Both the position numbers and the translations under genes were made by a program. DNA of 35,175 bases from a virus: the IMG/VR virus record IMGVR_UViG_3300032516_000090, positions 1 to 35,175 of that record; one strand, written 5' to 3'. Of this stretch, positions 1 to 35,175 are shown piece by piece (the first letter of the stretch is position 1; every line of letters begins with the position of its first letter). The notes beneath the pieces are model-generated. The model did no database searches. It saw only the letters and a program-made list of their open reading frames with translations, and had not been told where the DNA came from.

Positions 1-127
1 CACTCTTCTTATTGCCGATATGGCAGTATGTAACCCTGTATTCGTTCCCATATCTTTTAACGGTGAAGACTTCTCCACAGACATGGCAGGATCTGACGTT
101 CTCTGGGTGCCTACTGCGATAACTTCA
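1..127. repeat. terminal direct repeat, left copy
   Basis: The first 127 bases are identical to the last 127 bases of the window (35049-35175). The repeat lies inside the capsid gene and keeps its reading frame when the ends are overlapped. An exact overlap of this odd length is typical of a circular contig produced by a k-mer assembler with k=127, so it more likely marks a circular or circularly permuted genome than a biological terminal repeat. The unique length is then 35,048 bp. Confidence 0.95.
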
Positions 128-220
128 GCGCAAAAAGGCGGTTTCTGGTTTGCACAGGCAGGGATTAACTATGGACCTAAAGAGTACCATGGAACTATAA
201 CCGGACTGGCGACAGCGTAA
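2..220 (+). CDS. major capsid protein, C-terminal part (gene split by window ends)
   Basis: This is the last 72 codons of the gene that starts at 34249. The frame opens at base 2, runs through the terminal repeat and stops at 218-220. The first internal ATG is at 20, but that is not a real start. Joined across the circle junction, the gene is 1,020 nt (339 aa). The C-terminal segment is a conserved-looking beta-rich capsid end (PVFVPISFNGEDF, then DVLWVPTAITS). It is followed 12 bases later by the beta-helix virion gene. Confidence 0.9.
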   Translation, partial: TLLIADMAVCNPVFVPISFNGEDFSTDMAGSDVLWVPTAITSAQKGGFWFAQAGINYGPKEYHGTITGLATA

Positions 221-232
221 GGGGTGGTATAG

Positions 233-1441
233 ATGAGAAATTACAACTTTGAAAAATTCAATGGCATACAACCGGCAACACGTGAAGCGTTAAACTGGTT
301 GTATGAAAACAGCGGACTTCCACTAATTAGGGGTAAATGGTTTTTTGTTGATCCTTATACAGGAAGCGCGACAGGCGGAGGAGATGCAGATTCTCCGGTA
401 AACAATATCACACTTGCTTATGATTTATGTACATCCGGAAAAGGTGACGGAATTGTTGTGTTGTCTGGTGGTACTACTTCAGCGGACACTACATCATATC
501 TATCACAGCAGATTACATGGTCAAAGCATGGTATAACCGTTGTAGGTGTTGCAGCTCCAGTGGCAATGGCTCAGCGTGCAAGAATCGCAAACAAGACTAT
601 AACAAGCGGTTCGATAACAACAATCAGCTTTACAAATTCAGGTACAGCGGATTATATTTCAGATTCTGCAGGCGGTTTTTTAACTGCCGGTTTTGCAGCC
701 GGTCAGAAAATTTATGTAAATACAACCTCAAATACAAACGATGGTGTCTTTACTATCCTTACAGCAACAGCGACAAGATTGACACTCTCAACCGGTGACT
801 CTCTTACAACTGAAAACGCGGCAACAGCGGGCGCAACTGTAATTGTTTCTTACAATACAATGCTTCTTAATGTTTCCGGTTCAAATAACAGTTTTTATAA
901 TCTCCATTTTTATAACGGCGGGACTTATGCCGGAGAAACTGGCGGAATAACCGTTTCAGGAGATAGAAACTTTTTCGGGAATGTACATGTTATAGGTGGT
1001 GCAGGCGCGGCAACTTCAGCGGCGAACAACTCAATAACTCTTACAGGTTCAGAGAATACATTTTCAGGTTGTACAATCGGCGGTAATAGCTTTGCACAAG
1101 GTGACAATGCAGCGGCAGAGCTTATTCTTTCCGGTACAGTCAAGCGTAACAAGTTTATTGACTGTGAATTTGTGGCTATGGTTTCAGCGGGAACAGCACA
1201 CGGCGCGATAAAAAGCGTCTCTACTACAGGCGGCGCGGGAACTGTATTCAAGAATTGCCTTTTCAACTATTCACTTTCAAGCACTACACCGGCGGCGGCT
1301 CACATTCTGTCAGGTGCAAATGATGAGATTATTCTTTTCAACTGTGCGGCGGCTCAGGTTACTGCATGGGGAACAAGTGTTTATGCGAATATGATCGCGC
1401 CTACAGCAGCAGCAGGCGGTGGATTGATGACTACAGCGTAA
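233..1441 (+). CDS. beta-helix virion protein (head decoration or fibre candidate)
   Basis: 402 aa, immediately after the capsid gene, with a GGGGTGG Shine-Dalgarno. The first 60 residues form a globular N-terminus. The rest is rich in Gly, Ser, Thr, Ala and Asn, with short periodic strands such as NSFYNLHFYNGG, NFFGNVHVIGG, NTFSGCTIGG and NKFIDCEFVAM. That N-x-F-x-[GN]-x-x-[FI] spacing is typical of right-handed parallel beta-helix rungs. There is no signal peptide. The position between capsid and connector genes suggests a virion surface protein, perhaps attached to the head, rather than a tail spike; this is inference from context. No catalytic residues of a lyase are evident. Confidence 0.65.
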   Translation: MRNYNFEKFNGIQPATREALNWLYENSGLPLIRGKWFFVDPYTGSATGGGDADSPVNNITLAYDLCTSGKGDGIVVLSGGTTSADTTSYLSQQITWSKHGITVVGVAAPVAMAQRARIANKTITSGSITTISFTNSGTADYISDSAGGFLTAGFAAGQKIYVNTTSNTNDGVFTILTATATRLTLSTGDSLTTENAATAGATVIVSYNTMLLNVSGSNNSFYNLHFYNGGTYAGETGGITVSGDRNFFGNVHVIGGAGAATSAANNSITLTGSENTFSGCTIGGNSFAQGDNAAAELILSGTVKRNKFIDCEFVAMVSAGTAHGAIKSVSTTGGAGTVFKNCLFNYSLSSTTPAAAHILSGANDEIILFNCAAAQVTAWGTSVYANMIAPTAAAGGGLMTTA

Positions 1442-1454
1442 GATTAAAATTTAG

Positions 1455-1480
1455 AAGTGGGGTTTAAAAGCCCCACTTTA
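1455..1480 (+). terminator. hairpin after the beta-helix gene
   Basis: AAGTGGGG (1455-1462) pairs with CCCCACTT (1471-1478) around an 8-nt loop. It is followed only by TATAAAA, so the U tract is poor. It probably gives partial termination or 3' end protection after the highly expressed capsid genes. Confidence 0.6.
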
Positions 1481-1497
1481 TAAAATGGGTGAAATAT

Positions 1498-2568
1498 ATG
1501 AGTGAAGCAAGAACAACCGAAATTTTAGAAAGTTCTTTAATCGGCAATAAGATGAGAGTTTCATCAATGCCGTATTTATATGATATAGCTGAAGGGAATA
1601 TTGCAGGGCATGTGCCTTTTGCTAGAATAGGATATGCCCCGTCAATGTCTGCAAATGCAAACACTGATGTATGGAGTTATTCAGCGACTCAGCCAACTTA
1701 TCTATTCCCGACAGCGGCTATGGGTATGGAAGTTACAAGCTCCGATAATACGGCTGATATAGGTACATCTATAAAGGACGGTACATCTACAGGCGGATCT
1801 TTAACAACTCTTATTGATACCACAAAAGACTTCACAGCGGCTACAGCAGTAGCGGTTGGCGATTGCGTTATTCTTGACAAAGCAGGCGCAAGCCCTGAAT
1901 ACGGATATGTAACTACAGTTGCAGCTACTACATTAACCATTGCAGGCGGTTTCAGTCAAGGCGGTTCTGGAGCTTTACGGGGTTACAATGTAATTGATAC
2001 AAGTGCAAAGGCTGGGGCGCAAGCGGTAGAAATAAATTTTCTTGACGCTGCATATGCAGAACAAAGAGAGATTGTAATTCTTAATGGTACGGGAGTTGTA
2101 CCGACTGTTAAACTAACTATGTTCAGAATAAATTCATTTAGAGTAATTACAGTGGGAGCTAATAAAATTCCTACTGGTAATTTATTTTTAAGGCATATTG
2201 ATAATACTCCGGTTTATTCATATATCACTGCGGGATTTAATCGGGCAAGAAATGCAATGTATACAGTCCCAGCGGGAAAGACGTTATATGTTACAGATTT
2301 TAACGGTGGTTATGCGACTACTGGAAACGCCAACAAAGAATATGCGAGAATTACCACACGGGCAAATGTAGACCCGACAACAAAGTTTCAGACAGACGGG
2401 ATGTTTTACCCGTTTACTGATATTTTATGTCAGAATACAACTATCAATACAGTTTTAACAATACCAACTCAACTATCAGAAAAAACAGATATAAAATTAT
2501 CTGTGGTTGCGTCGGCTACTGGGGTTGTAACAACCACCATGCGCGGATGGATTGAGGACGCTGATTAA
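1498..2568 (+). CDS. phage structural protein, unknown role (head region)
   Basis: 356 aa. The ATG at 1498 has GGGT seven bases upstream; an in-frame GTG at 1489 is the alternative. The protein is rich in Thr, Ala and Gly and mostly beta. It has a middle insert (about residues 95-160) reading like a repeat or Ig-like domain (DCVILDKAG, YGYVTTVAATTLTI). The second half (EINFLDAAYAEQREIVILNG, FRVITVGANK) looks like a jelly-roll or capsid-associated fold. It lies between the beta-helix protein and the first connector and overlaps neither. A minor capsid or decoration protein is plausible; I do not recognise the family firmly. Confidence 0.6.
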   Translation: MSEARTTEILESSLIGNKMRVSSMPYLYDIAEGNIAGHVPFARIGYAPSMSANANTDVWSYSATQPTYLFPTAAMGMEVTSSDNTADIGTSIKDGTSTGGSLTTLIDTTKDFTAATAVAVGDCVILDKAGASPEYGYVTTVAATTLTIAGGFSQGGSGALRGYNVIDTSAKAGAQAVEINFLDAAYAEQREIVILNGTGVVPTVKLTMFRINSFRVITVGANKIPTGNLFLRHIDNTPVYSYITAGFNRARNAMYTVPAGKTLYVTDFNGGYATTGNANKEYARITTRANVDPTTKFQTDGMFYPFTDILCQNTTINTVLTIPTQLSEKTDIKLSVVASATGVVTTTMRGWIEDAD

Positions 2569-3144
2569 ATGATACTGAATTTAATTTCACTTGCTAATAT
2601 AAAAACTCAGCTGGGCATAGCGTCAGGGACAACAACCTATGACGCGGCTATAACTGCATTGATACCAATAGTAAGTTCAGACATAAGAAGGATTTTAAAC
2701 AGCAGTTTTGACGATTATGTTTCAGCTTCTTTTGTTTCGGGTTCGACTACTATTGCAATCAGCACTAAGAAGTTTTATACAGAGGTATTGACTAAGCCGC
2801 CTTATGAACTCGGTCAAGTAGTCTATCATCCATATATACCGGTTGATACTTATTTATCATCATATAACCCTTTAACTGGATATTACACGCTTTCAGCGAC
2901 AACAACGGGAGACGGGGACTATATAAACCCGACTATTAAACTGTCAATGTTTCCCACTATATCTAAGATGATATGGTATAAATACAGTAAGCAGAATTAT
3001 ACGGATTCAATCGCAAGGGGTATATCGTCAGAGTCATACGGTCCGGTTTCAATTACTTATTCTGATAAAGAAATAAACCGTCAGTTTGACTATCCACAAG
3101 TTTTAATAGATGATTTAGGCACTCCCTTTTGTAGGGTAGGTTAA
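2569..3144 (+). CDS. head-tail connector (adaptor) protein
   Basis: 191 aa, starting one base after the preceding stop. The N-terminus (SLANIKTQLGI, then DAAITALIPIVSSDIRRIL) has the alpha-helical signature of gp6/gp15-type head-tail adaptors, which form a ring under the portal. Adaptors of this class usually have 100-110 residues. The extra middle part (about residues 55-130, beta-rich) is an insertion. Its place upstream of a head-closure-like and a gp10-like gene supports the call. Confidence 0.7.
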   Translation: MILNLISLANIKTQLGIASGTTTYDAAITALIPIVSSDIRRILNSSFDDYVSASFVSGSTTIAISTKKFYTEVLTKPPYELGQVVYHPYIPVDTYLSSYNPLTGYYTLSATTTGDGDYINPTIKLSMFPTISKMIWYKYSKQNYTDSIARGISSESYGPVSITYSDKEINRQFDYPQVLIDDLGTPFCRVG

Positions 3145-3169
3145 ATAATATGAGTGTAGAGGCTGGAAA

Positions 3170-3409
3170 ATGAAATGGAACAAATGCAAACTTTTGATAT
3201 TATCATGTTACTTTGTCGCATTCAGTTGTTTTTGTTCGGCTGCATTTTTACCTCAGGGTCTCAAATTATTAAGGGACAATTCAAAATTTCAGAAAGTCTC
3301 AGCAGACACAAAGGTAAATGTCGAGAGCGCAATTGCACAGACAGACAAAAAGAAAAAGAAGAAGCCACAGCCAAAAATATCAGGCGATAAGATAGCGGTA
3401 AATGAATGA
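3170..3409 (+). CDS. small secreted or membrane-anchored Lys-rich protein
   Basis: 79 aa with a GAGG Shine-Dalgarno seven bases before the ATG. Residues 1-26 look like a signal peptide or membrane anchor (CKLLILSCYFVAFSCFCSAA) with four cysteines. The tail is polar with a KKKKKK run. The last codons overlap the ATG of the next gene (ATGA at 3406-3409), so it is translationally coupled within the connector operon. An overlapping +2 frame from 3175 has no comparable start site. A secreted protein is out of place among head-tail connectors; function unknown. Confidence 0.6.
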   Translation: MKWNKCKLLILSCYFVAFSCFCSAAFLPQGLKLLRDNSKFQKVSADTKVNVESAIAQTDKKKKKKPQPKISGDKIAVNE

Positions 3410-3750
3410 TTGCTGAATTACTAAATAATCAAAAGTCATACGACATTTTGTTTTATAAAGAAACAAGAACGATTACAAATGGTATTCTTGGTGATCCGTC
3501 TTATACACTTTATAAAACAATAAAAGGTATTTATTGGAAGGCTTCAGGAAATAAAAATAATGTTTCTGAAAAGTTTAAAGAACAGGTTTCAGCGGTAGTT
3601 ATAGTCGATCCTTTATCAATATCAGAATCAGAGATTGAAACTGATATGAAAATAACTGTAACTGGTTTCGGAGATTATCGGCTTGTTTATGCTGATGACA
3701 TCGGCGGTCAGGGAAAAGTTTTACAATTGAATTTGAAGGAATGGCAATGA
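3406..3750 (+). CDS. head closure / head-tail joining protein
   Basis: 114 aa, beta-rich, size and position of SPP1 gp16-like head-closure proteins that plug the connector after packaging. Features: YDILFYKETRT near the N-terminus, and the C-terminal YRLVYADDIGGQGKVLQLNL, consistent with the small barrel of this family. It starts in an ATGA overlap with the upstream gene and ends in an ATGA overlap with the downstream gene. Confidence 0.65.
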   Translation: MIAELLNNQKSYDILFYKETRTITNGILGDPSYTLYKTIKGIYWKASGNKNNVSEKFKEQVSAVVIVDPLSISESEIETDMKITVTGFGDYRLVYADDIGGQGKVLQLNLKEWQ

Positions 3751-4178
3751 TAGAAATTACTAGAAATCCGGACGTTTTAAAAGTCATCATTGAAGGTGTA
3801 GAAAAAGGCTTGGCGACTATATGTTCAAATGTTAGAGGGCAAGCGGTTTCACTCGCTCCGGTTGATACTAATTTGCTTAAGAACTCAATCACATGGAAGA
3901 CTTCAAAGTCCGGCGGTGGTGGTGACTGGTCGGGATTGCCTGAGCCAAAGGTTATGGAGGGATATGTAGGAACTCCGGTTGAATATGCAGTTTATCAGGA
4001 GTTCGGGACACGCAAAATGAGACCACAGCCATATCTAAGACCGGCAATAGCAATTAAAGCACTTGGAAGAAGAGGCGCGGATGTTATGATTGAAAGACAA
4101 AATGAAGTAGCTAAAGGGAAATTAACACCGGGCAACATTTCAAGTCGTGAAACTTTCGGAGTGGGGAATTTAAAATAA
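3747..4178 (+). CDS. HK97 gp10-like tail/neck protein
   Basis: 143 aa from the ATG at 3747, which overlaps the upstream TGA and has AAGGAA seven bases upstream; the ATG at 3741 sits directly on that Shine-Dalgarno. Family hallmarks are clear: SLAPVDTNLLKNSI in the N-terminal half, then VGTPVEYAVYQEFGTRKMRP and QPYLRPAI, the typical gp10 signature before the C-terminal helix. These proteins sit at the head-tail interface. The stop overlaps the next ATG (TAATG). Confidence 0.85.
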   Translation: MIEITRNPDVLKVIIEGVEKGLATICSNVRGQAVSLAPVDTNLLKNSITWKTSKSGGGGDWSGLPEPKVMEGYVGTPVEYAVYQEFGTRKMRPQPYLRPAIAIKALGRRGADVMIERQNEVAKGKLTPGNISSRETFGVGNLK

Positions 4179-4555
4179 TGTTCGGAGCAACTGAAATATA
4201 CACCGCTTTAAATGTGGTAGGAATAACAAATTTACTCGATACATACGGGGCCGGTAAAGCTCTATTTAATGATTCTTTAATACCTGATAATTTCACAGGT
4301 AAGAAGTCTATTAACTTTTATTTAATATCTCCAATAATCGGAGCGAGTGAATTAGAAGAGTATGAATATTCAGTAAATTGTAGAGCAGCGACTTTTGACA
4401 AATCTTTAACAATGGCTTATACCGTGCATTCGGCACTCAATAGAGTGCATGGAATAGATAGTTTTAAATTAAGCTCGGTATTACAAACGATACCGCCACA
4501 AGATTCAACGGATGTTTATAATACTCCGATTTCAATAAAATTAAAAATGAGGTAA
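4178..4555 (+). CDS. tail completion / tail terminator protein
   Basis: 125 aa with an alternating alpha/beta pattern (TEIYTALN, FYLISPI, YEYSVNCRAATFDKSLTMAYTV, SVLQTIPPQDSTDVYNTPI). Size, place after the gp10-like gene and immediately before the tail tube gene match the gp17/gpU-like tail terminator that caps the tube. The call rests on synteny and fold-like pattern rather than a strong motif. Confidence 0.65.
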   Translation: MFGATEIYTALNVVGITNLLDTYGAGKALFNDSLIPDNFTGKKSINFYLISPIIGASELEEYEYSVNCRAATFDKSLTMAYTVHSALNRVHGIDSFKLSSVLQTIPPQDSTDVYNTPISIKLKMR

Positions 4556-4559
4556 GACA

Positions 4560-5441
4560 ATGCCATCACAGACCACCATAACAAGTTACGTTTATTTTCC
4601 GGACGGGGCGAAAGTATCCGTTAAAGAATCGGGTGCAGTTTCATACACCGATCTCGGAGCCATAGAAAACGCAGTAACAGCGACACTCAATTATGATGAA
4701 TCACAGATTGAGACAGCAAACGCAGGGAAACTTGCAAAGCGAATTAAGAACATGACTATTGCAGGAGCTTTTAATTTAATCAATTTAGACCCTGCAAATA
4801 TTGTCAGATTGGGTGGTGGTCTTTTCACCAGTTCAACTACAGCGGCAAGCGCAAATACTACCGCGCCGGTTCAGGTTATAGCGGCTAACTGGAATGACAA
4901 TATTAAGTATGAGCTTATAATGCTTGAAAGCTCTTCTGACAGCACAAAACTTAAATTGAGCGCAAAGCCGACATTGACAAGCGTTACTCTTGATGCTGGT
5001 GGTTCTCCTGAAGTTTTGGCAGAAATCGGAGCAGGAGCAGGCGGTGATTATATGGTTGTTGCCGATGCCAATAGCTATTCTGGTTGGTCAATTATTTTCA
5101 ACTCCACCGGCATGACTACAGGTACACCAAAAGCAAAAGCAATAAGCATTGACTATGGTTCAAATACTCCGGTTGCAAAAACTACTATTCACTGCGGTTC
5201 TTCAGGTGCCACACTTGCAGCCTATGCAATGAAAATAACTCACACTGACAGTGCAAGCAAAGTCAGAGAGCTCGAACTTTATTCAGTAGATGCAAATAGT
5301 GGCGGGTTCGCTTTTAACTTTAAAGGTGCAAATGAAGACGGTGTGGAATCTCTACCTCTTACATTTACGGCTAAACTCGATAGTACATTAACCGATGGAA
5401 GACAGCTTTTCGCATTTAGTGTTGACAACGGAGCACAATAA
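4560..5441 (+). CDS. major tail (tube) protein
   Basis: 293 aa, with a GAGG-type site just upstream. A beta-rich, Ala/Ser/Thr-rich tube protein: the N-terminal half includes NAVTATLNYDESQIET and NMTIAGAFNLINLDPANIVRL, typical of tube subunits of siphophages. It is followed by a strong 12-bp hairpin and then the tail assembly chaperone pair, the standard order tube - chaperone - tape measure. The C-terminal ~100 residues (from about 190) could be an extra surface domain. Confidence 0.8.
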   Translation: MPSQTTITSYVYFPDGAKVSVKESGAVSYTDLGAIENAVTATLNYDESQIETANAGKLAKRIKNMTIAGAFNLINLDPANIVRLGGGLFTSSTTAASANTTAPVQVIAANWNDNIKYELIMLESSSDSTKLKLSAKPTLTSVTLDAGGSPEVLAEIGAGAGGDYMVVADANSYSGWSIIFNSTGMTTGTPKAKAISIDYGSNTPVAKTTIHCGSSGATLAAYAMKITHTDSASKVRELELYSVDANSGGFAFNFKGANEDGVESLPLTFTAKLDSTLTDGRQLFAFSVDNGAQ

Positions 5442-5451
5442 ATAATATAAA

Positions 5452-5481
5452 TATTGTAGCCTGTTAATTCAGGCTACAATA
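5452..5481 (+). terminator. strong 12-bp hairpin after the tail tube gene
   Basis: TATTGTAGCCTG (5452-5463) and CAGGCTACAATA (5470-5481) are perfect complements around the 6-nt loop TTAATT. No U tract follows (AAATAG), so it may act as an mRNA stabiliser or partial terminator that lets tube mRNA exceed that of chaperone and tape measure, as needed for stoichiometry. Termination itself is unproven. Confidence 0.6.
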
Positions 5482-5505
5482 AAATAGAACTCAACGGAGA
5501 TTATA

Positions 5506-5970
5506 ATGTCAAAAAAGATTGAATATGAATTGAATTGCAGAATCAAGGGCAAGAAGTTAATCAAGAAAATTGAAATTGATTTCATTCCGAATCAGCGTCA
5601 CGAAGACTTTGCAAAAATACAATCTGAAATTATAGACGTTCAGAGAAAGTGGAACCACATAAAAGCACTACAGGAAGAAGTAAGTCTTTTACTCAACGAT
5701 AAAGAAAACAATACAATAGAAAACATAAAAATATTTAAAGACAAGATTGAAAAAGTATCTGAAGAAATTAAACAAATTTCAGGCACTCGAATACTTGAAA
5801 GAAGATTTAAGCTCGTTAAAAATATACTTATTGATAATGGATATGGTGATGAAGCTGATTTAATGAGCTGGGATTTTTGGAATAATTCAGTTGAGCCTGC
5901 GACTATAAATGAGTTTCTGGAAATTGCAGTTTATAAAGACATAGATACTAAAAAAAAAGTGGTTCATTAA
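5506..5970 (+). CDS. tail assembly chaperone, short form (gpG-like)
   Basis: 154 aa with a GGAG Shine-Dalgarno. Largely helical with a coiled-coil middle (residues about 45-95, ALQEEVSLLLNDKE, KDKIEKVSEEIKQISG). It lies between tube and tape-measure genes, where siphophages encode the chaperone that coats the tape measure. The frame ends shortly after a run of nine A bases (5950-5958), with the last codons KKKVVH, the classical arrangement for a G/GT -1 frameshift. Confidence 0.8.
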   Translation: MSKKIEYELNCRIKGKKLIKKIEIDFIPNQRHEDFAKIQSEIIDVQRKWNHIKALQEEVSLLLNDKENNTIENIKIFKDKIEKVSEEIKQISGTRILERRFKLVKNILIDNGYGDEADLMSWDFWNNSVEPATINEFLEIAVYKDIDTKKKVVH

Positions 5971-6161
5971 AGATTAAAGAATTTCATGTTGATCGGTTAA
6001 TTGCTGCACTCAACAAATATTACAGACCGATAACAAGTGAAGAATACTGGTTGAAAATGGATATACCCGCCACGAACAACGCCGTTGCGGTTGCAGGGTT
6101 TCCAAAGGAAGTAGAAGACTGGATATGGGAATTAGAGCGAAAACCTTTTTCAATATTTTAA
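5506..6161 (+). CDS. tail assembly chaperone, -1 frameshift product (gpGT-like)
   Basis: A -1 slip on A-AAA-AAA (5952-5958) joins the 151-residue body to a 67-residue extension read in the -1 frame to the TAA at 6159-6161, giving about 218 aa. The extension has no ATG or Shine-Dalgarno of its own near its start, yet reads as good protein: KEFHVDRLIAALNKYYRP, EEYWLKMDIP and VEDWIWELERKPF. The tape-measure ATG follows 11 bases later. The +1 alternative stops after five codons. This explains an otherwise empty 200-bp stretch. Confidence 0.85.
5952..5958 (+). promoter_or_regulatory. -1 ribosomal slippery heptamer A-AAA-AAA
   Basis: In the zero frame the codons are ACT AAA AAA AAA GTG, so the last two lysine codons form a perfect X-XXY-YYZ heptamer followed by G. 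It lies four codons before the zero-frame stop. No strong stem-loop was identified immediately 3'. Confidence 0.8.
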
Positions 6162-6172
6162 GGATGTGATAA

Positions 6173-8320
6173 ATGGCAAGTTATGAAATAGGTCAGTTAG
6201 TATGGAAAATATCAGGTGATACATCCGGAATAGATCAGTCACTTAAAAAAACTGAATCGAGTTTTTCCAAAATAGTAAACACTGCCAAAGGTTTTTTGGG
6301 CATAGGACTTGCAGCCGGTTTTCTATCAATTGCTAAGTCCGCATTAAAGGGCGCGTCTGACCTTGAACAGCAGAACGTTGCATTTACCGTATTACTTGGA
6401 TCTGCCTCAAAAGCAAAAGCCCTTATGGGTGAACTCCGTGACCTTGCTACATTTACACCATTCTCACAGTCAGATTTAATACAGAATGCTAAACTGCTTT
6501 TAAACTTTGGTGTTGCCGGAAAAGATGTAACCGACACACTTTCAAGACTCGGAGATGTTGCGAGTGGAGATGCTAACAAGCTAAGTTCTTTAACCCTTGC
6601 ATTCGCTCAGGCTTCATCCGCTGGAAAGCTCACAGGTCAAGACTTATTACAAATGATAAACGCCGGTTTCAACCCTCTTCAGGAAATATCAGCAAAGACC
6701 GGAAAGTCGATGGCTCAACTCCGCAAAGACATGGAAAACGGTCAAATAGGAATAGATCAGGTAAAAGGGGCTTTTATAACTGCCACTTCAGAGGGCGGGC
6801 GTTTCTATCAAATGAATCAAAAGCAATCTCAAACCCTTGCCGGTCAATGGTCAACCCTTGGCGATAATGTAGAGGTATTTTTAACTAAACTCGGACAAAT
6901 AGAATCAAAGCCGATAAAGGAACTTGTCGGAAATTTAAACGAATTATTGACACTAATAAACAAGGGATCTTTTGACTTTGGGCTATTAGGAGATGCAATA
7001 GAATTATCTTTTAAGCCGTTAAATTTACTCGTTTCCGCATTGACCGAAATAGGTAAATCGCTCGAAGTCGGTTCAACTGAAACTGAAAGATATACTTCAG
7101 AATTAAAAAGACTTGAAGAAGAAGAGCAAAGATATATTAAATTAAAAGTTCCTGCGGATTCTAATGATATTAAAAATTTACGTGAAAAAATATCACTCAC
7201 AAAAGATTTAATAAGGAATAGTCTAGTACCCACTGCTGAAAATGAACTTGAATCTTGGAAACAGAGAGGGATTATATCTGCTGATGTTCAAAAGGCAGAG
7301 ATAAAAGGCACAAAAGAATTATCAGCAGAACAGAAAAAATGGGCTCAAGAAAGAAGGTCTTTACAGCAATCAACATCTGATTTTGTTAAACAAAATACTC
7401 TTTCTGAAACTGAACTAATAAAAGCAGAATTTGAAGAACGGCAAGCGGCTTATAAAAAATATAGTCTCACAACTCAAAAAGACATAGCGGCACTTTCTGA
7501 TTATGCTATTATCACAAATCAGAGAATAAAAGATTCCGAACAGCAACAATATTTAGAAAGAATTGCAAACTTTAATTCATACGCGCAGGCAGTTGGAAGT
7601 CAGATAACGGGTTTACTCTCTGCATTTCAGGGTCTATTCGCGGCACGTGCAAAAGCTGATATTGACGCACTCGATGCACAGATGGAAGCTGAACTTGAAG
7701 CCGCCGGAGTCGCTGAAGAAACTCAGGTTGAACAGGCACAGAAAGAATATGACGCGGCAGTCGCCTCGGCGAACGCTCTGGCAATAGTTGAAAAGAAACG
7801 CGCACTTGACAAAGCCACTATTGAAGAAAAATACGCAAAGAAAAAAAGACAGATGGAATATGAATCTGCCCACACTCAATGGGAATTTCAAAGAGCACTT
7901 GCAGTTATTCAAGGATCAATGGCTATACTTAACGCATACGCCGCAGGGGCTAAGTTCGGTCCTATTGTAGCCGGTATTTTTGCGGGGGTAGCTGCGGTGG
8001 TTACAGGCGTTCAGGTTGCCGCTATACAAGCCGGAGAGCCACAGCCCCCTAAATTTGCAGGCGGTGGAATTATACCCGGCTCTATGCAAGGGACAACTAT
8101 CATAGCCGGAGAGAACAACAGAACTGAACTTGTTTCAAATCCTGACCAGATGGCTAATATATTAAATGCAATCGGGAACGGTGCTGGAGTTATTCGTGGA
8201 GATAAAGAAAATCAAAGCGTAATAAATATATATCTTGACGGGGATATGATTTATTCTAATCTCTACAGGGACAGCAAAAACGGACGTGTCCAGATTGATG
8301 AGCGGGCGATAGTGCGATGA
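6173..8320 (+). CDS. tape measure protein
   Basis: 715 aa, the longest gene. The N-terminus (IGQLVWKISGDTSGIDQSLK) and residues about 70-240 (TFTPFSQSDLIQNAKLLLNFG, then GQDLLQMINAGFNPLQEISA) match the tape-measure domain of siphophages. The central part is coiled coil (about 300-560). Residues about 575-635 are Ala/Gly-rich and hydrophobic, followed by PKFAGGGIIPG, typical of the C-terminal end. With roughly 0.15 nm per residue a tail near 100 nm would be expected. The stop overlaps an ATG at 8317. Confidence 0.93.
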   Translation: MASYEIGQLVWKISGDTSGIDQSLKKTESSFSKIVNTAKGFLGIGLAAGFLSIAKSALKGASDLEQQNVAFTVLLGSASKAKALMGELRDLATFTPFSQSDLIQNAKLLLNFGVAGKDVTDTLSRLGDVASGDANKLSSLTLAFAQASSAGKLTGQDLLQMINAGFNPLQEISAKTGKSMAQLRKDMENGQIGIDQVKGAFITATSEGGRFYQMNQKQSQTLAGQWSTLGDNVEVFLTKLGQIESKPIKELVGNLNELLTLINKGSFDFGLLGDAIELSFKPLNLLVSALTEIGKSLEVGSTETERYTSELKRLEEEEQRYIKLKVPADSNDIKNLREKISLTKDLIRNSLVPTAENELESWKQRGIISADVQKAEIKGTKELSAEQKKWAQERRSLQQSTSDFVKQNTLSETELIKAEFEERQAAYKKYSLTTQKDIAALSDYAIITNQRIKDSEQQQYLERIANFNSYAQAVGSQITGLLSAFQGLFAARAKADIDALDAQMEAELEAAGVAEETQVEQAQKEYDAAVASANALAIVEKKRALDKATIEEKYAKKKRQMEYESAHTQWEFQRALAVIQGSMAILNAYAAGAKFGPIVAGIFAGVAAVVTGVQVAAIQAGEPQPPKFAGGGIIPGSMQGTTIIAGENNRTELVSNPDQMANILNAIGNGAGVIRGDKENQSVINIYLDGDMIYSNLYRDSKNGRVQIDERAIVR

Positions 8321-9310
8321 TTAAATATTACTGGATGGCACGATATTAGATGGTTATATAAGAATTACGCCAAATATGCGACAATAACGGCAAGCAATGA
8401 ATCCGCTATGGGGTTCAGTGACGCTTTTAAAGACTCACGATTAAGCCGATATGGAAGAACTACCGGAACGACTACCGATATACATGTTGATTTAGGCAGT
8501 CAATATTTTTTATCATATATCGCATTACTTGGAACTAACCTCTCTCAATATGCGACTATAATAGTATATGGAAATACTTCAAATGATTTTACCGGATATT
8601 TAGTATCATATGCATTAACACCGGCGGTTAATATTATTGACGTTATATCGGATGAAGATTATAATTCTGGTTATTTCAATCTTGTCGGTGCAGATTTTCA
8701 ATACATCGGCGGCAACGCTTCACCTACTAATTTTGATTATTTCCTTACCGATGAATTTGGAAATCAAATAGTTGATGAATTTGGAAACTCTGTATATGGT
8801 TTTATCTGGGTAATAGATACAACTGTTTATGATGTTACGGATGAGTTTGTAAATCAGATATGGGGAAACATTTATTCTTCTGGTTATAGATACTGGAAAA
8901 TATCAATTAGTGATCCGTTAAATTCAAGTGGTTACATTGAAATAAGTAAACTTTATTTCGGAGATTATTTGCAATTGCCGGGAATGTCAAGAGATCAGAA
9001 AATCCCAAAAGCCTCCACAAGCAAAGTGACAGAGTCAACCACTGGGCAATCTTACGGAGACAAGGGAATCACTTACAACTATGGTTCAATAACTTTTCCG
9101 TTTGTTGATGATGATGAGAAACTGCAAATAGATACCGCATTCGATGTAATAGATAAAGTCGAGCCTTTTATCATGATGATATGGGAAGAGGAGCTTGACG
9201 TTCAACCTGCTATTTATTCTTTGTTGACAACTGACCTTGACTGGCAGAGAATACCGGAGACAACTCCGAGAGTATGGTCGTTAAATTTTGGATTCAAGGA
9301 GACATTTTAA
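8321..9310 (+). CDS. distal tail (Dit-like) or tail-tip protein; start unresolved
   Basis: The first in-frame ATG is at 8408 (300 aa), without a Shine-Dalgarno. Yet the frame is open back to 8321, and residues upstream (DIRWLYKNYAKYATITASNE) read as the natural start of the following domain, which looks discoidin-like (LSRYGRTTGTTTDIHVDLG, then YIALLGTNLSQYATI). The C-terminus (PFIMMIWEEELDVQP) is consistent with a tail-tip protein. Directly after the tape measure this is the usual place for Dit. An ATG at 8317 overlapping the tape-measure stop is in another frame and ends after ten codons. A non-AUG start, a frameshift or a sequence error could be involved. Confidence 0.65.
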   Translation, partial: LNITGWHDIRWLYKNYAKYATITASNESAMGFSDAFKDSRLSRYGRTTGTTTDIHVDLGSQYFLSYIALLGTNLSQYATIIVYGNTSNDFTGYLVSYALTPAVNIIDVISDEDYNSGYFNLVGADFQYIGGNASPTNFDYFLTDEFGNQIVDEFGNSVYGFIWVIDTTVYDVTDEFVNQIWGNIYSSGYRYWKISISDPLNSSGYIEISKLYFGDYLQLPGMSRDQKIPKASTSKVTESTTGQSYGDKGITYNYGSITFPFVDDDEKLQIDTAFDVIDKVEPFIMMIWEEELDVQPAIYSLLTTDLDWQRIPETTPRVWSLNFGFKETF

Positions 9311-9883
9311 ATGTTAATACAAATCAATAAAGAAGTTGAATGTTGGTTCCCGATTGATGGATATAATGGATTTTATGAAATAAGCAATCTTGGAAATGTT
9401 AAAAGTCTTGGAAGAAAAGTACCAACAAAAGATGGTAAAATAAAGCATTTGAAGGAAAAAATATTAAAACCGCAAAAAGATGAAGCCGGTTATTTACACG
9501 TCGTACTGTGCAGAAAAAACATAAAAGACATAAGAAATGTCCATAGATTGATATGTGAATCATACCTTAAAGATGAAAATAAAAAAGGTCTTATAGTAAA
9601 TCATAAGAATGGAATAAAATATGATAATCGTTTAGACAATCTTGAATTTGTAACATACAGCCAGAATATAAAACACGGATTTGATGTTCTTGGAAGAAAA
9701 ATAGAAATGAAAACGCTTATGAAAAAAGTATCTAACTATGATCTTGACGGTAATAAAATTGGAACTTATAAATCAATAATGGAAGCATCAAGAATGACCG
9801 GAACACACGAAAGAAATATATCTTTTTGCATAAATAACCATAGAAAAACAGCAAACAAATTTATTTGGAAATTGGAGCGATAA
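9311..9883 (+). CDS. HNH homing endonuclease with NUMOD4 and NUMOD1-like domains
   Basis: 190 aa. N-terminal NUMOD4 signature (WFPIDGYNGFYEISNLGNVK). The central HNH part has VHRLICESYL, then VNHKNGIKYDNRLDNLEFVT, with the His, Asn and Asn residues of the beta-beta-alpha metal fold. The C-terminal DNA-binding segment (YDLDGNKIGTYKSIMEASRM) resembles NUMOD1. It starts directly after the upstream stop and ends one base before the next gene, splitting the tail-tip operon without damaging neighbours. That is typical of a free-standing homing endonuclease inserted between genes. Confidence 0.92.
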   Translation: MLIQINKEVECWFPIDGYNGFYEISNLGNVKSLGRKVPTKDGKIKHLKEKILKPQKDEAGYLHVVLCRKNIKDIRNVHRLICESYLKDENKKGLIVNHKNGIKYDNRLDNLEFVTYSQNIKHGFDVLGRKIEMKTLMKKVSNYDLDGNKIGTYKSIMEASRMTGTHERNISFCINNHRKTANKFIWKLER

Positions 9884-9884
9884 C

Positions 9885-10691
9885 ATGTCCGGAAGCCGTT
9901 TAAATAATTATTCAAGCATTGACAGCAACATTCTGGAAATGCAACTAACCGAAGATGCAAGTTTTATCGGGCAACATACAGTTTCGTTGACCAACTATAA
10001 AACAACAACCATTCCACAGATTGCAGCCGGTTCAAAGGTGGAAGTCTCTGGCGCGCTTTACGGTTTCAGTTCTGCGGAGTCTATCGGGGGCAGTGCTTCA
10101 GATGGTGTAAATTACATTGTCATTATACCAAACACGACAACTTGTACAGCCGAATGGAGACAAACGGCTCCTACATGGTCGGACGCTAAACAGGGGTATT
10201 ACGGAACTGGTGGAAGTGCTAATTATAGATACCTTAATTTTAAGATTACTAAGGTAGGAACAAGTTATACAAAACAGGTTTATTATTATGATGATAATGT
10301 TGTATTAAATCAAGCAGATATCACAACAGCTAATATCTTAACCGGAGTTATAGACTCATTAACCGTAACCGGAGATACAAATCTGTCATCTGGTAAAAAA
10401 ATCTATTATGATGGAGTTGGTCATTTCGGTTATGACATAACTGGTCAAGTAATGCGTTATAAAAATGTTAGTGTCGCAACGAATTCGTCTGGAATGGGAT
10501 ACGTTGCACATGGAATAGCAAATGGAAAAAGCAATATAATAAGAAATATATCCGGTATAACTGGAACGGTATCTGATATAGCTAGAGGTGTAATAAATTC
10601 GTCATTGATAACATTCAATGACACAAATATATACATAACTGGATCAGCTGCATCTACGCTTCACATATTTAATATTGAGTATTGGGCCTAA
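9885..10691 (+). CDS. tail-associated protein, possible receptor-binding or fibre component
   Basis: 268 aa with GGAG six bases before the ATG. Beta-rich and Gly/Ser/Thr-rich, with no recognised motif. The N-terminal 90 residues (EVSGALYGFSSAESI, YIVIIPNTTTCTAEW) could form a beta-sandwich; the middle has VYYYDDNVVLNQADI. The stop overlaps the start of the next tail gene (TAATG at 10689-10693). Location in the tail-tip operon is the main evidence. Confidence 0.55.
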   Translation: MSGSRLNNYSSIDSNILEMQLTEDASFIGQHTVSLTNYKTTTIPQIAAGSKVEVSGALYGFSSAESIGGSASDGVNYIVIIPNTTTCTAEWRQTAPTWSDAKQGYYGTGGSANYRYLNFKITKVGTSYTKQVYYYDDNVVLNQADITTANILTGVIDSLTVTGDTNLSSGKKIYYDGVGHFGYDITGQVMRYKNVSVATNSSGMGYVAHGIANGKSNIIRNISGITGTVSDIARGVINSSLITFNDTNIYITGSAASTLHIFNIEYWA

Positions 10692-12427
10692 TGTTTACAG
10701 ATAATAAAAAACAGAAAATAATACTCTATGAATACGGAATACCTAACCGAGTTCATGGGTTTATAAATTATTCCGGTGGGATTTATCAATCTCCAATATC
10801 TCCGGGTGTAATTGTAGTCACAGACGATAACGCAAACACCGGATATTATACAAATCAAAACGCTGTTATTTACAACGTGCAATCCATAACAGTCGATAAT
10901 ATGATTTACACTAAAGTCTTGTCAATTGCGGCACTTTACACACAAGACCGATCATGGTATTATGATAGCGTTACGACAATATTATATGTCAGATTTGCAA
11001 ACTATGATCCGCCACTATCTAAAGAAATCTACATAGGTATTGTTTACGGTTACAGCAAAGGATTATCTGATCCTGTTTTCGGTGATAAATACTATGAACA
11101 AAGAATTGAGTCTATTTTCGGAGTTAAGAAAAGCAAAGACCCGTTATTTTTCGGATTGCTTAAATTCTCATCCGGTTCTGTAAAACTGATTAACACCGAT
11201 GGAGCGCTTGATAATTGGGGCAATCTCAATTTATTCAGGCAACCATCTAAAATACTAATCGGAGAGGAGGGAGACACATACAGTGCATTAAAGCAGGTGT
11301 TTACTGGTATTATCGGGAATTATTCTTACTCATGGGATTCGATATCAATTAAGAATGATGATATCCGGTCAAACTTAACTAACCCGATACCATATAATCA
11401 ATATTTAGTTGCTGATTATGCTCAATTAAATACTTCAAATGTGGGAAAATATAAGCCTATTGCTTATGGAGACATTAGACACGGAATCTGTATTTGTGTT
11501 GATGAGATGACAACACCGGCACCGTTAACATATACATTTAGTTTTATGGATATTGAACATTATAGACCGACATCAACAGATAAAATATATGTAGAGGAGG
11601 TTGATGTCACAGCAAGTGCGGTTGTAACACTTGCAACTGCAACATTTACACTTCCAGCGGCAACGGTTGACGGAAAATTTTCAGATGTTACTATTACATT
11701 CAGAGGTGCTGATTTAGATAATGGAGTCGAGATAATAAAAGATATTATGCTCAAATATGCGGATGTTTCGTATATCGCTTCAAACTATGATTTAACCGAG
11801 GTAGCCGCTGCGGTAACGGTCGCAGGGGCAAGAAATACATCTTTATACGCTCATGAAAAGCAAGCTCTTAATAAGGCAATAGAACAACTCTGCATAGACA
11901 TTGACGGTTTATTTTTCGCCAAAGACAACGGTCTTTATACTGTCAGAATATACAGTGCAATCCGTACACCGGTTAAAACTATTTATAAGTATCAATGGAA
12001 AAGTGAACCTGATATAACAAACGATACAGATGAGTTTCTATCATCAGTTGATATTGATTATTCAAAAAATCAAAAATCAGGCGATTACATTACATACACA
12101 AATACTGTCTATGAATCTGGTGTAATTGACCTATATCATTCGACGCAATCGAAGACGATAAAAACAGGCTTGACGGATTCGGCATCTGCTGATTTAAAAT
12201 CAGAAGTAATAATGTCAACCTCTAAGCAGATTAAAGACATAGTTACACGATCAACTACTTTTGAACATTATGATTTAGAGATTATGGATTTTGTTTATGC
12301 AGATCCAAAATGTAGAATCAGCGGAACTGAATCACTTTCAATATGGGAAGTGATCGGAATTGATAAAAATTTAGACAATTGGAATATCAAATTAACATTA
12401 AGATATATTTCAGAAATACCAACATAG
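10691..12427 (+). CDS. large tail-tip / baseplate hub protein
   Basis: 578 aa from the ATG at 10691 that overlaps the upstream stop; a TTG at 10682 would add three residues. Segments such as SVKLINTDGALDNWG, KILIGEEGDTYSALKQVFTG and YSWDSISIKNDDIRSNL resemble hub-type tail proteins, where a small barrel interrupts a larger domain. The C-terminal part (about 400-570) contains a typical hub module (ALNKAIEQLCIDIDGLFFAK). It would connect the tube tip to the fibre encoded next. No peptidase or muramidase motif was found. Confidence 0.6.
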   Translation: MFTDNKKQKIILYEYGIPNRVHGFINYSGGIYQSPISPGVIVVTDDNANTGYYTNQNAVIYNVQSITVDNMIYTKVLSIAALYTQDRSWYYDSVTTILYVRFANYDPPLSKEIYIGIVYGYSKGLSDPVFGDKYYEQRIESIFGVKKSKDPLFFGLLKFSSGSVKLINTDGALDNWGNLNLFRQPSKILIGEEGDTYSALKQVFTGIIGNYSYSWDSISIKNDDIRSNLTNPIPYNQYLVADYAQLNTSNVGKYKPIAYGDIRHGICICVDEMTTPAPLTYTFSFMDIEHYRPTSTDKIYVEEVDVTASAVVTLATATFTLPAATVDGKFSDVTITFRGADLDNGVEIIKDIMLKYADVSYIASNYDLTEVAAAVTVAGARNTSLYAHEKQALNKAIEQLCIDIDGLFFAKDNGLYTVRIYSAIRTPVKTIYKYQWKSEPDITNDTDEFLSSVDIDYSKNQKSGDYITYTNTVYESGVIDLYHSTQSKTIKTGLTDSASADLKSEVIMSTSKQIKDIVTRSTTFEHYDLEIMDFVYADPKCRISGTESLSIWEVIGIDKNLDNWNIKLTLRYISEIPT

Positions 12428-12437
12428 GAGAATTACA

Positions 12438-13235
12438 ATGGCAAATAAGACAATAAACGATTTCACGCTTAAAGTTAACCCTGCTACAACGGACAGTATT
12501 TTAATACAAGAATCTGGAGGAACAACAAAACGATCATATGCAATAGGAAGAGGGCTGGGAGGAGTAGCGTCTAATACAGCATACGGAGTCGGAACTCTTG
12601 CAAGTTCAACTAGTGGAGCAGCAAACTGCGCTAACGGAGAGTATTCATTGTCATCTTTAACAACTGGTACGGGTAATTCAGCATATGGAGCTAGTTCACT
12701 TCTTGCTACAACTACAGGAGGATTAAATACTGCCATCGGTCTTCAAGCGGGAGATACTCTCACCACTGGATCAAATAACTCAATGATAGGACATAACGCG
12801 CAACCCTCTGCCGTTGGAGTATCAAATGAAATAACGCTTGGTAATGCTTCAGTTGACAAATTAAGATGTCAGGTTGATGTTACAGTGTTATCGGATGAAA
12901 GAGATAAAACTGAAATAGAAGAGATTGATTGTGGACTATTATTCATAAAAGAATTAAAACCAAAAAAGTATAAGATGAATCCGCGCGAAAGATACGAAGG
13001 CGTAAACGATGGAAGCAAAAAAGATAAAAACTTTAAAGTCGGATTTATCGCTCAGGAATTAAAAGAAGCTCAGTTAAAAACAGGAACAGAGTATTTTGCA
13101 CTTGTATCTGAAAGTAATCCCGACAAGCTAGAAGTTACATACTCTCATTTATATCCTGTTATAGTCAAAGCATTACAGGAATTACTTGTAAAAATTGAAA
13201 TCTTAGAAACTAAGATAGCAAAATTACAAAAATGA
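12438..13235 (+). CDS. tail fibre with C-terminal S74 chaperone (endosialidase-type) domain
   Basis: 265 aa with a good AGGAG site. The first half has head-like repeats with small residues (GNSAYGASSLLATTTGGLNT, AIGLQAGDTLTTGSNNSMIG), as in trimeric fibres with YadA-like stacks. From about residue 150 the S74 intramolecular chaperone signature follows: LSDERDKTEIEEID, FIKELKPKKYKMN, VGFIAQEL, VTYSHLYPVIVKALQEL, ending in a coiled coil. In this family the chaperone domain directs trimer folding and cleaves itself off before the conserved Ser of LSDERDK. This is the likely host-recognition fibre. Confidence 0.88.
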   Translation: MANKTINDFTLKVNPATTDSILIQESGGTTKRSYAIGRGLGGVASNTAYGVGTLASSTSGAANCANGEYSLSSLTTGTGNSAYGASSLLATTTGGLNTAIGLQAGDTLTTGSNNSMIGHNAQPSAVGVSNEITLGNASVDKLRCQVDVTVLSDERDKTEIEEIDCGLLFIKELKPKKYKMNPRERYEGVNDGSKKDKNFKVGFIAQELKEAQLKTGTEYFALVSESNPDKLEVTYSHLYPVIVKALQELLVKIEILETKIAKLQK

Positions 13236-13753
13236 ACTATTCATTTATGACATTAAAAGCCTTAATGATTGATTATAACCAGTTTAAGAAATCAAACTTG
13301 CAACCAGCGATTATGAAAGTATTAAACTGTGATTATGAAACAGCATTTGAGCTTGGAAAAAAACACTGTAATTTAATTTCTACATGGGCGATTTTGCTAT
13401 CACTTGAAGTTTATAGTAAAAGTTATGAATCGTTTTTTCGTGAACTCAGAAAAAAAGGTCTATGCTCTGAAAAAGGCGATATGTATATTGACAAGCCTGA
13501 ACTTTTTGAGAGACTTGGAATTAAATGTAATATCATTAAATATGATTCAATCCCTCCAGAGATAAAAGCCGGTGATTTATTTCAGATTGCAATAAATGAC
13601 AAAAGTCACTTTATGGCATCTGCGGGAGCTGAAGATGGAAATATTTATTTGTTTGATACTAATAATCGTCCATATGGCGCGGATTTAATAGACGCATTGT
13701 CTGTCAAAAATGATAAAATTACATGGTTGAAACGATACGAGAGGGCAATATAA
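13232..13753 (+). CDS. putative cysteine peptidase/amidase-like lysin (C39- or DUF261-like)
   Basis: 173 aa, overlapping the fibre stop (ATGA). A papain-like order of residues is visible: Cys46 in KKHCNLISTWAILLSLE at a helix start, His126 in DKSHFMASAG, and Asp142 in LFDTNNRPYG. This pattern fits small C39-like or DUF261-like proteins (the latter known from Borrelia plasmids/phages; my recollection, not searched). Immediately before a small membrane protein and a lipoprotein, it is the best endolysin candidate in the genome. The substrate cannot be read from the sequence. Confidence 0.5.
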   Translation: MNYSFMTLKALMIDYNQFKKSNLQPAIMKVLNCDYETAFELGKKHCNLISTWAILLSLEVYSKSYESFFRELRKKGLCSEKGDMYIDKPELFERLGIKCNIIKYDSIPPEIKAGDLFQIAINDKSHFMASAGAEDGNIYLFDTNNRPYGADLIDALSVKNDKITWLKRYERAI

Positions 13754-13932
13754 TGAAACTATTAAAAGCAATGTATGAAAGTTTAGGCAACTCAAAATCA
13801 CAGAGATTCTGGAGATTATTTTTAATCATGTGTTTAATTTCAGCAGTTTTAATTGTGGGATTTTACACCGATGCAATTAACATCGCTTTTAATTTTGGAT
13901 CTGATGCAGTCAAGGCGGTAGTTAATGAATAG
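13753..13932 (+). CDS. small membrane protein, holin candidate
   Basis: 59 aa. The ATG overlaps the upstream stop (TAATG) and has GAGAGGG upstream. One strong transmembrane segment (residues about 19-41, FWRLFLIMCLISAVLIVGFY) follows a basic N-terminus. Size, single helix and position after the putative lysin suggest a class III-like holin. The last codons overlap the next small gene. Confidence 0.6.
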   Translation: MKLLKAMYESLGNSKSQRFWRLFLIMCLISAVLIVGFYTDAINIAFNFGSDAVKAVVNE

Positions 13933-14080
13933 CCCAATAGTAAACACGGTTAAAATACCTGCTGAAATTTGGTGTAGAACATGCGGATATTTTCGCCCGA
14001 TTGTAAATCAAAATAAAGGTAAAGCTGAAGAGTTCAGGGAAAGAATAAATCTTAAAACACCGGATAACTTAAATGGATAA
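13925..14080 (+). CDS. 51-aa protein with one CxxC
   Basis: Starts inside the end of the holin candidate and ends inside the start of the lipoprotein gene, so all three are coupled. It contains IWCRTCGYFRP, a half zinc-knuckle, followed by a basic/acidic tail. It lacks a clear Shine-Dalgarno, but tight overlaps on both sides support translation. Function unknown. Confidence 0.5.
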   Translation: MNSPIVNTVKIPAEIWCRTCGYFRPIVNQNKGKAEEFRERINLKTPDNLNG

Positions 14081-14381
14081 AACACAATGGCGTATAATAA
14101 TAATGTTTTCACTTTTGGCTTTAATGTTCGCAATGCTGTGCGGGTGCCAACAATCTCCGAAACGTGAAAACTATCAATCTGAATTATCTTTTATGCTTGC
14201 TGATTGCAATTATAGAAATCAGCAAAACCCTTTAGCATGTGTAGAGCTTGCAAAGAGATATAATCAAAGGGATCTGAATAAAGAACAGCGCGAAATATTG
14301 AGCTTCTGCAAAGATAAGAATAATTATCCAGACGGATGGGATAACGAAAAGTGTAGAATGTTTTTAAAGCAGCGTGATTAA
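14073..14381 (+). CDS. lipoprotein of the lysis cassette (spanin-like candidate)
   Basis: 102 aa. N-terminal hydrophobic segment (IIIMFSLLALMFAMLCGCQQ) ends in a lipobox (L-C-G-C), so lipidation at Cys25 is likely. The mature part is polar with four more cysteines and little coiled coil. As the last gene of the late operon, after lysin and holin candidates, an outer-membrane spanin-like role is plausible if the host is diderm. Otherwise it could be a superinfection-exclusion lipoprotein. It is followed by a strong terminator. Confidence 0.6.
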   Translation: MDKTQWRIIIMFSLLALMFAMLCGCQQSPKRENYQSELSFMLADCNYRNQQNPLACVELAKRYNQRDLNKEQREILSFCKDKNNYPDGWDNEKCRMFLKQRD

Positions 14382-14420
14382 ACTGATGTATATCAAATTC
14401 ATATATAAACTCCTATTCCA

Positions 14421-14453
14421 ACTCCCCCTTTAATCGGGGGGAGTCCTTTTTTT
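14421..14453 (+). terminator. intrinsic terminator of the late operon
   Basis: ACTCCCCC (14421-14428) pairs with GGGGGAGT (14437-14444) and is followed by CC and seven T. It closes the plus-strand block in the convergent gap before the minus-strand genes. Confidence 0.92.
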
Positions 14454-14568
14454 ACTTAACAAGAATTATATTCCATCCAGTTATATTTAATATTATCTTT
14501 ATAATTAAAATATTAAAAACCCCGATAATAAAACCATATATGATAATGTAATAGAAATGTTTTTTCAT
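14452..14568 (-). CDS. 38-aa single-helix membrane protein
   Basis: GGAG lies eight bases before the ATG (14566-14568). The protein is almost entirely hydrophobic (HFYYIIIYGFIIGVFNILII), with Lys residues at both ends. It overlaps the end of the upstream zinc-finger gene and is the last gene of the early block. One of several mini-membrane proteins in this operon; function unknown. Confidence 0.6.
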   Translation of the reverse strand: MKKHFYYIIIYGFIIGVFNILIIKIILNITGWNIILVK

Positions 14569-14882
14569 TTTAGTAACTCCAATCTTTTTTTGTAATACTC
14601 TCTGTTATATTTCTTAATGTATTCTAAATTATCTAATTTCCATTGATGGTTTCTTTCTTTTTCTATCTCAATGTTTTTATCTCTCCATTTTTTAAATGCT
14701 TTTTTATTTGCATTCTTGCATTTATCAGATTGAAGGTACTTGCTTATTGATATTTTACCTTCAGCAGAAACACAATAAATGTCTTTTGAAATCTGAGCGT
14801 TTACGGCTCGACACTCAGAACAAACCCGACAATATTTATCAAGCTCTCTGCCACATTCACAGTATCTTAATTTAACAAGCAT
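14565..14882 (-). CDS. zinc-ribbon protein with basic helical tail
   Basis: 105 aa with GGAG upstream. The N-terminus has four to five cysteines (YCECGRELDKYCRVCSECR), a zinc ribbon. The rest is very basic and helical (KAFKKWRDKNIEIEKERNHQ, then YIKKYNREYYKKRLELLK). Such small phage proteins usually bind nucleic acid; some resemble free-standing pieces of HNH endonucleases, but no HNH residues are present. Confidence 0.65.
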   Translation of the reverse strand: MLVKLRYCECGRELDKYCRVCSECRAVNAQISKDIYCVSAEGKISISKYLQSDKCKNANKKAFKKWRDKNIEIEKERNHQWKLDNLEYIKKYNREYYKKRLELLK

Positions 14883-15082
14883 TCCACTAACTCCGGTACT
14901 TTTGAATTACAATGACAACTGCAACAAAATGCAGCCGTTGCCATATCTGTAAATAGTCCTTTTGTATTTTCCGACATCACTGAATTAAATTCAAGTATTA
15001 CCGGCGCACTGCATTTAATGCAATTATACTCCACTAATTCTTTTGTTAAATTACCGTTCTCAATAACTCCGACTATTTTCAT
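14867..15082 (-). CDS. 71-aa Cys-rich hypothetical protein
   Basis: Contains YNCIKCSAPVILEF and FCCSCHCNSKV, two CxxC-like knuckles that could bind one zinc ion. Good Shine-Dalgarno (GAGGGAAG). It overlaps both neighbours by a few bases, as in a compact early operon. Unrecognised. Confidence 0.6.
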   Translation of the reverse strand: MKIVGVIENGNLTKELVEYNCIKCSAPVILEFNSVMSENTKGLFTDMATAAFCCSCHCNSKVPELVECLLN

Positions 15083-15363
15083 TTCTTCCCTCTAAATTGC
15101 GGAAGAAATTCTTTCAGGGCTTGAATTGCTAAATAAAGTTTGTTCATAGCGGTTACTGATTCAATTAAATTAGCGTTATGACTGGAGTATGATTTATATA
15201 ATTCTTCCGCTTCATCAACCATGTTTTCAAGTTCTGCTTTGCGGATGTAACCGTTGTTTTCCATACTTCTTATAAAAAAATCGGGTGTAGTAGGTTTATA
15301 ATTAAGAATACAATCTTCATGTATTTGTCTTGCCATATCTTCTGTCATTTGTATTTTTTTCAT
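15079..15363 (-). CDS. 94-aa hypothetical helical protein
   Basis: GAGGAG precedes the ATG. All-helical, acidic to neutral (KAELENMVDEAEELYKSYSS). No recognised motif. The stop overlaps the next gene (ATGA). Confidence 0.6.
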   Translation of the reverse strand: MKKIQMTEDMARQIHEDCILNYKPTTPDFFIRSMENNGYIRKAELENMVDEAEELYKSYSSHNANLIESVTAMNKLYLAIQALKEFLPQFRGKK

Positions 15364-15373
15364 TGGGTTCTCC

Positions 15374-15577
15374 TCACAATATTTTTTTGTAAATCTCTAT
15401 AATCTTTTTATCGGATATTACCTTTACACCTTTAGCATAATTTATTAAATTACTTTCAGTTATTTTAGTTTTTTTTGATATCAACTTTCTGTTTTCTTTC
15501 ATACTAATAAAGCACATAAAGTCTTCTCTCAATCCTTTTAAATCAAGATCAATCTTTTCTATTATTTTTTTATTCAT
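15374..15577 (-). CDS. small helix-turn-helix protein
   Basis: 67 aa, AAAGGT upstream. The C-terminal half (SKKTKITESNLINYAKGVKV, then ISDKKIIEIYKKI) has the pattern of a Cro/CI-type helix-turn-helix with the recognition helix near NLINYAKG. The short length leaves no room for a dimerisation domain beyond the N-terminal helix. A Cro-like regulator of phage genes is possible. Confidence 0.5.
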   Translation of the reverse strand: MNKKIIEKIDLDLKGLREDFMCFISMKENRKLISKKTKITESNLINYAKGVKVISDKKIIEIYKKIL

Positions 15578-15665
15578 TTTTACCTTTCCAATACCCTATT
15601 TTATAACATAAAAATAATAATGCAAAATTTATTATTAAATACATTATAATTTCCACGATGTTCAT
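15570..15665 (-). CDS. 31-aa single-helix membrane protein
   Basis: AAGGA lies six bases before the ATG. One hydrophobic helix (IVEIIMYLIINFALLFLCY) followed by a basic tail. It overlaps the MazG-like stop upstream (ATGA) and the HTH gene downstream. Confidence 0.5.
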   Translation of the reverse strand: MNIVEIIMYLIINFALLFLCYKIGYWKGKNE

Positions 15666-15934
15666 TTCTTTCCTTCATAATAACCAGATTCCATACGGTC
15701 AAAAGTGCGTTTCTTTTTATTATCATATTCCTGTCTGATAAAAACAGATTCTACGTAAAACTGATCGCATAGAAATTTTATATCCGCAATTTCAGCATTT
15801 CCACCATAATAATCATTCTTCAAATACTTTTCCAGAAATTCCGCGCACTCTTCGGCGAGCTTTTTAACTTGATTTTTCTCCCCGAAATGGTTCATCACTT
15901 TTTTAAGATCTTCTTTTTCTTCATCTGAAAACAT
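15662..15934 (-). CDS. MazG-like nucleotide pyrophosphohydrolase family protein
   Basis: 90 aa, all-alpha. The metal-binding motif ExxE...ExxD is visible: KLAEECAEFLEKYL, then NAEIADIKFLCDQ. MazG-like proteins hydrolyse NTPs or alarmones to monophosphates and are common in phage early regions. The protein is short for the family but carries both halves of the motif. It starts in a TAATG overlap. Confidence 0.75.
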   Translation of the reverse strand: MFSDEEKEDLKKVMNHFGEKNQVKKLAEECAEFLEKYLKNDYYGGNAEIADIKFLCDQFYVESVFIRQEYDNKKKRTFDRMESGYYEGKK

Positions 15935-16092
15935 TATTTATACCGCCCTAAACATTCTTTTAATTTATCGCGGAGTTTAATTTCAATCACTGAATTATCG
16001 ATGATATAATTAACTTCATCTATTAGCTTTTTTATGTCAGTTTCGGGCTTTAATAACTCAATCACTGGTTTTTCTTTTTTAGGTCTGCTCAT
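15934..16092 (-). CDS. 52-aa hypothetical helical protein
   Basis: AGGAG lies nine bases before the ATG at 16090-16092. Basic N-terminus (SRPKKEKPVIELLKPE), then amphipathic helices. Overlaps the MazG-like start (TAATG). No recognised family. Confidence 0.55.
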   Translation of the reverse strand: MSRPKKEKPVIELLKPETDIKKLIDEVNYIIDNSVIEIKLRDKLKECLGRYK

Positions 16093-16093
16093 T

Positions 16094-16261
16094 TTACTTA
16101 ACTCCTGATTTTAAAACAACAATTTCAGAATATAATTCTTTGATAGTTGTTTCGTTTTGTTTCAATGCGTTCATAATAAATTTAATATTGCGTCGTTCTT
16201 CATGTCTGGTAATATACCAGACTAACAGAGTCCATGCGATAAGTCCGATAAAATAAATCAT
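16094..16261 (-). CDS. 55-aa single-helix membrane protein
   Basis: GGAGG upstream, ATG at 16259-16261. N-terminal transmembrane helix (IYFIGLIAWTLLVWYI) followed by a basic stretch (RHEERR) and a helical cytoplasmic tail. This membrane-anchor-plus-helix plan is also seen in the 52-aa protein at 23864-24022. Confidence 0.55.
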   Translation of the reverse strand: MIYFIGLIAWTLLVWYITRHEERRNIKFIMNALKQNETTIKELYSEIVVLKSGVK

Positions 16262-16545
16262 TGTTCTTTATCCTCCATATTTTCTATATTTTCTATTATT
16301 AAATCATAATATTCACAAACAAAACTATCATCAATATCAAATTCTTTTTCATCTTTACCTTTTGTAATAATCAGTTTAGCGTTTTCTTTTAACCAGTCTA
16401 TCTCCGCCGGTTCATCAGGATAGCAGTTTTCAGGGAGTGCAGAAGTGACTCCCCTTTCAGCGGGAATAAAAGAAATATCTTTAATTCTGATAAATAAATT
16501 TTCGCCTATTTCAACTTCTACTAATGGAATAATTATTTTTTTCAT
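16258..16545 (-). CDS. 95-aa acidic hypothetical protein
   Basis: Good GGAG site. The first half alternates strands (IIIPLVEVEIGENLFIRIKD), the end is very acidic (ENIENMEDKEQ). No family recognised; overlaps the downstream membrane-protein gene (ATGA). Confidence 0.6.
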   Translation of the reverse strand: MKKIIIPLVEVEIGENLFIRIKDISFIPAERGVTSALPENCYPDEPAEIDWLKENAKLIITKGKDEKEFDIDDSFVCEYYDLIIENIENMEDKEQ

Positions 16546-16577
16546 GTTGTATCTCCTTTTGTTTTAATAAAATAACA

Positions 16578-16973
16578 TTATAAAAAATTACATAAAATAA
16601 CAATTTTTTTACAATCGTTATTTTTATCAATTTCACCAACCTTTATTTCACCATATGAAACATGTTTATAGTTATCGTCTGGAATAGCACCAGACTGCAC
16701 CAAAGCATCACAAAAGAACTTATCTACAATCGACAATACATTCATCAAGTCAAAAAGCCTCTTGTCACAGGGGCTTACAGTGTAGCTGATGACAACGCTT
16801 TGAAACTTCATTTTTAAGAGTTCAGGATATAACCTGTATAGATTTTCCTTAAAATTTATCTTTGCCTGATTAAGTGTATAGTGATGAGTGTTTCTGTATA
16901 TATTTAGATTTAATGCAAATCGCTTATTATTTACAGTTACATAATCATCTACTAAAAAGATATATTCAATCAT
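16578..16973 (-). CDS. RusA-like Holliday junction resolvase
   Basis: 131 aa from the ATG at 16971-16973, which overlaps the methyltransferase stop (ATGA); an earlier in-frame ATG at 17015 lies inside that gene and is less likely. Family pattern: an N-terminal strand, a middle VVISYTVSPCDKRLFDLMNV, then DKFFCDALVQSGAIPDDNYK. The D..N...D......DD acidic array is the RusA catalytic set. The protein would resolve branched recombination intermediates before packaging. Confidence 0.75.
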   Translation of the reverse strand: MIEYIFLVDDYVTVNNKRFALNLNIYRNTHHYTLNQAKINFKENLYRLYPELLKMKFQSVVISYTVSPCDKRLFDLMNVLSIVDKFFCDALVQSGAIPDDNYKHVSYGEIKVGEIDKNNDCKKIVILCNFL

Positions 16974-18244
16974 TTTATAAAATCCAGTATATGGCTTATA
17001 ACGTCTATAGTCCATCCGTTTCCGAGCATTTTATAACGCTGTGAATTTGAAACATGATTAGTATAATTATCCGGGACCGTTTGAAGTCGTTCGCATTCTA
17101 TTGGTGTTAGTTTTCGCCAAGAAACATGGTCTATGCTTATTTTCGGCTCACGATTACCGCCGCCGCAAGTATTCATACAAGATGATTTTCCCTCTATGCT
17201 ATAAACTCTTTTATTTGATTCATTCCCTGAAATATCAGCTTGACCAACTTCAATACATAAACTATCTTTACTCACACTCGTTAAAGCATCTGACTTTCCG
17301 GTTTCATTTATTTCTAATCGTTGTTCAGTTTTTACAAACACTGTACTCAAATCATCGGCATTACTTGTCAAAAGACAATTTGCTTTCCCGTTATTATTTG
17401 GTTTATAAATTTTTGAATCTATATCTCTCTTAGTGCTGTCTTTTCCGGTTTCCTGTTTTATTTTACGGCGGGTTTCTTTTCCATGCTCCGATCTTGTTTC
17501 AGTAAGCATAAAAGGCGTTTCGGTATTTTCAGGTATAATTATTGGTTTCCCGTTACGTCCACGGAATGCGCCGCCTGTGATGACTAATTGCCGTCTTGAT
17601 TTATCCTGGTAATTTTCGACAGATGAACCTTTAAAATAATTAGCGTCCAGGCAATAAGATTTATCTCTGTCAGTCATTGCGTTCTCTATTATATCTTTCA
17701 ACAAAATCCCTTTATCTTTCGGCTGCGTGACTCCTGGTATATTTGTCCAGTACAATCTATTTCTATTTTGAGCAGAAACTAGAGCGGAATTTATCTGAAT
17801 TGGTTCTAATCTGCCAGTCCGGAATAATTCTCCTTGACTTACACACTCTGGATATATATCTCCGAGTATCGACGAAATAACATCGTTGTATTCTTTTTTC
17901 ATAACAACATTTTCAAGTAAAAAATATTTTGGTTTATAATATTTTAAAATATCTACAAAAGTAAAAAATAATTTGCTGCGTTCATCTTCAAAATTTAATT
18001 GCTTTCCAGCAAAAGAAAAACCCTGACAAGGTGAACCGCCGATGATAATATCAGGTTGCTCGATATTCCAGTTTTCCCATTCTGTAATACTGCCAAGCTG
18101 TACAGTATCGGGATAATTTTTCATGGTAACTTGAATTGCATATTTATCAATTTCACTTGCATAATATTTTTCAACCGGAATACCGGCACGTTGTAAAGCA
18201 ATTTGACCGCACGACATTCCGTCGAAACAGGATAATATTTTCAT
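16970..18244 (-). CDS. DNA (cytosine-5) methyltransferase 1 with long target-recognition region
   Basis: 424 aa. Motif I SCFDGMSCGQIALQRAGI (residues 5-22), motif IV PCQ with catalytic Cys73, ENV at 111-113 and QNRNRLYWTN at 159-168. The C-terminal part has LTPIECERLQTVPDNYT and MLGNGWTIDVISHIL. The region from about 175 to 375 is long for the family and holds at least three similar segments (GKANCLLTSNADDLSTV; GKSDALTSVSKDSLCIEV; GKSSCMNTCGGGNREPKISI). It may be an array of target-recognition modules. It probably protects phage DNA from host restriction. Confidence 0.93.
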   Translation of the reverse strand: MKILSCFDGMSCGQIALQRAGIPVEKYYASEIDKYAIQVTMKNYPDTVQLGSITEWENWNIEQPDIIIGGSPCQGFSFAGKQLNFEDERSKLFFTFVDILKYYKPKYFLLENVVMKKEYNDVISSILGDIYPECVSQGELFRTGRLEPIQINSALVSAQNRNRLYWTNIPGVTQPKDKGILLKDIIENAMTDRDKSYCLDANYFKGSSVENYQDKSRRQLVITGGAFRGRNGKPIIIPENTETPFMLTETRSEHGKETRRKIKQETGKDSTKRDIDSKIYKPNNNGKANCLLTSNADDLSTVFVKTEQRLEINETGKSDALTSVSKDSLCIEVGQADISGNESNKRVYSIEGKSSCMNTCGGGNREPKISIDHVSWRKLTPIECERLQTVPDNYTNHVSNSQRYKMLGNGWTIDVISHILDFIK

Positions 18245-18254
18245 CTCTTATTCT

Positions 18255-18512
18255 TCACAACCGGCAATTTAAAGAATATAATCCCGATTCATTTACGAGC
18301 CACATATCCCGATTTTGACCTGATACGAAAAATTTTCGCAGTAGCTTTTCATCTCCATCAAGTCTTTCTAATGTTTTTGAAACGTCGGTTAATTCCAGAA
18401 TATCGCAGATGTCTTTAGCTAACCAGTATGGAACATCGTCTATTAAAATGGTGTTTACTTCTTTAGTAAATTTGTCTTCACAGGTGTAATTAAAAATTTG
18501 TATCTGACTCAT
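18255..18512 (-). CDS. BRO-N family antirepressor, truncated
   Basis: 85 aa with AAGGCGG before the ATG. Clear BRO-N pattern: VPYWLAKDICDILELTDVSK, LERLDGDEKLL, and LVNESGLYSL, where the protein stops after four more residues. Intact BRO proteins continue past NESGLYSL and usually carry a second domain. So this is a C-terminally truncated antirepressor-like protein, or a stand-alone DNA-binding module. It is the first gene after RNA element A. Confidence 0.75.
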   Translation of the reverse strand: MSQIQIFNYTCEDKFTKEVNTILIDDVPYWLAKDICDILELTDVSKTLERLDGDEKLLRKFFVSGQNRDMWLVNESGLYSLNCRL

Positions 18513-18524
18513 ATTGAACCGCCT

Positions 18525-18635
18525 TAAAATAAAAAAGGGATAAGATTAGCTATCCTGACCGATTCGCTAAAAATATCCCTTTTGAGATTTTAAAATTGTA
18601 CGCATCCGGTCAGGTAGTGCCTACAATCTCTTTGT
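18525..18635 (-). ncRNA. RNA element A: two hairpins with complementary loops and U tract
   Basis: Transcribed leftward from a promoter ending near 18635. Hairpin 1: ATTGTA (18595-18600) with TACAAT (18622-18627), a G.G mismatch in the RNA, then 3 bp and a 13-nt loop (18605-18617). Linker of 11 nt. Hairpin 2: AAAAGGGATA (18533-18542) with TATCCCTTTT (18574-18583), an inner 5-bp stem (18546-18550/18566-18570) and a 15-nt loop. CGGTCAGG in loop 1 (18607-18614) is perfectly complementary to CCTGACCG in loop 2 (18554-18561). The RNA 3' end is a U6-A-U4 tract. It may be a ~105-nt RNA or an attenuating leader of the BRO-N gene. No known family was recognised. Confidence 0.72.
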
Positions 18636-18670
18636 TCATGAACAATAGAGAAACTGTTATATATTGTCAA
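18632..18670 (-). promoter_or_regulatory. leftward promoter A with palindromic operator
   Basis: On the minus strand: TTGACA (18665-18670), 17-bp spacer, TATTGT (18642-18647). The perfect 14-bp palindrome TTGTTCATGAACAA (18632-18645) covers the -10 end and the predicted start, a natural repressor site. It lies between the winged-helix gene stop and RNA element A. Confidence 0.78.
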
Positions 18671-18677
18671 CAAAAAT

Positions 18678-18893
18678 TTAAGGTAATTTTAAAACTTGCA
18701 ATGACCTGTGAACATTTGAGCTGTAATAAATATAACCTTTTTTAGAAAGTGAATCAAGGTTTATTTCCAAAGATACATTATTTAATCCGGTCCCGTCTGA
18801 AAGTCCTTTCATGGTCGGCGGTTTACCAAAATCTTTTTTGTAATTGATAATGAAGTTTAAAATGTTTGATTCTACTATGTCAAGATTTTTCAA
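18678..18893 (-). CDS. winged-helix DNA-binding protein (LexA N-terminal-like)
   Basis: 71 aa from a TTG at 18891-18893 that overlaps the upstream stop (TTGA) and has GAGGGGG upstream; a TTG at 18914 is the alternative. LexA-type winged helix: ILNFIINYKKDFGKPPTMKG, then LSDGTGLNNVSLEINLDSLS and KKGYIY. There is no peptidase domain, so it is not a cleavable LexA. It sits immediately upstream of the palindromic operator and is a candidate for the regulator that binds it. Confidence 0.65.
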   Translation of the reverse strand: MKNLDIVESNILNFIINYKKDFGKPPTMKGLSDGTGLNNVSLEINLDSLSKKGYIYYSSNVHRSLQVLKLP

Positions 18894-19234
18894 TATGCCC
18901 CCTCTTTCAAGCAATTAGTTTCTTCGATTATTTTATCAATTAAAGCGTCTCTCTCCAAAGGCTTAAAAAATATGTTTTTTGAATCGTTGCATTTCAAGCT
19001 ACATACTCCGGATAGATTTAATTCATTATCAAGAATAAAATCATTAACCCATTTTCGAGAACGGTCTTTTCTGTACTTTTCCCAGATATAAACCATTATG
19101 TGCAATTCTGATCCCTTGCCGGATTTTATTTTATGAGCAACCTGCATTGTATTATAATGCTGAACATGCAACCCGCAAACTTCACATCTGTAATTATTTC
19201 TTGTAAATACGCTGTCTCTTATTTCTGAATTCAT
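18890..19234 (-). CDS. HNH endonuclease
   Basis: 114 aa. RDSVFTRNNYRCEVCG with a zinc CxxC, VAHKIKSGKGSELH as the first catalytic His segment, then LNLSGVCSLKCNDSKNI with the second Cys pair and Asn. This is the compact Cys4-HNH type found in many phages, either as a homing enzyme or an accessory nuclease. Overlaps both neighbours by a few bases, so it is integrated in the operon. Confidence 0.8.
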   Translation of the reverse strand: MNSEIRDSVFTRNNYRCEVCGLHVQHYNTMQVAHKIKSGKGSELHIMVYIWEKYRKDRSRKWVNDFILDNELNLSGVCSLKCNDSKNIFFKPLERDALIDKIIEETNCLKEGAY

Positions 19235-19719
19235 TTTAAAACCTTATCCCTTAACATTTTATATTCCTGATTGTCACTTATCGGAATTGAACCGCCTATT
19301 TCTTCAAGCATTGTATCGCAAAATGTGAAATAGTCTTTTGTTTCTTTTTTGGTAAACTTTGACATAGATGGAACGTAACCGGATATTATCTTTTTAATTA
19401 AACCACCAATTCTTATATCGTCGGTTATAACCCTCGAAGACGACTGATGTTTTACTGGTATATCATCAAAGTTAGCGACACCATAAAAATAATGTCCAGT
19501 TTGTCTGTAAATCCATTCAGGTTTTAAAATAAACTCATGTGCATATTGATTATTACTCTCTCCAAGGGCTTCAGTCAATGCCGGCAATATTAAGCCCCGG
19601 TATAGCCTATGACTCGCAGATGAAATATTATCTGTTATAAAACTTAAACATTTTCCATTCTTAATATTTATATTTTTGCAATCTTTTGTCAGACATTCAG
19701 GGCATTCATGTTTATACAT
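19231..19719 (-). CDS. NinB-like recombination-associated protein
   Basis: 162 aa. A Cys-rich start (CPECLTKDCKNINIKNGKC) precedes SHRLYRGLILPALTEALGES, then HQSSSRVITD and SKFTKKETKDYFTFCDTMLE, ending IGGSIP. The order RLY...ILP...TKKE..Y......E.G..IP is that of NinB-like phage proteins of the recombination region. The family is linked to recombination, with no established activity. Supported by the nearby RusA-like resolvase. Confidence 0.5.
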   Translation of the reverse strand: MYKHECPECLTKDCKNINIKNGKCLSFITDNISSASHRLYRGLILPALTEALGESNNQYAHEFILKPEWIYRQTGHYFYGVANFDDIPVKHQSSSRVITDDIRIGGLIKKIISGYVPSMSKFTKKETKDYFTFCDTMLEEIGGSIPISDNQEYKMLRDKVLK

Positions 19720-20209
19720 TTTTTACCTCATTCAATACAGCAAATTCACCCCGCATTTTAAGTGCTATTTCATTATATTTTAGTGCGGCTTCTTCTTCAG
19801 TTAAAAATGATCCTAAATTTATTTGTTTATCATTATCGCCTTTAATATATGCTTGAAACCTATTATGGTCTTTTCGTACGCCTCTGTATTTATTTTTACT
19901 ACCTTTTAATTTTTTACTATTAAATAAATTTTGACGTCTTGTGCATATTCTCAAATTTGATTTGCAATTATTTAATGGATTTCCATCTATATGATCAACA
20001 ACCATATCATCAGGGCAATTCATTATGTATCTATGCAGTAATATCCCGCCTCTTATGTTATTTATCCATGTATCATGCTTAATATATGTTGCTCCATGTT
20101 TTCTTCTTGAAGCGTTCCATTTATATTTCATTACCTTTTCAAAATCTTCTCCGTCAATAAAAAAATATTCATCGTGATCTTTTGTAGTATTTAATTTAAT
20201 TGCTATCAT
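19712..20209 (-). CDS. HNH homing endonuclease with AP2 DNA-binding domain
   Basis: 165 aa. HNH part: GGILLHRYIMNCPDDMVVDH, IDGNPLNNCKSNLRICTRRQ, giving the His-Asn-Asn set. The C-terminal AP2 domain: KYRGVRKDHNRFQAYIKGDN, then INLGSFLTEEEAALKYNEIA. This HNH-AP2 fusion is a classical free-standing homing endonuclease of phages. It lies in the replication region next to the presumed helicase loader. Confidence 0.93.
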   Translation of the reverse strand: MIAIKLNTTKDHDEYFFIDGEDFEKVMKYKWNASRRKHGATYIKHDTWINNIRGGILLHRYIMNCPDDMVVDHIDGNPLNNCKSNLRICTRRQNLFNSKKLKGSKNKYRGVRKDHNRFQAYIKGDNDKQINLGSFLTEEEAALKYNEIALKMRGEFAVLNEVKNV

Positions 20210-20766
20210 TATTCTACCCTCTTAAAAATATTAGCATCAATAGCGTTTAATCTATCATCTGATATTAAAATCTTTTCACGGTCGCCGATTATAAACGCGG
20301 GCTTTTCAAACTTTCTTGATGACTCACCGTATATCATTTTCGGAGGGTTATTTGTCGGAACTGCTTTTTTGTAAGCGTCTATGAATTGTTTTCGATGCAG
20401 CCCCTCATATTCAGGATTGCGTTGGCAAAAACATATCCAACCCCCGATTGATTCAAGTGCCTGTTCAGCTCTGTTATTGCTTATCATAACATTATCAAGA
20501 GAGTTTCCCGATCTGCTTATTTTGTCATACCACTCATTAGCTTCAATGTCAAGGTTTACTATTGGGAAAAACTCTTCAAAGTCAGCAGGAGAGGGCGGTG
20601 TTTTAAATTTAGGGTTTACTTTTATTATTATCGTTTTGAATACACCTTCAAGTTCTGATTCTTTAAAGCGGTCTTGTATGTATTCAAAAGTCATACGCTC
20701 TACAAGTTTAGAGGAGTACTCTCCATAGTATTCTGATATAGCTTTTATAAATTCTATATGTTTCAT
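20209..20766 (-). CDS. replication-associated protein, possible helicase loader
   Basis: 185 aa with GGGG upstream. N-terminal helical domain (HIEFIKAISEYYGEY, TFEYIQDRFKESELEGVF), then KFKTPPSPADFEEFF. This is a pattern I associate with phage proteins next to the replication initiator, of loader or primosome type. The C-terminus is not informative. Position two genes after the initiator supports a replication role; the exact function is uncertain. Confidence 0.45.
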   Translation of the reverse strand: MKHIEFIKAISEYYGEYSSKLVERMTFEYIQDRFKESELEGVFKTIIIKVNPKFKTPPSPADFEEFFPIVNLDIEANEWYDKISRSGNSLDNVMISNNRAEQALESIGGWICFCQRNPEYEGLHRKQFIDAYKKAVPTNNPPKMIYGESSRKFEKPAFIIGDREKILISDDRLNAIDANIFKRVE

Positions 20767-20775
20767 TTTATACCC

Positions 20776-21672
20776 CTAAAATAAATCTGGTTTTAGTTCT
20801 TTAATTTTTTTCGTTGTCGTAGCATTTAACTTTTTAAAATCAATAATCGGGTTATTAAATTCTTTTAGTATACTCCATGACTCTTCTTTTACCAAGCAAT
20901 AAAAAACTACTCCTAAAAGTTTAGGAATAAATTTTGGACTCCACCCGCCGGATTCTAATATTATTTTTGAATATTCTTTTTCAATCAATGTATTTGTAAT
21001 AAACTTTTCAACAATCTTTTCTTCAATACCGGATTTACATTTTATTTCTGCAATTCCAAACATTCCATTTTTACTATGGTTTTCTTTAAATTCATTTTTG
21101 ACTATCTTTGACCATGTTACACGCCCAAAGCAATTTTTATAATCATAGTTTTTAATTACAATTCCTTCACCAGTTCCCATGCCGTCTTTTATGAGATAAA
21201 TATTTTTATCAAGTAATTCAATCAGTTTTTCGGTTGTTGGATTTTTGACTTTGCAAATTGCCGGAATATATTCTAGATTATATTTTTCAAGCAATTTAAT
21301 ATATGTTTCATAATCAAGATACTCATCATTATACATTATATCAAAAATATAAAACTTTCTCCATGATTCATCTCTATATGTTTTTATTGTATGAGGTACA
21401 AGCCATTCGCCATATAAAATATAATCGGGATTATCATTAAATAATTTAATTATATTTTCTTGTTTTAAAACCCACTGATAAAATCCTGCGTTATCAGATT
21501 CAATTTCTAATTCTCTATTTCTTGAACCGGCGCAAATTTCACCGTTAGACATCCATATACTCCCATTTGTGCCGTCAATTTTTGGGAATACATAACACAT
21601 ACCTATTTCTATTCCTCTGGTTTCAATGGTATCGTGTTTTTCTACGTGTTGGTATTTTTTGAATTCGCTCAT
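20776..21672 (-). CDS. RNA ligase, T4 Rnl2-like
   Basis: 298 aa. Nucleotidyltransferase motifs in order: motif I KIDGTNGS (nucleophile Lys31), AGSRNRELE (48-56), motif III-like LYGEWLVPHT (86-95) and FYIFDIMY, motif IV EGIVIK (169-174), motif V WSKIVK (187-192). The C-terminal ~100 residues form a separate helical domain. Such enzymes seal nicked RNA, often tRNA cut by host anticodon nucleases. No kinase/phosphatase partner or tRNA gene is visible here. It overlaps the initiator gene stop (ATGA). Confidence 0.85.
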   Translation of the reverse strand: MSEFKKYQHVEKHDTIETRGIEIGMCYVFPKIDGTNGSIWMSNGEICAGSRNRELEIESDNAGFYQWVLKQENIIKLFNDNPDYILYGEWLVPHTIKTYRDESWRKFYIFDIMYNDEYLDYETYIKLLEKYNLEYIPAICKVKNPTTEKLIELLDKNIYLIKDGMGTGEGIVIKNYDYKNCFGRVTWSKIVKNEFKENHSKNGMFGIAEIKCKSGIEEKIVEKFITNTLIEKEYSKIILESGGWSPKFIPKLLGVVFYCLVKEESWSILKEFNNPIIDFKKLNATTTKKIKELKPDLF

Positions 21673-22412
21673 CTTTCATACTCCTTTAATCTGTCTTCTA
21701 TTGCTTGATGATCTACTTTATTTTTAGGTAAGTCCTTGCTTAATATTTCATCATTCCAGCAACAACCATTTAAATACGTTTCAGGATTTTTTCTGTACTG
21801 TTTATCCGGTGTTGATTTTACATATCTTTCTACATGGTCAAAAATTAGTAAATAAGTATCAGGTTTAATCTTTTTCCATTTCTTTTCACATGATGCCCTT
21901 TCAACTTTTTTATCGTATGCGTTCCAGAAAGTTTCAAAACTATAATCAAGGTCACATGGTTCTTGTTCTGTTCTGTTCTGTTCTTCTTCTTTGTCTGTTC
22001 TGTTCTGTTCTTGTTCTATCACTTTTGTCTGTGACGGTCTGTGACTGTCAATGACGGTCTTATATTGTGATATTAAATCCCTTATTTCTTTTGACCTTGT
22101 TTGTGATTGCTCTAAGAATTTATAAACTTTATTACATAAAACTCTGCCGGTAATTTCACTTAATTCAAATAATCCCTGATTTATCATATAAGTCATTATT
22201 TCGTTTATCTTTGCTGTATTGCCGTTATAAAACTCTGCAATATCTTCACAGGTTTCATTTAATTCAGGCATCGGGCTTTCAGTTGTTATATTCTCAACTA
22301 CTGATTCTATAATAAGATTATAGAGTCCATATCCTTCAAGACCATATTTACTAATAAGCCGTTTTATTTTAATATCGTTTCTCATGTTTGTCATATGCTT
22401 AAAATACTGCAT
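21669..22412 (-). CDS. phage replication initiator (Lin1244/DnaD-like N-terminus)
   Basis: 247 aa. The N-terminus YFKHMTNMRNDIKIKRLISK, YGLEGYGLYNLIIE is the Lin1244/Lin1753-like domain of phage replication proteins. The C-terminal half (SFETFWNAYDKKVERASCEK, KWKKIKPD, then NPETYLNGCCWNDEI) is a common phage replication tail. Between them is a repeat-encoded linker with two EQNRT copies, whose DNA carries direct repeats that could be the origin. It overlaps the antirepressor gene stop. Confidence 0.78.
   Translation of the reverse strand: MQYFKHMTNMRNDIKIKRLISKYGLEGYGLYNLIIESVVENITTESPMPELNETCEDIAEFYNGNTAKINEIMTYMINQGLFELSEITGRVLCNKVYKFLEQSQTRSKEIRDLISQYKTVIDSHRPSQTKVIEQEQNRTDKEEEQNRTEQEPCDLDYSFETFWNAYDKKVERASCEKKWKKIKPDTYLLIFDHVERYVKSTPDKQYRKNPETYLNGCCWNDEILSKDLPKNKVDHQAIEDRLKEYER
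21963..22060. repeat. direct repeats inside the initiator gene, candidate origin
   Basis: Two clusters of TTCTG repeats (about 21966-21984 and 21993-22011) are followed by two copies of TGACGGTCT (22032-22040 and 22052-22060) 20 bp apart. The near-perfect dyad TGACTGTCA (22042-22050) lies between them. Iteron-like repeats within an initiator gene are a common origin design in phages. The repeats also encode a low-complexity linker, so origin function is only inferred. Confidence 0.5.
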
Positions 22413-23002
22413 TATTTCACCTCAAAAAGATTTAAAATAAACTGTCTGCCTAATCCCGTCCATTGTCTATCATAAACTATTTTACCGGAATCAAGAACAG
22501 TTTCTTTTATACTCACATATCCTTTATCTGAAAAATCAGAATATAAAACCCATGTCCCATTTTGCTTGTATTGTATATGGTGATCTGATAAAATATTATT
22601 TAATTCTTGCGCTGATTTTAAATTCATTTCTTTACTTATTTCAGTGGTTGTGTAACACTTGTTAAAATCATGTACAAGCATCTTGACTTGGCTTTCAGCT
22701 TTTTCTTTTTGTTCTGTTAAAACTTTAATTCTATCAAATAATATTTCTTGAGCCTGCATTATTATTAAATCTTTTTCAAGTTCTGTTTTTGGAAGCCCGA
22801 CAATGTTGTCGAGGTCTGTTCTTCCGCTTCTTTCAATTCTTAATTTTATTATTGTAACATGCTCTTGATTTAAATATGTTGATTTGCCATTACTTGCTAA
22901 TCCGATCTGATTAGCGTGCCTTTGGATAGTTCTTTCGCTTACATTTAAAGCCTCTGCAACTTCTTTTACTGTCATAGTATTTTCTTTTGATAGTTCGTTC
23001 AT
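22412..23002 (-). CDS. antirepressor with helix-turn-helix and KilAC domain
   Basis: 196 aa, AGGATGG upstream. N-terminal helix-turn-helix (MTVKEVAEALNVSERTIQRH), a helical linker (about 75-110), then the KilAC (Ant C-terminal) domain: TEISKEMNLKSAQELNNIL, IQYKQNGTWVLYSDFSDKGY, then RQWTGLGRQFILNLF. Such proteins inactivate phage repressors or act as DNA-binding switches. It is the first gene after RNA element B and promoter B, and heads the replication genes. Confidence 0.87.
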   Translation of the reverse strand: MNELSKENTMTVKEVAEALNVSERTIQRHANQIGLASNGKSTYLNQEHVTIIKLRIERSGRTDLDNIVGLPKTELEKDLIIMQAQEILFDRIKVLTEQKEKAESQVKMLVHDFNKCYTTTEISKEMNLKSAQELNNILSDHHIQYKQNGTWVLYSDFSDKGYVSIKETVLDSGKIVYDRQWTGLGRQFILNLFEVK

Positions 23003-23017
23003 TTTGGTACCATCCTG

Positions 23018-23130
23018 AAATAAAAAAGGCTACCTATAACAGACCGTTTCCGGTTTCCCCCTGTTATAAATAGCCTTTAAGATTTAAAGCGCACAGGCAA
23101 GGGGGAATCAAGCCTCTGCGCTCTTTAATG
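23018..23130 (-). ncRNA. RNA element B: two hairpins with complementary loops and U tract
   Basis: Same plan as element A. Hairpin 1: AGCGCA (23088-23093) with TGCGCT (23117-23122), a G.G mismatch in the RNA, AGGC/GCCT (4 bp) and a 13-nt loop (23099-23111). Linker of 9 nt sharing UUAAAUCU with A. Hairpin 2: AAAGGCTA (23025-23032) with TAGCCTTT (23071-23078), then TATAACAG/CTGTTATA (23035-23042/23061-23068) and a 4-bp inner hairpin. GGGGGAA in loop 1 (23101-23107) is complementary to TTCCCCC (23055-23061) in hairpin 2. The RNA ends in U6-A-U3. It lies just before the KilAC gene; an attenuator or a small RNA are both possible. Confidence 0.72.
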
Positions 23131-23136
23131 TGTTAC

Positions 23137-23164
23137 ACACTATCTTATATAGTGTAAATGTCAA
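23137..23164 (-). promoter_or_regulatory. leftward promoter B with inverted-repeat operator
   Basis: Minus strand: TTGACA (23159-23164), 16-bp spacer, TAGTGT (23137-23142), a weaker -10 than in promoter A. A perfect 7-bp inverted repeat, ACACTAT (23137-23143) and ATAGTGT (23149-23155) with a 5-bp spacer, covers the -10 and part of the spacer and is a probable operator. Its sequence differs from the operator of promoter A. Confidence 0.6.
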
Positions 23165-23821
23165 TCAAAATAATGTTCCTTGACTGCGTAAAGTTTCCAA
23201 TCGTTCACAGCTTGACTTGTGATAGTCCGCGTCTTTTTCTATTGCCAGAAATTCAAATTTTTCTAAATGGCAAGCACAGGCAAGCGAACCACTGCCGGAG
23301 TGAGTATCAATAATCTTGTCTCCGGTTTTAGCGTAGTTTTGTAATAGCCAACGATAAAGGGCGACGGGTTTTTGATTTGGATGTTGTAATATATCTTTTT
23401 GTTTCATATTTTCTTGAATCATACCTTGCCATTTATATTTAAACTTTCTAACCGCAGAATTAAACGAAGTCCATGCAAGTTCACAATCTGCGAAGTCTGT
23501 CAATCCGTTGTCCTTATCCCAAACAATCCAACAGCTTGAATCATGCGGAATTTTACTTATAAAATGATTAGCCCCAAATATGATTTGATTCTTTGATATT
23601 CTAAATAATTCATCAAAGTATTTTTTATCAGGTGAACAATTGTCATATTTTACTTTATCGGAATAATTTTTAGAAGCGGTTAATTTACCTCTTGTATGAT
23701 TTTTTCTGCCGTCCTCTTTTATGCCATAGGGAGGATCAATAATTCCTATATTAAAATATTTATCCGGTATCGTTGCCATAATATCCATGCAGTCAGCTAA
23801 TATAATCTCATTTAGTTTCAT
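23165..23821 (-). CDS. DNA methyltransferase, N6-adenine or N4-cytosine type
   Basis: 218 aa, GGAGG three bases before the ATG. Motif IV DPPYGI at residues 29-34. The S-adenosylmethionine-binding motif DTHSGSGSLA follows near 172-181, after HPNQKPVALYRWLL. So motif IV comes before motif I, as in beta-class enzymes. DPPY favours adenine N6 methylation. No restriction endonuclease is adjacent, so it is an orphan protective methyltransferase. The stop lies one base after the -35 of promoter B. Confidence 0.9.
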   Translation of the reverse strand: MKLNEIILADCMDIMATIPDKYFNIGIIDPPYGIKEDGRKNHTRGKLTASKNYSDKVKYDNCSPDKKYFDELFRISKNQIIFGANHFISKIPHDSSCWIVWDKDNGLTDFADCELAWTSFNSAVRKFKYKWQGMIQENMKQKDILQHPNQKPVALYRWLLQNYAKTGDKIIDTHSGSGSLACACHLEKFEFLAIEKDADYHKSSCERLETLRSQGTLF

Positions 23822-23837
23822 AATCCTCCTTAAATAA

Positions 23838-23857
23838 ACCGGGCTTTTACACCCGGC
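23838..23857 (-). terminator. short hairpin before the methyltransferase gene
   Basis: CCGGG (23839-23843) pairs with CCCGG (23852-23856), extended by a G-U pair, and the RNA continues UUUAUUU. It stands between the small membrane gene and the methyltransferase Shine-Dalgarno; a weak intrinsic terminator or attenuator. Confidence 0.55.
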
Positions 23858-23863
23858 AATAAT

Positions 23864-24022
23864 TTATATTTCTTTCTTCAGCAGTTCAACCAGTTTTTCG
23901 TTTGTAACCTTATGATGTTTTTCAATCTTTTGCAACAATGTCCATATATTCCAGATTGCCACAAACGGCATCACAGCCAGAAATATACCGAAAAGTATTA
24001 GAAATAAAATTGTAACTTGCAT
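23864..24022 (-). CDS. 52-aa single-helix membrane protein
   Basis: AAGGAG six bases before the ATG at 24020-24022. Transmembrane segment (ILFLILFGIFLAVMPFVAIW) followed by a basic amphipathic tail (QKIEKHHKVTNEKLVELLKK). The layout is similar to the protein at 16094-16261. Function unknown. Confidence 0.6.
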   Translation of the reverse strand: MQVTILFLILFGIFLAVMPFVAIWNIWTLLQKIEKHHKVTNEKLVELLKKEI

Positions 24023-24057
24023 AATTAACTCCTTATTATTTGTTTTTAAAGCTCTTT

Positions 24058-24504
24058 TTAAAATGGTATGTCGTCGTCCGAGAATGGATTGTTTTCTATG
24101 CTATCGACTTCATGCCCGTTAAAGCTGTTTTGAACGTCTTTGCGTGGCTCTGGTGAAGCCTGAGAGTCATCAGCTTTCTTTCCGTCAAGGAATTGGAAAT
24201 TATCAACAACGATTTCAATTTTAGATCGTTTTTTCCCGTCCTGATCATCCCACCTTGATTGCTGAAGAGATCCGTTGACACAGATTCTTGAACCCTTTTT
24301 GCAATACTCGGAAATAATCTCTCCTGATTTTCCCCACGCTATAAAGTCAAAATAGCTGACAGTTTCTTTTTTCTCTCCGTCTTTTGAATAGCTTTTTGAA
24401 CTTGCACCGGAAAAAGATGTAACCGATTTTCCTGAAGAAAGGTATCTGGTTTCAGTGTCTCTTGTAAGCCTTACTATTTGTGTAGTTGTGTTAATATCAT
24501 TCAT
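24058..24504 (-). CDS. ssb: single-stranded DNA-binding protein
   Basis: 148 aa. OB-fold pattern of SSB: IVRLTRDTETRYLSSGKSVT, VSYFDFIAWGKSGEIISEYC, then GSRICVNGSLQQSRWDDQDG. The C-terminal tail ends SDDDIPF, the acidic protein-interaction tip. It protects replication and recombination intermediates, next to the annealing protein and exonuclease genes. Confidence 0.94.
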   Translation of the reverse strand: MNDINTTTQIVRLTRDTETRYLSSGKSVTSFSGASSKSYSKDGEKKETVSYFDFIAWGKSGEIISEYCKKGSRICVNGSLQQSRWDDQDGKKRSKIEIVVDNFQFLDGKKADDSQASPEPRKDVQNSFNGHEVDSIENNPFSDDDIPF

Positions 24505-24528
24505 ATTTGAATGTCTCCTTAAATTTAT

Positions 24529-25572
24529 TTAAAATGAATCTGCTTGCCTCAAAAGATACATACTTATTTTATTTAGCATTTCTTTTGATTCAAGTATTAC
24601 TTTTTTAGCTTCAGCATTTGAAACATCCGGCAATTTTAAAGACTCTATGAGCTTTGAAAATTCAACTATCTTTTCTTTATCCGGTGCAAGTTTTGATTTT
24701 TTCTCTTTCTCTTCAGCTTCTTTTTTTATCCGGAGTTCTTCAGATTCTTTCTTTTTAAGCTCGTTTTGAATGCGTTCTTTTTCTGCTCTCTCTTCAGCAA
24801 GTTTTTTATCAGCTTCAGCCTTTTCTTTTGCCGCTTTTTCTCTTTCGGCTGCAAGTGCTTTTTCTCTCGCTTCTTTTTCCGCTTTCTCTTTTTTCTCTCT
24901 TTCAAGATTTTCTTTTTCAAGTTTCTTTCTTTCAATCTCTGCAAGTGCTTCCCGTTCTTCAGCTTCTTTTTTAAGCTTGATATTTTCAAGTCTGATTTTT
25001 TCCCGTTCTTCATGTTCAATCTTTTCTTTTGCAATGCGATCTTCTTCAGCTTTTTTTTCTGCGTCAATTTTCATTTGCAATTGGATCTTTGAACCGGCAA
25101 CAATTTTTAGAAAATCATCCTCTGAAATTTCAGCAAGATTTAAGCCAGATGGAATAAACTCAGAATATGGCGCGAGTTCAGATTCTCTTTTTATTCTCAA
25201 TTCAGTTTTAATCTTTTCTCTCTGGGTTTCAACAAATTTTTCCTGTTCTTCAAGATGTTTTTCAAGCGGTGCAATCATGTATTCAATCACGTTATAAACA
25301 CCCTGAACGGCTTTCCCATATCTCAAAGAGTCTTCTTTCAGTTCTTTTCTTTTTTTATCAGCACTGATTCTTATTTCTTTAAGTCTAAGCCTGCCTTCTC
25401 TCGCCTGTTTAATTTCTTCAGCCTGCGAAGCGTCAGTAACGATAATTGATTTTACTTTTTCCGCCCATTCGTTCGCCTGATTAAAAAACGGCATGAATGA
25501 ATTTTGTAGCGTTAAAGCTGTTGACTCTTCTACATGGCTTTCTTTGATTACTGTTACTAATTGGTTTTCCAT
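24529..25572 (-). CDS. long coiled-coil protein of the recombination module
   Basis: 347 aa. Residues about 30-125 are a helical N-terminal domain (ASQAEEIKQAREGRLRLKEI, then EYMIAPLEKHLEEQE). Residues about 165-300 are an extremely charged Glu/Lys/Ala coiled coil of TolA-like composition. The C-terminus (KIVEFSKLIESLKLPDVSN) is a short domain. DUF1351-like proteins with this plan sit beside phage annealing proteins and exonucleases; the activity is not known. The complementary strand gives long Phe/Ser-rich open frames that are artefacts of the composition. Confidence 0.7.
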   Translation of the reverse strand: MENQLVTVIKESHVEESTALTLQNSFMPFFNQANEWAEKVKSIIVTDASQAEEIKQAREGRLRLKEIRISADKKRKELKEDSLRYGKAVQGVYNVIEYMIAPLEKHLEEQEKFVETQREKIKTELRIKRESELAPYSEFIPSGLNLAEISEDDFLKIVAGSKIQLQMKIDAEKKAEEDRIAKEKIEHEEREKIRLENIKLKKEAEEREALAEIERKKLEKENLEREKKEKAEKEAREKALAAEREKAAKEKAEADKKLAEERAEKERIQNELKKKESEELRIKKEAEEKEKKSKLAPDKEKIVEFSKLIESLKLPDVSNAEAKKVILESKEMLNKISMYLLRQADSF

Positions 25573-25583
25573 ATATATCTCCT

Positions 25584-26207
25584 TTATTTTAATTCTCTTA
25601 CTTTTTTTTCAAGGTCATCCAATTCTTTTAAAAACAGTTTGACCTCTCCGCAAATTTCGGCAATCATTAAATCATCGCGGTCAACCCGTTTAACAAATAA
25701 TCTGAGATTTGCGGGACACCTATCATCATATGAGACAAAATCACACCAGTCACGTTCAGCACAGTACATTTGATGTTGCATCTGGTAAATATAATCTTTT
25801 TTAATCTCACCTGAAATTATAGTTTCAATGTGGGTTGATGTATTCGGGTTTTTAATTTCAATCAATCCATTTTCACCAACTAATCTATCAGGGGAACTCC
25901 CCTCCATAAGTCCGGATGGAGATTCAAAAAAGCCGCATTTATCAACAATTGAATAGGTGTTAATCTCATATGCAATAGCAGCATCATTTTCTTTGTCGAT
26001 ACCTCTTTGCATTTCGGCGCTGACATAATGCTCTGCCATTTCACCAGTTAAGCGTTCGAGCAACAACTGAAACATATAATTTTTACGGCTTGCCGATGGT
26101 GCGCCTGATTTACCTTTGCTCATTATATCGCCAACTCTGGAGCTGGTTACTTTACCTAAACGGCAAGCAATCCACTCCGGAGAGCCCTGTTCACAATCTA
26201 TCATCAT
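25584..26207 (-). CDS. YqaJ-like (lambda exonuclease family) DNA exonuclease
   Basis: 207 aa, overlapping the annealing-protein stop (ATGA). Family landmarks: GSPEWIACRLGKVTSSRVGD at the N-terminus, RGIDKENDAAIAYE, the PD-(D/E)XK core GSSPDRLVGENGLIEIKNP, and YIYQMQHQMYCAERDWCDF. The enzyme resects 5' ends so that the annealing protein can act. Confidence 0.92.
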   Translation of the reverse strand: MMIDCEQGSPEWIACRLGKVTSSRVGDIMSKGKSGAPSASRKNYMFQLLLERLTGEMAEHYVSAEMQRGIDKENDAAIAYEINTYSIVDKCGFFESPSGLMEGSSPDRLVGENGLIEIKNPNTSTHIETIISGEIKKDYIYQMQHQMYCAERDWCDFVSYDDRCPANLRLFVKRVDRDDLMIAEICGEVKLFLKELDDLEKKVRELK

Positions 26208-26833
26208 TTAAAGTCACCTCTCCTCGCAGATATAGCAAGATCAATTTCTTTCAATTCGTCATCAGTCCACGAATTTTGATTGATAAAACCCTCCAATGTT
26301 TTAAGATGGTTTAAGTCTTTAGCATTTTTAATAACCGGTAAGGCTTTGCTGATTACACCTTTTGGTTTTACTTTTGGTTCTTCCGGTTGTTCAAATTCTT
26401 TATTCATTCTCTGTACATATGAGTTATCGTCGAACAATCCTTCAAAAACATCGGAATTAAAACCAAGCCTTGAAAGTCCTTTTGTTAGTGCATCGGTTGA
26501 AATTTTCTTTGATAGATCATTTTCAACCTTATAACCGCTTTTCGTCTTTGCATAAAAAGTAATATCTGCCTGAATTGGAATTTCACCTTCAGGGAAAAAA
26601 AGAATAGCTGTATAAATCAATAATCCTTTTTCTTCAGTATCAAACATTATGGGCGTAAATTTTTGATCCCTGACTCCCCATTTCGTGCCCATTATTCCCC
26701 ATTGTTCAGTGGCATGTTTAATTTGAAATTGCGCTCCGATTGCTGTATGTTCAAACGGATATTTTACAAGCTTTGTTTCTTTTGGATTAGTTTTGCAAAC
26801 GCTATTCCAAAACTTCATATTTTCTTCTTTCAT
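26204..26833 (-). CDS. single-strand annealing recombinase (Rad52/ERF-like)
   Basis: 209 aa with GGGGGAG upstream. The central region carries QADITFYAKTKSGYKVENDL, then SKKISTDALTKGLSRLGFNS and DVFEGLFDDNSYV, a signature I know from phage annealing proteins of the Rad52-like superfamily. The C-terminus is a flexible Pro/Lys linker and a helical end. Direct coupling to the YqaJ exonuclease and nearby SSB strongly supports the role. Confidence 0.75.
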   Translation of the reverse strand: MKEENMKFWNSVCKTNPKETKLVKYPFEHTAIGAQFQIKHATEQWGIMGTKWGVRDQKFTPIMFDTEEKGLLIYTAILFFPEGEIPIQADITFYAKTKSGYKVENDLSKKISTDALTKGLSRLGFNSDVFEGLFDDNSYVQRMNKEFEQPEEPKVKPKGVISKALPVIKNAKDLNHLKTLEGFINQNSWTDDELKEIDLAISARRGDFK

Positions 26834-26991
26834 TTCTCCCCCTTGACTGTATTCTCTAAATATTCTTTACTCTTCAGGAACATATCTACCCCTTTACGGA
26901 TTGATTCAACCATCGGTTGCCCACTGTCAACCCTGTACTGATTGAGCTTAGAATGTTGCTCGTCTTTCAGGTTTACTAAAATCTTTGTCAT
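26830..26991 (-). CDS. ribbon-helix-helix DNA-binding protein
   Basis: 53 aa. A single beta strand (KILVNLKDEQHSKLNQYR) followed by two helices (QPMVESIRKGVDMFLKS), the CopG/Arc-like pattern of small transcription regulators. It overlaps its neighbours by a few bases on both sides. No toxin gene is adjacent, so it is more likely an early-gene regulator than an antitoxin. Confidence 0.7.
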   Translation of the reverse strand: MTKILVNLKDEQHSKLNQYRVDSGQPMVESIRKGVDMFLKSKEYLENTVKGEK

Positions 26992-27379
26992 TTTTCACCT
27001 TCTTTTATTAGATTTGAGATCATTTTAATATATGTGTAATACTCTGCTATTTGTTCATCTGTATAATTATTTTCTTTTCCAATTGATTCATATTTTTCAA
27101 GCCATTCATCAATAGAATGTTTTTCACAGCCGATATGAATTATTTTATCTATGTAAAAAACTGAATGGGCTGAACCGGCAATATTTAATATCGGTAATTT
27201 TATACCTTTAGCACCTCCCAGATTAGCACCTCCCATATTAGCACCTCCATATTAGCACCTCTCAGATTAGCACCTCTCAGATCAGCACCTCTATTTTTTT
27301 CAAGTGCATCTCTAATACTTCCATACTCTCCGGCGATAATAATATTACCGGTAAATCTGTTTTTAATCTCGATATTCAT
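26988..27379 (-). pseudogene. pentapeptide-repeat phage protein, frameshifted in its repeats
   Basis: From the ATG at 27377-27379 (GGAGG upstream) the frame encodes IEIKNRFTGNIIIAGEYGSI, then GADLRGANLRGANM, after which it leaves the frame and stops. The rest of the family protein continues in another frame (GGANLGGAKGIKLP, SAHSVFYIDKIIHIGCEKHS, ending at 26988). One missing base in the 15-bp repeat (ATGGAGG where the next copy has ATGGGAGG) accounts for it. Intact relatives have N-terminal part, repeats and this C-terminal part in one frame. First gene of the leftward operon. Confidence 0.82.
27215..27295 (-). repeat. 15-bp coding repeats of the pentapeptide gene
   Basis: About five near-identical 15-bp units (core GGTGCTAATMTG on the minus strand) encode RGAN/GGAN pentapeptides. 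One unit, around 27240-27250, is 14 bp and causes the frameshift. Such repeats expand, contract and slip readily. Confidence 0.8.
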
Positions 27380-27406
27380 TTAAATCTCCTCCGTTTCAAT
27401 AAATAG

Positions 27407-27435
27407 ACAATATAAATATATAATAATATAGTCAA
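27407..27435 (-). promoter_or_regulatory. leftward early promoter PL
   Basis: Minus strand: TTGACT (27430-27435), 17-bp A+T spacer, TATTGT (27407-27412), with a start predicted near 27400, 20 bases before the first early ATG. Same -10 sequence as promoter A. It should drive the whole leftward early block. Confidence 0.75.
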
Positions 27436-27473
27436 GTAAAAAACGAAATAAAATTATAAATTAAGAAAAAATC

Positions 27474-27500
27474 TTGACTTTTTGGTATGTTATATAAAAA
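27474..27500 (+). promoter_or_regulatory. candidate rightward promoter in the divergent gap
   Basis: TTGACT (27474-27479) is followed by an A+T-rich stretch with TATAAA-like hexamers, but at 13-15 bp spacing instead of 17. A rightward promoter must lie in the 27380-27527 gap; this is the best match seen. The rest of the gap is A+T-rich with no gene. Confidence 0.4.
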
Positions 27501-27527
27501 TATTGATACTGAGAGAATAAAATAAAT

Positions 27528-27746
27528 ATGATGAGCGACAAAAGAGATAAGTTTGATAAACATAGATCATTTATGAAATTTAAAGTTGAGAATATAAATG
27601 ATTCATTTTATTCAGATACTTTAAACTATATAACAGAACTTGAATTAGAAAATTCGGAATTGAAAGATGATATCGCCTATATATCAGAACAATGCGATGA
27701 CCAATTTATAAAAGATATCATAGAGAAACACAGAGCAAATGAATGA
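27528..27746 (+). CDS. 72-aa hypothetical helical protein
   Basis: First gene of the rightward block. Charged, with a C-terminal coiled coil (LNYITELELENSELKDDIAY). Two ATG codons are adjacent at the start and the Shine-Dalgarno is weak. Overlaps the next gene. No family recognised. Confidence 0.6.
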   Translation: MMSDKRDKFDKHRSFMKFKVENINDSFYSDTLNYITELELENSELKDDIAYISEQCDDQFIKDIIEKHRANE

Positions 27747-27960
27747 GTTTTACATTCCTGAAGTAAACCCCATAATAAGGGAGTTACTTAATAAGCAGAT
27801 AAAGCCTGTTGTAGTTACCGGAAAGCAGTATAGATGTAACTCTTGTAATAATTACTTTCCTGAAGATGAGACAGACCTTTATAAATATAATCCTGATAGC
27901 AATAGACGACACAGACTATGTTTAAAGTGCATACGGGATAAATCAAGGAAAATAAGATAA
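27739..27960 (+). CDS. 73-aa zinc-finger protein
   Basis: Contains YRCNSCNNYFPEDETDLYKY and RRHRLCLKCIRDKSRKIR, that is two CxxC knuckles about 30 residues apart, a treble-clef-like zinc site as found at the start of many phage HNH nucleases. No HNH motif follows, so it is a stand-alone zinc finger, perhaps a transcription or nuclease-derived factor. Overlaps the next ATG (TAATG). Confidence 0.65.
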   Translation: MNEFYIPEVNPIIRELLNKQIKPVVVTGKQYRCNSCNNYFPEDETDLYKYNPDSNRRHRLCLKCIRDKSRKIR

Positions 27961-28076
27961 TGGATAAATTTCCAGAAAACACTAAAGTTATACTTGCTTT
28001 TGGCAATGTTAATGATATGGTTGACCCGATAGATATAAAAGACATAATTAAACCGGCAATTAAAAAGGATAAATAA
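27960..28076 (+). CDS. 38-aa hypothetical protein
   Basis: ATG overlaps the upstream stop (TAATG). Sequence includes TKVILAFGNVNDMVDPIDIK. Coupling to neighbours is the only evidence of expression. Confidence 0.4.
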   Translation: MDKFPENTKVILAFGNVNDMVDPIDIKDIIKPAIKKDK

Positions 28077-28077
28077 A

Positions 28078-28281
28078 ATGCAAATAGTAGACTGCTCGGG
28101 ATGTGGCAATTGTATGGACCTCATAGAGGAAAAGAAATGCCCACGAAATGCGATATCAATGAATAAATACCATGGTTATGCAAATTGTGTAATTGACTCT
28201 AAAAAGTGTAATAACTGCGGATTGTGCAAAAAGAATATTGATTGTCTTAACGATTGCTTTACAGATGATGAAAAGGAATGA
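28078..28281 (+). CDS. ferredoxin-like protein, two cysteine clusters
   Basis: 67 aa with nine cysteines placed like a bacterial 2[4Fe-4S] ferredoxin: C6-x2-C9-x2-C12 (CSGCGNC), C21-Pro (KCPRNAI), then C44-x2-C47-x2-C50 (CNNCGLC), C56 and C60, plus C37. The CxxCxxC...CP pattern normally binds an iron-sulfur cluster and carries electrons. Its end overlaps the start of the methyltransferase gene (ATGA at 28278-28281). Phage ferredoxins are known mainly from cyanophages, so this context is unusual. A zinc-binding protein cannot be excluded. Confidence 0.65.
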   Translation: MQIVDCSGCGNCMDLIEEKKCPRNAISMNKYHGYANCVIDSKKCNNCGLCKKNIDCLNDCFTDDEKE

Positions 28282-29123
28282 ATATATTGAGTTGCTTTGA
28301 CGGAATGTCATGTGGTCAAATTGCCTTGAATAAAGCCGGCATTAAATATGATAATTACTATGCAAGTGAGATAAAAAAGCATGCCATCGCAGTAACACAA
28401 TATAATTACCCGGATACAATTCAACTTGGAGACATAACAAAAGTTAAAAGTTCAGATTTACCACAGATTGATTTATTGATAGGTGGATCACCTTGTCAGG
28501 ATTTTAGCAGAGCAAATTCAGAAAGAAAAGGTCTTGACGGTGTAAAAAGTTCTTTGTTTTATGAATTTATCAGATTATATAATGAATTGAAACCAAAATA
28601 TTTTTTACTTGAAAATGTGATAATGGAAAGTAAAGGTTATAATATTATATCTGAATTGATGGGGACAGAGCCTGTTAGAATGTGCGGAAGTTTAGTTTCG
28701 GGAGCTTTAAGAGATAGGCTTTACTGGACAAATATAGGTGATGAAGAGCTTGACTTATTCGGGAATAGAAAGTCAGCAATTCCACAACCAAAAGACAAAA
28801 AGATAAAATTAAATAATGTTTTGGAATACGGATATTCAGACAGACAAAAACACACTTGTTTAAATGTTTCATGTGGTAAAGATGCAAGTCAGAGATACAT
28901 GATTCATCGGTATAATACGACCGGAATGACAACCGTTATTTATAAAGATGAAAAAATGGATTTAAACGATGGTTTAAGATATTGCACACAAAGAGAACTT
29001 GAAAGACTGCATAATATACCTGAAGGATATACTGATATATTAAATAAATATCAGGCGGGAAATTTAATTGGTGACGGCTGGACGGTTGATATTGTATCCC
29101 ATATATTTAGTTATATAAACTAA
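28278..29123 (+). CDS. DNA (cytosine-5) methyltransferase 2
   Basis: 281 aa. Motif I SCFDGMSCGQIALNKAGI (residues 5-22), PCQ with Cys73, ENV at 112-114, DRLYWTNIGD, and the C-terminal CTQRELERLHNIPEGYT and LIGDGWTVDIVSHIF. Nearly the same motif blocks as methyltransferase 1 but with a much shorter recognition region (about residues 165-240). The two are paralogues or separate acquisitions with different specificities, on opposite strands. Translationally coupled to the ferredoxin-like gene. Confidence 0.92.
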   Translation: MNILSCFDGMSCGQIALNKAGIKYDNYYASEIKKHAIAVTQYNYPDTIQLGDITKVKSSDLPQIDLLIGGSPCQDFSRANSERKGLDGVKSSLFYEFIRLYNELKPKYFLLENVIMESKGYNIISELMGTEPVRMCGSLVSGALRDRLYWTNIGDEELDLFGNRKSAIPQPKDKKIKLNNVLEYGYSDRQKHTCLNVSCGKDASQRYMIHRYNTTGMTTVIYKDEKMDLNDGLRYCTQRELERLHNIPEGYTDILNKYQAGNLIGDGWTVDIVSHIFSYIN

Positions 29124-29165
29124 GATTAAAGGTCATGAAAATAAAAAACAACACTGGTACAACAC

Positions 29166-29495
29166 ATGACTAAAAAAGATTTAATATCTTTAAAAGATAG
29201 AACTCCTGAAGAAAGAAAAGAAATTGCTAAAAAAGGCGGTATAAAATCGGGAGAGTCAAAAAGAGAAAAGAAACTACTTTCCGAAACGATAGCTGAAGTT
29301 ATAGCAGAAATGAGTGGAGTTACTTGCGAAGAGGGTGAGACTTTAAAAGATGTTATTAAGGGCGTATTAAAACAGAAAAGCCCAGCGTCTGTTTCACTCA
29401 TAAAAGTAATGCTTGAAGCTACTGAAGGGGCAAAGCTCAAAGTTGAATCTGAATCAAAAATAATATATATGGATAAAGACGATTCCGACCTTTAA
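29166..29495 (+). CDS. terminase small subunit (TerS) candidate
   Basis: 109 aa. N-terminal LKDRTPEERKEIAKKGGIKS with a KGG-type basic motif, then KREKKLLSETIAEVIAEMSG and LKDVIKGVLKQKSPASVSLI, a helical DNA-binding/oligomerisation plan common in small terminases. It stands directly before the large subunit. The role is to recognise the packaging site on phage DNA. Confidence 0.75.
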   Translation: MTKKDLISLKDRTPEERKEIAKKGGIKSGESKREKKLLSETIAEVIAEMSGVTCEEGETLKDVIKGVLKQKSPASVSLIKVMLEATEGAKLKVESESKIIYMDKDDSDL

Positions 29496-29529
29496 TAAAA
29501 CATCGAAACAAAAAGACGCTATCCGCTTA

Positions 29530-30747
29530 ATGGGTAAGTTTGTTGAGGTGCTTTTAGAAGGGGGAAGTAGATCTGGAAAAACTTTCATTGCTTGTTATGC
29601 AATTATAGCAAGGGCTTTAAAATACAAAAACTCTCACCATTTAATCGTCCGGAAACATTTCAACCACATTAAACAGTCGATATGGTATCAAACACTCCCG
29701 TCTGTTCTTAGAATTGCCTTTGATAACTATAAAGTCAGGGAAAATAAATCTGACTGGTTTATTGAGTTTCCAAATGGCTCTCAAATATGGATAGCAGGGA
29801 CAGACGACAAAGAACGGATTGAAAAGATTCTTGGTTCAGAGTGGGATACTATTTACATGAATGAAGCTTCACAAATGGGCTATAATATTTATGAGATACT
29901 TAAAACCAGACTCAATCCACAGCAGGGAATTAAACCGTTATTCTTGATTGACTATAACCCCCCGTCAAAAAAGCATTGGGGCTTTAAAGTATTCAGATTA
30001 AAGGTAAATCCTGAAAACGACACTCCATTAAGAAATCCAGACAGATACACGTTTATTAAAATGAATCCCACAGACAACGCTGATAATCTGTCTAATAGTT
30101 ATATAGAAACGCTTGAGTCGATGTCAGAAAAGAACCGGAAAAGGTTTTTAGATGGTAACTACTCAGACGATGCTGAGGGTGCATTATGGAAACGGGAATG
30201 GATTGTAAAGAATCGTCTTGCTTTAATGCCTGAAAATATAATCCGCTGCGTTGTTGCTATAGATCCGAATGTAACAGCCGATAAAAATGTCAGTGAAAAT
30301 ACAGACGAAGCGGGAATTATAACAGTGGGACAAATCAGGATTGACAAAGACGACCATTATATTATTATGAGTGATGACTCAATGCCGGGGCTTTCATGGG
30401 GCGAAAAGTCGGTTGAATTATATCATAAATTCAAAGCTGATAAGATAATCGGAGAGGTCAATCAGGGAGGAGACCTGATTGAAATGAATGTCCGGAATTA
30501 TGATAGGAATGTTTCTTACGATTCAGTCAGGGCAACAAGAGGAAAAGAAGTCAGAGCCGAGCCGATAGCTGATCTATATAGACGGGGGTTTGTCCATCAT
30601 ATTGGAGAGTTTCCGGATCTTGAATCAGAGTTATGTGAATGGACTCCCGGCGCGAACAGGTCTCCGAATAGGCTTGACGCTCTTGTATGGGGGGTTTCTT
30701 ATCTTGCAGGATTAGGTGAAGCTTATGCAAAAATTAGAAAATGGTGA
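29530..30747 (+). CDS. terL: terminase large subunit (TerL)
   Basis: 405 aa from the ATG at 29530. Walker A GGSRSGKT (11-18), Walker B DTIYMNEAS (106-114), coupling-type LDYNPPS-like region (FLIDYNPPSKKHWG). The nuclease domain has VVAIDPNVTAD, a typical first Asp, and a C-terminal RLDALVWGVSYLAGL. The frame is open upstream to 29464 and reads TFNKTSKQKDAIRL, the KQ adenine-binding motif normally at the N-terminus. No ATG, GTG or TTG precedes it, so the start may be non-AUG or reached by frameshift from TerS. The motor packages DNA into the prohead. Confidence 0.93.
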   Translation: MGKFVEVLLEGGSRSGKTFIACYAIIARALKYKNSHHLIVRKHFNHIKQSIWYQTLPSVLRIAFDNYKVRENKSDWFIEFPNGSQIWIAGTDDKERIEKILGSEWDTIYMNEASQMGYNIYEILKTRLNPQQGIKPLFLIDYNPPSKKHWGFKVFRLKVNPENDTPLRNPDRYTFIKMNPTDNADNLSNSYIETLESMSEKNRKRFLDGNYSDDAEGALWKREWIVKNRLALMPENIIRCVVAIDPNVTADKNVSENTDEAGIITVGQIRIDKDDHYIIMSDDSMPGLSWGEKSVELYHKFKADKIIGEVNQGGDLIEMNVRNYDRNVSYDSVRATRGKEVRAEPIADLYRRGFVHHIGEFPDLESELCEWTPGANRSPNRLDALVWGVSYLAGLGEAYAKIRKW

Positions 30748-30753
30748 GGAAAG

Positions 30754-32154
30754 ATGAGAAATCAAGAAATAAATAATTCAGAAATAAAGCGTTTTACATG
30801 GTCAGGAAATGAACCGATGGACAACGAAAAAATAGTCAAGATTGTTAAAGACTATTTATCAGGTGAAGAACTGAAAAGACTGCAAAGATATGCAATGTAT
30901 TATGAATCAATGAACCCCACAATGTACTATAAATATAAAGATAAAGAATACAGGGGCAAGACTCCGAATAACTTTGTCCCGACCGCTTATTATTCAACAA
31001 TCGTTGATACTATGGCAGGATATATGTTTCAGAATATTCAGTACACCAATAAAGATAAATCAGAAAATATTGATTACCTTAAAGACATTCTATTCTTAAA
31101 CGATATAGAAGTCAAAGACATGGAAACAGGACTTCGTGCGCTTGCTTATAATAAAGCTGCTGAACTTGTTTACACCACCGGAGATGTAAATTCAATAGAA
31201 ATTAAATTCGTTTCTTTAGATCCAAGACAGGTTATTTTTGTTTACAATGAATCAATTGAGCCTGAAGTAATATGTGGAATAATTGTTCGTACTTCAAATG
31301 ATGAAAAATATGACTTAATGATTGATGTGATTTATGCTGATAAATGGCAATATTATTACATGAATAATAATGAACTTACAGTTAGAGAAGATGAACGAAT
31401 ATTGTTTTTTTCTGAATGTCCAGTAGTAGAATACAGAACAGAGATTTTAAATACTAACTCCTCTTTCAATGTGATTATTCCTTACATAGATGCACTTGAT
31501 TTTATTATGTCCGGTAATTCAAACGAGATTGCCCGTTTAGTTGATGCTATGCTTGTTATTGGTAAGATAATTAAAGATGAAGATCTTGAACATATGGAAG
31601 AATGGAAAGTCTTAGAGGGAATGAAGACTGAAGACCGCGCGGAATATATAACGAAAGACATGTCGCCGGTGTTTCGTGAATATGTTTCTAAATTGTTGAT
31701 AAATGAAATACACAAACATTCACATGTTATTGACTGGTATTCTCCCGACTCAGGACTTACCGGAGAGGTAAGCGCAAAGGCTTTAATTACACGTCTTTTT
31801 GATATGGATATGTACTCTCAGAGAATGGAAAAAGTATTTAGACGCGGCACTAAAAAAAGAATCAGGCTCATTTCTGAGTTGATGGTTAAGAAGTCAATTC
31901 CAATATCAGATGTTGAAATTATCTATAACAGGACACTTCCTAACACTGCCATTGACACAGCGGTAGCATTAAAAGACGTTCCGTTCATAGACGATGAAAC
32001 AAAGCTTGAAATGTGTGGTCTTGATGCTGAAAAGATTATGAAGCGAAAAGAAGAGCAGGCAAAGGAAATAAATATTTCTGATTTAATCCCACAGAAAAAA
32101 GAAACTGAAGAAAATAAAGAAAATATAATGCTATTTAACGGTAAAACAGATTGA
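30754..32154 (+). CDS. portal protein (SPP1 gp6-like)
   Basis: 466 aa with AGGAAAG upstream. Typical segments: NFVPTAYYSTIVDTMAGYMF near the N-terminus, ALAYNKAAELVYTTGD, FVSLDPRQVIFVYNESIEPE, NVIIPYIDALDFIMSGNSNE, and AKALITRLFDMDMYSQRMEK in the helical stem region. Dodecameric portal through which DNA enters. The C-terminal tail is charged. Follows terL by seven bases. Confidence 0.92.
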   Translation: MRNQEINNSEIKRFTWSGNEPMDNEKIVKIVKDYLSGEELKRLQRYAMYYESMNPTMYYKYKDKEYRGKTPNNFVPTAYYSTIVDTMAGYMFQNIQYTNKDKSENIDYLKDILFLNDIEVKDMETGLRALAYNKAAELVYTTGDVNSIEIKFVSLDPRQVIFVYNESIEPEVICGIIVRTSNDEKYDLMIDVIYADKWQYYYMNNNELTVREDERILFFSECPVVEYRTEILNTNSSFNVIIPYIDALDFIMSGNSNEIARLVDAMLVIGKIIKDEDLEHMEEWKVLEGMKTEDRAEYITKDMSPVFREYVSKLLINEIHKHSHVIDWYSPDSGLTGEVSAKALITRLFDMDMYSQRMEKVFRRGTKKRIRLISELMVKKSIPISDVEIIYNRTLPNTAIDTAVALKDVPFIDDETKLEMCGLDAEKIMKRKEEQAKEINISDLIPQKKETEENKENIMLFNGKTD

Positions 32155-32249
32155 AAATAATAGCTATAACATTATTAACATTTATTTTTATGTGTTCTAT
32201 TATAGTTTTATTCAGAGTTATAATATCGATTGAATGGATGTACGAATGA
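32151..32249 (+). CDS. 32-aa single-helix membrane protein (tentative)
   Basis: A TTG at 32151 overlaps the portal stop (TTGA) and opens a frame encoding a strongly hydrophobic helix (IIAITLLTFIFMCSIIVLF). The frame ends in an ATGA overlap with the next gene. There is no good Shine-Dalgarno, so translation would depend on coupling. Listed because it fills the 80-bp gap exactly. Confidence 0.4.
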   Translation: MKIIAITLLTFIFMCSIIVLFRVIISIEWMYE

Positions 32250-33325
32250 ACTGGGAAAGCTTCCAAAGTCAAGGATCGATAATGGTTCAATCAGAAATTG
32301 ATGCACTATCTAAACAGGTACTTGAACAGTATGAGATTGCTTATAAACAAATCAGCTTAGAACTTGAAAAAGTATATGGAAAATTACTTTCCGGAGTTGA
32401 TCCCATTGATTATTATAACACCTTAATGAAATTTAACAGACTTCAGAAATTACAGGATGAAGTCAAATCACTTTACAATACATATTCAAATAAAGCGGGC
32501 TTAATCACTGAGAATATTTCTTTTGTCGGTTTTTCAAACTCATATTATATCAGTCAATACGCTGCTTCATGGTTAGGGTCTTTCCCGATTGGAATACTGC
32601 CTTATAATTTAGCGGAATATGCTGTTTACGGAATGCGTGATTCATGGCTCGCAATTAAAGCAAAAAAAGGAATAGAGGCGGTTTACGGAGATGTTTCATT
32701 ATACAAAGCTAAAAGTGCAACCCTCTTGGAGTTACTTAAAAAGAATCAGGCGCAGGAATTATTTAAAATACAGAATACAATTACTCAGGGACTTCTACAG
32801 GGTAAAGGTTATATCAAACTTGTTGAAGATATTAAGAATATTATCGGAGTTACGGCAATTAAAAACGGAGAGATAACAGCCACTGGTGCAAAGTCTAACG
32901 CTATGAGAATAATCAGGACTGAATCGAATAGAACTATGAACGCCGGACATTATGCCAACAGTAAGTATCTTGATTCAATCGGTCTTGAAGTCAAACGGAG
33001 ACTTGTTTCCGTGCTTGACAATCGCACACGGGGACAATCAGCAAGAATGGACGGACAGACAGTCGGAGTGGATGAACCGTTTAAATACCCCGGCGGTGCT
33101 ACTGCGATGTATCCGGGCAATTCAGGCGTTGCCGCTTATGACATAAACGACAGGGAAAGTGTAATTGATATTATAGACGGTAATGAACCTGAAATAAGAT
33201 TAGGACGTAATCCAGTAACCGGAGAGAATGAAACATTTACATATAAGAACTTTGACGCATGGCGAAAAGAAAACGGACTCATTAAAAATAAATATGGTGA
33301 AATTCTATTCCCACAGGAGAAATAA
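32246..33325 (+). CDS. minor head protein (SPP1 gp7 / Mu F-like)
   Basis: 359 aa from the ATG at 32246 (ATGA overlap); an in-frame ATG at 32234 adds four residues. A helical N-terminal 200 residues is followed by the gp7-like C-terminal domain: NAMRIIRTESNRTMNAGHYA, RLVSVLDNRTRGQSARMDGQ, then FKYPGGATAMYPGN. This family binds the portal or DNA inside the head and is packaged during prohead assembly. Confidence 0.88.
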   Translation: MNWESFQSQGSIMVQSEIDALSKQVLEQYEIAYKQISLELEKVYGKLLSGVDPIDYYNTLMKFNRLQKLQDEVKSLYNTYSNKAGLITENISFVGFSNSYYISQYAASWLGSFPIGILPYNLAEYAVYGMRDSWLAIKAKKGIEAVYGDVSLYKAKSATLLELLKKNQAQELFKIQNTITQGLLQGKGYIKLVEDIKNIIGVTAIKNGEITATGAKSNAMRIIRTESNRTMNAGHYANSKYLDSIGLEVKRRLVSVLDNRTRGQSARMDGQTVGVDEPFKYPGGATAMYPGNSGVAAYDINDRESVIDIIDGNEPEIRLGRNPVTGENETFTYKNFDAWRKENGLIKNKYGEILFPQEK

Positions 33326-33326
33326 C

Positions 33327-33569
33327 ATGGCTATAATTTCAGAAATACAACTATCGGTAATATCAAATAACAAGCACTATAGTAGTAAAATAATATGGTA
33401 TTTAAAACAACTCTTTCCACTACTGTATTTTTCAGAATATAAAATATATATTAACAGAGAAATGCACATGGTTACATCATGGAATATGTGGCTTGGCAAG
33501 TGTTACAATATTAGATCATTTGAAATTATTAGAGAAGTTGAACACATGACAGATAAAGAAATAGCTTAA
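33327..33569 (+). CDS. 80-aa hypothetical protein
   Basis: AGGAG stands eight bases before the ATG. Basic and aromatic-rich (YSSKIIWYLKQLFPLLYFSE, MVTSWNMWLGKCYN). An in-frame start at 33228 lies within the minor head gene and is unlikely. No family recognised. It occupies the gap before the scaffold gene. Confidence 0.55.
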   Translation: MAIISEIQLSVISNNKHYSSKIIWYLKQLFPLLYFSEYKIYINREMHMVTSWNMWLGKCYNIRSFEIIREVEHMTDKEIA

Positions 33570-33573
33570 AAAA

Positions 33574-33589
33574 AGAGTTGACAAACTCT
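33574..33589 (+). promoter_or_regulatory. inverted repeat before the scaffold gene
   Basis: AGAGTT (33574-33579) and AACTCT (33584-33589) are perfect complements around GACA, preceded by seven A and followed by A+T-rich TATAATATAAATAA. It contains TTGACA, but no -10 at a usable spacing. It may be an operator, weak terminator or processing site ahead of scaffold and capsid. Confidence 0.4.
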
Positions 33590-33616
33590 ATATAATATAA
33601 ATAAGGTGGTTAAAAT

Positions 33617-34228
33617 ATGTTACAACCAGATACAACGGTTCAGGGATCAATTCAGGAACCGGCAACTATTCCGGCGGGGACTATCCAGTCAACACCAAAT
33701 ATCAGCAGTGAAGAATTTGAAGCTATTAAAAAAGCCTTAGAGGACAGCAAAAAAGAAATCTCAGGATTGAATCGTAAAAACACAGAATACGAAAAAGCGA
33801 TTCAGCAGAAAGAACTTGAAAAATTATCAGAGCAGGACAGGGCAAAAGCTGAACTTGAATTGATAAAACAAGAAAAACTTAAAACTGAGGCAGAAATCAA
33901 AGAAATAAGTTTAGCAAGGGTAATTGATACAGAACTATTTAATGCGGGGATAACTCCGGAATTTGCAAAACGCATTAAAGGTGAAACGCCTGAAGAGATA
34001 AAAGCTGATATTAAATTATTCAAAGAACAGTACGATAAAGATGTAAATGCACTGGTAGAAAAGAAAGTAAATGAAGCACTGGGTGGTAAACCACCGGCAA
34101 CGGGCGGGACTCCATCTGGCAGTTTAAGACAGCAACTTATAAATCAGTACAATGAAGCAGAGAAAAAGGGAGACGGCGCGGCAATGTTCAGCTTGAAAGA
34201 ACATATTCGCAAACTCCCTAAAGAATAA
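33617..34228 (+). CDS. scaffold protein (DUF4355-like)
   Basis: 203 aa, AGGTGG upstream. A Pro/Thr-rich N-terminus is followed by a long charged coiled coil (about 35-105), then LARVIDTELFNAGITPEFAK and a Gly/Pro linker (GGKPPATGGTPSGSLRQQL) before a basic C-terminal helix (LKEHIRKLPKE). Coil plus basic C-terminus just before the capsid gene is the standard scaffold design: the C-terminus binds the capsid subunit. Confidence 0.82.
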   Translation: MLQPDTTVQGSIQEPATIPAGTIQSTPNISSEEFEAIKKALEDSKKEISGLNRKNTEYEKAIQQKELEKLSEQDRAKAELELIKQEKLKTEAEIKEISLARVIDTELFNAGITPEFAKRIKGETPEEIKADIKLFKEQYDKDVNALVEKKVNEALGGKPPATGGTPSGSLRQQLINQYNEAEKKGDGAAMFSLKEHIRKLPKE

Positions 34229-34248
34229 AAATTTAAAGAGGTACAAAA

Positions 34249-35175
34249 ATGAAAATACTTATGTTAATGCTTATACAGTTTATAGGCATGGTCAAGAGGT
34301 CGGTTATACTGATGGCATATACTGACACAGAAGACCTGAATTACAGGGGCGAGCTTTTTCTTATCGGTGCGTATCAAACTCCATTTCTTTCCATGATGGG
34401 TGGTATCGGCGCGGGAATGCGATCAAACAGCTTTATTTTCCCACTTGCTCAGCCCTATGGACTCTCGGCGGCAAGTCAACCTGCTATAACTGAAGCGGTT
34501 TCAGCGGCTGCAGGAACTCCCACAACTATTACAAGAAGTCAGGAAACAAACACAGTACAGATATTTAAATATGATGCGGCTGTTTCATTTGTAAAACAAA
34601 GTCAGTTTGGAATTATGTCTGGAATAAACACCAGTGCGGAAAACCCTGTAACTGATGAACTCACTTTCCAGAAACAAGGTCAACTTTACCAAATGGCTAT
34701 TGACATGGAATACAGCTTTCTCAATGGTGCATTTGCAGACTCTTCCGGATCTGCTACAACTGCCGCAAAAACAAGAGGTATAATCACAGCTTCAACCACA
34801 AACACAGTGGCGGGCGGTTCTGCAGCTCTTACAAAAGCAATGGTTAACGAAGTACTGAGAGAGATGGCAACAAATGGAGCTAAATTTCAAAACTGCGTTA
34901 TTTTCGTGAATGCTTTCCAAAAACAAAAGCTTTCAGATATTTACGGATATGCACCGCAGGATAGAAATATCGGCGGACTTAACGTAAAAACCATAGAGAC
35001 AGATTTTGCAACTATGGGCGTTGTTTATGATCCTTTCGTTCCCGCTGGCACTCTTCTTATTGCCGATATGGCAGTATGTAACCCTGTATTCGTTCCCATA
35101 TCTTTTAACGGTGAAGACTTCTCCACAGACATGGCAGGATCTGACGTTCTCTGGGTGCCTACTGCGATAACTTCA
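34249..35175 (+). CDS. major capsid protein (SU10/DUF5309-like), N-terminal part
   Basis: Frame runs off the window end; with bases 1-220 the full protein is 339 aa. AAAGAGG lies seven bases before the ATG at 34249, but the first 21 residues are unusually hydrophobic (MKILMLMLIQFIGM). The ATG at 34312, also with AGAGG upstream, gives a more usual capsid start (MAYTDTEDLNYRGELFLIGA). The core YQTPFLSMMGGIGAGMRSNS, LTFQKQGQLYQMAIDMEYSF and CVIFVNAFQKQKLSDIYGYA fits the HK97-fold SU10 capsid family. Follows the scaffold gene. Confidence 0.88.
   Translation, partial: MKILMLMLIQFIGMVKRSVILMAYTDTEDLNYRGELFLIGAYQTPFLSMMGGIGAGMRSNSFIFPLAQPYGLSAASQPAITEAVSAAAGTPTTITRSQETNTVQIFKYDAAVSFVKQSQFGIMSGINTSAENPVTDELTFQKQGQLYQMAIDMEYSFLNGAFADSSGSATTAAKTRGIITASTTNTVAGGSAALTKAMVNEVLREMATNGAKFQNCVIFVNAFQKQKLSDIYGYAPQDRNIGGLNVKTIETDFATMGVVYDPFVPAGTLLIADMAVCNPVFVPISFNGEDFSTDMAGSDVLWVPTAITS
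35049..35175. repeat. terminal direct repeat, right copy
   Basis: Exact copy of bases 1-127. It should be removed before counting genes, because it duplicates about 42 codons of the capsid gene. Confidence 0.95.

Follow-up and report, generated by a model that had tools for sequence, protein, structure and literature searches.

The RNA element examined here, element B, lies on the minus strand of a 35-kb virus record, the whole of which (35,175 nucleotides) is referred to as the window. A search of the record's own DNA found it there in a single copy. It is flanked by a DNA methylase gene and an antirepressor gene, both on the minus strand. Read from 5′ to 3′, a -35 sequence with an inverted repeat is followed by hairpin 1 (H1), a 7-nt linker (AAAUCUU), hairpin 2 (H2), the tract U6-A-U3, a Shine-Dalgarno sequence, and the ATG start codon. 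The downstream protein matched the Pfam families HTH_17 (6.6e-7) and ANT (8.5e-17) and the PHROG annotation 'anti-repressor Ant'. Element A, at a distance of 4.5 kb on this strand, has its parts in the identical order and precedes a gene for a Bro-N antirepressor-type protein. Thus, A and B occupy the position of 5′ leaders of antirepressor genes, with the H2 terminator directly before the Shine-Dalgarno sequence, a setting that the preliminary description of this DNA had overlooked. The coordinates are listed in Table 1.

Table 1. Features of elements B and A and of their neighbouring genes in the window.
Feature	Position	Strand	Basis or remark
DNA methylase gene next to B	23165-23821	minus	
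Element B (RNA leader)	23124-23018	minus	read from sequence
B promoter region (putative)	23137-23164	minus	sequence reading; function assigned by position and by analogy with relatives
B -35, TTGACA	23164-23159	minus	clear
B -10, TAGTGT	23142-23137	minus	weak
B inverted repeat, ACACTAT-N5-ATAGTGT	23155-23137	minus	overlaps the -10
B hairpin 1 (H1)	23086-23124	minus	8 bp, G.G mismatch, 4 bp, 13-nt loop UUGAUUCCCCCUU
B loop-1 kissing sequence, UUCCCCC	23101-23107	minus	complementary to 23061-23055
B hairpin 2 (H2), predicted terminator stem	23025-23078	minus	long lower stem, 7-nt 5′ bulge, ACCG-GAAA-CGGU cap
B target bulge inside H2, GGGGGAA	23055-23061	minus	class consensus GG-NNNN-A
B terminator U-tract, U6-A-U3	23018-23027	minus	overlaps the end of the H2 stem
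B Shine-Dalgarno sequence, AGGATGG	23016-23010	minus	directly after the U-tract
Gene downstream of B, HTH_17 + ANT/KilAC antirepressor, 196 aa	22412-23002	minus	Pfam, PHROG
A promoter, TTGACA-N17-TATTGT	18642-18670	minus	among the listed promoter-like sites
A palindrome, TTGTTCATGAACAA	18645-18632	minus	overlaps the promoter end
A hairpin 1, 13-nt loop CUACCUGACCGGA	18593-18629	minus	sequence and structure scan
A loop-1 kissing part, CCUGACCG	18614-18607	minus	complementary to CGGUCAGG in H2
A hairpin 2 (predicted terminator)	18526-18583	minus	apical CGGUCAGG at 18561-18554
A tail, U6-A-U4	18536-18526	minus	followed by Shine-Dalgarno AAGGCGG
Gene downstream of A, Bro-N antirepressor-type protein, 85 aa	18255-18512	minus	Pfam Bro-N 1.4e-9; PHROG anti-repressor 7e-22

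The product of the Bro-N gene behind A is without the C-terminal (ANT) domain of its relatives, and the gene may be a remnant whose leader has stayed intact. The gene cluster of the antirepressor also contains an RNA ligase family gene (20776-21672; PF09414, PHROG RNA ligase). A Pfam-confirmed C5 cytosine DNA methylase gene is present at 16970-18244, and a similar-looking second ORF at 28278-29123 lies on the opposite strand. Short tandem repeats with a pentapeptide-repeat-like protein (MGGANLGGAKG) are found on the minus strand at 27190-27310, where the frame seems to be broken near 27237.

The computed folding energy of element B was -48.6 kcal/mol, compared to a mean of -27.2 kcal/mol for dinucleotide shuffles (z = -6.25), and none of 200 shuffled sequences was as stable. 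H1 reads, from 5′ to 3′, AGAGCGCA, the G.G mismatch, AGGC, the 13-nt loop UUGAUUCCCCCUU, GCCU, G, and UGCGCUUU. The preliminary description had given this hairpin as 6 bp, a G.G mismatch, 4 bp, and a 13-nt loop, which is right and can be extended by two more basal pairs. H2 with its U6-A-U3 tract is likewise present, at 23078-23018 on the minus strand. The 7-base match claimed for loops 1 and 2 holds as far as the complementarity of UUCCCCC and GGGGGAA is concerned (computed loop-loop duplex, -13.9 kcal/mol), but the target in B is not an apical loop; it bulges out on the 5′ side beneath a 4-bp hairpin with a GAAA cap. Apart from B itself, the window contains exact copies of this pair of 7-mers only within the terminase gene, at 29560. 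A promoter with an inverted-repeat operator had also been proposed. The -35 sequence of B is indeed clear and the inverted repeats of A and B are real, but the -10 sequence of B is weak and absent from the listed promoter-like sites, whereas the A promoter is among them. The exact inverted repeat of B occurs once in the window, and neither repeat recurs there above chance, which leaves the term 'operator' unproven.

Element A had been described as following the same plan. The order of its parts is kept and its loop match is apical, but the upper stem of its H1 consists of three Watson-Crick pairs instead of four, and its tail is U6-A-U4. From A and B together, covariation inside one genome had been deduced, an argument that did not hold. 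The A/B alignment contained 77 identical positions, compared to a mean of 70 and a maximum of 78 for shuffled B. Since the alignment is thus no better than one with shuffled sequence, the two elements cannot show covariation. The view that architecture rather than sequence is conserved is supported instead by compensatory changes in the relatives described below.

The window was scanned independently of ORFs for the combination of H1, a terminator, and a loop match. The scan returned A (31.5) and B (30.4) only. Across forty windows with shuffled dinucleotides, 13 weaker candidates turned up, all scoring below 25, and 167 kb of control phage DNA contained three weaker matches (22.2-25.6), none with leader anatomy. 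Elsewhere in the window, each of the A and B loops had an isolated match of 7-8 bases only. We conclude that the sequence analyses confirm element B as a real leader RNA that is predicted to fold into two hairpins with matching loops. None of the Rfam searches, whether at the gathering or at permissive thresholds, produced a credible family for the element, and B as a DNA query against phage records found nothing. In pattern searches of viral contigs, the sole true match to the A-type loops was the L002 contig, and the sole true match to the hairpin of the Bacteroides phage B40-8 was B40-8 itself.

The closest antirepressor, that of L002, is 81% identical and is preceded by an A-type element with a kissing core changed on both sides. 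This element is homologous to A, with 89 identical positions compared to a shuffle maximum of 77, and its kissing pairs differ from those of A by a double compensatory change (CCUGACCG/CGGUCAGG versus CCUAGCCG/CGGCUAGG). Both kissing sides also change together within the close pair L174/L165. The same plan with unrelated loops was found before antirepressor genes in L002, L018, L023, L168, L119, L118, L111, L117, and L174/L165, as well as at the BroN-ANT (second, Bro-N) copy in L132 and in the Bacteroides phages B40-8 and BF702P1. Members L018, L023, B40-8, BF702P1, L105, L111, L117-L119, L168, L132, and L174/L165 were reached via more distant antirepressors. Although the letters of the relatives' loops are unrelated, the match still spans 7-9 bp. 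In L078, the element precedes an AntA gene and has a palindromic loop with a weaker match, and the kissing helix of BF766P1 (L076) contains one mismatch. The L119 phage carries two further copies before non-antirepressor early genes; these and the first copy of L105 have 6-bp matches only and were graded as probable, not sure.

A leader of the A type is followed by Bro-N in the window and by HTH_17-ANT in L002, and two closely similar leaders, with 92% identity at the DNA level, are followed by Rha-ANT (B40-8) and Bro-N-ANT (BF702P1). Like leaders before unlike N-terminal domains indicate that the leader travels independently of the N-terminal domain of the protein. H1 is closely preceded by a promoter-like sequence in most members and would thus be the first hairpin of the transcript. 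In two leaders of L130 (2480-2600 and 3105-3240) and in the L105 leader (1400-1540), the linker contains an additional hairpin, and a second promoter-like site is located between H1 and H2. These second sites read TTGACA-N17/18-CATAAT in two cases and have a weaker -10 in the third, with the -35 inside the 3′ arm of H1. The six matched bases in the L130 and L105 leaders form the apical loop of a small H2 hairpin, or nearly the whole of it.

Other antirepressor leaders looked different. In the Bro-N leaders of the Bacteroidetes phages L010 and L011 (~3800-3990), the 5′ end of the predicted transcript is near-complementary to a hairpin loop region shortly before the start codon (15 of 17 bases in L011), and these leaders are possibly an unstructured cousin of the kissing-leader plan. 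Together with the leaders of L085/L171, they have long 5′-end matches to a downstream hairpin and no clear H1, and they were not counted. A strong hairpin or terminator without a loop match is located shortly before the antirepressor start in L158 (upstream of 1519), L021 (4001), and L143/L145 (1363); leader terminators may be commoner at antirepressor genes than the kissing type. No such element was found in the antirepressor leaders of Exiguobacterium, Geobacillus, Lysinibacillus, Helicobacter, Fusobacterium, Lactobacillus, and Faecalibacterium phages or in the leader of the second antirepressor of B40-8. The antirepressor alignment, searched against 393 genomes of the phylum of Treponema vincentii, found relatives in 20. 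At the best loci of these 20 genomes, the detector returned no convincing element and one weak candidate, in a Spirochaetaceae MAG (L028/L044). The related antirepressors in Spirochaetota genomes are a mere hint at the host.

Three relatives, L119, L023, and L168, share the exact upper H2 design of B. The resulting B subclass of four sequences has a 7-nt 5′ bulge (GG-NNNN-A) below a tetraloop-capped 4-bp hairpin and a loop 1 of the form U-NNNN-CC. In a composite alignment of loop-1 match, fixed spacer, bulge, and cap, all 44 of 44 cells were paired and 8 of 11 pairs had changes on both sides; sliding the pairing destroyed this pattern. The compensatory changes concerned four of the seven kissing pairs and all four pairs of the cap hairpin, which had played no part in finding the members. 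The preliminary description had named an alignment of homologues with no covariation beyond chance as the result that would speak against a conserved structure. Our check, a count of structure pairs in simplified form and not R-scape, did not give such a result.

Among 2,006 distinct ORFs of the loci collected up to that stage, the full plan was present upstream of 10 of 118 antirepressor-like ORFs, compared to 8 of 1,888 others (Fisher 1e-8), and two of these eight cases are A itself and an L118 operon ending in an antirepressor. A less biased test considered leaders chosen solely for a terminator before the start codon. A strong loop match was found in 6 of 21 antirepressor leaders selected in this way, with 0.27 expected from shuffled upstream DNA, and in 2 of 35 other leaders, which were again A and L118. 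Of 15 elements, 14 had their cognate loop as the best or tied-best partner. The sum over the cognate pairings, 277.5, exceeded all of 100,000 random pairings (mean 146, maximum 212.5), a permutation that is partly circular because several members had been picked through their loop match; the terminator-selected leaders and the covariation of the cap hairpin are less biased. Furthermore, elements with a short H1 stem have a long linker (Spearman -0.67, permutation p 0.003, n = 16, with lengths partly measured by hand and sequences that are related), as expected if the two loops meet within one molecule. Most of the sampled antirepressor genes are without the element. The members are few and were sampled through antirepressor proteins, so that neither the overall spread of the element nor its non-antirepressor share can be judged from this set.

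We favour, with a probability of roughly 0.6, a model in which element B, as the 5′ leader of the antirepressor gene, acts as a kissing-loop transcription attenuator. The leader position, the predicted structure, the loop-loop complementarity with compensatory change, and the association with antirepressors are directly supported by the data above. Beyond these, we infer that RNA polymerase starts a few bases before H1, which would present an antisense loop of 7-9 nt. H2 with its U-tract, an intrinsic terminator between promoter and gene as predicted from sequence only, would have the complement of that antisense loop in a loop or bulge of its own. H1 and H2 would then kiss in the nascent RNA in vivo, most simply within one molecule and hence in cis, and the presumed regulatory effect would be to favour the terminated form. 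The default product would be a stable RNA of ~110 nt. The antirepressor would be made only by readthrough, for example upon very high promoter activity at induction or when kissing is disturbed. Since a short variable 'address' provides the match, each copy would recognise itself, and A and B should not cross-talk.

Several observations count against an attenuator. Kissing does not disrupt the terminator, and a search of 12 elements for antiterminator pairing of H1 or the linker with the 5′ arm of the terminator found none (p 0.33-0.99). The route by which kissing would change termination is therefore not evident, and the pairing might just as well serve RNA stability or processing. The weak -10 of B, the mismatch in L076, the many antirepressor genes without the element, and the L119 copies before other genes likewise weigh against the model.

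The main rival to attenuation in cis is silencing in trans in the manner of C4. The terminated leader would be a stable small RNA that uses its loop 1 to bind loop 2 on further copies of the transcript, from a superinfecting or replicating phage, and so silences the antirepressor, which would confer homotypic immunity with a phage-specific loop code. We regard this as possible, if rather unlikely. The setting is that of C4 in P1/P7, a phage antisense RNA that is processed and restrains antirepressor synthesis via short loops, of which a few bases separate P1 from P7 (PMC5320573; PMC12197685). The loops are orthogonal within one phage (A/B and the L119 copies), and the second promoter-like site of three elements (L105, L130 at 2511 and 3105) would yield transcripts with the target and without H1. 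The target is, however, part of the terminator and covers no Shine-Dalgarno site, and the compensating lengths of H1 and linker suggest contact in cis. A bolder reading, which we likewise consider rather unlikely, is a general phage 'address' system, in which the small RNA of each copy would recognise its own terminator loop alone, both in cis and in trans, the RNA level would report copy number and set homotypic immunity and lysis timing, and one phage would hold several addresses.

We consider it improbable that the leader RNA binds or holds the antirepressor protein like an RNA antitoxin (compare RCd22-AbiF and ToxI-ToxN), with the terminator setting the ratio of RNA to mRNA. The order promoter, structured RNA, intrinsic terminator, ribosome-binding site, and ORF is that of RCd22-abiF, a system in which the terminator stops most transcription and the RNA has an additional effect on the protein (PMC12373285). 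The downstream proteins, however, share no common domain: Bro-N only behind A, HTH + ANT behind B, Rha + ANT in B40-8, AntA in L078 and, by resemblance, in L174, and non-antirepressor ORFs in L119. A-type leaders precede Bro-N in the window yet HTH_17-ANT in L002, and what is conserved is loop-loop pairing rather than a protein-readable sequence. An attenuator of the pT181 type, with mutually exclusive terminator and antiterminator structures flipped by an antisense RNA, appears very unlikely; kissing hairpins do start antisense attenuation in pT181 (PMC4878617), but the 12 elements lack antiterminator pairing, and no opposite-strand antisense gene was noticed. Least probable of all is an ordinary terminator of the upstream gene with a chance loop match, for even if intergenic terminators are common and both flanking genes lie on the same strand, a promoter-like site separates the upstream gene from H1, the match recurs across unrelated phages, and shuffles and 167 kb of control DNA produced weaker candidates only.

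Antirepressors switch prophages toward lysis. As a widespread leader with variable sequence and preserved pairing, the element would represent a direct, testable control point on them, and its presence in isolated Bacteroides fragilis phages makes it testable in culture. Ordinary sequence and Rfam searches would miss such a leader because only its plan is conserved. In the literature accessible without subscription, we found neither a description of such a leader nor, for these phages, an account of post-initiation restraint of antirepressors. The A/B-type leaders, whose plan recurs in unrelated phages with other loop letters, appear to form a hitherto undescribed family of RNA brakes on lysis genes of phages.

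Among known systems, the C4 RNA of P1/P7 (RF01695) is nearest in biology. It is a phage RNA tied to antirepressor control, it relies on short loops that provide a loop code between related phages, and it is located upstream of the antirepressor gene and co-transcribed with it. The elements described here also lie upstream of antirepressor genes, with which they would be co-transcribed. Unlike these, C4 has three stems, binds the target mRNA through its loops a′ and b′, in the case of b′ partly over the ribosome-binding site, and is excised by RNase P. The present elements comprise only two hairpins and have their target inside their own terminator. The C4 covariance model matched neither A, B, nor the L002 element at the gathering threshold or up to E=10, and it matched none of the relatives at the gathering threshold. 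The leaders of RCd22/abiF and of type III toxin-antitoxin systems are nearest in layout, with a promoter, a structured RNA, a terminator, a ribosome-binding site, and a gene, and most transcripts of the known cases stop at the terminator. Those RNAs bind the encoded protein and contain repeated motifs, whereas here the complementary loops are conserved, inspection of the leader revealed no repeated antitoxin motif, and the downstream proteins are varied, being antirepressors of several families. In mechanism, pT181 and related plasmid attenuators come closest, since they attenuate within a leader, use kissing hairpins, and contain a mismatch inside a hairpin. They need an antiterminator, however, while we found neither an antiterminator nor a separate antisense gene, and the antisense loop resides in the same leader. 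Finally, antirepressor synthesis in phage P22 is also restricted by a small RNA of the phage, sar (PMC12197685). The sar RNA pairs with ant mRNA and disturbs translation initiation, whereas in the present case the RNA is the antirepressor's own leader.
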